DNA of 56,290 nucleotides from an uncultured Bacteroidales bacterium. GTDB lineage: Bacteria; Bacteroidota; Bacteroidia; Bacteroidales; Bacteroidaceae. Positions 1 to 56,290 of this stretch are shown here, in pieces. Where the stretch lies: contig CACYQI010000015.1 of the NCBI GenBank assembly GCA_902776455.1, positions 1-56,290 on the forward strand, given 5' to 3'. Numbering within the stretch: position 1 is the stretch's first letter; each line of letters starts with the position of its first letter. A model generated the notes under the pieces. That model saw only the letters and a list, made by a program, of their open reading frames with translations. It ran no database searches and was not told where the DNA came from. A program made the translations under genes and the position numbers.

Positions 1-3000
1 ATAGAACATATCAGTGGTAACGGTTTCCGTATGCTAGGCAGTTCGCGCTATGCTGTTCCGTATCTACTGAGTAACCAATACTTCATCGGCGAAACTGCAT
101 ACTCTGGCAATGCCTACTATGACATCTATCCCATTGACCTCTCCGACGCAGGCCTCACTGCTTGGCAAGTCATATGCAATAATGCTCCTGACAATGCACA
201 GATCACCTGCTCTCGCAGTGATGTGAAAGGTTTGATGTCTGTCTATAAGAATGGCTACTTCTTCCTACCTACAGGCGTAACACCCGAGGAGGGCGACTTC
301 ACTTTGGGTGGAGCCAATGGCATCACCATAGACGCCACAGCACACGTCATCACCCTTTCTTACGACCCGAATCTTGCCATTGTTGCTGACGGTGTTACTG
401 TGGAGCAAGGCTGGCAGACAGCAGGTCGGGACAGCGAGGTAATGCTGCTTCGTGTCACAGCTAAGCCCTTTAAGGCTGCTACGAACACAACGCTTACCGT
501 CAGCCTCAAGGACGGTTCTGAAAGTAACATCTCAGCCTTGAAGCTTTACGAAGCCAACTCCAGCTCACCTGAGATCTACTCTACAGGCGACGGAGCGCCG
601 ACAAAGACAGTGGTCGCTACAGCAACCATCTCTGGCCCAACCGCCACATTCAACATCGGCAACCTCACTGCTGGCACGCACTACTATTGGATTGGTGCTA
701 CGGTGAGCAGCACAGCCACTCTTGGTGCTATCATTGATGCAGCCGTAACGGGCATATCCTATCAGGTGGAAGGCCAGACGGCACAGAACCTCGACCTGAC
801 CTCTGTTGGCGACCCTGCCGACCGTGGCGCTATGGTCTTCAATGTACGCAGCTATCCCTTCCTGCCGCGTGACAATGGCAGCCGCGTCTATCGTATTCCT
901 GCCATGATTGTTGCTGAGGATGGCAGCATCGTAGTGGCAGCCGACAAACGCTATCAAAGCTATACCGACATCGGCGGCGGTCACGTCATCGACATCGTCG
1001 TTCGTCGCTCTACCGATGGCGGCAAGACATGGAGCGAACCCGTCACCATTGCTAAAGGCTTAGGTACTGCCGACAATAACAGGTGTGGCTTCGGTGACCC
1101 CAGCCTCGTGAAGGGTAAGGACGGTAAGCTCTACTGTCTCTTCGCTGCAGGCAACCTCGGCTATTGGTATGGCCAGAAGCATATCTGTATGTCCACCAGC
1201 ACAGACAATGGTGTGACGTGGAGCAGCAGCGAGAGCAATCCTCCCGTCGATCTCTACTCTACTGGTGCCATTCAGAACGCCACAGGTGTTGGTGCTGCCG
1301 GCGGCTACGGTCTCTACGACTACTTCGTCACTTCCGGCAAGGGTCTCTACACCTCCGACGGCATACTGATGTACCTCATCCCTGCACAAACTCTGACAGC
1401 CAGCAACTACACCATCACCGACGGCACTTATTGGGGTGCTGCTGCAGACGACTACCTGTTCTATTCCACCGACGACGGTGCTACCTGGTACTTCAGCCAA
1501 ACGCCTATGATTATCGGAGGCGACGAAGCAAAGGTGATTGAAATGAATGACGGCTCGCTGTTCGGTTCTATCCGCAAGGGAGGTGCACGCCGCTTCAACA
1601 CCGCCACCTACACAAAGAACGACGACGGCAAGACGCTCAGCTTCACGTATGGCACGCAATGGGACAACGACCAACTCCATCAGGACAGCCAGAACAATCA
1701 GGACATCTACTATTACCAGCGCGAAACAACAGAGGGCAAGACCGACGTCATCATCCACTCCATCACAACGGGCAACCACGTCAACTTCAAGCTCTTCTAC
1801 AGCACCGACCAGGGTGTCAACTGGACAGAGTTCCTGAACGTGCAGACCAAAGGCACACGCTATGTGACGATGGACAAGAATCCGGCCAACGGCAGCCTGT
1901 ACCTCTTCTTCGAAGACCAGAGCCTCAACAGCGCAGGCGGCTACACCGACTTCAACCACTATCCCTTGAACTTCATCGAGATTACGCGCGACCAGCTCGT
2001 AAGCCTCATTCCTGCTCTGGAGGAATACAATGTGCCCGAATACCTGGAGGCAAAGGATGTGAAGATTGTCCACGGATTATCTGGCGAAAGCAACTTCGGC
2101 TCGTGGAGCGGCCTCACCTGGACGTCTAATGCTGCCAGCGGAGTTGCCGGGCTGACCATGACACTGAGCGACGGCTCATATAACAGATTCTCCTCATTGA
2201 ATGGTGTTTACAATCTGGCTTATAACCCCGCCGCAGCCAACACCAACTCCACCATAACGCTGACGGCGCCCACGGGCTATGTCATCACTGGCTATTCCGT
2301 ACAAACAGGTGTATATCAGGCTGCCACATACACATTGACGGCTTCTGACGGTACATCCGTTACTCCTGCCAACCTCGGCAGCACCTACACGCCTCTCGAG
2401 GTTTCGGGCTTGTCGGCAACATCAACTGCCATCACCGTCACCACGACTGATGCCAGCAAGTGGCTGTCTTTGGCTAACTTCACTGTTTCCCTTGCCAAGA
2501 CTCTCCCGCTCAATGTCGTGGGCGACAAGAGCTATGCAACGCTCTACCTGCCCTTCGACGTGACGACGACCGGCGCAACGAAGGCTTACTATGCTGCTAA
2601 GGTCAACAACGGCTCCGTACAGCTGACCGAGACATCGGGCGAAGGCACGGAGATTCCTGCCAACACCGCCGTGGTGCTCGTCAATGAAAACGGAGAAGCA
2701 AGCGCTACCTTGAATATGACTACTGGACTCACCTCCGTGGTCAGCGAAAGCGCGAACCTGCTGAAGGGTACTTTGGTGCCGATGAGCCTCGACCTGGGCG
2801 ATGCTACAAGCTACTACTCATTGGGCAATTATAACAGCGTGATCGGCTTCTATAAGTTCGAAGGCGGAACCATCACCCTCGGTGCCAACAAGGCCTATCT
2901 CGAAGTGCCTGCAAGCGGCGACGTCAAGGGCTTCACCTTCGACTTCGACGATGATGCAACTTCAATAAATGAAGAATTAAGAATGAAGAATGAAGAATCT

Positions 3001-3084
3001 TCAATCTTCAACCTCGCCGGCCAGCGCATCAGTAAGCCGCTCAAGGGCATCAGCATCGTCAACGGAAAGAAAGTCCTGAGATAG
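1..3084 (+). CDS. Exo-alpha-sialidase (GH33-like), 5' end outside window
   Basis: The reading frame is open to base 1 and has no convincing start, so the gene begins upstream; numbering below is from the Met at base 31. A YRIP motif at about 287-290 matches the sialidase FRIP motif that supplies the first arginine of the triad. Asp boxes (S-x-D-x-G-x-x-W) start near residues 327, 390, 479 and 591. About 270 residues precede the propeller and may be a carbohydrate-binding domain. After the propeller comes a beta-rich module with YATLYLPF and IPANTAVVL, also found in the surface proteins at 13795 and 16941, then a tail with NLAGQRISKPLKGI and GKKVLR, which resembles a type IX secretion signal. 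The enzyme should release terminal sialic acid outside the cell. A repeat-derived NEELRMKNEES segment sits just before the tail. The family call is firm; substrate linkage is unknown. Confidence 0.9.
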   Translation: MEHISGNGFRMLGSSRYAVPYLLSNQYFIGETAYSGNAYYDIYPIDLSDAGLTAWQVICNNAPDNAQITCSRSDVKGLMSVYKNGYFFLPTGVTPEEGDFTLGGANGITIDATAHVITLSYDPNLAIVADGVTVEQGWQTAGRDSEVMLLRVTAKPFKAATNTTLTVSLKDGSESNISALKLYEANSSSPEIYSTGDGAPTKTVVATATISGPTATFNIGNLTAGTHYYWIGATVSSTATLGAIIDAAVTGISYQVEGQTAQNLDLTSVGDPADRGAMVFNVRSYPFLPRDNGSRVYRIPAMIVAEDGSIVVAADKRYQSYTDIGGGHVIDIVVRRSTDGGKTWSEPVTIAKGLGTADNNRCGFGDPSLVKGKDGKLYCLFAAGNLGYWYGQKHICMSTSTDNGVTWSSSESNPPVDLYSTGAIQNATGVGAAGGYGLYDYFVTSGKGLYTSDGILMYLIPAQTLTASNYTITDGTYWGAAADDYLFYSTDDGATWYFSQTPMIIGGDEAKVIEMNDGSLFGSIRKGGARRFNTATYTKNDDGKTLSFTYGTQWDNDQLHQDSQNNQDIYYYQRETTEGKTDVIIHSITTGNHVNFKLFYSTDQGVNWTEFLNVQTKGTRYVTMDKNPANGSLYLFFEDQSLNSAGGYTDFNHYPLNFIEITRDQLVSLIPALEEYNVPEYLEAKDVKIVHGLSGESNFGSWSGLTWTSNAASGVAGLTMTLSDGSYNRFSSLNGVYNLAYNPAAANTNSTITLTAPTGYVITGYSVQTGVYQAATYTLTASDGTSVTPANLGSTYTPLEVSGLSATSTAITVTTTDASKWLSLANFTVSLAKTLPLNVVGDKSYATLYLPFDVTTTGATKAYYAAKVNNGSVQLTETSGEGTEIPANTAVVLVNENGEASATLNMTTGLTSVVSESANLLKGTLVPMSLDLGDATSYYSLGNYNSVIGFYKFEGGTITLGANKAYLEVPASGDVKGFTFDFDDDATSINEELRMKNEESSIFNLAGQRISKPLKGISIVNGKKVLR
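2967..2999 (+). repeat. In-frame repeat inside sialidase (NEELR-type, 33 bp)
   Basis: This 33-bp purine-rich stretch (AATGAAGAATTAAGAA...) matches the reverse strand of 55578-55610 in the anti-sigma gene at 32 of 33 positions. In both genes it is read in the same frame, giving NEELR(M/I)KNEES. It lies between the last beta module and the C-terminal tail, a likely flexible linker. Confidence 0.85.
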
Positions 3085-3127
3085 TCAAACAGTCACTCTA
3101 CAATAAACCTTCAAACAGCATATCATC

Positions 3128-3313
3128 ATGAAAAAGCAAATCTATCAATCGCCGCATGCCTTCGCCGTGAATTTAATAGGCAGAACCATGATATCCACAT
3201 CTATGATACTGGGTAATAACGGACAGAAAGTCAACAATGACTATGACATCGGCTTCGTGAAAGACTACGATTCACAAATAAGTGACGTCAATCTTTGGGA
3301 TAATGAATGGTAA
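3128..3313 (+). CDS. Small protein, MKK...WDNEW type
   Basis: A 61-residue protein starting MKKQIYQSP and ending DVNLWDNEW. It has no clear signal peptide or membrane segment. The start lies 43 nt after the sialidase stop, and the last 11 nt overlap the preferred start of the next gene, so translation of the three is probably coupled. The 51-residue protein at 16784-16939 has the same plan: MKK-x-Y-x-x-P near the start, a Met/Ser patch about 20 residues in, and a short Trp/Asp/Glu-rich end, again straight after a surface protein with the same type of C-terminal tail. From memory such short proteins are common in Prevotella-like genomes, but I know no function for them. The position suggests a role linked to secretion or display of the upstream protein; that is inference. 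Confidence 0.65.
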   Translation: MKKQIYQSPHAFAVNLIGRTMISTSMILGNNGQKVNNDYDIGFVKDYDSQISDVNLWDNEW

Positions 3314-4697
3314 TCGTCTCATAAGGATACTCTTCCTGAGCCTAATGCCCTGTGTCTGCACGCCTGTGCCGGCACAGGACATTGCTCCTTTCAGGAAGGG
3401 CGACCGCGTGGCGTTCGTCGGCAACAGCATCACCGACGGCGGCCACTACCACTCCTACATCTGGCTCTACTACATGACGCACTTCCCCCGCATGCGGCTC
3501 TGGATGGCCAACTGCGGCGTGGGCGGCGACACGGCAAAGGATATTCTGGCACGATTCGACGACGATGTGCTCGCCAAAGAGCCGACCGTCGTGACCTTCA
3601 CCTTCGGCATGAACGACACCGGCTACTACGAGTACAACGGCAACGACTCTGCCGACTTTGCCCGACGCAAATATGAGGAAACGAGGCAGCGGTTCGCCCT
3701 CTGCGAGGAGAAACTGAAGAGCCTCAAGGGCATACGTACGGTGATGATTGGCACGTCGCCCTACGACCAGACCTCCACGTTCAACGACGAGGTCTTTGCC
3801 CGCAAGAACGACAACATGCAGCGAGTCGTCAGCCTACAGAAGGAGGCAGCCGAGCGGAACGGATGGGAGTTCCTGGACTTCAACGCGCCGATGGTGGCGA
3901 TGAACCGGAAGCAACAGCAGACCGACCCGGCCTTCACGCTCATCGGCTCCGACCGCATACATCCCGACAACGACGGCCACATGGCTATGGCCTATCTCTT
4001 CCTGCAGGCACAGGGCATGGTGGGCAGGAAGGTGGCCGACATGGAAGTGGATGCGCTGAAGGGCAAAGCGACGAAGTCCGGCAACTGCCGCATCTCGAAG
4101 GTGAAGCCGACATACGACGGCCTGCAGTTCGACTGCCTTGCCGCCTCCCTACCCTTCCCCCTCGACACCGTAGCCCACGGATGGGGCTTCAGTCGCGGTG
4201 CAGCCAGAGTCACGAAGGTCATCCCGTCGTTCATCGACGACCTGAGCGACGAGCACCTGACCGTCAAGGGCCTCAACGGCATCTTCCGGCTGAGCATCGA
4301 CGGCATCGTCATCGACACGCTCTCGGCTGCCACGCTGTCACGCGGCATCAACCTCTCACGCTATCGCCACACACCGCAGTACCAGCAGGCACTGGCCGTG
4401 ATGGCTCTGAACGAGACGCGTTGGGAGGTGGAACGAAGATTTCGCGAATGGGCTTGGGTCAACTACGACTTCATGATGCCGGCAGGCTTTCTCAACGACG
4501 ACAGCGAACAGGCTGCACAGAAGTTCCGCGAGCTGTGCCGAGGCAACGACTGGCTGGCAAGCAAGCGCGGCACATACGACCAGATGGTGCGCCCCGAAGT
4601 GCGCGACGCCTATCAGAAGGAGATGGAACTGCTCGTGGAACGCATCTACGACCTCAACCGCCCGCGTAAACACACCTTCCTGCTCAAGAAACTATGA
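3303..4697 (+). CDS. Secreted SGNH/GDSL-family hydrolase
   Basis: Start chosen at 3303 rather than 3282, because MNGNRLIRILFLSLMPCVCT then begins directly with a signal-peptide-like segment ending near PVPAQ (residue 25). SGNH blocks are clear: GNSITDGG with Ser42, a Gly at 74 (CGVGGD), GMND with Asn104, and DRIHPDNDGH with Asp217 and His220. The roughly 200 C-terminal residues are not assigned; they include an Arg/Trp-rich stretch (RWEVERRFREWAW) of the kind seen in many Bacteroidetes SGNH esterases. The enzyme should be a periplasmic or secreted ester hydrolase. Its place after a sialidase suggests de-O-acetylation of sialic acid or another glycan, so a sialate O-acetylesterase role is plausible but unproven. 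Length is 464 residues. The end is followed within 6 nt by a 44-bp repeat array. Confidence 0.85.
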   Translation: MNGNRLIRILFLSLMPCVCTPVPAQDIAPFRKGDRVAFVGNSITDGGHYHSYIWLYYMTHFPRMRLWMANCGVGGDTAKDILARFDDDVLAKEPTVVTFTFGMNDTGYYEYNGNDSADFARRKYEETRQRFALCEEKLKSLKGIRTVMIGTSPYDQTSTFNDEVFARKNDNMQRVVSLQKEAAERNGWEFLDFNAPMVAMNRKQQQTDPAFTLIGSDRIHPDNDGHMAMAYLFLQAQGMVGRKVADMEVDALKGKATKSGNCRISKVKPTYDGLQFDCLAASLPFPLDTVAHGWGFSRGAARVTKVIPSFIDDLSDEHLTVKGLNGIFRLSIDGIVIDTLSAATLSRGINLSRYRHTPQYQQALAVMALNETRWEVERRFREWAWVNYDFMMPAGFLNDDSEQAAQKFRELCRGNDWLASKRGTYDQMVRPEVRDAYQKEMELLVERIYDLNRPRKHTFLLKKL

Positions 4698-4702
4698 TTT
4701 GC

Positions 4703-5007
4703 GACTGGGAATTTATAACCACAGATTAAGCGGACTGGACGGACTAAGATTGGTCTATAAAACAACGGATTGAACGGATTTGACGGACTTCGACTGGATT
4801 ATAAAACCACAGATTGAGCGGATTCAACTGATTAAAAATGGATTATAAAACAACGGATTGAACAGATTGGACGGATTAAGACTGGACTTTATAACCACAG
4901 ATTAAGCGGATTGAACGGATTGGGAAGGGATTTATAACCACAGATTGAGCAGATTCAACGGATTATGAATGGATGATGACCACGGATTGAACGGATTGGA
5001 CGGATTA
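4703..5007 (-). repeat. 44-bp tandem array, left arm (about 7 units)
   Basis: Seven consecutive units of 44, 44, 44, 44, 44, 43 and 42 bp. Each reads ...TTATAACCAC-AGATTAAGCGGATTGAACGGATT... on the plus strand. It is the reverse complement of the array at 5614-6009, so the two form an inverted pair about 600 bp apart. The array begins 6 nt after the SGNH stop codon. Confidence 0.9.
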
Positions 5008-5052
5008 TTACTAAACTACGAATTACGCGAATTGGCTGAATTATAATTTATT

Positions 5053-5102
5053 ATTGCTGTCCGGTAAAAAGCACCGGAGGCGCTTATTAAGCGGACAACA
5101 AT
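5053..5102. mobile_element. Minimal MITE-like hairpin (50 bp)
   Basis: The sequence runs from ATTGCTGTCCGGTAAA to TTAAGCGGACAACAAT. The two ends are inverted repeats, with a short internal GCACCGGAGGCGC stem. The same ends bound longer elements at 12233-12550, 12562-12726, 51260-51310 and 51322-51626, so this looks like the smallest non-autonomous version. No coding capacity. Confidence 0.7.
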
Positions 5103-5183
5103 AATAAGATTCAAGCATTTAGCGTAATCCGTGGGGGACGCATTCAAGCCTCGCGAAGAGACGTGCAATGGAGCCCCGTTTTA

Positions 5184-5268
5184 CACTCCACGGAGAATCG
5201 GCTTACACTCCACGGAGAATCGGCTTACGCTCCACGGAGCATCGGGCTACACTCCACGGAGAATCGGC
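5184..5268 (+). repeat. 22-bp tandem array, locus 1
   Basis: Four units of 22 bp built on CACTCCACGGAG(A/C)ATCGG. The core CTCC-AC-GGAG is an imperfect palindrome. The flanks are unit-like, with TTTTACACTCC on the left. Confidence 0.9.
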
Positions 5269-5307
5269 AAGACGGGTACGGATATGAGCGGGAAGGGATG
5301 CGCTTCC

Positions 5308-5414
5308 TCTCCCCTCCCCTTGGAGGGGAGGGGTTGGGGGTGGGGGTGCTAAGTCGATTGGATGAATTGAGTCACAGACCCCACCCCTAGCCCCTCCCCT
5401 TGGAGGGGAGGGGA
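5308..5414. repeat. Pair of G/C-rich hairpins (CCCCTCCCC...GGGGAGGGG)
   Basis: Two copies of CCCCTCCCCTTGGAGGGG in inverted arrangement about 80 bp apart. The first runs into GGGGTTGGGGGTGGGGG on the plus strand and the second is preceded by the complement of that sequence. The same family recurs at 12800-12856, 22346-22456, 51636-51735 and inside the receptor gene at 53295-53368. Confidence 0.85.
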
Positions 5415-5425
5415 ACCGCGGCTCA

Positions 5426-5507
5426 CACTCCACGGAGCATCGGGCTACACTGCACGGAGCAACGGGCTACGCTCCACGGAGAATCGGGCTACGCTCCACA
5501 GAGCATA
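5426..5507 (+). repeat. 22-bp tandem array, locus 2
   Basis: Four units of the 22-bp family in the same orientation as 5184-5268. One unit has CTGCACGGAG and the last has CTCCACAGAG. The array ends in GAGCATAAAA, a boundary also seen at 51101-51160. Confidence 0.85.
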
Positions 5508-5613
5508 AAACCACCCCCTCTGAAGGTACTCTTCGCAACACGCGTAGCACCATACTTTTCAACACGAATTGCACGAGTCTCACGAATTGACTTCGCCCTC
5601 AACTGACAAGGAA

Positions 5614-6009
5614 AATCCGTTCAATCTGCTTAATCCGTGGTTATAAAATCCCTTCCCAATCCGTCCAATCCGCTTAATCCGTTGTTATAAAATCCCTTCC
5701 CAATCCGTCAAATCCGTTCAATCCGTGGTTTTATAATCCAATCCCAATCCGTCCAATCCGCTCAATCCGTGGTTATAAAATCCCCTCCCAATCCGTCAAA
5801 TCCGTTCAATCCGTGGTTATAAAATCCCTTCCCAATCCGTTCAATCAGCTTAATCCGTGGTTATAAAAACCCTTCCCAATCCGTCAAATCCGTTAAATCC
5901 GTTGTTTTATAATCCAGTCTTAATCTGTTCAATCCGCTCAATCCGTTGTTTTATAATCCAGTCGAAGTCCGTCAAATCCGTTCAATCCGTTGTTTATTAT
6001 AACATCTCG
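5614..6009 (+). repeat. 44-bp tandem array, right arm (9 units)
   Basis: Nine units of 44 bp each. Within a unit, AATCCGT-type 9-10 bp sub-repeats occur three times, followed by GGTTATAAAATCCCTTCCC. The array is inverted relative to 4703-5007. It ends 56 nt from the stop codon of the convergent esterase gene. The stretch 5515-5613 between arrays holds only further short repeats (CACGAATTG type) and no gene. Confidence 0.92.
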
Positions 6010-6065
6010 TGTAATCCGAGTAATCCGCGTTAGTGGGCGTTGGGGGTGCGGTGTCCCTCCCTGCC

Positions 6066-6917
6066 CTACCGCGCGAAGTTGCGGGAGGCGAAGGGCAGGG
6101 CGAGGCGAAGTGCCTGGTGCCAGTACTCCCAGTTGTGGACGCCGTTGCGGACGCGCAGTTCGTCGTGGATGCGGGCCGAGCGCATCAACTGGTGCATGCG
6201 GACGCTTTGGTCGAAGAGGAAGTCATCGTCGCCGCAGTCGAAGAACCACTTCACGGTACGCAGCTTCTGCTTCGTGGCATCGTCGGCCTGTTCCACGAAG
6301 CGCAGAGCGCTGTGCTCCCGGACGGCCTCGCAGACGTAGTAGCGCTTGTCCTTCTCTTCGCCTGCACCCACGTCGTTACTGCCGTGGTCGAGCCACGGAC
6401 TCATGGCGTAGCACGACGAGAACATGTCGGGATGCCTCTGGCAATAGACGGTGCTGCCGCCGCCGCCCATCGAGAGACCCATCACGGCACGGTGCTCCTT
6501 GTCGCCCACGGCATGGTACTTCTTCTCGACCGCTGGCAGGAACTCCTGGAAAAAGAAGTCCTCGTACGACCAGCCCGGCATGTTGAAGTAGCCGTTCCAC
6601 GTGTTGTGGGTGTCCGGACCGCCCGCATTGGGCATGACAATCACGACGGGCACGCATTCGCCCGTGCCGATGAGTTCGTCCACTACGGTCTGCATCTGCC
6701 CTCGGTCACGCCAGGCCCGATAGTCGTCGCTCAGGCCGTGGAGCAGATAGATGATGGGATAGAGCCGGTCCGACTTGTTGAATCCGTCGGGCAGATAGAC
6801 ATTCAGGGGCACGTCGGCTGAGAGAATCTGGCTCTTCACCGTGTCGGTCACGATTCGTCCCGCCACGGAAGGCAGGCTCAGCATAAGCAGCAGGGCTGCA
6901 AACAGGGTTTTCTTCAT
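6066..6917 (-). CDS. Secreted CE1-like alpha/beta-hydrolase esterase
   Basis: A 283-residue protein with a signal peptide (MKKTLFAALLLMLSLPSVAG). The fold signature is complete: YLLHGLSDD (oxyanion strand, residues 57-65), the nucleophile elbow GLSMGG with Ser149, the acid in CGDDDFL (probably Asp232) and the histidine in GVHNWEYWHQ (His261). Spacing and the H-x-W-x-x-W end match the esterase D / acetyl-xylan and feruloyl esterase (CE1-like) group. It probably cleaves ester groups from dietary or host glycans in the periplasm or outside the cell; the substrate cannot be told. It is a single-gene unit facing away from guaA, with its own promoter at 6951-6982, and it converges on the repeat-filled gap after the SGNH gene. 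Confidence 0.85.
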   Translation of the reverse strand: MKKTLFAALLLMLSLPSVAGRIVTDTVKSQILSADVPLNVYLPDGFNKSDRLYPIIYLLHGLSDDYRAWRDRGQMQTVVDELIGTGECVPVVIVMPNAGGPDTHNTWNGYFNMPGWSYEDFFFQEFLPAVEKKYHAVGDKEHRAVMGLSMGGGGSTVYCQRHPDMFSSCYAMSPWLDHGSNDVGAGEEKDKRYYVCEAVREHSALRFVEQADDATKQKLRTVKWFFDCGDDDFLFDQSVRMHQLMRSARIHDELRVRNGVHNWEYWHQALRLALPFASRNFAR

Positions 6918-6950
6918 CGTCGTTTTGCATTAGTTGGTTCGTCTCAGATG

Positions 6951-6982
6951 CAAAGGTAGCGATTATTTCAATACGAGGCAAA
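6951..6982 (-). promoter_or_regulatory. Bacteroidetes-type promoter for the CE1-like esterase
   Basis: On the minus strand, TTTG (6979-6982), 20 nt, TACCTTTG (6951-6958). This fits the Bacteroidetes housekeeping consensus TTTG-N19-21-TAnnTTTG. The start codon is 33 nt further on. Confidence 0.75.
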
Positions 6983-7081
6983 ACATCCGACAATAAAAAG
7001 AATGCTTCTCCGCCGTTTTGCACCGAGAGCATGCAAAAACGGTGCAAACCATGTAATACCCAAACAAAAACGGCGATTTGT

Positions 7082-7112
7082 TTTGTTTTTCGTCCGCTTA
7101 TTCGTAACTTTG
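7082..7112 (+). promoter_or_regulatory. Bacteroidetes-type promoter for guaA
   Basis: TTTG (7082-7085), 19 nt, TAACTTTG (7105-7112). It predicts a leader of about 130 nt before the guaA start. The leader ends in an AT-rich repeat. I see no recognisable purine riboswitch. Confidence 0.7.
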
Positions 7113-7220
7113 CACGCAAATTTGGAAAAGAGTGTACTGCCGCATGGCAGCATTCGCGCCCCGCAGCCCCCTGAAAGCACGTCCGGAGGCTGCTGTCCGA
7201 GCGCCCCATGCTGACTGCCT

Positions 7221-7249
7221 CCCTATACATTATTATATATATTATATAT
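7221..7249 (+). repeat. AT-rich element abutting the guaA start
   Basis: CCCTATACATTATTATATAT and the following AT run end at the guaA ATG. The first 22 nt are identical to the reverse strand of 55078-55099, which encodes LYIIIY in the receptor signal peptide. A related AT stretch (TTCATTATATATAATATATA) lies at the end of the sugar-transferase gene near 47737. Confidence 0.65.
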
Positions 7250-8800
7250 ATGCAGCAACAGAAGATTATCATCCTGGAATTCGGTTCGCAGACGACACAA
7301 CTGATAGCCCGCCGCCTTCGCGAACTCGACACCTTCTGCGAGATACTGCCCTACAACAAGTTCCCCGCCGGCGACCCCGACGTCATCGGCGTCATCCTGT
7401 CGGGCAGTCCCTACAGCGTCTATGACCCCGAGGCCTTCCGCGTGGACCTCAACCAGTTCCGGGGACGGATGCCAGTCCTCGGCATCTGCTACGGAGCACA
7501 ATACATGAGCCACACGCTCGGCGGCAAGGTGGAACCTGCAGGCAGTCGGGAGTACGGACGTGCCAACCTCACCACAACCGACTTCAGCGACCCGCTCTTC
7601 AAGGGATTCGACGAGAACAGCCAGGTATGGATGAGCCACGGCGACACCATCACCGCGCTGCCCGACGGCTTCCACGCCATAGCAAGCACCGAAAAGGTGC
7701 ACTACGCAGCCTATGCCGCTGACAATGAAGCGATTTGGGGCGTGCAGTTCCACCCCGAAGTGTTCCATTCATCGCAAGGAACTCTGCTCCTGAGGAACTT
7801 CGTCGTCGATATCTGCGGCAGCCGGCAGGACTGGTCGCCAGCCAACTTCGTAGAGACCACCGTCCGCGAACTGCGGGAGCAGATAGCCGACGACCGCGTC
7901 ATTCTCGGCCTCTCGGGAGGCGTTGACAGCACCGTCTGCGCTGTCCTGCTCAATCAGGCCATCGGAGAAAAGCTGACATGCATCTTCGTGGACCACGGAA
8001 TGTTGCGCAAGAACGAGTTCCGCAACGTGATGAAGGACTACGAATGCCTCGGACTGAACGTTGTCGGCGTAGATGCCAGCAAGCGATTCTTCGCAGACCT
8101 CGACGGCGTGACCGACCCCGAACAGAAGCGCAAAATCATAGGCCGAGACTTCATCGAAGTGTTCAACGCCGAAGCAAAGAAAATAGTAAATAGCAAATCG
8201 TCAGATAGTAAATGCAATTGGCTTGCCCAGGGCACCATCTACCCCGACCGCATCGAGAGCCTCAACATCACCGGCAAAGTCATCAAGAGCCATCACAACG
8301 TGGGCGGCCTGCCTAAAGAGATGAACCTCAAGCTGTGCGAACCCCTGAAATGGCTCTTTAAGGACGAAGTGCGACGCGTAGGCAAGCAGCTGGGCATCCC
8401 CAGCCATCTCATAGGACGCCACCCGTTCCCCGGACCCGGACTGGCTGTCAGAATCCTCGGAGCCATTACGCCCGAAAAGGTGCGCGTCCTGCAGGAAGCC
8501 GACGACATCTTCATTCAAGGACTGCGCGACTGGGGCCTCTACGACCAGATATGGCAGGCGGGAGCCATCCTGCTCTCAGAGGTGCGGAGCGTAGGCGTCA
8601 TGGGCGATGAGCGTACCTACGAGAACCCCGTCGCCCTGCGGGCTGTCACGAGCACCGACGCCATGACCGCCGACTGGGCACACCTGCCGTACGACTTCCT
8701 TGCAAAGGTCTCGAACGACATCATCAACAAAGTAAAAGGAGTGAACCGCGTCTGCTACGACATCTCCTCGAAGCCGCCTTCGACCATCGAATGGGAATAA
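7250..8800 (+). CDS. guaA: GMP synthase (glutamine-hydrolysing)
   Basis: Converts XMP to GMP with ATP and glutamine in the cytosol. The start is set at 7250 ([14 protein letters not shown]), since residues from the upstream ATG at 7208 are encoded by an AT-rich repeat. The N-terminal amidotransferase has Cys80 (LGICYGAQ), His168 and Glu170 (VQFHPEV). The ATP-pyrophosphatase loop is SGGVDST at 222-228. The C-terminal dimerisation domain ends in the typical KPPSTIEWE. The length is 516 residues. Residues 311-322 ([12 protein letters not shown]) lie where Bacteroides GuaA, from memory, has a short link before [10 protein letters not shown]. This segment is encoded by a repeat also found between genes at 47897-47929. 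All catalytic parts are intact, so the protein should work. Confidence 0.97.
8181..8213 (+). repeat. In-frame repeat inside guaA (33 bp)
   Basis: AAATAGTAAATAGCAAATCG and the next 13 nt match the intergenic copy at 47897-47929 at 30 of 33 positions. Two frames of the repeat contain stops; the frame used here is open. It encodes most of the extra segment before [10 protein letters not shown]. Confidence 0.85.
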
Positions 8801-8865
8801 GGAAAAGCAAACCGCTCACAGCAGCATAAGGGTTTGAAAAGAAAGAAACAATCATAAGACACCAG

Positions 8866-10293
8866 ATGAAAGGTTATATCAATCATGTTATCATGGTGCT
8901 GGCTTGCACGGCTCTCGCTCTGCCCTCCAGCATCCGAGCACAAGAGACGACACGCGTCATCACGCTGAGCGAAGCACGCGAGCTGGCCTTGCAGAACAAT
9001 AAAGCAATCACCAAGTCCAAGCTGACGCTCGACCAAGTACGCGAGGAAGCGAAGGCCATAAAGTCCTACAACTTCCCGCGCGTCAATGGCTTTGCCGTCG
9101 ATCTCTATTCCACAACCAAAGGCAGCTACACCTTCGGAGGCTTCCAGCAACCGCTGTCCATACCCCTTCCGCAAGGCATCGGCCAGCTCATTCCTGAGGC
9201 CATACAGGACGCCCAAGGGAACTACTTCCTGAACCAGACAATCGATGTGCCCGAAACGACACTCGACTACAAGCTGGGCAACATCTTCGTAGGAGGCGTG
9301 ACGCTCACGCAACCCATCTACATGGGCGGTAAGATAACGGCCGGCTGCCGCATTGCATCGCGTGCCCAGGCTATAGCTACAGAGAACATACGCCTGACGG
9401 AAAGCCAGGTCATCCTCAACACAGACGAGGCATACATGCTGGCTGTGCTGGCTCGCAAGCTGAACGACGTGGCCAACTCCTACAAGGAACTGCTCGACGA
9501 GCTGCACCGCAACGTGGAAGACGCCATAAAGCACGGCGTGCGAACCCGTACCGACCTGCTCAAGGTACAAGTGAAGCTCAACGAGGTGGAACTGGCGCTC
9601 CAGAAGACAGAAAACGGCATGAGGCTGAGCATGATGAGCCTCTGCCACATCTGCGGCCTGCCTCTGAACACGCCCATCGACATCAACACCGAACAGTTCG
9701 ACACGGACCAGTTCACGATGGTCAACGGCGAAGGCTCGTCCATCGACACCCGTCCCGAAATCGCCATGCTGCAGGGCATGACGGACATCGCCAAGCAGAA
9801 CATCAAACTCACACGCAGCGACTACATGCCCCAACTGGGGGCCTTCACGGGCTACACCTACGTCAACGGCGGAAAGGTGATAGGCGAGAAGGTCATCGAC
9901 AAGGGCCTTTTCGCAGTGGGAGCTGTGCTGCAGGTGCCCATCCTGACCTTCGGAGAACGCACACACAAGATTCGCTCGGCCAAGGCACAGTACAAAATCG
10001 CCCTCACCGAACAGCAGGACCTCACCGAGAAAATGCAGCTCGAACTCGCACAGGCCGACAACATCTACACCGAAGCCATGACCGAGCTGCAAATCACACA
10101 GCGAAGCCTGGAAGAGGCCAAAGAGAACATGGACCTGGCACGACAGCAATACGACGCCGGACTCGAGCCGCTCTCGCAACTTCTCGAAGCACAAGCCATG
10201 TGGCAACAGACCTATGCAGAGCACGTCACCGCTAAGTGTCAGCTTCAGATTGCCTACACCCGACTGCTCAAGGCCAAGGGTAGCCTGAAATAG
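8866..10293 (+). CDS. TolC-family outer-membrane efflux protein
   Basis: A 475-residue protein with a signal peptide ending near SSIRAQ (residue 26). Two internally similar halves follow, each with a long helical stretch: about 35-75 with 175-250, and 300-330 with 375-470. This is the outer-membrane-efflux-protein (OEP) repeat that forms the trimeric channel-tunnel. LSEAREL(A)LQNN at the start of the mature protein and LTQPIYMGGKI in the first beta region are typical. It should export compounds across the outer membrane with an inner-membrane pump and adaptor. No pump or adaptor gene lies nearby, so the partner must be elsewhere. It starts 65 nt after guaA and may be read from the guaA promoter. 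Confidence 0.88.
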   Translation: MKGYINHVIMVLACTALALPSSIRAQETTRVITLSEARELALQNNKAITKSKLTLDQVREEAKAIKSYNFPRVNGFAVDLYSTTKGSYTFGGFQQPLSIPLPQGIGQLIPEAIQDAQGNYFLNQTIDVPETTLDYKLGNIFVGGVTLTQPIYMGGKITAGCRIASRAQAIATENIRLTESQVILNTDEAYMLAVLARKLNDVANSYKELLDELHRNVEDAIKHGVRTRTDLLKVQVKLNEVELALQKTENGMRLSMMSLCHICGLPLNTPIDINTEQFDTDQFTMVNGEGSSIDTRPEIAMLQGMTDIAKQNIKLTRSDYMPQLGAFTGYTYVNGGKVIGEKVIDKGLFAVGAVLQVPILTFGERTHKIRSAKAQYKIALTEQQDLTEKMQLELAQADNIYTEAMTELQITQRSLEEAKENMDLARQQYDAGLEPLSQLLEAQAMWQQTYAEHVTAKCQLQIAYTRLLKAKGSLK

Positions 10294-10352
10294 CCAAAAC
10301 AGCGCACGAACCTCCCACAAAACGTTACAAGTCGTTAAAAATAGTAAAACTG

Positions 10353-10384
10353 TTTGGCTATCTGACAAAAAAGTCGTACCTTTG
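10353..10384 (+). promoter_or_regulatory. Bacteroidetes-type promoter for ndk
   Basis: TTTG (10353-10356), 20 nt, TACCTTTG (10377-10384), a near-consensus match. The leader to the ndk start would be about 60 nt. Confidence 0.8.
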
Positions 10385-10450
10385 CAGCCGGAAACGTAGA
10401 AAACGCCCTTTCCACTCAGTGAAACTGGGGCAAAAAAGAACCTCTGTCAA

Positions 10451-10912
10451 ATGGAAAGAACTCTGGTGCTGCTCAAGCCGAGCACTGTGATGAGAGGCCT
10501 CATAGGCGAAGTCACAAGCCGTTTTGAGAAAAAGGGATTGCGCATAGTCGGTATGAAAATGCTGCAACTCAACGACGAGATACTCAACGAACACTACGCT
10601 CACCTCGTAGGAAAACCCTTCTTCCCAGCCCTCAAGGCTTCCATGATGCGTACGCCAGTCATCGCCATGTGCCTCGAAGGGACCGACGCCATCGAAGTGG
10701 TACGCTTCATCACCGGCTACACCAACGGCCGAAAAGCTGAGCCTGGAACCATCCGCGGCGACTACTGCATGAGCAATCAGCAGAACATCGTACACGCATC
10801 CGACTCCCCCACATCGGCCGCCATCGAGCTGAAGCGATTCTTCAAGACAGAGGAACTCTTCGACCTCGGCGACCTCAACATGGACAGGCTCTACGCTCTC
10901 GACCTATCGTAA
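10451..10912 (+). CDS. ndk: Nucleoside-diphosphate kinase
   Basis: Transfers the gamma-phosphate of ATP to other nucleoside diphosphates in the cytosol through a phosphohistidine. The catalytic motif is NIVHASDS with His115. LVLLKPSTVMRGLIGE at the start and PGTIRGDY at 99-105 are the usual nucleotide-site motifs. At 153 residues it matches the family length. HAS replaces the more common HGS next to the active histidine, which is seen in other Bacteroidetes members as far as I recall. It has its own promoter at 10353-10384 and lies 28 nt before the M23 gene, with which it is probably cotranscribed. Confidence 0.97.
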   Translation: MERTLVLLKPSTVMRGLIGEVTSRFEKKGLRIVGMKMLQLNDEILNEHYAHLVGKPFFPALKASMMRTPVIAMCLEGTDAIEVVRFITGYTNGRKAEPGTIRGDYCMSNQQNIVHASDSPTSAAIELKRFFKTEELFDLGDLNMDRLYALDLS

Positions 10913-10940
10913 AACAAGAACTGAAACAGAAACAAGATAA

Positions 10941-11912
10941 ATGAAGATACTCACCACCCTGACTCTGATTTTCGCCACTTGCGCAGGTAGCATTGCACAG
11001 GACCGTCTGGCCAGCATTGCCCCCATCGACCGCAAGATGCGAGCCATCGACAGCATCGCACTGATGCGCATCAACTCACAGGAGACCCTTACCGACATAC
11101 AGCTCCCCGCCGAGGCGCTCTATCCCTCGTGGAACAACGATTACACCCGCGACTACGGCGTAGCACTCCCCAAAGAATACCGGATCGACCTCCGCAACTT
11201 CCACATGCCGTGCGACAGCCGCATGGTGACGAGCCACTATGGCTATCGTCGCTCCTTCCGCCGCCAACACTACGGCACCGACATCAAGGTATTCGTGGGC
11301 GACACCATCCGCGCTGCTTTCTCCGGCAAAGTGCGCGTAGTGGAGGACCAGGGCTACCGCAAAGGCTACGGGAAGTATGTAATCATCCGCCATACCAACG
11401 GACTCGAGACCGTTTACGGCCACATGAGCAAGCACCTCTGCAAGCCTAATCAGATAGTTCGCGCAGGCGACGTCATCGGACTGGGCGGCAATACGGGACG
11501 CTCCACGGGTTCCCACCTGCACTTCGAGACACGTCTTCTGGGCGAATTCATCGACCCGGAGAAGCTCTTCGACTTCGAGGCACAGGACGTGAAAGGCGAC
11601 TTCTACGTCTTCCGCTCCAACGGCAGAGGCACCTTGCTGGCTGGCGCCGACATTGAGGATGGCGAACAGGAGATGAGCGAAGAAGCAGCCCTGGCACTCA
11701 TGGCTAAGGAAGCCGAAAGCGAAGCCTTCCAGCAGCAGAAGAGGCAGGAGATACAGTCTAAGCCGCGTACACACATCCATAAAGTAAAGTCCGGCGAGAC
11801 GCTTTCATCCATCGCACGCAAGCGCGGAACAACCATCGACCGCCTCTGCCGCCTGAACAACATCAAGCGCACCACCATCCTGCGTCCCGGACAAATCCTG
11901 AAATACAGCTAA
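10941..11912 (+). CDS. M23 metallopeptidase with C-terminal LysM
   Basis: A 323-residue secreted endopeptidase that should cut peptide cross-links in peptidoglycan in the periplasm. The signal peptide ends near GSIAQ (residue 20). The M23 domain spans about 92-210 and keeps the zinc ligands: His110 and Asp114 in HYGTD, His161 in VYGHMS, and the HLHFE motif with His192 and His194. The C-terminal LysM domain (about 278-323, HKVKSGETLSSIARKRGTT...LRPGQIL) should bind the glycan strand. A helical, Glu-rich linker lies between them. Retention of all ligands argues for a true enzyme rather than an EnvC/NlpD-like activator. It follows ndk by 28 nt and is closed by a strong terminator. Confidence 0.93.
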   Translation: MKILTTLTLIFATCAGSIAQDRLASIAPIDRKMRAIDSIALMRINSQETLTDIQLPAEALYPSWNNDYTRDYGVALPKEYRIDLRNFHMPCDSRMVTSHYGYRRSFRRQHYGTDIKVFVGDTIRAAFSGKVRVVEDQGYRKGYGKYVIIRHTNGLETVYGHMSKHLCKPNQIVRAGDVIGLGGNTGRSTGSHLHFETRLLGEFIDPEKLFDFEAQDVKGDFYVFRSNGRGTLLAGADIEDGEQEMSEEAALALMAKEAESEAFQQQKRQEIQSKPRTHIHKVKSGETLSSIARKRGTTIDRLCRLNNIKRTTILRPGQILKYS

Positions 11913-11947
11913 ATCAACAGCATACACAGAAGCCAAACGGATAAATA

Positions 11948-11992
11948 AAGCTGCCTGTCGGAGTTCATTTCTCGACAGGCAGCTTCTTTTTT
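11948..11992 (+). terminator. Rho-independent terminator after the M23 gene
   Basis: A 13-bp perfect stem, AAGCTGCCTGTCG (11948-11960) with CGACAGGCAGCTT (11973-11985), followed by CTTTTTT. It closes the guaA-to-M23 block. Confidence 0.9.
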
Positions 11993-12031
11993 ACTATGCT
12001 TTCCCAAGTACCCTCAAGAGGGGGCGTTTTA

Positions 12032-12207
12032 CACTCCACGGAGCATCGGGCTACACTCCACGGAGCATCGGGCTACACTCCACGGAGCATCGGCCCACAC
12101 TCCACGGAGCATCGGCTCACACTCCACGGAGCATCGGCTCACACTCCACGGAGCATCGGCCCACACTCCACGGAGCATCGGCCCACACTCCACGGAGCAT
12201 CGGCCCA
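12032..12207 (+). repeat. 22-bp tandem array, locus 3 (8 units)
   Basis: Eight head-to-tail units of exactly 22 bp, the longest array of this family in the window. CTCCACGGAGCATCGG is invariant; the rest varies between GCTACA, CTCACA and CCCACA. There are no unique spacers. Confidence 0.95.
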
Positions 12208-12232
12208 CAAAGCAGTAAGTGTAAAAAGAGAT

Positions 12233-12550
12233 ATTGCTGTCCGGTAAATAAGCACCGGAGGTGCGAAAGACCACAGACGGGGGCGCAAGCCCCCGGTGGT
12301 AGTGCGACAACAAAAGAAGCCCCGACGGGGCGACAGAGTCTTAATGTGTTGTACGCAAACCAATTGGACGTTCTGTCGCCCCTTCGGGGCTTCTTTTCCC
12401 GACATGTTTCTTACCGGGGGTTTACACCCCCGTCTGTGGTCTTTCGTCTCTTCGAGACTTATAGTAAGCCCCCATGAGATGCTTTTCGTCAGGAAAGCCG
12501 ATGGATAGGAGTATCAATTGAGGTGCGCATGCTTTTCCCCGGACACCAAT
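12233..12550. mobile_element. Nested-hairpin MITE-like element, copy A (318 bp)
   Basis: Left end ATTGCTGTCCGG, right end CCGGACACCAAT. Inside, the two halves are inverted repeats of each other: GACCACAGACGGGGG and GAAGCCCCGACGGGGCGACAGA in the left half have complements in the right half. Each half has its own hairpins (GGGGGCGCAAGCCCCC; AGCCCCGACGGGGC). The right half matches copy B (51322-51626) closely in reverse orientation. There is no gene within. Confidence 0.75.
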
Positions 12551-12561
12551 AAAAAAGAGAT

Positions 12562-12726
12562 ATTGCTGTCCGCTAAAAGTCTTTCATCATTGTCTGCCCC
12601 CTCGATATTATCGGCACTCAGAGCAAGATGAGATTGCTCGGGGCTTGGTACGCCCCGGAGGGGGCAGAAAGCTGTCAGCCCAGGGCAGCTTAATGGCCTT
12701 TCAGGCCGACTTTACCGGACAGCAAT
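12562..12726. mobile_element. MITE-like element with related ends (165 bp)
   Basis: Runs from ATTGCTGTCCGCTAAAA to TTTACCGGACAGCAAT, so it has the same inverted ends as copy A. The interior is different: it has CTGCCCCCTCG...GGGGGCAG and TGCTCGGGGC...GCCCCGGAG hairpins. It shows that the ends are shared while the cargo varies. Confidence 0.7.
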
Positions 12727-12799
12727 AAAAAAGAAAGGTTTGCAAGGAGGCCTCCACTTCGAAGGAAGCGGAGCCGATTTCAAAATACACAGCTTACCT

Positions 12800-12856
12800 C
12801 CATGCCCCTCCCCTTTAAGGGGAGGACGGGAGGGGTCTTTTCCCCCCTCGCAGGGG
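12800..12856. repeat. G/C-rich hairpin family near the miaA end
   Basis: CCCCTCCCCTTTAAGGGGAG followed by a second C-run/G-run hairpin (CCCCCCTCGCAGGGGG). It lies immediately downstream of the miaA stop codon and may double as a transcription end point. Nothing else is visible in 12727-12799. Confidence 0.7.
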
Positions 12857-12860
12857 GATG

Positions 12861-13769
12861 TCAGAGCATGCGGACTACGGTCTCTACCTGTTCCGGCAGG
12901 GGGAGGGTGCCGTCGAGCCAATGGATGGTGAAGCCGCGACGTTCCATGCCGCGGAACCACGTCATCTGTCGCTTGGCAAACTGATGGATGGCAATCTCGA
13001 GCTGACTGACCATCTCGTCGTAAGAAAGCTTGCCCAGGACATGGAGCGTCAGGTACTTGTACTCCAGACCATAGTAGATGAGGTCTTCGGCCGGCACGTG
13101 CTCCAGGAGGCGGCGCACTTCGCCCAACATGTCTTCCTGTTCCAGGCGATGGCGAAGGCGCTGGCTGATGCGGCGACGGCGAAGGTCGCGATCGATGCTG
13201 ATGCCCACAATGAGGCTGTCTATGGCAGGAAAATCGCGCTCCAGCGTGCCGTGCTCACGATAGTAAACCTGTATCTCTATGGCACGTATGGCACGCTTCG
13301 GCGTGTCGAGGTCGGTGACGTTATGGAGCGTCTTGTACTCCTCGAGAATCTTCTTCAGCTGGGGCAACGAATGGTCCTTCAGCTGTTCGCGCAAAGCAGG
13401 GTTCTCGGGCACGGCCTCCATCTTGTAGCCTTTCAGGACGGACTCTATGTAGAGGCCTGTCCCACCGCACAGGATGGGCTGCCGCTGGCGCGAGAGGATG
13501 TCGTCGTAGGCTGCGTGGAAGTCCTGCTGAAAGCGGAAGAGATTGTACTTCTCTCCCGCCTCGCAGATATCAATAAGATGGAAAGGGATGCCCTTTCCAT
13601 CTATTGTGTAGTCGGCCAAGTCCTTGCCTGTGCCGATGTCCATGCCGCGATACACCTGTCTGCTGTCGGCGCTGATGATTTCAGCATTGCCTAAGCGGGC
13701 AGCAAGATGTGCGGCGAGTGTCGTTTTCCCCGATGCCGTGGGGCCGAGGATGGTAACGAGCCTGTTCAT
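12861..13769 (-). CDS. miaA: tRNA dimethylallyltransferase
   Basis: Adds a dimethylallyl group to N6 of A37 in tRNAs that read UNN codons. The P-loop GPTASGKT is at 9-16. ISADSRQVYRGMDIGT (about 33-48), LCGGTGLYIESV (about 100-111) and DTPKRAIRAIEI (about 155-166) are the conserved MiaA motifs. The C-terminal QFAKRQMTWFRG motif is intact. The length of 302 residues fits the family. It starts 25 nt after the PCMD/calycin gene at 13795 on the same strand and may be its cotranscribed partner, but the functions are unrelated. It ends next to a G/C-rich hairpin. Confidence 0.95.
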   Translation of the reverse strand: MNRLVTILGPTASGKTTLAAHLAARLGNAEIISADSRQVYRGMDIGTGKDLADYTIDGKGIPFHLIDICEAGEKYNLFRFQQDFHAAYDDILSRQRQPILCGGTGLYIESVLKGYKMEAVPENPALREQLKDHSLPQLKKILEEYKTLHNVTDLDTPKRAIRAIEIQVYYREHGTLERDFPAIDSLIVGISIDRDLRRRRISQRLRHRLEQEDMLGEVRRLLEHVPAEDLIYYGLEYKYLTLHVLGKLSYDEMVSQLEIAIHQFAKRQMTWFRGMERRGFTIHWLDGTLPLPEQVETVVRML

Positions 13770-13794
13770 GCTGTCTGAATGGCTGCGGCCTCCG

Positions 13795-16554
13795 TCACTT
13801 CAGTATCTTCTTGCCGCCTATGATGTTGATGCCCTTCTGCATCTTGCCAAGACGCTGGCCGGACATGTTGTAGATGCGGGTGTCTGAGTCGTCGGAACCC
13901 TTCGGAGCCTTGATCTCGGTGGGATCCTCCATGCATGCCGTCACGTGAATCTTCTCTGTCTGGGTGCCGTTGGTGATGATGATGTAGTCGTCCACATCGC
14001 CCATGTCCACGACGTAGCTGATGCTGACGGTCTGCTCTTCGAAGATGTCTCTGCCGCCCACCATTTCGGGTGCTTCGACGGTAATGGCCTCGGGAGCCTC
14101 GACCGTAATCTTGCCCATGTCGGCATTGGCGTGGCTAAAGGTGAAGCTGGCTGTGTTCTCCGTCTCGTTCAAGTGAATCTCGTGCGTATCGCTCTCGAAC
14201 TTAACAAGCTCAGTGACGTTGACATTGCGATAGTAAGCAGCACAGTTGCCATAATAGAAGAACTTGATGAAGCGTGTGTCGGGGCTGAGCTGGATGTCAG
14301 GACTATGGTAACTGTTGTCGTCGAGGCCGCTGCCCTTGTTGTCGCGCCATATTTCGGTGAAGTTCTCGCCGTCGGCACTTTCGTAGATGACGTACTGCCG
14401 GCGCGACGCACCATTAGAGGACTGATAGGTGAAGGTCAGCTTGTCGGGGATGCCGGCAATGTTCATCACATAGAACTTATTGCCCCAGCTGAAGATGTCG
14501 GAGCTGTTGCCCAGTCGGATACCGCCGTTGCCGTCCCATGCCTGACCGCCTTGGGTCTGGCCCTTCAGGAGGTTGTAGAGGTCCTGAGTCAGCGCGAACG
14601 GCACGTGGCCAGGCACTTCATCGACCTCGAAGAAGAAGGCTTCAAGTTCGATGTCGGTAGTCATATAGCAACGATTGGCCTCGACCTTGGCACCGTTAGC
14701 GCGGTAGAAACCGACCTTGCCGCTTGCACTCTGGAGGACATAGCTGTCGGAAGGAGCTGCTGTCTCCTCATAGACACCGGTGAGCAGACCGCTGACCGGA
14801 GTGCCTTCGACTGCCATTCCATAGAACTCCGTCTCTGCCAGTCCGTCCTCAGCAAAGAGGACTACGGGCGTATTGGCAGGGAGGAAGAAGTTGACCTTGC
14901 TGAGCAGAAGGAGGCCGCCTGCTGTAGCTGCATCGAGCGTAAAAGCCTGAACGCCAGTGGGGAGCGTCACAGCAAAGGGAGCACAGAAAGTGCTGTACTT
15001 GGCATCGGCAGCAACAGCCATGGTGGCACGGTCGTAGCCGAGGTGGACAATCACCTTGTAGCCAAGCGAATCCTCCATGTCAATGGAGATGAACACCATC
15101 AGCTTGTCGTCGTCCACAAACTTGCCTCGCAGGTCAACAGGCACGTTGCCGCCGGCCATTGTGGTAATCGTGGGGCCGTACCACTGAGCGAATGCCGGGT
15201 CGTCGCCCTCTTCGAGCTGAAGGCCGCCCTTGAAGGAGAAGGAGCCGTCGTCCGACACCTTGAGGTTGTTGACTACGATGTTGCCGATGGGCATCTGTTC
15301 GCCTTCCCTCTGAAGAACAAAGTTCTTGAGCAGGAAGTTAATGTAGCCGTTCTCGAAAGTCTCTACAAGAATCTGAGCCGTCTGCTTCGGACTGGTCTCG
15401 TTGCCAATGGTGACATACAAGTCCAAGGGGTAGCTCTTCGTGTTTACCACCTCCGGCTCGAGGCCATCGACCTTGAATTGCACCTTATACTCCGTGAAGG
15501 AAAGCGGATTGGCCAATATGTCCTCGCCCTCCACACGGATGGTCAGCACTCCCGTCTCCTCGTCGTAGCTCTTGGTGGCCTTGGCGGCCTGACCCTTCAC
15601 GGTGTAGGCAAGCTTCGACTCGTCGTAGAGTTCGGAGGTGAGACGATAGGTCGTGGTGCCCTCAGCAAGCCGCAGCGTAGTGCCCTCGTAAGAGAGGGAC
15701 GAGAGTGCATGCCAATAGACAAGCTCCACGTCGTCGATGGTCACGCTGTTGCCCGACAGGATGGTTGACCTGTCATCGAAAAGGCCATTGGAAGCGATGA
15801 CGATGTTCAGCTTCTCCACATCTACAGGCTGTCCGGCGTATTCGCCATAGTTCAAGGGAATCACCTTAGTAGTCCAGGCATCCTGAGCCGTGTTGCTGAA
15901 GTACTCGGCCGAAGCTATGAGGGCTGCATCGTCAGTCTTTGTGACGTCGCCACCTGTAAGGCATTCCCTGCCCAGAATGTTCTGCATGCGGTCGGTCATC
16001 GTAACCTTGGTGGCTGTGCCCCAAGAGAAGAAACCGACTGCCGTATTCGACGGGACATCGGCCTGTGTCCATGTGCCTTTCCAAAGGTAAGCGATGACGG
16101 ACATATTCTCCGTGCCGCTGGGAATGTTATGCTTGTAGGTAACGCGCACAGCATCAGGGTGGTAGGAGAACGGAATGCCGCCAAACACGCCGCCATCGGC
16201 ATTGCGGACGGTACTCAGCTGCGTCTCTGCTGTTGCCCAAGCCGTGCCGAGCGTGATGTAGGCAGGTGCTGTCTGTCCGCCTATCGAAGCCGTCACATTG
16301 GAAAGCTTGACAGCCTTGCCAGTGCCGTCAGCACCGGGTTCGACCACTTCGCCTACAATGGGCATGGCCGAATTAGAGACGTTGGAGATGCACCAGCCTT
16401 GAGGCTGTGTGCCACGGGCTGTCGAAACCGTTGAACCCGCTTCCCAGGGGAAACAATCCACCCAGTCGCCGTCGAAGGTTGTGTTGGAGAGTTGCTGTGC
16501 GCCCGCTGGCAGAACCAAAGCAAGCAGCAGAAGGGGAGTAAAGACTTTCTTCAT
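13795..16554 (-). CDS. Secreted PCMD/calycin-like surface protein with discoidin-like insert
   Basis: A 919-residue protein with a signal peptide (to about residue 19, PAGAQ). Residues 20-280 resemble the Bacteroidetes PCMD (putative carbohydrate metabolism) domain: GKAVKLSN, FGGIPFSYHPDAVRVTYKH. Then follow a short beta domain (285-370), a calycin-like beta-barrel (about 375-505, with YVTIG, INFLLKNFVL, VPVDLRGKF) and the YSTFCAPF...LPANTPVVL module. Residues 650-860 are absent from the paralogue at 16941; they include YVIYESADGENFTEIW, typical of discoidin/F5-F8-like carbohydrate-binding folds. The tail is IYNMSGQRLGKMQKGINI..GKKILK, a likely secretion signal. It probably binds glycans at the surface. 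No catalytic residues are recognisable. Domain names are recalled, not searched. Confidence 0.75.
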   Translation of the reverse strand: MKKVFTPLLLLALVLPAGAQQLSNTTFDGDWVDCFPWEAGSTVSTARGTQPQGWCISNVSNSAMPIVGEVVEPGADGTGKAVKLSNVTASIGGQTAPAYITLGTAWATAETQLSTVRNADGGVFGGIPFSYHPDAVRVTYKHNIPSGTENMSVIAYLWKGTWTQADVPSNTAVGFFSWGTATKVTMTDRMQNILGRECLTGGDVTKTDDAALIASAEYFSNTAQDAWTTKVIPLNYGEYAGQPVDVEKLNIVIASNGLFDDRSTILSGNSVTIDDVELVYWHALSSLSYEGTTLRLAEGTTTYRLTSELYDESKLAYTVKGQAAKATKSYDEETGVLTIRVEGEDILANPLSFTEYKVQFKVDGLEPEVVNTKSYPLDLYVTIGNETSPKQTAQILVETFENGYINFLLKNFVLQREGEQMPIGNIVVNNLKVSDDGSFSFKGGLQLEEGDDPAFAQWYGPTITTMAGGNVPVDLRGKFVDDDKLMVFISIDMEDSLGYKVIVHLGYDRATMAVAADAKYSTFCAPFAVTLPTGVQAFTLDAATAGGLLLLSKVNFFLPANTPVVLFAEDGLAETEFYGMAVEGTPVSGLLTGVYEETAAPSDSYVLQSASGKVGFYRANGAKVEANRCYMTTDIELEAFFFEVDEVPGHVPFALTQDLYNLLKGQTQGGQAWDGNGGIRLGNSSDIFSWGNKFYVMNIAGIPDKLTFTYQSSNGASRRQYVIYESADGENFTEIWRDNKGSGLDDNSYHSPDIQLSPDTRFIKFFYYGNCAAYYRNVNVTELVKFESDTHEIHLNETENTASFTFSHANADMGKITVEAPEAITVEAPEMVGGRDIFEEQTVSISYVVDMGDVDDYIIITNGTQTEKIHVTACMEDPTEIKAPKGSDDSDTRIYNMSGQRLGKMQKGINIIGGKKILK

Positions 16555-16717
16555 GTCATTAAAACTTTTTTTTACGAAAACTAAACTAAACAGCAGTCCG
16601 CAGGAGGTTTTTCAGCATTCCTTCTTCGCTCGTGCGGTAGCCTCATCGGGCTGAAAGCCATGGCCCTTTGCACGAGAAAAGGCATTGAGGCGGGCTGTTA
16701 CATTATTTATTATAAGA

Positions 16718-16760
16718 TGTTTCCTCGCTGTCTTCCTCTACGGACGACAGCGGGGAAACA
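16718..16760 (-). terminator. Hairpin between small protein and the PCMD gene
   Basis: TGTTTCC-CGCTGTC stem arms separated by about 12 nt form a strong hairpin 24 nt after the small-protein stop. The downstream run on the minus strand (ATCTTATAATAAATA) is only weakly T-rich. It could terminate or attenuate transcription before the next gene. No clear promoter was seen in 16555-16717. Confidence 0.4.
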
Positions 16761-16783
16761 CTTCGATTCACTATTGCAGTGGG

Positions 16784-16939
16784 TTATTCTTCGTCGTTCC
16801 AGATGCTCCACCCCGTGTCTTCCTTGGTGAGGACTTCTGCATTCGGGTCGGCATTCTCTGTCCGAAGACTGACTGCCATCATGTTGTTCACCTGTGCTTC
16901 GTTGACCTGCAGAGCGGGCATTACATATATCTTCTTCAT
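16784..16939 (-). CDS. Small protein, MKK...WNDEE type (51 aa)
   Basis: The minus strand encodes 51 residues, starting MKKIYVMPALQVNEAQ and ending GWSIWNDEE. The start codon is 1 nt after the stop of the 689-residue surface protein, a strong sign of a real, coupled gene. It resembles the 61-residue protein at 3128: MKK-I-Y, a Pro at 8-9, an MM..S patch (residues 20-24) and an acidic Trp-containing end. There is no signal peptide or membrane helix. Function is unknown. The repeated association with proteins bearing the GQR/GKK tail suggests a link with that secretion or display route. Confidence 0.7.
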   Translation of the reverse strand: MKKIYVMPALQVNEAQVNNMMAVSLRTENADPNAEVLTKEDTGWSIWNDEE

Positions 16940-16940
16940 C

Positions 16941-19010
16941 TTATTTAAGAATCTTTTTGCCGTTGATAATGTTAATTCCTCTCTGTATCTTGCTTATGCG
17001 CTGACCTGCAACGTTGTAGATCTGATTATTCTGAGTGTTCTGACTTATCAGACCTTCTATGCCTGTTGCATCGTCGGCATCGAAGAAGAACGCCTTGACC
17101 TCGGAAGCAACGTTCAGATAGCAGCGGTTGGCACCTACCGTAGGCTGCAGGCCTGCTGCAACCTGATAGAAGCCTACCTTGTTATCGATGCTCTGCAGGA
17201 CATAGCTGCCCACGGGAGCACTCGTAGCCTCGTAAACGCCTGTCAGCAAGCCGGCTGTGGGAGTGCCTTCCTCTGCAATATCGAAGAGATCGACAGCCTC
17301 AAGGCCAGCCTCGGCAAAGAGCACGACGGGCGTGTTGGCAGGAATGACTTTTTCCACCTCGTCGAGCGTGAGCAAGCCACTGGCATCAGCAGAAGCAACG
17401 GTGTAAGCCTGTACTTCACTCGGCACAGCCACTGTGAAGGGAGCACAGAAGGTTCCATACTTGGCCGCTGCATTCACAGCCATCGAAGCACGGGCATAGC
17501 CAAGATGGACGTCAACGGGATAGCCCACAACGCTAGCAATGTCAATAAAGATATAGACCACAACTTTGTTCTCATCAATGAATTGGCCGCTGAGCTGAAC
17601 AGGCACACTTCCCCCGCACATCATTGTTATGGCAGGTCCTCCCCATTCATCTTCCGGGATTGAAGGATCATCGCCAGCTGTAAGGGCAATGCCTCCGTTG
17701 AAAGCGAAGGAACCGTCTTTAGCAACAGCGATGTCATTGACTGCAACATTGCCGACGGCTATTGCATCATCGCCTATGGCAAGGATGAAATTCTTCAAGA
17801 CAAAGTTGATGTTGTCGTTGTCGAGTGTCTCCACAAGCACGTTGGCCAACTGCTTGTCTGCTGTCTGGCCAGCAATGGTGACATACAAGTCTTCAGGATA
17901 TGTCTTGGAGGAAACCACTACTGGATCTGCACCTGCCACTTTGAACTGCACGGTGTATTCGGTAAAGGAGGTAGGATTGGATGCTATGTCCTCGCCTTCC
18001 ACACGGATGGTCAGCACTTTGTTCGCGTTGTCGAAGCTTGTTGTAGCAGTTGCTGCCTTACCTTTGACGGTGTAGGAAAGCTTCGTCTCGTCGTAATCAA
18101 CGGAGGAGAGGTCGTAGCTGGTAGTTCCTTCTGAGAAGCTCAACGTCGCACCTTCATAAGAGAGTGCCGACAGTGCGTGCCAATAGACAAGCTCTACGTC
18201 GTCGATGGTCACGCTGTTGTTTGCCTTGATAGTGCTGCGGTCGTCGAAGAGGCCGTTGGAGGCGATGACGATGTTCAGCTTCTCGGGCGTGGCATCGCTC
18301 TTATAGTCCAAGGGGAACTCCTGTGTCGTCCAGTTGCTTACTGCCGTGTTGCTGTAATACTCCACGGAAGCAATCAGCTCGGCATCAGCAGACTTGCTTA
18401 CGGCTCCACCTGTCAGGTGGCTTTTGCCAAGAATGTTGTGGATGCGGTCAGTCATCGTGACCTTTGTGGCACTGCCCCACGAGAATACACCGACAGCTGT
18501 GTTAGAGGGCACGTCGGCTTGCGTCCAAGTGCCTTTCCAGAGATAGGCGACAACGGACATGTTCTCAGCACCGCCGGATATGTCGTGCTTATAGGTAACG
18601 CGGACGGCATCGGGATGATAGGTGAACGCCAAGCCGCCGAACACACCGCCGTCGGCATTGCGGACGCTGGTCATCTTGGTCTCTGCCGTAGCCCATGCCG
18701 TGCCGAGGTTGATATAGCCGGGAGCTGTGTTCGAGCCGATGGATGCCTTGACATTCATCAGCTTGACTGCTTTGCCTGTGCCGTCGGCACCGGGCGTAAC
18801 TTCTTCTCCCACAATGGGCAATGCAGATTGCGACACATTGGAGATGCACCAGCCTGCTGGCTGAGTTCCACGAGCTGATGAGACAGCCTTTCCTGCCTCC
18901 CAAGGATAACAATTCACCCAATCACCGTCGAAGGTTGTGTTGGAGAGTTGTTGTGCGCTGGCAGCCTGAGCGAAGGCTGCCAGCGCTAATAGAATAGTTG
19001 TCCTTTTCAT
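16941..19010 (-). CDS. Secreted PCMD/calycin-like surface protein
   Basis: A 689-residue paralogue of the protein at 13795, alike in the first 640 residues. It has a signal peptide (MKRTTILLALAAFAQAASAQ), a PCMD-like domain (about 20-275), a short beta domain, a calycin-like barrel (about 370-500, with LYVTIAG, INFVLKNFIL, VPVQLSGQF), the YGTFCAPF...IPANTPVVL module and the tail IYNVAGQRISKIQRGINI..GKKILK. It lacks the discoidin-like insert of its paralogue. The two probably arose by tandem duplication with later gain or loss of the insert. It starts 33 nt after the dockerin-type gene at 19044 and is followed 1 nt later by a small protein, so these are one transcript. Likely role: surface glycan or protein binding; there are no catalytic motifs. 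Confidence 0.75.
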   Translation of the reverse strand: MKRTTILLALAAFAQAASAQQLSNTTFDGDWVNCYPWEAGKAVSSARGTQPAGWCISNVSQSALPIVGEEVTPGADGTGKAVKLMNVKASIGSNTAPGYINLGTAWATAETKMTSVRNADGGVFGGLAFTYHPDAVRVTYKHDISGGAENMSVVAYLWKGTWTQADVPSNTAVGVFSWGSATKVTMTDRIHNILGKSHLTGGAVSKSADAELIASVEYYSNTAVSNWTTQEFPLDYKSDATPEKLNIVIASNGLFDDRSTIKANNSVTIDDVELVYWHALSALSYEGATLSFSEGTTSYDLSSVDYDETKLSYTVKGKAATATTSFDNANKVLTIRVEGEDIASNPTSFTEYTVQFKVAGADPVVVSSKTYPEDLYVTIAGQTADKQLANVLVETLDNDNINFVLKNFILAIGDDAIAVGNVAVNDIAVAKDGSFAFNGGIALTAGDDPSIPEDEWGGPAITMMCGGSVPVQLSGQFIDENKVVVYIFIDIASVVGYPVDVHLGYARASMAVNAAAKYGTFCAPFTVAVPSEVQAYTVASADASGLLTLDEVEKVIPANTPVVLFAEAGLEAVDLFDIAEEGTPTAGLLTGVYEATSAPVGSYVLQSIDNKVGFYQVAAGLQPTVGANRCYLNVASEVKAFFFDADDATGIEGLISQNTQNNQIYNVAGQRISKIQRGINIINGKKILK

Positions 19011-19043
19011 GTTGTTGGTTTTTGTTTTTAGAGATGTCTTCGT

Positions 19044-21869
19044 TTATTGCTTTGCCATGATTTCGAGCACCGCAACGAAGTCGGCTATATCGACCTTGCC
19101 GTCGCCGTTGAGGTCAGCCTCGGGATCGTTGCCGTCGCGGGCCATGACTTCGAGCACGGCTACTGCATCGGCGATGTCCACCTTGCTGTCGCCGTTGAGG
19201 TCGCCTTCTATCTTGTCGTCGTCTTCGCTACCCAGCGATACGTGAGCTGAGTAGTCGCCGAGGCCCTGGATTGATACCTTTACGTCGAATTCAGCAAGGA
19301 CGTGCTTTTCGTTGAAGCGGCCTTCGATGGTGATGGGGATGGTGAGGTTCAAGCCTCCTATGAGAGAGACAAGCTGCTGAACGATTTCGGGCAGGTCCTT
19401 GGTGGGAACGCTGAGGTTGACGCTACGGTCGCCGCTGAAGTGACGCATGCCGTCGTTGCCGTCCGTGACGTCAAGGTCTTCAAGTACGAGGTTGCCGAAG
19501 GGGATAGAAACACTGTCGTTGATGCCGAGGACAAAGTCCTTCAGTTCGAAGTCAATCTTATTGCCCTTGTCATAGATGTTAACGACGGCGTTGTTCGGGC
19601 CTACTGTAGATTCGGCTACTGTTACGTAGAAGGGTTCGTTATAGGTAGTGGGAATGATGCTGCCGGGGAACTCATCGGCGCCCACCTGAACGTGGATGAG
19701 CTGGATGAAGGATGCCAGGTTGATGTCGATGGTGGCATAGAGTTTCGTGTCGTCGAGCTTGCCCTTGAGTTCAGCAGGGATGTCGCCGAGCTTCGGACCA
19801 ATCCAGTCTTCTTCGGCCACGCCTTCCTTGTCGCCGGCCGTGATGGTGATGGGGCCGTTGTAAGAGAAGGTCTTCACGCCGCCTACGTTCTTGACGATAA
19901 TGTTCTCCACCACGATGGTGCCGACGGGGATGGTTGACTCCTCGGAGATGAGGCAGAAGTTCTTCAGGATGAAGTTCATGGTGCCGTTGCCGTTGTCGGC
20001 TACGACGATCTTGGCAAACTGCGGGTCGGAGGTTTCGTTGTTGACGGTGACGAGGAGCTGTTCGGTGTAGATTCTGTTGCCTTGTTCGTCAACGACCGGG
20101 CCTGTGAGGTCTGTGCCGACCTGGACATGAATGGTCTGACCGTAGGCCGTCAGTTCGATGTCGATAGTGGCGAAGAGGTGCTCGTCGTTCAGCTGACCGT
20201 TGAGCACGAGGGGTATCTCGCCGAGATGGGGACCCATCCACATTTCGACGCCTTCCTTGTCGCCGTCCTGGATGATGATGTTACCTGTGTAGGAGAAGGT
20301 CTTCAGGCCGTCGGCATCCTCTGTGACGGGGATGTTCTCGACGAAGATGTTGCCTACGGGCATGCTCGAGCCGATTGACTTGAGGGTGAAGTTCTTCAGG
20401 GTGAAGTTGATGGTGCCGTCTTCGTTTGTTGTCACAACGACGTTGGCTGTCTGGAGTTCAGACGTTTGGCCATTGACTGTCACAACGAGGGGTTCTACGT
20501 AGAGCTTTTCATTTCCGGCTTCTTCGTCGCTGAAGTTCTCATTGCCAATCACGATGGAGAAGCTCTGGCCGACAATGGTCATGGTGATGACGGCATAGAA
20601 ATTCTTGTCGTTCAGCTTGCCGTTGATGGTTACGGGGATGTTCTTGAAGTTGTCGGCCATGTTCTGCAGCTCAGCGGGGAGCTGGTCAACGGGGATGGTG
20701 ACGGCAGTCTGGCTGTTGAAGTATGTCAGGCCGTCCTGGCCGAGCGTAGTGGGAACGTCGTTGATGGTGAAGTCGCCGAGAGGCAGCTGACCGAGCAGGG
20801 GCAGCTGGAGGCTGAAGTCCTGAAGCACGATGTCGATGGTCTTGTCGCTCTTGGGAGTTACGTCCACATTGGCTGTCGTCGGGGCGGAAGCCTCGCCGTT
20901 GACAGAGACAACGAGCGGCTCCTTATAGGTCTTGGTCTCACCCGGAACGATGTTGAAGTCCTCGTTACCTAAGTTGACAAGAATAGTCTGACCGAGTTGT
21001 TCCATTACGATGTTGATGGTAGCGAAGAGTTTTCTGTTGTTCAGCTTACCGTTGAGCACGATGGGGATTTCCTGGAGGCTCGGACCGAACCAAGCATCTA
21101 CGCCTTCCTGGTCGCCGTTCTCAATGACGATTTTGCCATCGAAGGCAAAAGACTTCACACCGTCAGCACCTTCCTGTACGGTAATGTTCTTGACGGAGAT
21201 TGTGCCAACGGGCATGCTTTCCTCGCCTGAAACGAGAATGAAGTTCTTCAGCACGAAGTTGATGGTGCCATCGGCGTTTTCCTCAACTGCGACATCAGCA
21301 TTCTGAGGAGCAGATGTCTCACCGTTGATGGTGACGAGAAGCTCTTCATTATACATTTTAACGTCCGTGAGGGACTCGTTGCCAATTTCGAATGAGTAGT
21401 GGTCATCTATATTCACGACTAAAATTACACTAATTTTTACATCGAAATCAAGGACTGCGTAGAACTTGTTGTCATTCATCTTGCCTTCAATCGTGTAGGG
21501 CAGGTTGTTTACAAACTTAGTCAAGTCGATAATACCCAGAACAGTTTTGTAATCGTCTGGAATCTCGGGAGTGAATGTACCATTCTTGCTGAAGTGTTTC
21601 ACGCCGTCCTCACCCGTGGTAGTGGGGATGTCGGTGAAATCGACTTTGCTTATGGGAACATCAGCGCCATAAACATGGAGGACAAAATCGCGGAAGGTGA
21701 CGTTAACGGTTCCGTTGCCATTGTCAACGACGGTCACTTTGACTTCCTCGGAATCCTGTACCTCGCCATTAACAGAAGGGACGTACTGCTCCGAGTAATT
21801 CTTTTCGTTTTGTGCCATGGCACATAAGGCTGTCAAAGCACAAAATAAAGTAAGGAATAATTTTTTCAT
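19044..21869 (-). CDS. Six-repeat calycin-like protein with C-terminal dockerin-like repeats
   Basis: A 941-residue secreted protein with signal peptide MKKLFLTLFCALTALCAMAQ. It contains six copies of a calycin-like beta-barrel of roughly 140 residues. Each opens with a (Y)xE(P/Q)LxVTVNGE(T/A)S-type strand and holds INF.LKNF.L...MPVG and IP(V/I)xLNGKLN motifs. The same barrel is present once in each of the next two genes. The C-terminus has two duplicated calcium-loop motifs, GDLNGDSKVDIADAVAVLEV and a near copy, DLNGDGKVDIADFVAVLEI, as in dockerins. There is no GQR/GKK tail; the dockerin-like pair takes its place. No cohesin is seen in the window, so the partner is unknown. It is the first gene of the run 21869 to 16784. 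Confidence 0.75.
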   Translation of the reverse strand: MKKLFLTLFCALTALCAMAQNEKNYSEQYVPSVNGEVQDSEEVKVTVVDNGNGTVNVTFRDFVLHVYGADVPISKVDFTDIPTTTGEDGVKHFSKNGTFTPEIPDDYKTVLGIIDLTKFVNNLPYTIEGKMNDNKFYAVLDFDVKISVILVVNIDDHYSFEIGNESLTDVKMYNEELLVTINGETSAPQNADVAVEENADGTINFVLKNFILVSGEESMPVGTISVKNITVQEGADGVKSFAFDGKIVIENGDQEGVDAWFGPSLQEIPIVLNGKLNNRKLFATINIVMEQLGQTILVNLGNEDFNIVPGETKTYKEPLVVSVNGEASAPTTANVDVTPKSDKTIDIVLQDFSLQLPLLGQLPLGDFTINDVPTTLGQDGLTYFNSQTAVTIPVDQLPAELQNMADNFKNIPVTINGKLNDKNFYAVITMTIVGQSFSIVIGNENFSDEEAGNEKLYVEPLVVTVNGQTSELQTANVVVTTNEDGTINFTLKNFTLKSIGSSMPVGNIFVENIPVTEDADGLKTFSYTGNIIIQDGDKEGVEMWMGPHLGEIPLVLNGQLNDEHLFATIDIELTAYGQTIHVQVGTDLTGPVVDEQGNRIYTEQLLVTVNNETSDPQFAKIVVADNGNGTMNFILKNFCLISEESTIPVGTIVVENIIVKNVGGVKTFSYNGPITITAGDKEGVAEEDWIGPKLGDIPAELKGKLDDTKLYATIDINLASFIQLIHVQVGADEFPGSIIPTTYNEPFYVTVAESTVGPNNAVVNIYDKGNKIDFELKDFVLGINDSVSIPFGNLVLEDLDVTDGNDGMRHFSGDRSVNLSVPTKDLPEIVQQLVSLIGGLNLTIPITIEGRFNEKHVLAEFDVKVSIQGLGDYSAHVSLGSEDDDKIEGDLNGDSKVDIADAVAVLEVMARDGNDPEADLNGDGKVDIADFVAVLEIMAKQ

Positions 21870-21917
21870 TTGTTTATAAACTTTAATTTAACAATTGTTA
21901 TTTTCGAAATTCGGTGG

Positions 21918-21925
21918 CAAAGATA
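21918..21925 (-). promoter_or_regulatory. Minus-7 promoter element for the calycin cluster
   Basis: TATCTTTG on the minus strand, about 50 nt before the start at 21869. No good TTTG is found at the expected distance upstream, so it is called only on the minus-7 box. Confidence 0.5.
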
Positions 21926-22189
21926 CGACTTTTTATGCGATTTGGCCTATAAATAAGGTACAACATTATTTTTTTACCGATATTTTAGCAATCTTACCGA
22001 AATTAAGGGTAGATAAATACGCAAAAAGATGTTAAGACGATGTTCACACGGAAAAAGGGAAAATCTGCAGAAACGATGATTTGCATCCCAAAAAGGGAGA
22101 GAAAAAATGAAAGTAGTCCACGGAAAAAGTTCAAAGGCGAGGAAGGAGGCAGACATAGGGGTAAGATTCCCCAGTCGAGGCGATACATT

Positions 22190-22342
22190 CCTACGACGCG
22201 TGGAGCATCGCCCGATACAACGTGGAGCGTGGGCCGATCCTCCGTGGAGCGTGAGCCGATCCTCCGTGGAGCGTAAGCCGATCCTCCGTGGAGCGTGAGC
22301 CGATGCTCTGTGGAGTGTGAGCCGATGCTCTGTGGAGTGTGA
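22190..22342 (-). repeat. 22-bp tandem array, locus 4 (reverse orientation)
   Basis: About seven degenerate units of the 22-bp family, here read as CTCCGTGGAGCGTGAGCCGAT on average. The orientation is opposite to loci 1-3. The array runs directly into the G/C hairpin family. The 21930-22189 stretch upstream holds no recognisable gene or repeat apart from AT-rich sequence. Confidence 0.8.
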
Positions 22343-22345
22343 GCC

Positions 22346-22456
22346 GCGGTTCCCCTCCCCTCCAAGGGGAGGGGCTAGGGGTGGGGTCTGTTACTCCCTG
22401 AATGCCACCAACTTATCTACCCCACCCCCTACCCCTCCCCTTCGAGGGGAGGGGAG
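22346..22456. repeat. G/C-rich hairpin pair
   Basis: CCCCTCCAAGGGGAGGGG followed by CTAGGGGTGGGG, then about 40 nt, then the inverted copy ending CCCCTTCGAGGGGAGGGG. It is the same two-copy inverted arrangement as at 5308-5414. Confidence 0.8.
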
Positions 22457-22546
22457 AGAAAGCGCCGAAGGCGCGAAAGACCACAGACGGGGGTGTCCTC
22501 CGTCTGTGGTCTTTCGCACCTCCAGTGCTTTTCCCCGGGCACCAAT
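22457..22546. mobile_element. Internally deleted MITE-like element remnant
   Basis: GCGCGAAAGACCACAGACGG meets its complement CCGTCTGTGGTCTTTCGCAC with only a few bases between, and the right end is CCGGGCACCAAT. It corresponds to copy A with most of the centre removed and the left end lost into the G/C-rich repeat. Confidence 0.6.
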
Positions 22547-22675
22547 ATATTAGAATAGGAAATCAGCCGCGGTTCCCCTCCCATTCAAGAGGAGAGGAGG
22601 CGAGTATCCCCTCACGCTCAGGTCCGAAGCCTTCTCGCCCACAGACAACAATAGTACAGCAACAGAAACGGCTGC

Positions 22676-22712
22676 ACCCCTACATGTGGGGCACAGCCGT
22701 TTACTATCGTTT
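22676..22712 (-). terminator. Terminator hairpin after the last SusD gene
   Basis: AAACGGCTG(T)GCCCC pairs with GGGTGCAGCCGTTT around ACATGTA, 19 nt after the SusD stop on the minus strand. The T-run after it is poor. It probably marks the end of the six-gene run. Confidence 0.6.
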
Positions 22713-22730
22713 TATGTTACGTCCGCTGGC

Positions 22731-25166
22731 TTACTCCTCGGGAATGGGGAGGAACCAGTGGTCTTTATTCTGCAACCAAGAGCGAAGCTTCGGGTCAACC
22801 TCGCCCGTATGGCGCTTCGAAACGCGCTTGGCCAGATAGTCGGGATTGCCGCGACGCAAGGCCACACGGCAGAGGTCGCTGAAGCGGGAACCTTCGAAGG
22901 CCAGTTCGAGACCCATCTCGTCGATGATGAGGTCCTCCACTGCATCCTTCACGTCAGCATCGTACTGACCGCTGTAGATATCGTCCTCGGTCACTTCCTT
23001 GCCTGTGTTCTCCTTGATCTTCTTCTGCACCATGCTAACGTAGTTGAAGGAAGAGCGTCCGTACTCCTCGGGGTCGTCGTAGCGGATGAAGCCGCAGCCA
23101 CGCTGGTGTACGCCGATGGTGTAGAGAACATTCACGTACTGGTTGTCGGGGAAACGCAGCCTCTGATTGTTGGGATCCACACCGTTGAACAGCTTGCCCT
23201 GCTCCTTGACGTAGATGAGCTGCGACTGGCTCTGTCCGCGCACGCCCTGGAAATTGAGGATGGGGCTATCGGAACGCTCCAGCTCGCGACGGTCAAGATA
23301 GTAGAGGGCTGTACCGGATATGTGGGGAGTGTTCCCGAAAGCATCCGGACCGGCAGGAAGCCAATGGACATTAGTCTCGTAATACTGTCGAGGTGCAGGC
23401 AATGGGTTCTCTGTTTCCAGCGAAGCCTCATACTGCTGCTGGAAATAGTTCTCGACATAAGCCTTCAAGTCGGCAAGCGTATGAATCTGTTCGTCGGTCT
23501 GCCAGTTCTCGGGAATTACAGTCTCTTTTATTGTTTCATCTTCAAAGACCTCGTAGATGCTATAGTAGAACAAGGAGTCCTTAACATCATATCCAAAGGG
23601 ATTGTAGTCCTGGCCCAGGAAGAATCCTCTCTTGGCCTTTGAGTAATTTTCATAAAGCAGGCTGGGCCTGTCGGGGAACCAGAAGGGATTGTCGCAAAGG
23701 CCGGTCTTGAGGACGGCAAAAGCATAGCTGGGGAAGCCGGCACGGTTCAGGGCCTCGGCATAGCGGAGCCATACGGTGCTCTTGCGATAAATCACGGGAT
23801 AAGTGGTAGAGAACGAGCCTCCAGGGTTCTGCTTCGAAACCATCTTGCCGTAGAAGATGTCATCGCCTACGAAGAAGTTCCATTGCTGACCATTCTGGCT
23901 GTAAATCCATGCACGACGTGCGTCGCCCACCGGACGGTCGTCCTGACGAAGCTCTACGAGAGACTCGTACTTGAAGGTGTTGTCGGAGATGGTACCTACA
24001 TAGACCTCGTACTTCTGGCTGTCGCAAAGTGCCTCGTAGCCCTTGCTGGGGATAAGCTCGCGCTCGTAGTTGCGGCTCAGGCTGATGGAGGAAGACGAGC
24101 TTTCCGTTCCGACATGAGTGCGCATCTGAGCCTCGAAGCCGAACAGACGGTTGACGTCGGTCAGCACGGTACCTTCCAGCTTACCCTTGTTGCTGGGGAT
24201 GCAAGTGATGGCCTCGGTCTCGCGGCTGACAGCAGCCTTCTCCGTGTAGGGGATATTGATGAGGTCGTAGGCATAGCAGGGATAGTCCAGCTTGTCGTCG
24301 AGATAAGCTCTGCTGTGGAACTTGTCCACGGCCAGAGGGCCGCACTCGTCGGTGCGGATGTAGTTCAGGTAGCTCTGAGCTGCTTCTACATATCTGCCAC
24401 TGAGCAAGTAGAGGTCGCCCAGAACGACACAAACGGGGAACATGCACTTACTGCTGTGGCACACGAAGTGTCCGTTGCCGCTGCTCAAGTCGCCGTAGTT
24501 GTTGTAGGCAGGCATACCGAGCTTCGGGTCAAGCTCCACCTGTGCCATAGCCTCCAGCTCGGGGGCGAGCGTGTTGGTCAGCACGTCGATGTTGAGCAAC
24601 TGGTGGTTCTTGTCGGCCACGAAGTTGTTGATGTCGTCGGTGGTAAGCATGGGCTCCGTGTAGAAGGGCACGCGGTTCTCGCCATAGGCGTAGAGCAACT
24701 GCATGTAAACCCAGGCACGGATGGCCTGCACCTGAGCGTACTCCTTGATCATGTACGACTGGTTGGTGCCGGTGGTACGTGAGAGGTCGCACTTGGCGAT
24801 GTAGGCATTACAGCTGTTGATGATGTGATAATAGTCATTCACCTTCAGATAGGCGCAAGCACCGTCCTTCCAGTTATCGGGATTGTTAACGTTGCCGAAG
24901 TCAACGATGGCGGCAATGGTGTCGCTGACGTAACCCGAAGCATCCACCAAGTCACCACGGCATTCGTTCAGGATGACGTAACGCTCTGCAATGTTCTGCA
25001 GGGACTTGAGAATGCCCCAATAGGAATAGAGGGTATCCTCTGCCACGGTGTATGCGTGACGCTCACTGTTGGGGGAGAGCATGTCCTGGCAAGAAGTGGA
25101 GAACATGCCCATCATCATGCCCAGCGACAACATACATATAATTGATTTCCTTTTCATCTTATTCAT
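22731..25166 (-). CDS. SusD/RagB-family outer-membrane lipoprotein
   Basis: An 811-residue lipoprotein; the start may instead be the Met at 25157 (MKRKS). The signal ends in a lipobox, FSTSC, at about 22-26. SusD features are an N-terminal tetratricopeptide-like helical region (NSCNAYIAKCD, QVQAIRAWVYMQLLYAYGENRVPFYT) and a C-terminal helix pair with DAVEDLIIDEMGLELAFEGSRFSDLCR, the classic SusD end motif. It should form the lid of the SusC-type transporter encoded just upstream (44 nt gap). At over 800 residues it is longer than most SusD proteins (about 500-650), with extra sequence in the middle, so its ligand may be large or unusual. Last gene of the six-gene run. Confidence 0.9.
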   Translation of the reverse strand: MNKMKRKSIICMLSLGMMMGMFSTSCQDMLSPNSERHAYTVAEDTLYSYWGILKSLQNIAERYVILNECRGDLVDASGYVSDTIAAIVDFGNVNNPDNWKDGACAYLKVNDYYHIINSCNAYIAKCDLSRTTGTNQSYMIKEYAQVQAIRAWVYMQLLYAYGENRVPFYTEPMLTTDDINNFVADKNHQLLNIDVLTNTLAPELEAMAQVELDPKLGMPAYNNYGDLSSGNGHFVCHSSKCMFPVCVVLGDLYLLSGRYVEAAQSYLNYIRTDECGPLAVDKFHSRAYLDDKLDYPCYAYDLINIPYTEKAAVSRETEAITCIPSNKGKLEGTVLTDVNRLFGFEAQMRTHVGTESSSSSISLSRNYERELIPSKGYEALCDSQKYEVYVGTISDNTFKYESLVELRQDDRPVGDARRAWIYSQNGQQWNFFVGDDIFYGKMVSKQNPGGSFSTTYPVIYRKSTVWLRYAEALNRAGFPSYAFAVLKTGLCDNPFWFPDRPSLLYENYSKAKRGFFLGQDYNPFGYDVKDSLFYYSIYEVFEDETIKETVIPENWQTDEQIHTLADLKAYVENYFQQQYEASLETENPLPAPRQYYETNVHWLPAGPDAFGNTPHISGTALYYLDRRELERSDSPILNFQGVRGQSQSQLIYVKEQGKLFNGVDPNNQRLRFPDNQYVNVLYTIGVHQRGCGFIRYDDPEEYGRSSFNYVSMVQKKIKENTGKEVTEDDIYSGQYDADVKDAVEDLIIDEMGLELAFEGSRFSDLCRVALRRGNPDYLAKRVSKRHTGEVDPKLRSWLQNKDHWFLPIPEE

Positions 25167-25209
25167 TTCTTAATTATGAACCTATGAATTATGAACTGTG
25201 ATCTTATAA

Positions 25210-28200
25210 TTAGAGGTTAATCGAGACACCTACGTTGAAACTGCGTCCACTGGGAAGAAGACCTGTATCGATACCCTGATAGAGGCTGCTGTTGCGGGTG
25301 CTCATCTCGGGGTCGGTGCCCAAGTACTTGGTGACGGTGAAGAGGTTGTTGCCTTCGCCCCAAACCTTCAGGCCAAGAAGCCAGCTGTTGCTATAGGGAA
25401 TCTTGTAGGTCAGGCGGACGTTCTTGAGCTTGAGATAGCTGCCGTCCTCTATCCAACGGTCACTCATGCGCTCGTTGTTGCGCCAGTCCTCGCTGTCGGT
25501 GTAGCAAGCCTTGGGCATGTCGGTATTCTGGCCTTCGTAGGTCCAGCGACGCAAGGCAGCCGTGGTCTGGTTGTAGGTCGTGTTCAGGCCTTCCAGCTCG
25601 CTGCGCTGATAGTTATAGACATCGTTGCCGAGACTGTACTTGAAGTTGACATCGAGACGCAGATTCTTCCACGTCAGGCTGCTGTAGATGTTACCATAGA
25701 TATCGGGGTTGGGATTGCCGATGACCACCTTGTCGGCATCGTCGATGACACCGTCGCCGTTCTGGTCGATGAAGTGGACATCGCCGGCCATGAAGTTATA
25801 GTACTTCTTGCCTTCTTCCTTCAGGCCGGTGGGATACTTGAGGTAGTCGCCGTTGCCTGCGCTGCGTGCCTCCTGGTCGTCGGCAAAGACTCCGCTGGTC
25901 TGCCAGCCGTAGAAGCTGCCTACTGCATAGCCCACAGCCGTGAGAACATTGTCCTTACCGTAGATGCTGGAGGTGTAGCCGTGGATGTATTGCTCGTTGC
26001 CTCCATTGACATCCGTCAGCTTGATGGTATTGCTCTGGCCGTCGGGCAGGGCAGTAATCTTGTTGTTGTAGTGACCCAGCGTAGCACCAATCTCCCACTT
26101 CCATTTGTCGTGGTTGATGACTGCTGCATTAGCATTGAACTCGAAGCCGCGGTTGGTGAGCGCACCTTCGTTGGTCCAATACTTCTTCATGCCGGACAGG
26201 TAGTGAAGCTCCTTGAGGGTGAGCAGGTCGGTAGTCTTGTTCCAGAAGAGGTCGAAGCCTGCGGTGAGTCGGTTCTTGAGGAACACGCCTTGCAAAGCCA
26301 CGTTCCACCTTGTGGTGGTCTCCCACTGGATGGTACTGTTCTCAATGTTGTTGAGATAGAGGCCCACGGTGTTGTTCGTGACCCTCATGCTCTCCCAGTA
26401 AGTGCGGGCTGCATAGTAGTCAAGGTCGTCGTTACCGCTCTGGTCAAAACCGGCTGTCAGCTTGAGGTAGTTGATAGCACCATTGGTGTAGGGGAACCAC
26501 TTCTCGTTGGTGATGAGCCAGCCCAATTGGACGGAGGGGAAGATACCCCAGCTGACACCACACATCTGGAAGCCTGACTTCGTGTTCTTGCCAAAGCGGC
26601 TGCTGGACTGCATGCTCACGGTAGCATCTGCAAAGTAGCGGTTAGCATAGTTGTAGTTGGCATCGAGATAGAACGCCATATCAATCCAGTTGTCGTTGGT
26701 GCCACCATAGCCGGGGTAAGCCATGTTCTTGTTTATGACAGGCAGCTTATCGTTCTCGTTATTGTAGCCACGCATGTAGTTGTAGCTGTAGGAGTAGTTG
26801 TTGTAACGCCATCCGCCGAAGACATTGATGGTGTGCGCTCCATAGATGTTGCGCCAGTCGAGACGGAGGTCGTTCTGCAACGTGGTCTCCTTAGAGAAGA
26901 GCGTCTTCTGCACTGCGTTGATGTCGCCCAAGTCCTTGAGGAAGTAGTTGGTCGTACCATTGACGGGCAGGAAGTACTTCTCGCTGTTGCGGGTCATCAG
27001 GAAGTTGAAGCGGTCACTTATGCTGAACGTCCTTGTAACCTGCCACTTGGGGCTGACATTCAGGTCGATCTGCGTACACTGGGCATAGTTCTTGTTCTCG
27101 CCGGGTGCATTCTCAAGAATCCAATAAGGATTGCGAAGGGCCTCGTTGATGCCATTGTCGCCAAGCGTGAGAGGGAAGCGGAAGGGATTGTTCACCCAGT
27201 TGCTGCTGCTGTTGCTGGCATACTTGCCTGCATAGTCCTGCGACAAAGCCAAGCGGTCGCCGGCATATCTGGCAGTAGAATGCTCGTCATAATAATAAGA
27301 AAAGGGACTGATGAAGGGAGCCTGAATGAGGCCGAGCACATTGGTGGAACCGATGTTCTGCATGCTGTAGTCCTCGCTCCATCCGTTGTCGAAGATGTTG
27401 TAGCTTACCTGATTGTAGGCAATATCCAGTCCGGTACGAACCTTATTGAACACCTGGATGTCGGTATTGAAGCGGAGATTCAAGCGGCTGAAGTCTGTAC
27501 CCTTTCCGGTTGACTTACCCTTGGTGTAGCCTAGAGAAAGAGCATACATACCGACGTCGTCACCACCTTCGACGTTAATCTTATAGTTCTGCGTCATGGC
27601 TGTGCGATACATGTCCTTCTGCCAGTCGGTATTGTTGCTGAACACCTTGCGGTAGTAGTTGGACGGACTCTTGTCCAGGAAAGCATACCTGCTGAGGCTG
27701 CTTGCCGACATGTTCTTAATGGTGCTGGCCATATCACTCAGGTAGGAGCTGTACTGGTCGCCGTTGAGGACACTAAGCTTACCGGGAGCAAGTTCTGCAC
27801 CGCCATAGATGCGTACGCCAATCTTCGTAGCCATGCTCTTGCCGCGCTTGGTGTTGATGACAATAACGCCATTGCCGCCCTTGGCACCATAGAGTGCAGT
27901 ACCATTCTTGATGACCTGAACGCTCTCGATGTTCTCTGGGTCGATGCCGGCAAGAAGGTTGTTGTAGAAACCTTCGTGCATGGTCTCGCGGTCATACTGG
28001 GGATCGATCATATTGCCGTCCAATATGATGAGAGGCTGTGCGTTGGCATTGATGGACGTCACACCACGGATGGTCATGTAGGAACCAATGCCGGGAATGC
28101 CATTGCGCAGCACGGTACGCACATCGCCCGACAGAAGCCTTTCGATATCCTGATCGACCGAAATGCTGCTGCTCTCGTTGATGTAGGCCGTCTTCTGCGA

Positions 28201-28644
28201 AATGATTGACGTTCCGTCGGTGAAGGAAGCGTTGAAGTCGGCTGATATCAGATTGGCATCCGCCTTGCCGTCCTTGACAGGAACCTGCAGGGGATTGTAC
28301 CCTTCGGCATACACATAGACTGCATCCGAGAATACAGGAATGGACAACTTATAACAGCCAAGCGAGTCGGTAAGGGTGGAGTAACGCTCCAAGCCCAAAG
28401 CCTGGATGCGGACACCTTCCATGGCCGCACCGGATGCATCGTCGATGACGATACCCGTCACCTCCCTCATCTCGTACGTCTTTTCCTTCTTAGGCTTAGC
28501 TGCCTTCTTGACAACGGCCTCCTCTTCTTCTACAATCTCATCCTGAGCGTAGGCGTTGCTTACGCAAAGACAGGAAAGAGCCGTGAAGCATAGACTTATA
28601 CCCAAAGTCCTATGCAAGAATGTAATGTTAAATATCTTTTTCAT
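25210..28644 (-). CDS. SusC/RagA-family TonB-dependent outer-membrane transporter
   Basis: A 1144-residue protein with signal peptide to about residue 33 (CVSNAYAQ). An unusual Glu- then Lys-rich stretch follows (EIVEEEEAVVKKAAKPKKEK, 36-55). A carboxypeptidase-regulatory-like domain spans about 62-130 (VTGIVIDDASGAAMEGVRI). The plug domain carries the SusC signature GAKGGNGVIVINTKRG near residue 250. The rest is the 22-strand barrel. Together with the SusD protein downstream it should import a glycan or other polymer fragment with TonB energy. It lies 32 nt after a FAS1 lipoprotein gene. The charged stretch before the first domain is atypical, since SusC proteins usually go straight into that domain. 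Confidence 0.93.
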   Translation of the reverse strand: MKKIFNITFLHRTLGISLCFTALSCLCVSNAYAQDEIVEEEEAVVKKAAKPKKEKTYEMREVTGIVIDDASGAAMEGVRIQALGLERYSTLTDSLGCYKLSIPVFSDAVYVYAEGYNPLQVPVKDGKADANLISADFNASFTDGTSIISQKTAYINESSSISVDQDIERLLSGDVRTVLRNGIPGIGSYMTIRGVTSINANAQPLIILDGNMIDPQYDRETMHEGFYNNLLAGIDPENIESVQVIKNGTALYGAKGGNGVIVINTKRGKSMATKIGVRIYGGAELAPGKLSVLNGDQYSSYLSDMASTIKNMSASSLSRYAFLDKSPSNYYRKVFSNNTDWQKDMYRTAMTQNYKINVEGGDDVGMYALSLGYTKGKSTGKGTDFSRLNLRFNTDIQVFNKVRTGLDIAYNQVSYNIFDNGWSEDYSMQNIGSTNVLGLIQAPFISPFSYYYDEHSTARYAGDRLALSQDYAGKYASNSSSNWVNNPFRFPLTLGDNGINEALRNPYWILENAPGENKNYAQCTQIDLNVSPKWQVTRTFSISDRFNFLMTRNSEKYFLPVNGTTNYFLKDLGDINAVQKTLFSKETTLQNDLRLDWRNIYGAHTINVFGGWRYNNYSYSYNYMRGYNNENDKLPVINKNMAYPGYGGTNDNWIDMAFYLDANYNYANRYFADATVSMQSSSRFGKNTKSGFQMCGVSWGIFPSVQLGWLITNEKWFPYTNGAINYLKLTAGFDQSGNDDLDYYAARTYWESMRVTNNTVGLYLNNIENSTIQWETTTRWNVALQGVFLKNRLTAGFDLFWNKTTDLLTLKELHYLSGMKKYWTNEGALTNRGFEFNANAAVINHDKWKWEIGATLGHYNNKITALPDGQSNTIKLTDVNGGNEQYIHGYTSSIYGKDNVLTAVGYAVGSFYGWQTSGVFADDQEARSAGNGDYLKYPTGLKEEGKKYYNFMAGDVHFIDQNGDGVIDDADKVVIGNPNPDIYGNIYSSLTWKNLRLDVNFKYSLGNDVYNYQRSELEGLNTTYNQTTAALRRWTYEGQNTDMPKACYTDSEDWRNNERMSDRWIEDGSYLKLKNVRLTYKIPYSNSWLLGLKVWGEGNNLFTVTKYLGTDPEMSTRNSSLYQGIDTGLLPSGRSFNVGVSINL

Positions 28645-28675
28645 AATTCTGCTATCGTATTACTTATGGGGTATG

Positions 28676-30616
28676 CTAATCCTTTCTCCTGAGTATAATC
28701 TTGTCAATCACGACGTCGTAAACGAAACCATTCTTGGCATCAGTCTTACTGGTCGCGCCCTCGAATATAAGCGTCGGATAAGAGAAACGCATATTCTTAT
28801 AGGAGAAGGGGAACTCGAAATCAGTAGCCACCGTTATCGTGTCAACCTTCTTGCCTTCGTATGTGCTGGTCACCCAAGATGAGGTCTTGTCCTTGTTGCC
28901 GTCGCCCTTCTGGTTGTAGCAAATCTGTGTCCTGAACTTGTACTTGTTGACTGCGGCTGCGCTGTCAACCTTCTCAGGAATGAGGAACATGGGATTGATC
29001 TTCGACGATTCGGCTATCTCCATATACCAGTGCGGCACGACTACGACCTGAATGTCGTACTTGCCACTCATCACCTGGGCATTGGGAACATAGGCAGCAG
29101 GATTGTTGCCAAAGAGCTTGAACTCTGCCTTGGGCACGGCTGTTGCACCGGGAGAATCCAAATGATAGAAGTTGTTGTTGCTTACATGGCCATAGATGTT
29201 CGTTATCTCCCTGAAGGTATCGTTGGAGAAAGAGTACTTCTTATGGCTGGAACCTAACTTGTTCTTATTGCTGTCCTGGTTATACAAGATGCCCGTGTTC
29301 TCTATCTCCACCTCCACATCGGGTGTGTAGTACTGAGAGGGGAAGTTCCAAGAGGCAACATTGTATGCGATGCCGTTACTCATCTCGACGGGTTCGCCCT
29401 CGAAGAGAGACTCCTTGTCCCACTTGCCGGGTATGGAGCGAAGGGTATCGCCGTAGGTATTGAGCAGATACTTGGCTCTTAAGCCTTTATCCTGCTTGAA
29501 CTCCTCGAGAGTCCACATCTTTAGGTCATCAATCTTCGGTTGCTGGTGTATGTTGAAGACAAGGGGCGAAACGAGGTCCATCAGGATGCTAACCTTCTGC
29601 AAAGAGTCAACATCCAGGGGAGACTTACCGTCCAAGCCCTTGATGTAGGCAGTAGAACCCAAGTCGCCTTTCGACTTGTCTTCGTAAGCCGGAGCATAGA
29701 TGTGGGATGCCTTCAGCTTCTCGTAAGCTGCATCCCATGCTGCATCGGGAAGCATAATCATTACGAATACAGAGTCTTCGTTGTTGATTTGGGCACCGAA
29801 ACCACGTTCTTTCATGGGCCACTTTGCGCTCTCGCTACCCTCACTGGGAAGGTAGTCCTTGAACTCGAAGAGGCGATTGGAAGTGACATAGGCACTATCG
29901 ACGTAGGTAGGTCTGCCGTTCTCGTCAGGCAAACCTTCGATGCTGAGGCCAGCCATGAAATAGGTGGTATCCTTTCCTACTACATAGTCACCAAACTTGG
30001 TTCTCGGCTCTGTGTACTTCAAGGTTTCGTAGAAATTGTAGCGGAACGGTGCAATACCCTTGAGCGTGTGGAGCACGCCATTGATGGCAGGGGTGTTGAC
30101 TTCTCCGAGAGGAAGACCGGCAAAGGTCTTGTTCGTCTTGTTGAACTCGAGGTTCTTGCCGTTAATCATCTTCACTGTGTCAACTCCGTCGCCTGAGATG
30201 TTGCGCCGCCACAAGGCAATATGATTGCCCAAGAACTGCTGCTGCACGTTGAAACCATCGGCATCAGAACCGCTGTTGCACATATCCAACCACTTCTGAT
30301 ACTCTGCTTGAGTGAGCACATCATTGTCGGGAACCCATACGGTGTTCACCTGACCGCCGTTGAGGACATCCTTGTATGTGTAGGTCGGCACCGCATGCGT
30401 GTTGTCCTTATAGTATTTGGCATGCTGCAGGATGTCTGCGAAACGGCTGTATTTGGGGTTGCTACTGATTTGTTCCCACAGCGTAAGCTCTGACTGCGGG
30501 TCGGACTTCACATCATTATAATGGTCGTCCCACGTGTCGGTACAACCTGGCACAACCGCTAAGACAGAGCCTAAGGCAATTGCACCGATGTATCTGTTTA
30601 TTCTGTTATTAGCCAT
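28676..30616 (-). CDS. Fasciclin (FAS1)-domain lipoprotein
   Basis: A 646-residue lipoprotein with lipobox VVPGC (Cys25) followed by TDTWDDHY, a sequence typical of this group. Two FAS1-type segments are suggested: NTVWVPDNDVLTQAEYQKW (about 90-110) with GVLHTLKGI further on, and VFVMIMLPDAAWDAAYEKL (about 262-280). The C-terminal 200 residues form a beta-rich domain of unknown type. FAS1 domains mediate adhesion or ligand contact. Its position between SusD and SusC, where SusE-like surface glycan-binding proteins often lie, suggests an accessory ligand-binding role at the cell surface. That role is inferred from context. Gaps to neighbours are 43 and 31 nt, so it is one transcript. Confidence 0.78.
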   Translation of the reverse strand: MANNRINRYIGAIALGSVLAVVPGCTDTWDDHYNDVKSDPQSELTLWEQISSNPKYSRFADILQHAKYYKDNTHAVPTYTYKDVLNGGQVNTVWVPDNDVLTQAEYQKWLDMCNSGSDADGFNVQQQFLGNHIALWRRNISGDGVDTVKMINGKNLEFNKTNKTFAGLPLGEVNTPAINGVLHTLKGIAPFRYNFYETLKYTEPRTKFGDYVVGKDTTYFMAGLSIEGLPDENGRPTYVDSAYVTSNRLFEFKDYLPSEGSESAKWPMKERGFGAQINNEDSVFVMIMLPDAAWDAAYEKLKASHIYAPAYEDKSKGDLGSTAYIKGLDGKSPLDVDSLQKVSILMDLVSPLVFNIHQQPKIDDLKMWTLEEFKQDKGLRAKYLLNTYGDTLRSIPGKWDKESLFEGEPVEMSNGIAYNVASWNFPSQYYTPDVEVEIENTGILYNQDSNKNKLGSSHKKYSFSNDTFREITNIYGHVSNNNFYHLDSPGATAVPKAEFKLFGNNPAAYVPNAQVMSGKYDIQVVVVPHWYMEIAESSKINPMFLIPEKVDSAAAVNKYKFRTQICYNQKGDGNKDKTSSWVTSTYEGKKVDTITVATDFEFPFSYKNMRFSYPTLIFEGATSKTDAKNGFVYDVVIDKIILRRKD

Positions 30617-30659
30617 ATTCTGTATGTCTTTTATAACTGGTATCTGTTATCACTCTCTC

Positions 30660-32663
30660 TTACTGCTCGTACTTCGACTTGTTCCATACGGGATTCTGCT
30701 CAATGGCTCCGTTGCTGGCCTTCACCTCCATGTAGTAGATGGGGCTGTAGAGGCCGTAGCGGTTCTTGAAGCGGTTGGTCAGCGTCGTTGCATAGTTCTG
30801 CTGAGAACCCGACGCAAGGAACTGTTCAACCATTGCAGTCATGCCAGTCTGGCCGTTGGGAATCTTCGTTCCCTCTTCTCCTTCCTGGGCTCCTTCCCTC
30901 GGGTCGGCAGGGTCGTTCCTGTTGAAAGAATAACGCTCTGCCAGACGAACCAGGTCGAACCAACGCTTGCCTTCGCCAAGGAACTCAACCTGACGCTCGT
31001 TCATGACATAGACGATGCTCTCGGGGAAGGTAACACCATTCTTTGCCTTCTTGGTCGAGGCAGAGGTGTTGCCTATAGTTCCCTCTGAGGTAGCAGAGCT
31101 GTTGGGAACCTTTTCGGCTTTTCTGTAGTTACAGTATGAACGGCGGTGGATGGCATTGCAGATAGCCTTCACACTCTTCAGGTTCGTGCTACCACTGCCC
31201 ATGCAGGCAAGAGCTTCTGCCTTGATGAGCATCACGTCTGTCATACGGTAAACGATCCAGTTGTTATACTCCGTGGATAAGTACCTGATGCTCTTTATTT
31301 CACGGCTGGTGGAAGAACCGTCCATGTTCAAGAATCTTTCGCTATAAGGCATCTGATACTTCATGCAGTAGTAGCCCGACTGAGCCTGAGCACTGGAAGA
31401 TTCATTACCCGTAGTCAACTTGTTCTGGCAGCAAATCCAGAGACGAGAGTCCCAAGCACCACTGTTATCATCCGTCAGACTACCGATGCCACCCGAATAA
31501 AGGTTCTCGATGGCATCCTTGTTGACCATCAGGTGAGTGCCATTGCTGAAGCCGTAGAGGCTATTCACAATTTCATTCTTCAAGTTATCAGATAAACTGT
31601 ACTGCAACTCGAAGATGCTTTCGCGGCTGTTGCCTCCTTCACCGAAGATTGATGAATAAGCCTCCAGCCAGGGCACCGTTGCCTGTGTTACACCCTCGAA
31701 GTTATTCTTTATCATGTCGCAATTAGGCATGATACCATCTGCGCCCAGTCCATAGTCGAAGGTCTCCAGCGCACTGGCACTAATGCCAGAACTGGCAATC
31801 TCTTCAGCATTTTGCTGGGCAAGAGCCTTCAAGCTCAAGTCGGCATTCTCGGCTGCACTTCTGTAGTCATCGTCGATAGTGTATCTTACTTCCTCACCGT
31901 CAATGACGATTACGTCCTGAGCGTTCTTCTCGTGACGTCCCTGATGCAGGGAAGCACGCCAAAGGTACATGTCGGCCAGCATGGCATAGATGGCACAATT
32001 GGTAATCATACCCTTGGAGTCGCGCTTGTTGGTGAAACGGTTGCGGGCTTTACCCTTCACACGCTCACAGTCAAGAATGATGGAGTCAAGCACCACAAGC
32101 TGGTTGGTCAGAGGGAATGACTCTACCTCCGAGTCCTTATTGATGACCTTAGTAGTATAAGGCACATCCTTGAAGGTGCGAATCAGGTAGAAGTAGTTCA
32201 AGGCACGGAGAGCAACCATTTCTGCACGCATCTGAGTCCATTCGCCTGAAGTGAACTGCTTGTCCCTCTCAAGGACTTCCTCACCATGCTGCAATACCTT
32301 ATTACAATAGTTGATTGTAGTATAGACACCTCCCCAGTCGAAGATGCTCATACTGGAGTCGGGCATGCCATTCACAATCTCTATGTACATGTCGCGATTT
32401 TTTTGGTCCTGATGGTCAACCGAGTTTATCATATAGGAATCAGAACGAAGGTCTCCCCACACCGCAAGCTTCGATACGGTTTGTGCCATCTGCCGGTATG
32501 CGCCATAGCGCACACCTTCCAAGTCGTTCTTGTCTTCCCAGAAATTCTCTTCTACTACACGGTCCTGAGGGTAGATGGTCAGCCAATCAGTACAAGAAGA
32601 TGTGCCGATAGCCAAAAGTCCCGTGAGGCAGGCTGTCTGATATATATTCTTAATGCTTTTCAT
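30660..32663 (-). CDS. SusD/RagB-family outer-membrane lipoprotein
   Basis: A 667-residue lipoprotein. The start is set at 32663 (MKSIKNIYQTACLTG) rather than 32687, as this avoids overlap with the SusC gene and gives a clean signal peptide with lipobox GTSSC. SusD motifs: LTIYPQDRVVEENFW directly after the lipid anchor, the MRAEMVALRALNYFYLIRTFKDVPYTT helix around 155-185, and a C-terminal VMNERQVEFLGEGKRWFDLVRLA match to the family's final helix motif. The paired SusC gene ends 13 nt upstream. It should bind the ligand at the mouth of that transporter. Confidence 0.93.
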   Translation of the reverse strand: MKSIKNIYQTACLTGLLAIGTSSCTDWLTIYPQDRVVEENFWEDKNDLEGVRYGAYRQMAQTVSKLAVWGDLRSDSYMINSVDHQDQKNRDMYIEIVNGMPDSSMSIFDWGGVYTTINYCNKVLQHGEEVLERDKQFTSGEWTQMRAEMVALRALNYFYLIRTFKDVPYTTKVINKDSEVESFPLTNQLVVLDSIILDCERVKGKARNRFTNKRDSKGMITNCAIYAMLADMYLWRASLHQGRHEKNAQDVIVIDGEEVRYTIDDDYRSAAENADLSLKALAQQNAEEIASSGISASALETFDYGLGADGIMPNCDMIKNNFEGVTQATVPWLEAYSSIFGEGGNSRESIFELQYSLSDNLKNEIVNSLYGFSNGTHLMVNKDAIENLYSGGIGSLTDDNSGAWDSRLWICCQNKLTTGNESSSAQAQSGYYCMKYQMPYSERFLNMDGSSTSREIKSIRYLSTEYNNWIVYRMTDVMLIKAEALACMGSGSTNLKSVKAICNAIHRRSYCNYRKAEKVPNSSATSEGTIGNTSASTKKAKNGVTFPESIVYVMNERQVEFLGEGKRWFDLVRLAERYSFNRNDPADPREGAQEGEEGTKIPNGQTGMTAMVEQFLASGSQQNYATTLTNRFKNRYGLYSPIYYMEVKASNGAIEQNPVWNKSKYEQ

Positions 32664-32676
32664 TGTCGTAAGGATT

Positions 32677-35600
32677 TTAGAAGCCAAGGGTTAAACTGCA
32701 AGTGAATGACTTCGTACGAGGAGTACGGTTGTTGTCAGTAGAAACGGCAAATCCCTGAGGAGAGACGTCGGGGTCAACGCCGGTGTACTTAGTCCAGCAC
32801 CAGAGGTTGTCCAGAGAAGCGAAGAGCTTCAGCTGGTTGATGCCATACTTCTTGAGTTTCTTGGCATCGAAGTCATAGCTCAACTGGATGTACTGCAAGC
32901 GCAGATAGTCGCCGTTCTCAACATAGCGGTCGCTGGGCAGAGAGTTGTAGCTCTTGTAACCGGTGACACGGCTCAAAGCACGAGGAACAACTGTTTCGTC
33001 GCCATTCTTACGCCAACGCCATGTAGTGGCAAAGCTCTGGTTTGTGTTGTCGAGCATGCTCTCCAGGTTCATACGTGCCATATTGACAATCTGGTTGCCG
33101 ATACGGAAGTTGAAGCCTGCATTGAGCGACAGCCTGCCAAAGTAAAGGTTAAGGCCAAAGCCACCATTGCACTTAGGATTGGAGTTGCCGAGGTAAACCA
33201 TGTCATAGCGGTCAATCTGTCCGTCGTGATTAATATCCTCGTACATAGCATCACCGCCTTGGAACTGGTAGCGATAACCCTCATTGTAGCAATAGTACAT
33301 GGGCAATGGGTTGCCTTTGGCATCGGTGAGCATGTTGCCATCGGCATCGAAGGCGATGGGACAGGTATTCACATCACCGCGGCGACCGGCTGCTGCAGCT
33401 GTGTTGATGGGATTTCCGTTCCCGTCATAACCTGTGCCGACCCACTCGTATTCCTTGTCTCTCTGAGCCTCCCTCCAAGAAACACCGTGCTTGTCAACTT
33501 CGGCATAGCCATAAGCATCGACGGAAGAAGGAATAATGCCATTGTGCTCGTAGTCGTACTTATAGACACCCAGATAATGGAGACCATAGATGGAACCAAG
33601 AGCATTGCCGATCTGTACGCGCTTGTTGTAATTCAGGTTGCCGGGCTGATAGGTTTCAGCGCCGTTCAAGCTCTCCAGAATAAGGGGATTCATTTCCTCG
33701 ACTTCATTGAAGTTCTGGGCGATGTTGGCACGAAGTTTCATTGAGAACTTACCAACCTTGCAGATGCGAGAGGTGGAGAAGTTAAGCTCCCAACCCTTGT
33801 TGCGGAGGACGCCTGCATTAACCTTTGCAAGATTGGAGAAACCGTTGGCACTGGCAATGCGGAGGTTGTCCATCAACAAGTCTGTTGTCCTGTGGTCATA
33901 TACTTCACCTTCGATATTGATAAGGTCTTTGAAGAAGCCTACATTAAAACCGAGGTTCAGCTTACGTGTCTTCTCCCAACGCAACTCTTCGAGTGAGAGA
34001 TTTTCGGGAGTGATAACCTGGTGGCCATTGTAATAGCCGTTGGTGGCGTACTTGTTGTACTGGTTGCCGCCAGCGCCGCCAAGACCTGTGATACCCCATG
34101 ACCCACGGACGGCAAGCATGCTCAACCAGTCCTTGCTCCAATCCATGAACTTCTCGTCGATGATGTTCCAGCGGACACCAGCAGAGGGGAAGAAGCCGTA
34201 CTTGTGATTGCGTCCGAAGCTGGTGCTGCCGTCCCAACGGGCAGAAGCATCAAGAGAGTACTTGCTCTTGTAAGAATAGTGTACCATGCCATAGAAGGTC
34301 TGGCTTCTCCATTCGTTCGTACCTGAGCTTGCGGAGCGAAGCAAAGCCACGACGGTGGGGTCGGTAATGTTGTTAGGAACATTCCAAAGACCGAGCAACT
34401 GTGAGCTACTGCTACCTGTTGCCATCTCGAAACGCACGAGTGCAGAGAGGCTGTGGTCGCGGTTGGGGAATGCAGAATAGTAGCGCAGGTCATGTCGTGT
34501 AGTAAACTCGAGCGACTTGTACTCGTCGTTGCTGACGTAGTTACGTTCGTTAGGAGTAAGTTTGGCTGAGTTGTCTCCACCCCAGACCCATTCCATTGTT
34601 TTGAGTTCGCTTGGGCAATACTGGTCGTTGCTGGTGTTATAGATGTTGAGCTGAACGTCGCCCACATAGTTCAAGCGATGGTGATCGTCGTCCTTGCCCA
34701 GCAGTTTGTACTCGACGCTGAACTGCGGAGTAAGGTTGTACTGCTTCTGTTTCCACCATGCCTTCTTGGCACGTGCCACAGGGTTGCCATTCGTGAACAT
34801 GTCGTTGAGGTCGTATGACGTGTAGAGGTCCTTGTCATAGTTGTTCATACGATCAGTGGAGCCAGTGTGATAGATGGCGGCGAGGGGCAACATATTGAAG
34901 TAGTTGTCGGTGAGTATGGGGTTGCCGTACTCGTCGAGTCTGTATTCATAGACACTCATGTTAGGCATGGCATTGTATGCACGAGCCAGGATGTCGTTAC
35001 CGTAGTTCTTGTTGTTGGTCGTGAAGGCCAAGTTGATGTTGCTCGAGAACTTGATACGGTCGCTGACCCAGTAGTCCAGTGCAGTAGAGGTGGTGAAGCG
35101 GTCGAGCTTCTGTCCGATGATGGAGCCGGTGCTCTTGTCGTAGTTGGCACTGATGCGGAAGGTAGCCTTTTCGCCACCACCAATGAGGGCCACTGTGAAC
35201 TTATGCTCCTGTCCGAACTGCTCCACCTTCTTCACCCAGTCAGTATTCTGGCTGAAGTGAGGATATATATAAGGTAGTGTCTGGTTGTAGTCCAGCTCTG
35301 ACATCGAGGTGTTTTTGTGGTTGGGGTTGTAGTATGCCTCCTTGAGCATCATGGTATAACCGTCACCGTTGAGCATCTCATAGCCAGCAGGCTGCCAAGT
35401 GCCCTTGAACTTATAGGTGAAGTTGACGCGTGTCTTACCACGTTGGCCACGACGTGTCTTGATTTCGATTACACCATTAGAACCCCTCATACCCCACTTG
35501 GCGGTACTGGCGGCATCCTTCAGCACGGTAATGCTTTCGATGTCTTCGGGATTGACCTGAAGCAGGGAGGAGAACTGTTCCTCGTTGTCCATGGTCTCGA

Positions 35601-36225
35601 AGTTGATGTCCTGAGCATCCTCGGGAAGTTCGAAGATATGGTCATTGAGGACAATCAGAGGCTGTGCATTACCATTAATAGTAGTAGTACCGCGCAGGCG
35701 CATGGTAGTACCGGAACCGAGGTTACCAGAGTTTGGCACGATGTCGAGACCGGCAATCTGTCCCTGCAGGGCCTGGTCAACGGACTCGAAGGCGAGACCC
35801 TCCATGTCGTCCATTTTGAAGTTCTGGACAGCACCGGCATACTCGCGGGCAGGAATTTCAAGTCCCGTGGTGGGTGCCATCTTCTTGGCTTGCACGGTTA
35901 CTTCCTGAATCTGTCGGGTGTTGTCAACCATTGTCACCTTGAACATGCTCTTGTTTCCTATCTTTTGGCTATATTTCTTATAGCCGATGTAGGTAATCTC
36001 CAGCGTATTGTTCGGATCCTTGATGTTCATGGTAAAGTTACCATTCATATCGGTGATGGCCTGACTGACAATACGGTTGTTCTTATCTATCTCCTTGACG
36101 TTAGCACCGATGATGACATCAATTTCATCAGAAACGGTACCTGAAATACGCCGTTGCTGTGCGCTTACAGGTAGTGCCATGAGTGCAGCTACCCAAAGCA
36201 GTAAAAGCTTATTTATTTTATTCAT
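32677..36225 (-). CDS. SusC/RagA-family TonB-dependent outer-membrane transporter
   Basis: A 1182-residue protein with a signal peptide to about residue 22 (LPVSAQ). The regulatory-like N-terminal domain (about 25-110) contains SGTVSDEIDVIIGANV and ITDMNGNFTM. The plug (about 130-265) has TTINGNAQPLIVLNDHIFE and the signature WGMRGSNGVIEIKTRRG. The barrel ends in Phe (CSLTLGF), as expected for Bam-dependent insertion. It pairs with the SusD gene 13 nt downstream. It is the first of two SusC/SusD pairs in the run and follows a FAS1 lipoprotein gene by 12 nt. Substrate unknown; no glycoside hydrolase or lyase lies in the run to indicate one. Confidence 0.95.
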   Translation of the reverse strand: MNKINKLLLLWVAALMALPVSAQQRRISGTVSDEIDVIIGANVKEIDKNNRIVSQAITDMNGNFTMNIKDPNNTLEITYIGYKKYSQKIGNKSMFKVTMVDNTRQIQEVTVQAKKMAPTTGLEIPAREYAGAVQNFKMDDMEGLAFESVDQALQGQIAGLDIVPNSGNLGSGTTMRLRGTTTINGNAQPLIVLNDHIFELPEDAQDINFETMDNEEQFSSLLQVNPEDIESITVLKDAASTAKWGMRGSNGVIEIKTRRGQRGKTRVNFTYKFKGTWQPAGYEMLNGDGYTMMLKEAYYNPNHKNTSMSELDYNQTLPYIYPHFSQNTDWVKKVEQFGQEHKFTVALIGGGEKATFRISANYDKSTGSIIGQKLDRFTTSTALDYWVSDRIKFSSNINLAFTTNNKNYGNDILARAYNAMPNMSVYEYRLDEYGNPILTDNYFNMLPLAAIYHTGSTDRMNNYDKDLYTSYDLNDMFTNGNPVARAKKAWWKQKQYNLTPQFSVEYKLLGKDDDHHRLNYVGDVQLNIYNTSNDQYCPSELKTMEWVWGGDNSAKLTPNERNYVSNDEYKSLEFTTRHDLRYYSAFPNRDHSLSALVRFEMATGSSSSQLLGLWNVPNNITDPTVVALLRSASSGTNEWRSQTFYGMVHYSYKSKYSLDASARWDGSTSFGRNHKYGFFPSAGVRWNIIDEKFMDWSKDWLSMLAVRGSWGITGLGGAGGNQYNKYATNGYYNGHQVITPENLSLEELRWEKTRKLNLGFNVGFFKDLINIEGEVYDHRTTDLLMDNLRIASANGFSNLAKVNAGVLRNKGWELNFSTSRICKVGKFSMKLRANIAQNFNEVEEMNPLILESLNGAETYQPGNLNYNKRVQIGNALGSIYGLHYLGVYKYDYEHNGIIPSSVDAYGYAEVDKHGVSWREAQRDKEYEWVGTGYDGNGNPINTAAAAGRRGDVNTCPIAFDADGNMLTDAKGNPLPMYYCYNEGYRYQFQGGDAMYEDINHDGQIDRYDMVYLGNSNPKCNGGFGLNLYFGRLSLNAGFNFRIGNQIVNMARMNLESMLDNTNQSFATTWRWRKNGDETVVPRALSRVTGYKSYNSLPSDRYVENGDYLRLQYIQLSYDFDAKKLKKYGINQLKLFASLDNLWCWTKYTGVDPDVSPQGFAVSTDNNRTPRTKSFTCSLTLGF

Positions 36226-36237
36226 AGTAGGATGATT

Positions 36238-39200
36238 TTATCGGATAGCGTACCTCTTTAAATATTCCCTTGCCTTAGTGGTCGTTTCCCATGTCTTTGA
36301 ATGGTCGCCGTCCACGAGTTTAACATGATTAAGATAACCGGGGATGGAGTGAATGACGGCTGCACTGGACGAGTTGATGGTTTTGCCCTTCATCTGTCCC
36401 TTAGGAGCCTCATTACATGAGATGTCGCGTGCCAGGATGTTCCGCACGTCTTTCCCGTCAATCTCATCAAGTGTTGCAAAAGGCTGAACGGCACCGTCCA
36501 TATTGTTGCCGTTTGCCTTCCAAGTCACGTCGTCGCAGACACGGAGCTGTGTTCCGTTAGCGCCACCGGGCACGCGGTCCACGTGGAGTTTGCAGAACAG
36601 CTCGAGTTCCTTATCGTAGCTGGATGTTACCATTTCGTTGGCAGCAAGTGTGGTTCTGTCAGCGAATACCGAGTTATCTGCGAAGTGATAGCGTACGAAG
36701 TTGGTCAGGTAAGTGATCTTTGCGGCGATACGGATGCTGTCCTCCTTGGTCAGGAGTTCGTCCGTGTACTCTATTTCGCCGTCGGGAGTCAGCCTGGGCT
36801 GACCATCGTCATCGAGGAGAGGCTTGCGGTGGTTCTGGTAGTCCTCGTGAATCTCTTCCCAAGTGGGCAGGCCGTGCGCAATGGCATCTTCGACTGCCTC
36901 ATTGGTGGGAACGAAGATTGTATAACGGTAGTTATTGAAGAACTGCACGTTGTAGTCCAGACCCTTGTCGTCGGTGAAGATCTTGAACTTCTTGAGTGCG
37001 GACTCGCGCTGTGTCTTGTTGAGACTTCCGTCCACAAGGCCACAACCGATAATCTCTGTTTCATAGGCTTCAGCCGTACAGAGGTTGTAGAACTGGCTGT
37101 AGGGCGTCTCGCCTGCATTCTCCTTATACTGGTCGTAGTCGTTGGTGAAGATGCTGTAAACGCTTCGGTATGTGGGAACCAACGGTGCATTGAGCACGAA
37201 GGTATAACCGTTGTCCGTTTCGTTAGGCTCTATTACCTTACAGGAGAGGACACCTGGTGCATCGCTCACGACGCCCTGACGTTCGTTCTCAAGCTGGAAG
37301 CCGCCCTTCACGGCAATCACATTGTCTTCCGCATCGCGAACCACCTTCACGGCATTACCGTTCTTGGAGAGGTAGTACTCAGGAAGAGGATCGGAGGTAG
37401 GAATGTCGTAGTATTCCTGGGTAGGCAGCTTGCTGTTTCCATCGCTGCTGTGTGCCATGGGATTGGTACCGTCGTGTACGATGGTATGGCTCTCCAGGAT
37501 GTCCTTCAAGCGGTTCGTCACCTCCTCGTTGGTATAAAGGCTGTTACCGGGGATGACATTACCGATGTTTCCTACTGTTCCCTTGTCCTGGTTGTAAATG
37601 CAGTAGTAGTTTCTGAACCTCAACCTCACGGGAAATGTACCGCCGACGAAGTAGAATTCGATGGCACGCGGCGTGCTGCTCTTCATGCTGGCGGGGTCGT
37701 AGTAGTAGAAGAGGGCCTCGTCGGTAGGCAGCAGGAAGGTGAAGCGGCTCTGCATGGCCTTAAGGTAAGCGTAGTAGTTCAGATTCATGTAGTCGTCGTA
37801 GATGGCAGACTTGATGATCTTACTAACATTAGTAATGAACGCGGGCGCAGTAACTGAGCGGTAGTCGGCGGGCACACAAGTTCTCTTCAGCACATAGACC
37901 GCGCCGTTGCTGGCCAGCAGACAGGTGTCAAGCTCGTTCTCGCTGACGGACTGCCAATCCTCGAACAGAGGATCCATGGCATCGTCGGTGAGCTTACCCC
38001 ACTTGCTGGGAACAGAACCCACGAAGGAGCGCTGCATGAAGTTGTTAATCAGCTTGTCGAGTGTACCGACAGGGATGCAGTCGATCTGGCGGTAGAGGGC
38101 TTCGTTATCGCCCTGTGTGGGGGGAACCCATTCTATTGCGTCCGGAGTACCCTCCTTAGCGTAATAGACCTTCAGCAGACGCTGGCCGGCACCCTTGGTG
38201 AAGTAGTGCCACATCTCATCGTCGCTGGGGACGAGCATTGCGGCCATGTCCTTGCGGACATCCACTTCGTCGTAGTAACCGTTCCATCCCGGGTCATACT
38301 TGAGGGCAGGAATACGGTCGGGGGTCGTAAGGTCCTTGTAGGGGTTGTAAAGCTGATAGAGGTGAGTTCCGTCGGGACCCGGCTCGAACTTGGGGATTTC
38401 ACCATTCTCAGCAGGCCGTACGTAGCCGGCCTTCACGGAGAAGTTGTTGTTGGAGAAATACCTCTTAGTAAAGATAGAGTCCTTGAACTCGGGGTGAAGT
38501 CTCTGATAGGCGTTTGTGATGCGCTCGCAATAGAAGGGTGCACTGAAACGGTCGAGAATGTGGCTGAAGATGTTTGTCTTTCCGTTGGTGCGAATCACCT
38601 CAGCCATGTTAGTGAACGGGCAGAGGGGTTTCTCCGTCATGTTGACGTAACCATTCTCGCAGACGCCGTCCTTCCCCATGAGGAGTGCATCATAAATATG
38701 TACATCACTTGTTTTGCGCTCACGCCCCATGAACTTGGCAAAGTCATTGTCGTCGATGATGTTCCTCGACATGTGCTCTGCTGTGAAGTGGAGCATCATG
38801 GGGAGTGTGGAGTCGATGGCAAGGTAGATGCCATGTCCGCCATTGGATGCGCGGAAACGCTCCCAGTAGTCCTTGTCTGTACCGCCGTCGTAGTAGTAGT
38901 TGTAGCTTGACGGGAGGTCTTCGGGGGCCACATAGGTGATGGAGTCAGTAGCCTCGACGTCGGTGTAGCGACGCATGTATTCGCCGCGAGTGGGTGCATC
39001 GGTTCCGTCGGACTGGCTGCTGGCCAGGTTTTCCATCACGATGGCGTTGTTGAGCATACTGGTATGTATCAACAACTTTTTCTGTGCCTGGCTCAAGTTC
39101 TCGTAACTTGTAGCATAGTGCCAGGGGTTGCTTTGCGGCAGTTTGGCGTTGGCTGCAAAGAAGGCGTCCCAAGCGGAGTCGTTGGCCACGAAGACTGTTT

Positions 39201-39456
39201 TCGAACCGGTTCGGTTCAGCACTTCAGTCAATGGGCGCACGCCTTCGAGGTTCACATCCTTGTCAGCCAGCAATTTCAGATAGGTCCTGAAATTACCTTT
39301 CTGCTCGAGACTTTCGTAAATGCTTGAGTTGAGCCAACTGGGCTTTTCGTCGTCCAAGATGAACTCATCCTTACAAGCATACATCAGTCCGACAGCTGCC
39401 AGCAGACACGCCACCCGTGAGGAATGCCTGCTCCATTTGCTTAAACGGTTTGTCAT
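36238..39456 (-). CDS. Large multi-FAS1-domain lipoprotein
   Basis: A 1072-residue lipoprotein with lipobox GLMYAC (Cys28), followed by KDEFILDDEKPSWL. At least three FAS1 H1-type motifs are visible: GSKTVFVANDSAWDAFF (about 82-98), RFTFLLPTDEALFYYY (about 570) and YRYTIFVPTNEAVEDAI (about 855). The spacing allows four domains. GYLNHVKLVDGDHSKTW closes the C-terminus, like the second FAS1 motif. It is the first gene of the six-gene run, downstream of a promoter at 39536-39565. It may be the major surface adhesin or ligand-binding part of the SusCD system; that is inference. Its length is well above most FAS1 lipoproteins. Confidence 0.82.
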   Translation of the reverse strand: MTNRLSKWSRHSSRVACLLAAVGLMYACKDEFILDDEKPSWLNSSIYESLEQKGNFRTYLKLLADKDVNLEGVRPLTEVLNRTGSKTVFVANDSAWDAFFAANAKLPQSNPWHYATSYENLSQAQKKLLIHTSMLNNAIVMENLASSQSDGTDAPTRGEYMRRYTDVEATDSITYVAPEDLPSSYNYYYDGGTDKDYWERFRASNGGHGIYLAIDSTLPMMLHFTAEHMSRNIIDDNDFAKFMGRERKTSDVHIYDALLMGKDGVCENGYVNMTEKPLCPFTNMAEVIRTNGKTNIFSHILDRFSAPFYCERITNAYQRLHPEFKDSIFTKRYFSNNNFSVKAGYVRPAENGEIPKFEPGPDGTHLYQLYNPYKDLTTPDRIPALKYDPGWNGYYDEVDVRKDMAAMLVPSDDEMWHYFTKGAGQRLLKVYYAKEGTPDAIEWVPPTQGDNEALYRQIDCIPVGTLDKLINNFMQRSFVGSVPSKWGKLTDDAMDPLFEDWQSVSENELDTCLLASNGAVYVLKRTCVPADYRSVTAPAFITNVSKIIKSAIYDDYMNLNYYAYLKAMQSRFTFLLPTDEALFYYYDPASMKSSTPRAIEFYFVGGTFPVRLRFRNYYCIYNQDKGTVGNIGNVIPGNSLYTNEEVTNRLKDILESHTIVHDGTNPMAHSSDGNSKLPTQEYYDIPTSDPLPEYYLSKNGNAVKVVRDAEDNVIAVKGGFQLENERQGVVSDAPGVLSCKVIEPNETDNGYTFVLNAPLVPTYRSVYSIFTNDYDQYKENAGETPYSQFYNLCTAEAYETEIIGCGLVDGSLNKTQRESALKKFKIFTDDKGLDYNVQFFNNYRYTIFVPTNEAVEDAIAHGLPTWEEIHEDYQNHRKPLLDDDGQPRLTPDGEIEYTDELLTKEDSIRIAAKITYLTNFVRYHFADNSVFADRTTLAANEMVTSSYDKELELFCKLHVDRVPGGANGTQLRVCDDVTWKANGNNMDGAVQPFATLDEIDGKDVRNILARDISCNEAPKGQMKGKTINSSSAAVIHSIPGYLNHVKLVDGDHSKTWETTTKAREYLKRYAIR

Positions 39457-39535
39457 ACGCTTAGTTTATTTTAGTTTTTTATTGTTTTTCTCGTTTTTTC
39501 GCTTCGTTTTGTGCCTTTATGCGCACTCAACAGAG

Positions 39536-39565
39536 CAAATTTATGTTTTTTTTAACGACATACAA
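39536..39565 (-). promoter_or_regulatory. Promoter for the FAS1/SusCD run
   Basis: On the minus strand, TTG (39563-39565), 19 nt, TAAATTTG (39536-39543). It gives a leader of roughly 70 nt. No regulator gene for the run is in the window. The rest of 39457-39821 shows only AT-rich and G-rich sequence without a gene. Confidence 0.6.
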
Positions 39566-39821
39566 CACACGGAACACGAAAAAGGTGTTTGTTTTAAGGT
39601 TATTTAACAAAAATAGGTTAAATTTATTCAACGAATGTTGTCTTTTCGGGTAGAAAAGCCTTGTTTTGGCGGTTGAAAGTGGAGCGAAAAAAGTGTGACC
39701 ACGGAAACGGTCTCGCGGGAGGCTTGCGAGGGGGGGTAACAGACTGCCCTCCGACGGGCAACGGAAGAGGCAGGGGTGCGAGGTGCGGAGTGGAATGCGA
39801 TATTTCACGACATCGTGCAAC

Positions 39822-39881
39822 GGCAAAAAGACTGCAAGGGAGCGGCCAAATCGGCTATGGCGATGCTGGTCGCTCCCTTGC
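39822..39881 (-). terminator. Rho-independent terminator after the M6-like protease
   Basis: An 11-bp stem, GCAAGGGAGCG with CGCTCCCTTGC, then AGTCTTTTTG on the minus strand, 24 nt after the stop. Confidence 0.85.
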
Positions 39882-39904
39882 GTTGAGGACTGGCCGAGGG
39901 TGGG

Positions 39905-42193
39905 TCAGGGTGCCATATAGGTCTTGCCGTTGCGGATATAGAATCCGTGGCGTGGCGCTTGCTGCAGCCGACGTCCTGCCAGGTCGCATATTATGTCGTT
40001 CTCTTCCCTGTTTTCCGATGGTTCGGGTATAGCGTCGATGATGTCGGAGAGGTCAACTTCCTGCCATTCGGACCACAGCGAATTGCCGTCGTCGCACACG
40101 GCCTGAACGCGATAGAAATAGGTGTCCGACTCTATCGGGGCGACGGCGTAACTGGTTGTGGTCAGGTCTGTGAAGGTTGTCACCGTGCCGGCTCTTCCGC
40201 TCATGTCCATTATGTTTACATTATAGAGCAAAACACGGCGCTTTGCAGCTGTTGTCTGGAACCCTACGCTACAGCCTGTGGGGACGTTTTCGAAGGTGCA
40301 TCGGTATGTGGCAGGCTCGGCAGTCAGCTGAACGGTCTGTGTGGCAATGGTTTGCGTGCCGTCGTTCAGCGAGACTACTATACTGCTGCCCTCGGTGCTG
40401 TAGTAGGAGGCTTCGAACTCTACAATCAGGGTTCCAGCCTTATAGTCAAGGGCTGGCGTGTTGAGGAAACCGCTGGAGGCGACGGAACCGATGCGGACAG
40501 AGGCATCGCGGGTGCCGTAGATGAACTGCAGTTTCCAGCCGGGAGTCTGCGTGAACCTGTCGATGATGCTGCTTCCGATGGAAGAATTCACACTTACTTC
40601 GCTGAAGCCGGAGAAGTCCTCGGCCAGTATGGTTGCAGGCTCCACCTTGTCGCTCATTGCCTTGAGCTGAAGGGTGTAGGCGGTCGCCCCATTGACGGGC
40701 ATCCAGTTGAGGGTGAAGGAATCTCCCGAAATGTCTGTGGGTGAGGCGAGTTCGGGCGTGGCGAGGGGGACGTAGTTGCCATAGACGAAGTTGATTTTGC
40801 CGTCGGCAGTCTCGGTGATGTCGTGGATGAGGTTGGCGTGCAGCTTAGTGCCGTACTTCTCAGCCTTGAACCATGTGAGGGGCTGCACTTCGGTCACGCC
40901 GCACTTGCCGGGATAGGGGTCGCCGGCCTCGTCGCTGGCTGTGATTTTGTACATATAGCCGTCTATTTTGTTGCCCTCGAGGTCGCCGAACTTGTTGTCG
41001 GCAGGCAGGAAGGTCATGCGCTGGTGGTCGGGGTCGGCATTGACGTTGTTGGCTTCCCAAACAGAGCGGTTGTAGTCGATGTGCCACACCATGAGTCCGT
41101 GCCCGAGGTTGTACCTTCCGAAGCTCTTCTGCTGGCGGTTCTCCAGGATGAAGTACTCGTTTTCGTTGCCGGAGTTCCTTATGATGTACGCCTCTCCCTC
41201 TTCGTTGATGGCGGGCATGCCTTTCACCTTGCAGGGGTCGGTCAGAGGGATGAGGTCTATCCAACCGGCCATCCATCGCTCATAGGCGGTGTATGGGCTG
41301 GGCACCTCGCCCATGCCGTTGGGTCCGTTGTAGCTTCCTCCGTCGAGGAGGTCCCAGTTCTGTCCGCCGGAGCCGCCCGAATAGGAAGAGTCATAGAAGT
41401 CGGGGAAGCCGAGACAGTGGCTGAACTCATGGCAGGCGGTGCCGATGCCGGTGGTCTGCCGCGGGTTTTCCAGCTCGTTGGAGACTGCGTAGGTGTCGAT
41501 ATAGACGTTGTCCAGCAGCTGCCATCCCGTGCCGCTTCCGTAGGATTTGGCAGAGGTGAGGAACCATTCGTGCGGCCAGATGTAGCCAGACTGCCCGAAG
41601 AAGGTCTGTCCGGCAAACACGACATAGACCTGCTCCACCTCGGCGTCGTTGTCCCAGTCGTAGTCGGCATAGTCAACCTGCGGGTCGGCAAGTTTCAGCG
41701 CCTCGATGACCATCTCGGCAGCCCGGTCGCTGAGGTTGCTGTTGGGAGCCGAGCCGTAGTACTCGCGGGTGTTGCTGAGGGTGAGCGGACCGATGATGTC
41801 GAAGTCGATGGAAAGCTGTCCGTAGCTCTGCTCGAGGAAGTAGTCGCGCACAGAGCCTACGTGGTTGTAGAGCGAGTAGCCCTGCTGGTTGAAGCAGTTG
41901 TTCCAATGCGTGGAGGCTCCGCTCTGCATTTTCTCGTCGGAGAACTGAACGAGGAGGACGAGTCCTCGCTTGGTCTCCTGCTGGGCGTTGGCGCGCCAGG
42001 GGCCTTGTCGGTGCCTGAGGGCGAGGTTGGCCTGCCGCATCTTCTCCAGCCTGGCCAGTCGTCTCTCGTTGACGCCCGGCAGGCGTTGGGTGTGGTGTAT
42101 GTGACGGCGGTTGGGCACTCCGGCCAGAGGCTGTGCTCCGACGGAAAGGCAGCAAAACAGCACTGCAATAAGTGTTTTCAGGTTTCTATACAT
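39905..42193 (-). CDS. Secreted M6-family-like metalloprotease
   Basis: A 762-residue secreted protease. The signal peptide ends near LSVGAQ (residue 21). A propeptide-like region (25-75, Arg-rich) is followed by RGLVLLVQFSDEKM, the usual start of the M6 domain. The zinc motif HEFSHCLGFPD gives His255, Glu256, His259 and Asp265, the HExxHxxGxxD form of immune-inhibitor-A-type enzymes. After the catalytic domain (to about 470) come a fibronectin-III-like segment (ATPELASPTDISGDSFTLNW), a jelly-roll-like region and a tail, CDLAGRRLQQAPRHGFYI..GKTYMAP, a divergent member of the GQR/GKK tail type. Likely role: degradation of extracellular or host proteins. It is alone on its transcript. Confidence 0.9.
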   Translation of the reverse strand: MYRNLKTLIAVLFCCLSVGAQPLAGVPNRRHIHHTQRLPGVNERRLARLEKMRQANLALRHRQGPWRANAQQETKRGLVLLVQFSDEKMQSGASTHWNNCFNQQGYSLYNHVGSVRDYFLEQSYGQLSIDFDIIGPLTLSNTREYYGSAPNSNLSDRAAEMVIEALKLADPQVDYADYDWDNDAEVEQVYVVFAGQTFFGQSGYIWPHEWFLTSAKSYGSGTGWQLLDNVYIDTYAVSNELENPRQTTGIGTACHEFSHCLGFPDFYDSSYSGGSGGQNWDLLDGGSYNGPNGMGEVPSPYTAYERWMAGWIDLIPLTDPCKVKGMPAINEEGEAYIIRNSGNENEYFILENRQQKSFGRYNLGHGLMVWHIDYNRSVWEANNVNADPDHQRMTFLPADNKFGDLEGNKIDGYMYKITASDEAGDPYPGKCGVTEVQPLTWFKAEKYGTKLHANLIHDITETADGKINFVYGNYVPLATPELASPTDISGDSFTLNWMPVNGATAYTLQLKAMSDKVEPATILAEDFSGFSEVSVNSSIGSSIIDRFTQTPGWKLQFIYGTRDASVRIGSVASSGFLNTPALDYKAGTLIVEFEASYYSTEGSSIVVSLNDGTQTIATQTVQLTAEPATYRCTFENVPTGCSVGFQTTAAKRRVLLYNVNIMDMSGRAGTVTTFTDLTTTSYAVAPIESDTYFYRVQAVCDDGNSLWSEWQEVDLSDIIDAIPEPSENREENDIICDLAGRRLQQAPRHGFYIRNGKTYMAP

Positions 42194-42204
42194 ACCTTAT
42201 TATA

Positions 42205-42375
42205 TTATTTAAGTTTCGGGAGTTATAAGATGAAGTTAAATAGGGAGTTAAGCCTGCTTTGCAGGCTGGAAGTTAAGCACTGCGTGCTGGACGATAGCTT
42301 TGGATATTGTCCATTTTAACTTCCACGAGCGGAGCGAGTTTACTTCCATTTTAACTTCCATTTTAACTTCCGAAA
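42205..42375. repeat. Short dispersed repeats (TTAACTTCC type)
   Basis: GAAGTTAA and TTAACTTCC words recur at least seven times, in both orientations, interspersed with small hairpins (GCCTGCTTTGCAGGC; GCACTGCGTGC). They fill the divergent gap between the protease and thiD-like genes. No reading frame here is convincing. Confidence 0.7.
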
Positions 42376-42411
42376 CTTCAGTTATATTATATTATAATGT
42401 GTTTGCGGGTG

Positions 42412-42419
42412 TAAAGGTA
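42412..42419 (-). promoter_or_regulatory. Possible minus-7 box for the M6-like protease
   Basis: TACCTTTA on the minus strand, one base off the consensus, preceded by AAAAAGTCG as at several other promoters here. If used, the leader would be about 210 nt and would contain the TTAACTTCC repeats. Confidence 0.4.
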
Positions 42420-42472
42420 CGACTTTTTATTCAAATTTCACCTCTCTTCTTCCAATTTTCAACTATTCTTCG

Positions 42473-42480
42473 TACCTTTG
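42473..42480 (+). promoter_or_regulatory. Minus-7 promoter element just before the thiD-like start
   Basis: TACCTTTG ends 9 nt before the ATG at 42490. The upstream TTTG element is not clear. The predicted transcript would start within a few bases of the ATG. Confidence 0.6.
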
Positions 42481-42489
42481 CGCCCTGTT

Positions 42490-43257
42490 ATGGAGAAAAA
42501 AGAGAAAACGGGGAAGGTTTTCCTCATCGCGGGGAGCGAACCGCTGGGAAGTGCGGGCGTCCAGGCCGACATCAAGGCTATCACGCGTTGCGGAGGCTGG
42601 GCGGCCGCCGCGCTCACCTGCATTGTGGACGAGGACGTCCACCGCATCAAGGGCATCCACCACTTGCCGACGGACTTGATTGTCTCGCAGGCGGAGTCGT
42701 TCCTGAGCACCGTCGGAGCCGACTGCATCAAGACGGGCATCCTGCCCACCGACGAGATTATCCATGCTGTGGCCGGAGTGCTGCAACGCTTCTGCAGGCA
42801 GCCCATCCTCATCGACCCTGTCATCGTGAACTTTGCCGGCGAGCAGCTGGTCAGCGACGCGGCCATCGCCGCCTACAAGAACGAGCTTTTCCCGCTCGCC
42901 ACACTCATCACGCCCAACATCCGCGAAGCGGAGTTCCTGCTGGGACACGCCATCAGCGACCCCGAAAGCGACCTCCGCAAGCTGAGCGAATGGGGATGCA
43001 ACGTGCTGGTAAAGAGTGTGGAAGAGGGCCGCTACTTAGTGGATTACCTCTACGACCGTACGACTGAGACGCTCACGCCGCACCCGAAGAAGAAGCTGGC
43101 GCTCGACGACCGCAACGGCACGGGCGACACCTTGGCCAGCGCCATCGCTACCCATCTGGCAAAAGGCGACGACCTGGCGACCGCCGTCATGCGCGCCGAA
43201 GCCTACATGAACTACTTCCTGGCTGGTCCGCGCTACTACATCAGCGCCGAACTGTAA
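42490..43257 (+). CDS. thiD: Hydroxymethylpyrimidine (phosphate) kinase-like protein
   Basis: A 255-residue ribokinase-fold kinase of thiamine pyrimidine synthesis or salvage. The ATG at 42490 (MEKKEKTGKVFLIAGS) is the only plausible start. Motifs: AGSEPLGSAGVQADIKAI (the GSDPSGGAGIQADIKT motif of ThiD), DCIKTGILP, DPVIVNFAGEQLV, ITPNIREAEFL, and the anion-hole/catalytic DDRNGTGDTLASAIA, equivalent to GTGCTLSAAIA. Some positions are changed (EPLG for DPSG; GDTLA for GCTLS), so it may act on HMP-P, pyridoxal or a related substrate, but ThiD or PdxK-like is the best reading. No other thiamine genes are present here. The promoter box lies unusually close to the start. Confidence 0.82.
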   Translation: MEKKEKTGKVFLIAGSEPLGSAGVQADIKAITRCGGWAAAALTCIVDEDVHRIKGIHHLPTDLIVSQAESFLSTVGADCIKTGILPTDEIIHAVAGVLQRFCRQPILIDPVIVNFAGEQLVSDAAIAAYKNELFPLATLITPNIREAEFLLGHAISDPESDLRKLSEWGCNVLVKSVEEGRYLVDYLYDRTTETLTPHPKKKLALDDRNGTGDTLASAIATHLAKGDDLATAVMRAEAYMNYFLAGPRYYISAEL

Positions 43258-43314
43258 GGCCGTAACGACCGCCATTTCCAGAAGGTTTGTCCTGCTGTCC
43301 AGGGAGAATCATGA

Positions 43315-43425
43315 GCACTTCTGCTTGTGCGCCTATCCTTCGGCTTCCCTGACGACAAGCAGTCAAAGGGGGCTTTGTCCAAAGTCTCGCCTGTTATCTT
43401 TCGCACTTTCAGTGCTTTACTCCCA
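43315..43425. mobile_element. Degenerate MITE-like remnant
   Basis: Carries CGCCTATCCTTCGGCTTCCC, TGACGA(C/A)AAGCAG and CTTTCGCACTTTCAGTGCTT, all found in the full elements at 12233-12550 and 51322-51626. Both ends are missing and parts of the interior are lost. Confidence 0.5.
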
Positions 43426-43493
43426 TTCAACAAAAGGGGAATCTGACGGAACTCTCAGCCTCATGGAAAGGCACTCCGCGGGGGAGGGTTTTA

Positions 43494-43574
43494 CGCTCCG
43501 TGGAGCATCGCCCGATGCTCCGTGGAGGAAAGCCCGATGCTCCGTGGAGTGTAAAACCCACCTCCACGGAGCAT
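43494..43574. repeat. 22-bp family, locus 5 (mixed orientation)
   Basis: Three CTCCGTGGAG cores and one CTCCACGGAG core. The copies point towards each other, so the array is itself an inverted repeat: GGTTTTACGCTCC ... CACTCC complement ... GTAAAACCC. It could act as a bidirectional terminator between the convergent thiD-like and wzc-like genes. Confidence 0.75.
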
Positions 43575-43615
43575 TATTTTTAGAGGCACGCACAAGGCTC
43601 GCAAGCCTATGGCGG

Positions 43616-43678
43616 CTATAGTTGCTATAGTAGCTATAGTTTCTATAGAATCTATAGAATCTATCGTCGCTATAGCTG
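43616..43678 (+). repeat. 9-bp tandem array (CTATAGTNN, 7 units)
   Basis: Seven units of exactly 9 bp starting CTATAG (one is CTATCG). It lies between the 22-bp array and the end of the kinase gene. The family is not seen elsewhere in the window. Confidence 0.85.
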
Positions 43679-43720
43679 TGGCGGCTAAGCCGAGGCAAGG
43701 CTTCTCAGCCTGCCAACTTG

Positions 43721-46192
43721 TTATTTCTCAGTGTGCTCCTTGCCTTCGTGGGCACCGTACTGGCCGTAGAGGCCATAGTGGCCGTAGTGTCCGTAGCCGT
43801 AGCCATACTTGCTGTATTTGCCGTACTTGCCATACTTGCCGTAGCCATAGTAGTAGCCGTACTTCTTCTTCTTCATGTCAACGGCATTGAGCACAAGGCT
43901 GATCTTGGGCAGCTTTTCTTCGGCATTGAGGCTGTTGATGAGGTCGAAGTTAGCCCGCGGGCTGTAGTCGGCACGGCATACGAAGAGGCACATGTCGGCC
44001 ACACGACCGATGGAGAGGGTATCGCTCACCAGACCGATGGGCGGCGTGTCGAGCAGGACGTAGTCATAGTGCTCCTTGAGAAGCTCGATGGACTTGTCAA
44101 GCTGTTCGCGCGAAATGAGTTCGCCCGGGTTGGGAGGTATGATGCCGGCAGGCAGCACGTCGAGGTTCTTGTTGACTACGCTGTGTACTATTTGGTCGTC
44201 CAATGCTCCGAAGGTCATGTCGTTGCCAGAGAGGAAGGTAGTGATGCCCTTCTTGTCGCTCGGCAAGCCAAAGAGCTTCACCAGACGGGGCTTGCGGATG
44301 TCGAGGCCTACGACGACGACCTTCTTGCCCATCAGTGCCAGCGACATGGCGAGGTTGGTGCAGACAAACGTCTTGCCCTCACCGGGAATACAGCTGGTGC
44401 AGAGGATGACTCTCTCCTCTCCCTCGAGGATGAAGCGCAGATTCGTACGCAATCCGCGGAATGCCTCCTCCATCGCATTGTTCGTATTCTCGCGCACCAC
44501 GAGGGCTTTCTCGCCATCGACGGTCTTGCCAGCCAACGGGATGTCGGCCAAGATACTGATTTTCGTCAGCTTCTCCACGTCTTCGCGTCCCTCGATGCGG
44601 TAGCGGAGCAGGTTCAGCAAGTAAATAAGGCCGATGGGGAAACCTATGCCGAGCAGCAGCGCAATGAGCCAGATGATGTTGCTCTTCGGTGCCACTTGCC
44701 CCATGAGCTGCGGGGAGTCGATGATGCGGGCCTTGGCTGCCGTGCTGGCCAGGGAGATGTAGTTCTCCTCGCGCTTCTGCAGGAGCATCAGGTAGAGGTT
44801 GGCCTTGATTTCCTGCTGACGGCTCATGTTCGTCAGGGCACGCTCTTGGGTGGGCGTACTGCTGATGCGGCTGCTGTACATGCTGTACTGCCTGTCGGCA
44901 CTCGACTTCTGCGTCATCACGTCGTTGCGGATGGCGTCGAGGCTCATCTGTATGGAGGGCCACATCTCATCGAGCTGGGCTGTCAGGTTCTGGACGTAGG
45001 GGTTGTCCTCGCTCGACGACTTGAGCAGACGGTTACGCTGCAGCACAGCCTCGTTGTACTTGCTTATGAGGGCGTTGAGGTTGGCATTGCTCAGGCCAAG
45101 ATTGGCAGGGATGACCTGCTTGGCGTTGGCGGGATTGTTCACGTAGTTGACCAAGGCATTGATGAGGTTCAGCTGGGTCTCGAACTCCACTTGCTTCTTC
45201 TGGTACTCGGTTGTACTGGAGAGGGCATTCGTGGCATCGTTGGTCAGGTTGATGAGTTCGTTGCTCTTCTTGTACTGCTCCATGTCGCCTTCCGTCACGT
45301 CCAGCTCGCCGCGGATGAAGTCGATACGTTCCTTGATGAACTCCTCCGTCTTCATCGCCACCTCGTTCTTGTCTTCGTTGGCATCGTCGTTGTAGCTCTT
45401 GAAGAGTTCGTTCAGATAGTCGAGCGAGCGGCCCACCTGCGTGTCGGTGAAGGAGAGCTGTGCAACGGTCGTCATCTTGCTGGTAGCTCCGGCAGAGAGC
45501 TTGCTCCTGTACATGCGTGCAGCCCTCTCGATGGGAAGGATGGTGGCATAGAGCTTCTCGTCCTTCCACTTTGTGCCGGGGTTCTGCTGGAAGATGATGA
45601 CGCCCATCGGCGTGTTGATGCTGCCGGGCAGCTTCTGGAGGTTGTGCTCGAAGGTGACAGGCTCTTTCTGTCCGGGCAACATCACCTTGCCCACGATGTG
45701 CAGGCCCTTTCCGGCCTTGGTGATCTCTATGTCAATCGTGTTGCGCAGCACAGCAAGCTGATGCTGCGGCATGTCCACGATGATAGGGTTGTTCTGATAC
45801 TGCTCTATCTTCTTGACTTTCCCCTCTATCGCATAGCTGACATAGAGCTTGAGCGACTTCACGACGCGGCTGTTGATGTTGGTGCTGGTCAGAATCTCCA
45901 GCTCGTTCTCAAAGCCATTCGTGTTGGAAATGATGCCCATACTCTCCAGGTTCATCTGGCCTCCCATGGCGCGGCGGGCATTGCCTTCGTTGTCCTTAAT
46001 CAACACCTTCATCGACGAGGTGAACACCGGCTGGGCGTAGCGCAGATAGCAGAACGCTATCGAAAGCGCTATGAACGTGGACAACAGGATCCACTGCCAG
46101 TTAAGTACTACGATTGTCCAAATCGACGATAGGGTGAAACCACCGGATTCTTCTTCTTTCTGTAATTCTTCGTTTGCTACGTAATCTGCCAT
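43721..46192 (-). CDS. Wzc-like polysaccharide co-polymerase / BY-type tyrosine autokinase
   Basis: An 823-residue inner-membrane protein that should control capsule or exopolysaccharide chain length and export. A Wzz-type N-terminal domain with a membrane helix (about 30-50), a long coiled-coil periplasmic region (260-480) with the GNVR-like segment, and a second helix near 500 (IIWLIALLLGIGFPIGLIYL) precede the cytosolic kinase. Kinase motifs: Walker A PGEGKT with Lys607, VVGLDIRKPRL (Walker A') and YDYVLLDTPP (Walker B). The C-terminal tail (778-812) has 15 tyrosines, mostly as (K/H)YG repeats, and should be the autophosphorylation cluster. It is divergent from the sugar-transferase-family gene at 46368, a common exopolysaccharide pairing. 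Confidence 0.93.
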   Translation of the reverse strand: MADYVANEELQKEEESGGFTLSSIWTIVVLNWQWILLSTFIALSIAFCYLRYAQPVFTSSMKVLIKDNEGNARRAMGGQMNLESMGIISNTNGFENELEILTSTNINSRVVKSLKLYVSYAIEGKVKKIEQYQNNPIIVDMPQHQLAVLRNTIDIEITKAGKGLHIVGKVMLPGQKEPVTFEHNLQKLPGSINTPMGVIIFQQNPGTKWKDEKLYATILPIERAARMYRSKLSAGATSKMTTVAQLSFTDTQVGRSLDYLNELFKSYNDDANEDKNEVAMKTEEFIKERIDFIRGELDVTEGDMEQYKKSNELINLTNDATNALSSTTEYQKKQVEFETQLNLINALVNYVNNPANAKQVIPANLGLSNANLNALISKYNEAVLQRNRLLKSSSEDNPYVQNLTAQLDEMWPSIQMSLDAIRNDVMTQKSSADRQYSMYSSRISSTPTQERALTNMSRQQEIKANLYLMLLQKREENYISLASTAAKARIIDSPQLMGQVAPKSNIIWLIALLLGIGFPIGLIYLLNLLRYRIEGREDVEKLTKISILADIPLAGKTVDGEKALVVRENTNNAMEEAFRGLRTNLRFILEGEERVILCTSCIPGEGKTFVCTNLAMSLALMGKKVVVVGLDIRKPRLVKLFGLPSDKKGITTFLSGNDMTFGALDDQIVHSVVNKNLDVLPAGIIPPNPGELISREQLDKSIELLKEHYDYVLLDTPPIGLVSDTLSIGRVADMCLFVCRADYSPRANFDLINSLNAEEKLPKISLVLNAVDMKKKKYGYYYGYGKYGKYGKYSKYGYGYGHYGHYGLYGQYGAHEGKEHTEK

Positions 46193-46246
46193 ATTATCTC
46201 GTATTATGTTTTGCTTAACCTTTTATGTTATTATACAATCAGCGTG

Positions 46247-46254
46247 CAAAGATA
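46247..46254 (-). promoter_or_regulatory. Minus-7 promoter element for the wzc-like gene
   Basis: TATCTTTG on the minus strand, 54 nt before the start. TTTA lies 19 nt upstream in place of TTTG. It is divergent from the promoter at 46324-46357. Confidence 0.6.
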
Positions 46255-46323
46255 CGAATTAATATAATAATGTTAAAGGAAATGCAAGGAAAATTGTGCT
46301 TCGCAGCGATTTCATCCCTTTTC

Positions 46324-46357
46324 TTTGCCAAAAATCGCACAAAAAGTCGTAACTTTG
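46324..46357 (+). promoter_or_regulatory. Promoter for the sugar-transferase-family gene
   Basis: TTTG (46324-46327), 22 nt, TAACTTTG (46350-46357). The spacing is slightly long. The first ATG (46368) is only 10 nt after the box; the Met at 46398 would leave a more usual leader. Confidence 0.6.
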
Positions 46358-46367
46358 CCTACGAAGT

Positions 46368-47750
46368 ATGCGCATCATGCACACACCTCTCTACACAATG
46401 CATCGCAAAGGAACAACAAATATAACCGTACGGGACTTGCTTTTGGAATGCGTCGCCATCCTGGTCGAAGCACTCCTCTGGCTCGGATGCGTCTATGCTG
46501 CCACAAAGCTGCAGGCAGGAAAAACGGGAGCCGTCGCACCCTTTGTCTGGCTTGTACTCATGGCTTGGGGCATCACGTTCCTGTTCGTAGCCACGCGCAT
46601 CTTTCCCAACAACGCCTGCAGCCGCACGGCTCGGCGAGACGAAGTGGTGGCTTGCGCCATGAAGACGGCTGTAGCCTTCGGCGTTCTTACCTTAGCTGTC
46701 TTCACGGAAAGAAACGCCCTGCAACTCCTCTCCTGCCTCTTCTTCTGCATCGCCTTGACGTTGGAACGGCTCATCCTCAACAGCTGGTTCATTCGCTACT
46801 GCTTGCGAAACGGCGAACACGGCGTGTTCATCGCGGGCGAAGAAGCTGTCTGGCAACAGAAAGCCTTGCAGCAGAACACCTACGGACTGAAGCTTCTCCG
46901 GCTGGAAACGCCTGCCTCTCAGCAACAGGAAGGGCAAACGGCAGAGCTGCTGAATGCTTTCCTTGCGGCTCATCCCGAGACGGGAAGCGTCTATTGCGAC
47001 ACGTCGTTTCTGCCTGCAAAGGAGCTGGAAGCCGTTGCTCACACTTGCTGCGAACAAGGTCTGACACTTCACCTTCTGCCCCTCCCCCACCAGGCATTGC
47101 CCCAATCGGTGGAGAGCGAATGTCGAGGCACAGTGGAGGTCCTTTCGCCGGCCTGCCTTCCGCTACGAAGCATAGCCAACAGAATAATCAAACGCTTGAC
47201 GGACATCGTGTTGAGCCTCATCGTCCTGCTCACCGTCTTTCCGCCCTTCGCCCTGATTGCCTACATTTGCATCAAGCGGCAGAGCCACGGACCGGTCTTT
47301 ACGACCCGACATCTCTGCGGCATGAACGGCAAGAAGTTCCTGAGCCTCACCTTCCGTACTCGGCACTACGAGGAAGCCCCTTCCTTCTTCGACGGCACGG
47401 GAGATCCGGGTTACTTCCCCTTCGGAAAGTTCCTGAAGCACTCGCGGCTCGAACTGTTGCCGCAGTTCCTGTGCGTCCTTTGGGGCAGCATGACGATTGT
47501 CGGCTCGCAGGCGATGTTGCCGGAGCACTACGACAACTACAGCAAAGAGATGAGGCAGCTCTTCGCCTCCGGCTGCCACCTCAAAGCCGGCATCACTTGC
47601 TTCCACTTCCCTTCACAAGGCAAGAACAGCACACAGGCCGATGTCTGGTACTGCCGCAACTGGGGGTTCTGGCTCGACATGCGCATCATGCTCCTGCGTC
47701 TCGGCACGTTGCTCAGCAAGTCGAAGGCAAAGTCTATTCATTATATATAA
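46368..47750 (+). CDS. Polyprenyl glycosylphosphotransferase-like protein, catalytic motif altered
   Basis: A 460-residue membrane protein with the layout of WcaJ-type initiating enzymes: four hydrophobic segments in the first 150 residues, a central soluble domain (about 155-260) and a C-terminal sugar-transferase domain (from 267, KRLTDIVLSLIVLL). The domain keeps GPVF, GMNGKKF and LLPQ, but key motifs differ from the family. SLDELPQ reads RLELLPQ (360-366), so the Asp-Glu dyad becomes Glu-Leu; the KFRSM motif reads TFRTR; GDMS-VGPRP reads GSMT-VGSQA. It may be an inactive or re-purposed member. Starts at 46368, 46377 and 46398 are all possible. The last codons lie in an AT-rich repeat. Context with the Wzc-like kinase points to surface polysaccharide. 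Confidence 0.75.
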   Translation: MRIMHTPLYTMHRKGTTNITVRDLLLECVAILVEALLWLGCVYAATKLQAGKTGAVAPFVWLVLMAWGITFLFVATRIFPNNACSRTARRDEVVACAMKTAVAFGVLTLAVFTERNALQLLSCLFFCIALTLERLILNSWFIRYCLRNGEHGVFIAGEEAVWQQKALQQNTYGLKLLRLETPASQQQEGQTAELLNAFLAAHPETGSVYCDTSFLPAKELEAVAHTCCEQGLTLHLLPLPHQALPQSVESECRGTVEVLSPACLPLRSIANRIIKRLTDIVLSLIVLLTVFPPFALIAYICIKRQSHGPVFTTRHLCGMNGKKFLSLTFRTRHYEEAPSFFDGTGDPGYFPFGKFLKHSRLELLPQFLCVLWGSMTIVGSQAMLPEHYDNYSKEMRQLFASGCHLKAGITCFHFPSQGKNSTQADVWYCRNWGFWLDMRIMLLRLGTLLSKSKAKSIHYI

Positions 47751-47852
47751 TATATAGGAACAACACAAAACCTTTCGGAACTGCCCATTCCGCACTCCCC
47801 CCTTGCGGATGGCCTCAGAACCGATAAGCAAACAAACAGTCGAATCGAAAAC

Positions 47853-47929
47853 AAACAGCAAACAGTAAATCGTTAAACAGCAAATAGTAAACCTTTAAAT
47901 AGTAAATAGTAAATCGTCAAATCGTAAAT
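47853..47929 (+). repeat. AGTAAAT/CGT short repeats before 47937
   Basis: Imperfect copies of AACAGTAAATCGTTAAACAG and AAATAGTAAATCGTCAAATC run up to 8 nt before the next start codon. The 33-bp block at 47897-47929 matches the in-frame segment of guaA (8181-8213) at 30 positions. A shorter relative lies at 49390-49430 before rny. The rest of the 47751-47936 gap shows no gene. Confidence 0.85.
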
Positions 47930-47936
47930 AACCATC

Positions 47937-48563
47937 ATGTCTATATTCAGTAAATTATTCCGCCGAAACAAAGCGGAAGAGCAGACGAAGGCAGGAGGCA
48001 TGGAGGACTTCATGCTTCTCATCCGCGTCTATTACCAGGCAGTGATGGCGGCACAGCTTGGTATCAGCAACTTAGCCGCGCTGCCCGACCTGCGCATCTT
48101 CAAGCAGACCTACCGCGTCACTACGCTCAACAACAAGCTCGGCCTTGCTGAGAAGAAGTACTGCCGCAAGCTCATGCAGGACATCTACAATGTGAGCGAC
48201 GGCTTCTTCACAGAGATTGACGGCAGCATCCGCAAGCATTGCCGCAAGATACAGGACGCACAGAGCTACCTCATTCAGTTCCAGGGCTTCAGCCAAGACC
48301 TGATGATGCTCATGGGGAACCTCATGCAATGGAAGATGCGACTGCCCAGTTTCTTCCGCGGAGCACTGCGCGAGATGACGGCAAAGCAGATTCACCAAGT
48401 GCTGACGAAGAACGAATGGAAGGACGAAGGCGTGCGTCGCGCCTGCTTCTCTGTACGTAGGTATCAAAGCATGCTCGACTATTCAGAACAGTGGATGACT
48501 GAGTATGTATATACCATCGTTATGCTCGCAAAGAAGGAGCCAAAGAAAAATAGTGACCAATAA
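47937..48563 (+). CDS. Conserved hypothetical protein
   Basis: A 208-residue, mostly helical, basic protein without a signal peptide or membrane segment (MSIFSKLFRRNKAEE...). The repeated pattern of hydrophobic and charged residues (LLIRVYYQAVMAAQL, KYCRKLMQDIYNVSDGFF, MLMGNLMQWKMRLPSFF) suggests a helical bundle. I do not recognise a domain. It lies directly upstream of the coiled-coil/zapA/rny group but is separated from it by a promoter at 48566-48596. Its own transcription may come from the sugar-transferase promoter. Codon use is like its neighbours. The ORF quality and length support a real gene; no function is proposed. Confidence 0.75.
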   Translation: MSIFSKLFRRNKAEEQTKAGGMEDFMLLIRVYYQAVMAAQLGISNLAALPDLRIFKQTYRVTTLNNKLGLAEKKYCRKLMQDIYNVSDGFFTEIDGSIRKHCRKIQDAQSYLIQFQGFSQDLMMLMGNLMQWKMRLPSFFRGALREMTAKQIHQVLTKNEWKDEGVRRACFSVRRYQSMLDYSEQWMTEYVYTIVMLAKKEPKKNSDQ

Positions 48564-48565
48564 AC

Positions 48566-48596
48566 TTGCATAAAGATAGAAAAAGTATTATCTTTG
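48566..48596 (+). promoter_or_regulatory. Promoter for the coiled-coil/zapA/rny group
   Basis: TTG (48566-48568), 20 nt, TATCTTTG (48589-48596). The first start codon is 24 nt further on. Confidence 0.7.
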
Positions 48597-48620
48597 TCCG
48601 CAAATTGAGGTACTTGTGCC

Positions 48621-48920
48621 ATGAATCAGGAACTAAAAGACATCATCATCCGGCTGGAGACGCGCGTCAGACAGCTCATCATGCAGCAGGAAAAGCAGCA
48701 TGGCGAGCAGGATGTGCTATTGCGAAAACTGAAGGAAAAGGACGAGGAGATACTCAAGCTACAGATTCAGAACGAGGAACTCAAGCAGCAATACAACCGC
48801 CTGAAAATGGCGAAGTACATCGACATGGCCGACAACGATGTCAAAGACATGCGGGGGCGCATCAGGGCGATGGTGCGCGACATCGACCGGTGCATCTCTA
48901 TGCTGAAGGTGAAACAGTAG
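48621..48920 (+). CDS. Small coiled-coil protein upstream of zapA
   Basis: A 99-residue cytosolic protein. Residues 1-75 form a heptad pattern rich in Leu, Glu, Gln and Lys (IIIRLETRVRQLIMQQEKQ, LRKLKEKDEEILKLQIQNEE), a clear coiled coil. The last 25 residues are a basic helix (RGRIRAMVRDIDRCISMLK). It lies 50 nt before zapA and behind a shared promoter. Size, composition and position recall ZapB-like division proteins, which bind ZapA in other bacteria. The gene order suggests the same partnership here, but this is inference from context only. Confidence 0.75.
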   Translation: MNQELKDIIIRLETRVRQLIMQQEKQHGEQDVLLRKLKEKDEEILKLQIQNEELKQQYNRLKMAKYIDMADNDVKDMRGRIRAMVRDIDRCISMLKVKQ

Positions 48921-48970
48921 TGTGGATGAAGTATTAAAGATTAGGGACTAAAGATTAAGGACTTGAGATA

Positions 48971-49273
48971 ATGGAGGACACCCTTTCTATAACACTCCGA
49001 TTCGGCACATGGACGTTGCCCATGACCGTCAAGCGCGAGGAGGAATACATCTATCGACAGGCAGAAAAGCTCATCAAGGAGAGGTACAGCTTCTATACAA
49101 GCAGCTACCCTGGGCAAAGCAAGGAGATGTATCTCGTGATGACCATCCTCGACATTGCGGTGCAGAGCAAGCGGCAGGAGACCGAGGGAAACGCGGAACC
49201 TATCCTGGAACGACTCCGCCCGCTGCTTTCGGAAGTGGAGGCCGCCATAGCTGACGATAAGGTAAAAAGGTGA
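48971..49273 (+). CDS. zapA: Cell-division protein ZapA
   Basis: A 100-residue protein matching ZapA in length and layout. It has an N-terminal beta-rich head (SITLRFGTWTLPMTVKREEE), a helix with EEYIYRQAEKLIKERYSFY, and a long C-terminal coiled-coil helix (MYLVMTILDIAVQSKRQET...LRPLLSEVEAAIADD). ZapA cross-links FtsZ filaments at the division ring. The short coiled-coil gene just upstream could encode its partner. The sequence is divergent, as usual for Bacteroidetes, so the call rests on fold pattern and on the zapA-rny neighbourhood. It is followed by a probable structured RNA. Confidence 0.8.
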   Translation: MEDTLSITLRFGTWTLPMTVKREEEYIYRQAEKLIKERYSFYTSSYPGQSKEMYLVMTILDIAVQSKRQETEGNAEPILERLRPLLSEVEAAIADDKVKR

Positions 49274-49285
49274 TACAGCCACTTC

Positions 49286-49362
49286 TCTTGACTCCAACGC
49301 AGGTTCACGGTTGCTCCCAAACGGGATGGCAATCGCCCTACTCCTGCGGGAATAACTCAAAG
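49286..49362 (+). ncRNA. Probable structured RNA between zapA and rny (6S-like candidate)
   Basis: A rod-like fold can be drawn: TTGA (49288-49291) with TCAA (49357-49360); CGCAGG (49298-49303) with CCTGCG (49343-49348); then an unpaired region (TTCAC / GCCCTACT); GGTTGC (49309-49314) with GCAATC (49329-49334); and TCCC/GGGA closing an AAAC loop. A closing stem, an open bubble and an apical hairpin are the layout of 6S RNA. A 6S gene next to zapA is known in gamma-proteobacteria; for Bacteroidetes I rely on memory only. It could instead be a terminator or a leader of rny. Confidence 0.5.
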
Positions 49363-49434
49363 ACCCTGAGCAAACAACATTTCAAAGAGTAAGCAAACAG
49401 TTAACAGTAAATAGTTTAATCGTAAATCAAGAAC

Positions 49435-50997
49435 ATGACAGTAGATATCATTGTAGCCCTCTCGGTTGCCATCATAGTGTTCTTCGTCCTTGTGGCCGTA
49501 TGGTACTTCGTGGCCGTTCCTTCCAAGCGAAAGGCTCTGGCCGAAGAGGCACGCGAGAACGCCGAGAAAGAGGCAGAAGTCATCAAGCAGAAGAAACTGC
49601 TTGAAGTGAAGGAGAAGTTCCTGAGCAAACGCACGGAACTCGAGAAGGAAGTGCGGCAGCACAACCAGCAGATACAGCAGGCCGAGAACCGCATCAAGCA
49701 GCGCGAGATGCAACTCAACCAAAAGCAGGACGAACTGACGCGGCGCAAGCAGGAAGCCGACGCCCAGCGGCAACGCATGGAGACACAGCAGGCACTGCTC
49801 GAGAAGAAGGAGGAAGAGGTGAAGGCACGCTTCTCCGACCTCATCAACCAAGAGCGGACCAAGCTCGAAGAAATCTCCGGACTCAGCGTCGAAGAAGCAC
49901 GCGAGCGACTCATCGAAACGCTGAAGGACGAGGCTAAAACCAATGCCGCCGCCTACATCAACGAGATAATGGACGATGCACGCATGACGGCTACGAAGGA
50001 AGCTAAACGCATCATCATCCAGAGCATACAGCGCGTCGCCACCGAAACGGCCGTAGAAAACTCCGTCACCGTCTTCCACATCGACGACAACGACGTGAAG
50101 GGACGCATCATCGGACGCGAAGGACGCAACATCCGCGCACTCGAAGCCGCCACTGGCACCGAGATTGTCGTGGACGATACACCCGAAGCCATCGTCATCA
50201 GCGCCTTCGACCCCATCCGACGCGAGATTTGCCGACTGGCTCTTCACCAGCTCGTTAGCGACGGACGCATACACCCCGCACGCATCGAGGAAGTGGTGGC
50301 AAAGGTCAAGAAGCAAATCGAAGAGGAAATCCTCGAAGTGGGAAAGCGCACCACCATCGACCTCGGCGTACACGGACTGCACCCCGAACTCATCCGCATC
50401 ATCGGCAAGATGAAGTACCGCAGCAGCTACGGACAGAACCTCCTCCAGCATGCTCGCGAGACGGCCAACCTCTGCGCTGTCATGGCCTCCGAGCTGGGTC
50501 TCAACCCCAAGAAGGCGAAACGCGCCGGACTGCTGCACGACATCGGCAAGGTGCCCGACGAGGAACCCGAACTGCCACACGCTCTCTACGGTGCCAAGCT
50601 TGCCGAGAAGTACAAGGAGAAGCCGGAGATCTGCAACGCCATCGGTGCACACCACGACGAGATGGAGATGACTACGCTGCTCGCACCCATCGTGCAGGTC
50701 TGCGATGCCATCAGCGGAGCACGTCCCGGAGCACGTCGCGAGATTGTAGAAGCCTACATCAAGCGACTCAAGGACCTCGAGGACATCGCCATGAGTCACC
50801 CGGGCGTCGTCAAGACCTACGCTATCCAGGCTGGCCGCGAACTGCGCGTCATCGTCGGAGCAGACAAGATTGACGACAAGCAGACCGAGCTGCTCAGTTC
50901 GGAGATTGCTACACGCATACAGAACGAGATGACCTATCCCGGCCAAGTCAAGATAACGGTCATCCGCGAGACACGCTCCATCGCCTACGCCAAGTAA
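49435..50997 (+). CDS. rny: Ribonuclease Y
   Basis: A 520-residue membrane-anchored endoribonuclease that starts mRNA decay. The N-terminal helix ([20 protein letters not shown], 4-23) anchors it. A long Lys/Glu/Gln-rich coiled coil covers about 30-190. A KH domain follows (about 205-270, [19 protein letters not shown]). The HD domain has HARE in [11 protein letters not shown] and the metal-binding HDIGK. The family end [13 protein letters not shown] is intact. It is the last gene of the zapA group and has its own strong terminator 28 nt on. Short AGTAAAT repeats lie just before the start codon at 49390-49430. Confidence 0.97.
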
Positions 50998-51024
50998 CGG
51001 CGTAATACCTTAGAACACAGCACA

Positions 51025-51050
51025 AAGCCCGAGACACCTCGGGCTTTTTT
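51025..51050 (+). terminator. Rho-independent terminator after rny
   Basis: AAGCCCGAG and CTCGGGCTT around ACAC, followed by TTTTT. Confidence 0.93.
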
Positions 51051-51100
51051 CGTATCCTGATTGTAGGCTTCAGCAGAGGTCAGCACAGGGGGCAGTTTCA

Positions 51101-51160
51101 TGCTCCACGGAGCATCGGCTTACGCTCCACGGAGCATCGGCTTACACTCCACGGAGCATA
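51101..51160 (+). repeat. 22-bp tandem array, locus 6 (3 units)
   Basis: Three units of CTCCACGGAGCATCGGCTTAC type, ending in GAGCATAAAAC as at locus 2. It is 50 nt after the rny terminator. Confidence 0.85.
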
Positions 51161-51259
51161 AAACAACACTCCGCAGGGCGAACATTTGTTCGTGCGGATT
51201 TGCAATCCGCACGCGTTGGGTGTAGGGATTTGTAATCCCGAAGGAATATCATCGCATTT

Positions 51260-51310
51260 ATTGCTATGCAAGGGAAAAGCACCTATGGTGCTTATTTAGC
51301 GGACTGCAAT
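51260..51310. mobile_element. Minimal MITE-like hairpin (51 bp)
   Basis: ATTGCTATGCAAGGGAAAAG on the left and TTATTTAGCGGACTGCAAT on the right, with a GCACC-TAT-GGTGC stem between. It corresponds to 5053-5102. It abuts the next element, separated only by AATTTTAAATT-like sequence. Confidence 0.6.
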
Positions 51311-51321
51311 AATTTTAAATT

Positions 51322-51626
51322 ATTGGTGTCCGGGGAAAAGCATGCGCACCTCAATTGACGCTCCTATCCATCGGCTTCCCTGACGAAAAGCAGCTCATGG
51401 GGCTTATCTAAAGTCCCGAAGGGACGAGAGACCACAGACGGGGGCGCAAGCCCCCGGTTCAAAGAAGCCCCGAGGGGGCGACAGAGACCTAAGCATGTTG
51501 TTATTAAACAAGTTACATGTTCTGTCGCCCCTTCAGGGCTTATTATTGTTCTGCGACCCTATCCCGGGGGTTTCACCCCCGTCTGTGGTCTATCGCGCCT
51601 TCAGCGCTTATTTAGCGGACTGCAAT
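51322..51626. mobile_element. Nested-hairpin MITE-like element, copy B (305 bp)
   Basis: Left end ATTGGTGTCCGG, right end GCGGACTGCAAT. The order inside is AAAAGCATGCGCACCTCAAT, CTATCCATCGGCTT, GACCACAGACGGGGG, GAAGCCCCGAGGGGGCGACA, a unique centre of about 30 nt, and then the complements. It is copy A (12233-12550) in the opposite orientation. Both ends are flanked by ATTTTAAAT-type sequence. Confidence 0.75.
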
Positions 51627-51635
51627 AATTTTAAA

Positions 51636-51735
51636 TAATGACTCCCCCCCCAGCCCCTCCCCTTCGAGGGGAGGGGAGCCGCGGCGGACTTCCTAAGCTC
51701 CGATGCACCAAGCCCCTCCCCCAAAGGGGGAGGAT
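51636..51735. repeat. G/C-rich hairpin family
   Basis: CCCCCCCAGCCCCTCCCC, TTCGAGGGGAGGGG, then CCCCTCCCCCAAAGGGGGAG. It passes directly into the 44-bp array at 51736. Confidence 0.75.
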
Positions 51736-51890
51736 GGGAGGGGGCTTTCCTCCTCAAAGGGGATGGGGTCGGGGAGGATGGGAGGGGGCTTTCCTCCTCA
51801 AAGGGGATGGATTCGGGGAGCATGGGAGGGGGCTTTCCCCCTCAAAGGGGATGGATTCGGGGAGCATGGGAGGGGGCTTTCCTCCTCGCT
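51736..51890 (+). repeat. 44-bp tandem array abutting the receptor stop codon (3.5 units)
   Basis: Units start at 51736, 51780, 51824 and 51868 (partial). Each contains GGGAGGGGGCTTTCCTCCTC, then AAAGGGGATGG(A/G)(T/T)TCGGGGAG. The last partial unit ends 3 nt before the stop codon of the gene at 51894. It is unrelated in sequence to the AATCCG-type 44-bp arrays. Confidence 0.9.
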
Positions 51891-51893
51891 GCT

Positions 51894-54800
51894 TCACTTC
51901 TTCTTCGGCTGCTTCTGGAACTTATACATGATGTGCAGGAGGCCGTATCGCGGCAGGACATTGGTGTAAGTCTCTGTTCGGCCTTGGGCGTTGATGGTGC
52001 GCGTGACGTTGGAGAGCTGCCCGAGGATGTCGAAGCCATCAAGCATCACGACCCACTTGCCCTTGAAGAGCGCACGGGCCAGGCGGGCGTTCCAGACGAC
52101 ATCGGCTGTGTTGAGGCTCGCATCGTTGTAGCCTGTGCGCCCATAGAGCGTGAGGTCGGTGGTGAGGTCGAACTTCCAGGGCAGGTGGACGATAGCGTTT
52201 GCGCCGATGCGGTACTGCCAGGCGTTGATGTTCTGGAACGTCGAGCGGTCGCTCGTATAGCGGTTCCAAGCCACATCCGACGAGAAACCAAGGGTGTGTT
52301 TGCCCAGCGAAAGACTGACTTTAGGCGAGAAGGAAAGCGTGGCACTCTTTACCAAACTTCTGTTGCTGGTAATCTCTTGCTCCTTGCCCCCTGCCTCATG
52401 CTCCTCACTCATCAGGTCCACGCTGTTCCTAAAGCTGAACTGCGTGACCATGCTGGCGCTGTGCTTCTTGCCGTCACCAAAGCTGTAGTTGATGGTGTGC
52501 TTGGCCGAAGCGTCCCAGTTGCCGTTGACATTCGTGGGACAGAACGTGCGGCGGCCGGTCGCGCGGTCGTAGATCTGACCCATGCCTATCGCGTTGTGGG
52601 TGAAGCCATAGCTGAGGTCGACGCGGTTGTGCATACGCTTGTTCATCGAATACAGGTTGCCGTCGAGGACCGCGTCGGTGCGGATGGCGTATCGCAAGTC
52701 AGGGTTGCCGATGCGGATGTTCATGGGGTCTGTGTCATCGACGATGCCTGCCTCGTTCAGAAGCTCAGGCGCTTCGCTCCTCACCCGGACTTCGAGTCCG
52801 GCATGATGACCTTCCTTAGTCCTCAGCCAAGGCTTTGTCTTGAACTCGAACGTCGGGCTGAAACGGTGGAGAAGGGTGTCTATGCTGCCTCGCTCGTAGT
52901 CGTGCCGTTGTGCATTCAGCGTGGCATCAATCCTGAAATCAAGGTAGAACTGACCCCACTCCTTCTGCCCCAAGCCGTATTTGAAGTCGGCCCAAAAGGC
53001 GTTTGTGTTGTCAATGTAATGCGCCAGATGACTGTTCGTGCGGTCGAAGACCTGCTGATATTCGGTCACGCTTGGCAGCAAATCGATGGGGTTAGAGAAG
53101 CTTGAGTCGGCATTCGCCAGGCGGTCCAGGCGGTAGATGCTCTCCTGCTCGCGCTGATTGCTGTGGGAGAACCAATAGCCCAACACGAATTGTCGGTAGT
53201 GTTCGCCAAGGGAGAAGGTATATTGGACGAAGGGATTGAGTTCGAACTTGCTGCGAGGCGGGGTGTCGATGTATTGGTGGCGGAACAAAGGACCAGCAGA
53301 CCCTCCCCAACCCTCCCTTAAAGGGAGGGAGTTCTCCCCCTTTAAGGGGGAGTTAGAGAGGGTCTGCTGTCGGCTGAACTCCTGCCTTTTGTTCTCCTTG
53401 TAGCTGGCGTTTATGCCGAAGTTCAGGAAGTCGCCCGTGCCCTTTATCTTCTTTGTCTCGAACAGACTGGCGTTTGCCTCAATGTCGTGCCCCGTGCCTT
53501 TGCTCTCGCGCAGCTGGCGGTTGATGAGTGTGTCGCGCAGGTTCGGACGGGGAGATGTCGGGGAGAAGAGATCGTCGAGCAACTGGTGGCTGACCTCGAC
53601 GGGTGCAGAGAAGAGGGCCGACGTGCTGCCGGAGGCGTTCCGGAAGTAGCGGTAGCGGGCATCTGCCATTGCCTGTGTCCGCAGTCGATTGCCTTTATAG
53701 ATGAAGCGGTGCCACGTCGAGACGTCCCACTCTTCGTTCTTCATGTTGCCGAAGCCGTAGTCGTAGGTGTCGCCGTCGGGCAGGAAGGTCTGCGTCGTGG
53801 TGTGCGTGTCCTGCCATTCCTTCGCATGATGCGCCTCGACATAGACAAAGTAATCGCGCTTCTTGTCATCGGACATCAAGTTGACATCCACGCGGGCCAT
53901 CTCGTTGCGACTCAGTTTGCCGGACCTGTCGGGCTGCCATCCATCGCTATATGGCATGTCGCCCGAGCCTTCGTCGTTCAGGTTGTTGGCCTTGGCATAG
54001 AAGCGTATGTTCGACCGCTCGTCGCTCCGCATGGCGAAGAGGCGTGCCAGGTAGGGCGTCTCATCCTGTCGAAGACCTGCTCCGGCCTCGATGTTTGCTA
54101 TCCAGCCCACCATATATTCGCGCTTCAACCGCACGTCGATGACGTGGTGTTGACTGCTCTCGTCGGTTCGTCCGAGCCATTCATTTTCCTCGGTCTGCTT
54201 GTCATAGACGGCCACGTCCTTTACCGTGTAGGCCGGAAGGTTCTCGAGCATGAGCTTCCGATTGCCTTGAAAGAGGTCCTTGCCATTGAGCAAGAGGTCG
54301 TCCACGAACTTGCCATTGTGGTAGATTCGCCCGTCGCTCTTGAGTTCGACGCCCGGCAACTGCTTCAACAAGGCGTCGAGCATCGAACCTTCGGCCAGTT
54401 GGAATTGGCTGGCATCGTACACGACGGTGTCGCCCCTGAAGTAGAATCGGACGCGAGATGCCTTGACGGTCACCTCCTGGAGGGTCTTCGAAACCTTATG
54501 AATATAGAAGGGCGAGACATAGCGCGACGTTTCCCGTCGGCCCACACGGTCCACTTCATAGCTAAAGCAAGTAGTCCGGTAGTCGTCCATCGAAATGCGG
54601 AAGATGTAGTGGCGGGGCAGAGCGGGCACCTCTATGTTGTAGCGTGGCATGTCGTAGTCCACTTGTCGTCCGCTTCCGTCGAAGTAGAAAGCGCTTTGCC
54701 TGGCACGCACCGAGTCGATGAGCGTGCTGTCCTCACTGAGGAGTTCCACCTTCGCATCCATCAGATACTGGCGTGTGCGGGCATCGCAGACCACACCGGA

Positions 54801-55112
54801 GAGCTTGATGGTGCGCGGCTTGTAGCGTGTGTCGTACTGCACAAAAATCTGCTTCTCCTTGACTTTCACCTTGACGGGCTGTCCCTGGCAGAGCCGTTTG
54901 ATGGCGTCCATCATCGAGAGACCATTGAGGCTGACGTGGACGGGAAGGGTCTCGAGGTCGTTGGCGATGAAGTTGATGGTGTATTCCGTCTGCATGTCGC
55001 GGAGGACGGAAAGTGCTGTGGCGAGCGATTCGCCGCGGAAGGTCAGGTCGCGAGCCGAGAGGCTCAGCCCGAAGCCTATATATATAATAATGTATAGGGC
55101 GAGTCGTTTCAT
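51894..55112 (-). CDS. TonB-dependent receptor-like outer-membrane protein with STN domain
   Basis: A 1072-residue outer-membrane protein. The signal peptide (MKRLALYIIIYIGFGLSLSA) is partly encoded by an AT-rich repeat. Residues 21-95 are an STN domain (LTFRGESLATALSVLRDM...HVSLNGLSMMDAIKRL), used by TonB transducers to contact an anti-sigma factor. A regulatory-like domain with IKLSGVVCDARTRQYLMDAK follows (about 103-215), then a plug-like region (TLQEVTVKASRVRFYFRGDTV, MLDALLKQLPGVELKSDG) and a long barrel of the OMP beta-brl_3 type. It overlaps the anti-sigma gene by 4 nt (ATGA). Residues around 590-615 (SNSPLKGENSLPLREGWGGS) come from an inserted G/C repeat, probably in an extracellular loop. 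Likely role: receptor that activates the sigma factor upstream. Confidence 0.87.
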   Translation of the reverse strand: MKRLALYIIIYIGFGLSLSARDLTFRGESLATALSVLRDMQTEYTINFIANDLETLPVHVSLNGLSMMDAIKRLCQGQPVKVKVKEKQIFVQYDTRYKPRTIKLSGVVCDARTRQYLMDAKVELLSEDSTLIDSVRARQSAFYFDGSGRQVDYDMPRYNIEVPALPRHYIFRISMDDYRTTCFSYEVDRVGRRETSRYVSPFYIHKVSKTLQEVTVKASRVRFYFRGDTVVYDASQFQLAEGSMLDALLKQLPGVELKSDGRIYHNGKFVDDLLLNGKDLFQGNRKLMLENLPAYTVKDVAVYDKQTEENEWLGRTDESSQHHVIDVRLKREYMVGWIANIEAGAGLRQDETPYLARLFAMRSDERSNIRFYAKANNLNDEGSGDMPYSDGWQPDRSGKLSRNEMARVDVNLMSDDKKRDYFVYVEAHHAKEWQDTHTTTQTFLPDGDTYDYGFGNMKNEEWDVSTWHRFIYKGNRLRTQAMADARYRYFRNASGSTSALFSAPVEVSHQLLDDLFSPTSPRPNLRDTLINRQLRESKGTGHDIEANASLFETKKIKGTGDFLNFGINASYKENKRQEFSRQQTLSNSPLKGENSLPLREGWGGSAGPLFRHQYIDTPPRSKFELNPFVQYTFSLGEHYRQFVLGYWFSHSNQREQESIYRLDRLANADSSFSNPIDLLPSVTEYQQVFDRTNSHLAHYIDNTNAFWADFKYGLGQKEWGQFYLDFRIDATLNAQRHDYERGSIDTLLHRFSPTFEFKTKPWLRTKEGHHAGLEVRVRSEAPELLNEAGIVDDTDPMNIRIGNPDLRYAIRTDAVLDGNLYSMNKRMHNRVDLSYGFTHNAIGMGQIYDRATGRRTFCPTNVNGNWDASAKHTINYSFGDGKKHSASMVTQFSFRNSVDLMSEEHEAGGKEQEITSNRSLVKSATLSFSPKVSLSLGKHTLGFSSDVAWNRYTSDRSTFQNINAWQYRIGANAIVHLPWKFDLTTDLTLYGRTGYNDASLNTADVVWNARLARALFKGKWVVMLDGFDILGQLSNVTRTINAQGRTETYTNVLPRYGLLHIMYKFQKQPKKK
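53295..53368 (-). repeat. G/C-rich palindromic repeat inside the receptor gene
   Basis: Bounded by AGCAGACCCTC and its exact complement GAGGGTCTGCT. Inside are two hairpins, CCCTCCCTTAAAGGGAGGG and CTCCCCCTTTAAGGGGGAG, of the family found between genes. The reading frame stays open and gives SNSPLKGENSLPLREGWGGS. Confidence 0.85.
55078..55099 (-). repeat. AT-rich element in the receptor signal peptide
   Basis: The minus strand is identical over 22 nt to the guaA leader at 7221-7242. Here it encodes LYIIIYI in the hydrophobic core. Confidence 0.7.
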
Positions 55113-55744
55113 TGCTTGCCCCCTTTCTTCTCGTCCGATTCGACGTAGAGCATGTAGAACTCCCTCCTGACGTTGAAGCCGTCGAACATGTTCAGCGTCT
55201 CGAGGAACTCGTTGAGTGTCTGCGACGTACGGCAGGTCATGTAGAGTCGGAGACCTTGTGGAGCCTTGTCTTTGAAAGCCACTTGGCAGTCGTAGTGCCT
55301 GCCGACGATGGCGAGGATGCTGTCCAGGCGGACGTTCTCGAAGCGGAAGATGGTGTCGCCGTCCTGCACGTCGTAGTAGTACCGCTCAGTCTCGACGGCC
55401 GTCGTGTCGGGCTTCGTCGGGCTTTTCGGCACGTCGTTTCCGATGGTAAAGGCTTTGTAGCTGGCCAGCGACATGATGCCGAGGAAGGCGGCGGCAATGA
55501 AGATCGCCGCAAAGCGGCGAAGTGAAGAGTGAAGAGTGAAGAGTGAAGAATTTGCTACCGCCGTAGTTTCTGCGAGCGATTCTTCATTCTTAATTCTTAA
55601 TTCTTCATTTAGAAGTAGCCACGCCTTCTCTGCATCCGGCTCCCTGTCAAGTTCCGCCATCATCGCTTCGAGCTGCTCGTCGGAGTAACGCTCCGGGTGC
55701 TCCTGCATGTCGAAGAACACCTGTTTATCGTCCATAGGGTTCAT
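55109..55744 (-). CDS. Anti-sigma factor (FecR-related, DUF4974-type C-terminus)
   Basis: A 211-residue inner-membrane protein; Met at 55744 or 55735. The cytosolic part (1-76) should bind the sigma factor. One membrane helix spans about 78-96 (AAIFIAAAFLGIMSLASY). The periplasmic part has FRFENVRLDSILAIVGRHYD and a TLNEFLETLNMFDGF end, as in the DUF4974 domain of Bacteroidetes FecR proteins. The central FecR domain is missing, so this is a short form. Both ends overlap neighbours by ATGA, giving sigma, anti-sigma and transducer in one transcript. The cytosolic linker (NEELRIKNEES, then NSSLFTLHSSL) is made of two repeat families read in frame. Confidence 0.82.
   Translation of the reverse strand: MNPMDDKQVFFDMQEHPERYSDEQLEAMMAELDREPDAEKAWLLLNEELRIKNEESLAETTAVANSSLFTLHSSLRRFAAIFIAAAFLGIMSLASYKAFTIGNDVPKSPTKPDTTAVETERYYYDVQDGDTIFRFENVRLDSILAIVGRHYDCQVAFKDKAPQGLRLYMTCRTSQTLNEFLETLNMFDGFNVRREFYMLYVESDEKKGGKQ
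55519..55610 (-). repeat. Two in-frame repeat blocks inside the anti-sigma gene
   Basis: 55578-55610 is the 33-bp block shared with the sialidase gene (2967-2999; 32 of 33 identical). 55519-55551 is a separate array of GTGAAGA words on the plus strand, encoding NSSLFTLHSSL. They lie next to the membrane segment, on the cytosolic side. Confidence 0.85.
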
Positions 55745-56290
55745 AAGCTGCTGGGATTAAAGTGTTTCTTGATGGACGTGATGATGTGCGAGAGGTGTTT
55801 CCACACGGCAACTTTGCTGATGCCCTCCGCCGCGGCAATCTCCTCGTAGCTGTAACCTTCGTTGAAACGCATGCCGAAGATGCGTTGCTCCTGTGCCGAG
55901 AGATGGCTGACGACGTACTCCACGATGTCGTCAAGCCTGTCGTCCGACGAACATTGACCATTGAACATTGACCATTGAACATTATCCGCCGACGAACATT
56001 GACCATTGGACATTGAACATTGACCATTGTGTATTGAATCTTCGCCATTATTGGCTGTGCCATTTGCCGCTGCGAAATGGTCAATGGTCAATGGTGAATG
56101 GTCAATGGCCTTGTGCCTGAGCCGCTTCAGACATCGGTTCCTGACGCTCGTCATCAAGTAGCGTTCCTCCGTACCCGGCACGAGAACCGTCTCGCCACGA
56201 AGCAGGCTTTCGAAGATGTCCTGACAGACATCCTCGCTCTCCTGCACGTCGTAGAGCAGGGTGCGCGCCACCCTCTGCATCCGTGCGTAG
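55741..56290 (-). CDS. ECF-type RNA polymerase sigma factor, 5' end outside window
   Basis: The frame continues upstream of the Met at 56280 to the window edge (YAR before MQRVARTLLYD), so the gene is cut. Sigma-2 is present from ARTLLYDVQESEDVCQDIFESLL, the usual region 2 motif, to YLMTSVRNRCLKRLR. Sigma-4 is complete: SHLSAQEQRIFGMRFNEGYS followed by YEEIAAAEGISKVAVWKHL, the helix-turn-helix. The linker between them is about 50 residues, far longer than normal, and is made of repeat DNA (HNGQCSMSNGQCSS and similar). It should direct RNA polymerase to genes controlled by the receptor downstream. Its stop overlaps the anti-sigma start (ATGA). Confidence 0.9.
   Translation of the reverse strand, partial: YARMQRVARTLLYDVQESEDVCQDIFESLLRGETVLVPGTEERYLMTSVRNRCLKRLRHKAIDHSPLTIDHFAAANGTANNGEDSIHNGQCSMSNGQCSSADNVQWSMFNGQCSSDDRLDDIVEYVVSHLSAQEQRIFGMRFNEGYSYEEIAAAEGISKVAVWKHLSHIITSIKKHFNPSSL
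55946..56110 (-). repeat. In-frame repeats inside the sigma-factor linker
   Basis: ATTGACCATTGAACATTGACC words and their complement (AATGGTCAATGGTCAATGGT) fill about 165 bp. A 45-bp in-phase duplication starts with GACGAACATTGACCATTG at 55946 and 55991. The peptide shows the pattern NGQCS three times. Confidence 0.88.

Follow-up and report, generated by a model that had tools for sequence, protein, structure and literature searches.

How does an essential gene come to carry, in its reading frame, a copy of a repeat that lies between genes elsewhere in the same genome? The question is raised by guaA, an essential gene coding for the glutamine-hydrolysing GMP synthase, in the window analysed here, a 56,290-nucleotide stretch from the genome of an uncultured Bacteroidales bacterium whose relatives are Bacteroidales of the gut. 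A preliminary description of this DNA, made from its letters alone, had singled out a 33-base block of guaA as an in-frame copy of an intergenic repeat. The features concerned are collected in Table 1; L and G numbers denote loci and genomes, respectively.

Table 1. Features of the window bearing on the guaA block
Feature	Position	Strand	Basis and remarks
guaA, glutamine-hydrolysing GMP synthase, 516 aa	7250..8800	+	NCBIfam NF000848, 752 bits; PDB relatives
Heptad repeat copy, 7+7+7+1+7 core, in frame in guaA	8181..8213	+	30/33 identity to 47897-47929
Codons V313-N323, opposite four codons (TDAK) of relatives, net +7 residues	8186..8218	+	Alignment of relatives
Intergenic array of the guaA heptad repeat	47853..47939	+	Reaches start codon at 47937; repeat search of window
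More diverged heptad copy, 24/33	49395..49437	+	Reaches start codon at 49435

The 33-base block of guaA

The guaA product matches its profile, NF000848, with 752 bits (cut-off 400) over residues 6-516, the start having been set, by our choice, at ATG 7250, with the longest open reading frame beginning at 7208; a single full-length guaA match, with no internal stop, is found in the genome. The preliminary description had given the block as agreeing with intergenic 47897-47929 at 30 of 33 bases and as having stops in two frames, with the open one used by guaA. Both statements were confirmed: the coordinates are correct, the best match in 60 second-order Markov simulations of the window, searched on both strands, reaches only 21 of 33 bases, and on the sense strand frames 0 and 1 contain stops and frame 2, that of guaA, is open. 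The antisense strand has a stop in one frame and two open frames. The block is the 33-mer of lowest GC content in guaA (24% vs 59% for the rest of the gene), and its closing ATG (8211-8213) does not fall in the reading frame of guaA.

A gain of about eight residues, at about 312-321, had been expected from a shorter link in Bacteroides; the gain relative to the shorter link of relatives and its place in guaA stand, with the net gain corrected to seven residues and the altered residues to V313-N323. On the alignment, the change reads as a replacement of 12 bases by 33 rather than a clean insertion. No target site duplication is seen at the block, 12 host bases having been replaced, in a comparison whose nearest relative is 7% diverged in protein.

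The preliminary description had also proposed modelling the structure, with a surface loop in mind. In the GuaA model (mean pLDDT 76, residues 324-363 under 50), the segment coincides with the end of helix 290-315 and is modelled with low confidence, pLDDT falling below 50 at 317-319. The model being of middling quality, the assignment to a loop relies on this helix end and on the gap that faces the segment in three solved GMP synthases.

The heptad family in the genome of origin

Other window copies match the guaA block at 26 of 33 bases (47875), 25 (47853) and 24 (49395 and 47860). A heptad probe of 21 bases, with at most two mismatches, finds 119 matches in the whole genome, compared with 4 for the reversed probe. 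The sample of the genome used for closer analysis comprises 20 stretches and the window (434,290 bases), several stretches having been picked for known heptads, so that sample densities are not genome densities. In this sample the usual form is AAATNGT three times, one extra C or T, and AAATNGT again, which places the family among long simple sequence repeats with tandem seven-base units, here with an extra base after the third.

The heptad core of the matched intergenic copy stops 11 bases upstream of a start codon. The leaders corresponding to its array contain heptads of variable length in L185, L186, L187, L189 and L190, and none in L188 and L191, where roughly 30 bases were viewed. Of 39 intergenic copies in the sample, 11 stop within 0-20 bases upstream of a start codon on the same strand (random placement, mean 0.9 and maximum 6 in 2000 trials), and none does so before one on the opposite strand. 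Summed over per-genome tables that include overlapping matches, the 61 genomes of the genus (the own one and its 60 relatives) contain 266 matches of the heptad element with ATG after a gap of 3-8 bases, compared with 40 for GTA, which has the letters of ATG in another order. The intergenic heptad thus looks like a part of gene leaders, and may be a translational leader element.

The sample holds further families, namely AGAGTGA-, CAATGGT-, AATTCAT-, TTGAAAG- and GGGCAAG-type heptads and CTCCCC palindromes, with 13-mers occurring at up to 24 places, compared with 4 in fourth-order Markov sequence. The CTCCCC family displays, at its 11 sample places, a recurrent left end of about GACCCYCTCTAACTC together with inner palindromes, and at a few of them a right end resembling GGGGAGGGTC.

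The GuaA loop in relatives

The GuaA rows compared comprise (i) the best 30 loci, (ii) the best 80 of 592 matches and (iii) further rows, and are best matches rather than a random sample; with the window's duplicate, an incomplete gene and 14 rows identical to others removed, 118 distinct rows are left. The loop is short in 90 of them, holds the heptad in 12 and is long in another way in 12, several of the latter encoding Gly runs. In addition, it contains a CTCCCC palindrome in two rows (L010 and L036, both of genome G013), a tandem octamer (octad) in one (L007) and an inverted repeat with 34-base arms, 32 of them matched, in one (L035).

The preliminary description had regarded the insertion as recent, and its presence with different codons in all close relatives as the finding that would speak against this. 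Such a pattern did not appear: the aligned sequence KKITDAKW, with both flanks intact and without the heptad, is found in L031, L003, L004, L005, L006 and L037; of these, L031 stands closest to the window's GuaA on the tree, at 93% identity in the columns used. The claim is supported, with 'recent' taken as relative: L002 (91% identical) and ten more distinct rows share both repeat and site, so that some heptad copies in GuaA may be old or shared by recombination. We infer that the direction of insertion was from intergenic DNA into the gene.

The heptad inserts of distant species stand in one common register, and 10 of the 12 heptad rows end in Cys-Arg before Trp, the window having Cys-Asn and L152 Phe-Lys, a pattern that common descent or gene conversion would produce as well. 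Measured against the best of 30 shuffles, the inverted repeat is strong in L035 (32 vs 10 matched bases) and weaker in L010 (14 vs 11), L036 (13 vs 12) and L007 (12 vs 11); none of at least nine matched bases occurs in the heptad inserts of the window, L002, L042 and L152, or in the inserts of L025, L097 and L103. Among the named records, those with the heptad (L042, L059, L063 and L069) come from metagenome assemblies, and the short loop is present in all five isolates read (L048, L058, L066, L093 and L096); since 12 distinct rows keep the heptad in frame, assembly error is an unlikely source.

As a separate observation, genome G013 has two full-length, diverged guaA genes, L010 (G013:C57) and L153 (G013:C44), with a CTCCCC-type insert in the same loop, which are either paralogues or the product of a mixed assembly.

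Distribution on the tree and resident families

On a GuaA tree made without the variable columns, in which 50 of 114 inner branches have support below 80, the heptad state requires at least 10 changes, six of them forced by well-supported branches; with shuffled labels the mean is 11.6, and 34 of 500 trials give a value this low, which means that the heptad rows show scarcely any clustering. The minimum is 17 changes for insert versus none and 22 for all states, these counts, like that for the heptad, not separating gains from losses. The likeness of the flanks above the gene average is 0.068 for heptad/heptad pairs and 0.064 for heptad/short pairs (p = 0.54, pairs of at least 97% identity excluded), and filled pairs leave a small positive residual in the regression (0.012, s.e. 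0.003, the pairs not being independent). Because the flanks of heptad pairs are not clearly more alike, a wholesale transfer of filled guaA segments is not supported.

The three loop families tested are all present elsewhere in the genomes concerned. The heptad count has a median of 14.5 in the 10 genomes with the heptad in GuaA and of 1.5 in 42 others (Mann-Whitney p = 0.0024; p = 0.0067 minus the own genome), and the GuaA copy is nearer the family consensus as genome copy number rises (Spearman 0.70, p = 0.023, n = 10), statistics that ignore kinship and rest on counts including the GuaA copy where it matches. Heptad-rich genomes with a short GuaA loop also occur (G036 with 61 matches, G050 with 42 and G035 with 38). 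The octad gives 19 matches in G053 and 53 in G003, both with an octad in GuaA, and none in 41 of the 61 genomes, overlapping matches and those within guaA being included; this association alone is weak and not significant (chance about 0.10). The CTCCCC palindrome gives 24 matches in G013, of which its guaA genes account for two, and none in 48 of the 61 genomes.

Other loops and other genes

Two further places of GuaA vary in length. Around residue 158, a difference of at least three residues is seen in 19 of 109 relatives, with CAATGGT heptads in L042 and an AAAGTTC-like heptad in L102, both identified by peptide. Near residue 428, 69 of 109 differ to this extent and most share one conserved segment, so that the place is mostly rejected as a repeat site; only single rows look repeat-derived, such as L028 (G003), where the octamer is also matched at the DNA level.

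The preliminary description had concluded that the process reaches core genes, which is borne out for threonine synthase by comparison with relatives. The thrC gene of the same genome contains a CTCCCC-type insert near residue 100 and a heptad near residue 277, the latter with a peptide nearly equal to that of guaA. Loop 277 has no insert in most of 29 relatives, and by peptide a CTCCCC-type insert in L156 and L164 and a heptad-like one in L159 and L167. Repeat-like stretches, recognized by repeat content, also occur in glucose-6-phosphate isomerase (NF010697, 650 bits), a 23S rRNA methyltransferase (TIGR00479, 213 bits), a PurM-type protein (AIRS domains) and a family 43 glycosidase.

With genes called by a simple codon-score finder, all eight heptads within called genes of the sample share strand and frame, the sole sense-open one, and 44 lie outside genes. 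Of these, only the guaA and thrC copies are flanked by coding score at both ends. The remaining six sit in the final quarter of the gene, and the frame bias may for this reason partly reflect read-through gene ends. The single sense-open frame also helps to explain the near-identical guaA and thrC peptides, and makes the shared register weaker as a sign of common descent. Altogether, the sample contains 662 repeat segments, 509 intergenic, 43 partly in genes and 110 inside genes, the last including chance motifs (e.g., VIDPS in L117) and gene ends. A strict rule (at least 18 bases, coding score on both sides) leaves 22 repeats in 15 of 265 called genes, a count from which guaA is missing, its segment having been trimmed to 13 bases.

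Origin of the loop sequence

Sequence comparison places the guaA block in its repeat family, reveals its absence from close relatives and marks the GuaA loop as a recurrent landing site of different repeat families. The reading that we consider probable is that resident repeats are copied into genes and that a copy persists where its open frame coincides with a loop able to tolerate it.

Descent from one or a few old heptad insertions into guaA, followed by many losses and the exchange of short segments between species, would account for the common register, for the Cys-Arg-Trp that closes the insert in 10 of the 12 rows, for the grouping of six of the more decayed or altered copies (L018, L028, L029, L059, L063 and L152) in one 14-row part of the tree, and for the small positive flank residual. 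It is at odds with the changes on the tree (at least 10, six forced, gain and loss not told apart), with other repeat families at the identical site, with the flank test and with a copy freshness that tracks genome copy number; moreover, the register is also expected from the single sense-open frame, the thrC peptide being nearly the same. As a general account it is unlikely, and for part of the heptad rows old shared insertions with loss or short-tract exchange are possible. A dedicated mobile-element system, MITE- or REP-like and moved by a transposase, fits the CTCCCC family, with its repeated left end, inner palindromes and occasional right end, and the inverted repeats that exceed 30 shuffles in L035 and, more weakly, in L010, L036 and L007. 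The four heptad inserts tested lack such inverted repeats, however, and host bases are lost at guaA where a target duplication would be looked for. The Y1 transposase (PF01797, the sole transposase family searched) gives three partial matches in the own genome, the best of 25.9 bits against a cut-off of 23, and none in the repeat-rich G020 and G036; insertion by such a system is distinctly improbable, and RAYT-driven REP dispersal is not supported, the Y1 matches being weak and partial or absent.

That local slippage or low complexity within guaA gave a chance look-alike draws on the report, in a passage of PMC4679880, that, of all long simple repeats, those with heptanucleotide units are commonest in most genomes, with slippage proposed for them (Mrazek 2007). 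This explanation is hardly credible for the block, whose GC content departs from that of the gene and whose 7+7+7+1+7 arrangement, with the extra base, is the pattern of the genomic family: chance and low complexity are rejected on the simulated maximum of 21 against 30 observed, and slippage in place is rejected on the close relatives, whose KKITDAKW offers no seed. Selection of the block for a function in guaA, such as a translational signal as in the leader copies, would find an analogy in the intergenic copies that end just upstream of start codons (11 of 39, 0.9 expected), but the closing ATG is out of the guaA frame, close relatives lack the block and some rows have unrelated repeats at its position, which makes such a function highly unlikely.

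Under the landing of resident repeats, the guaA block would be a copy of the family that resides between genes in its own genome. Copies probably enter without regard to frame or strand, through a process needing little homology, for which template switching and microhomology-mediated repair are candidate routes; selection would then retain those that are open in frame, hydrophilic and placed in a surface turn. GuaA with the block presumably stays functional, as its single copy, open frame and full-length family match suggest. It thus seems that repeated 'junk' DNA is recurrently made into protein sequence. More tentatively, and in our view at somewhat less than even chances, a general copying process, tied to no single transposase or palindrome, spreads many unrelated short families in this group of Bacteroidales, the leader-like element among them, and repeatedly rewrites the same few loops of essential enzymes from the intergenic repeats of each species.

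If true, core enzymes in one group of animal-gut bacteria would repeatedly gain loop sequence from dispersed non-palindromic repeats, and one loop would accept different repeats in closely related species. This would point to a yet-undescribed dispersal process and provide a natural insertion series, at a single site of one essential enzyme, for studying the tolerance and taming of foreign sequence. It would also caution that repeat-filled loops mislead alignments and trees.

Comparison with known repeat systems

Rickettsia palindromic elements (RPE; Ogata et al. 2000, 2002) are described, in passages of PMC10969869 and PMC3733652, as lying in frame in working genes. On this description they resemble the present repeats in comprising several families per genome, in frame in unrelated metabolic genes and each with a conserved peptide; insertion in frame into unrelated protein genes is found here for guaA and thrC relative to relatives. 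They are, however, palindromic, hairpin-forming and about 150 bp long, whereas the guaA repeat is a 7+7+7+1+7 tandem of about 33 bases without a hairpin (no inverted repeat of at least nine matched bases in the window insert), and, unlike in the RPE as there described, unrelated families recur at one loop across species.

The GTAG and CGTC REPs, according to a passage of PMC3733652, are short, mostly intergenic and sometimes located in genes of known proteins, traits in which the heptad resembles them. As characterized there, REPs are tagged hairpins (palindromes of 20-40 bp with a GTAG or CGTC tag), the GTAG ones being tied to RAYT transposases, whereas the heptad block forms no hairpin and RAYT-type matches are weak. 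The terminal inverted repeats of MITEs are likewise absent from the heptad block, the left end of the CTCCCC family being suggestive.

Also comparable are the TAACTGA heptamer direct repeats before start codons of Beggiatoaceae, Cyanobacteria and five Bacteroidetes, reported in passages of PMC4679880; like the heptad, these are intergenic heptamers, often directly upstream of starts, in some Bacteroidetes. They differ in sequence and, in the passages concerned, include one set in a purC gene and no recurrent in-frame use in core genes. For Porphyromonas gingivalis, the relevant part of PMC5771137 describes MITEs and no in-frame case, and among the matches listed in the open-licence literature searched there is no report of in-frame repeats of this sort in Bacteroidales. 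In-frame repeats in working genes are already known from Rickettsia and the REPs, and start-codon heptamers from Beggiatoaceae; what differs here is the non-palindromic heptad and the occurrence of several unrelated families in the same loops.

Further repeats in the window

Repeats of other families also stand in frame in genes of the window, of which three, from their sequence, we take to be FecR-like, sialidase-like and ECF-sigma-like. AAGAATG-type heptads are located in the FecR-like gene at 55515-55605 (-), where they are arranged as an inverted pair (NEELRIKNEES ... ANSSLFTLHSSL), and towards the end of the sialidase-like gene at 2972-2998 (+); CAATGGT-type heptads occupy 55930-56042 (-) in the ECF-sigma-like open reading frame. 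A large TonB-dependent-receptor-like open reading frame contains, at 53303-53358 (-), an in-frame CTCCCC palindrome pair (NSPLKGENSLPLREGWGGS) of the family seen in L010 and L036.

An AT-rich TATATAATATATA-type stretch occurs near start codons at 7227-7250 and 55079-55093, and also in L124 and L130, and is read in some called genes as an N-terminal YIIIYI or similar. In a stretch without a called gene, an array with a 44-base period and its inverse copy lie about 0.7 kb apart (4714-5019 and 5570-6053), with arms of 227 bases that are 81% complementary. Finally, arrays of a 22-base unit (ACACTCCACGGAGCATCGGCTC type) occur between genes in both orientations, at 5148-5532, 12018-12226, 22170-22360, 43470-43572 and 51065-51185.
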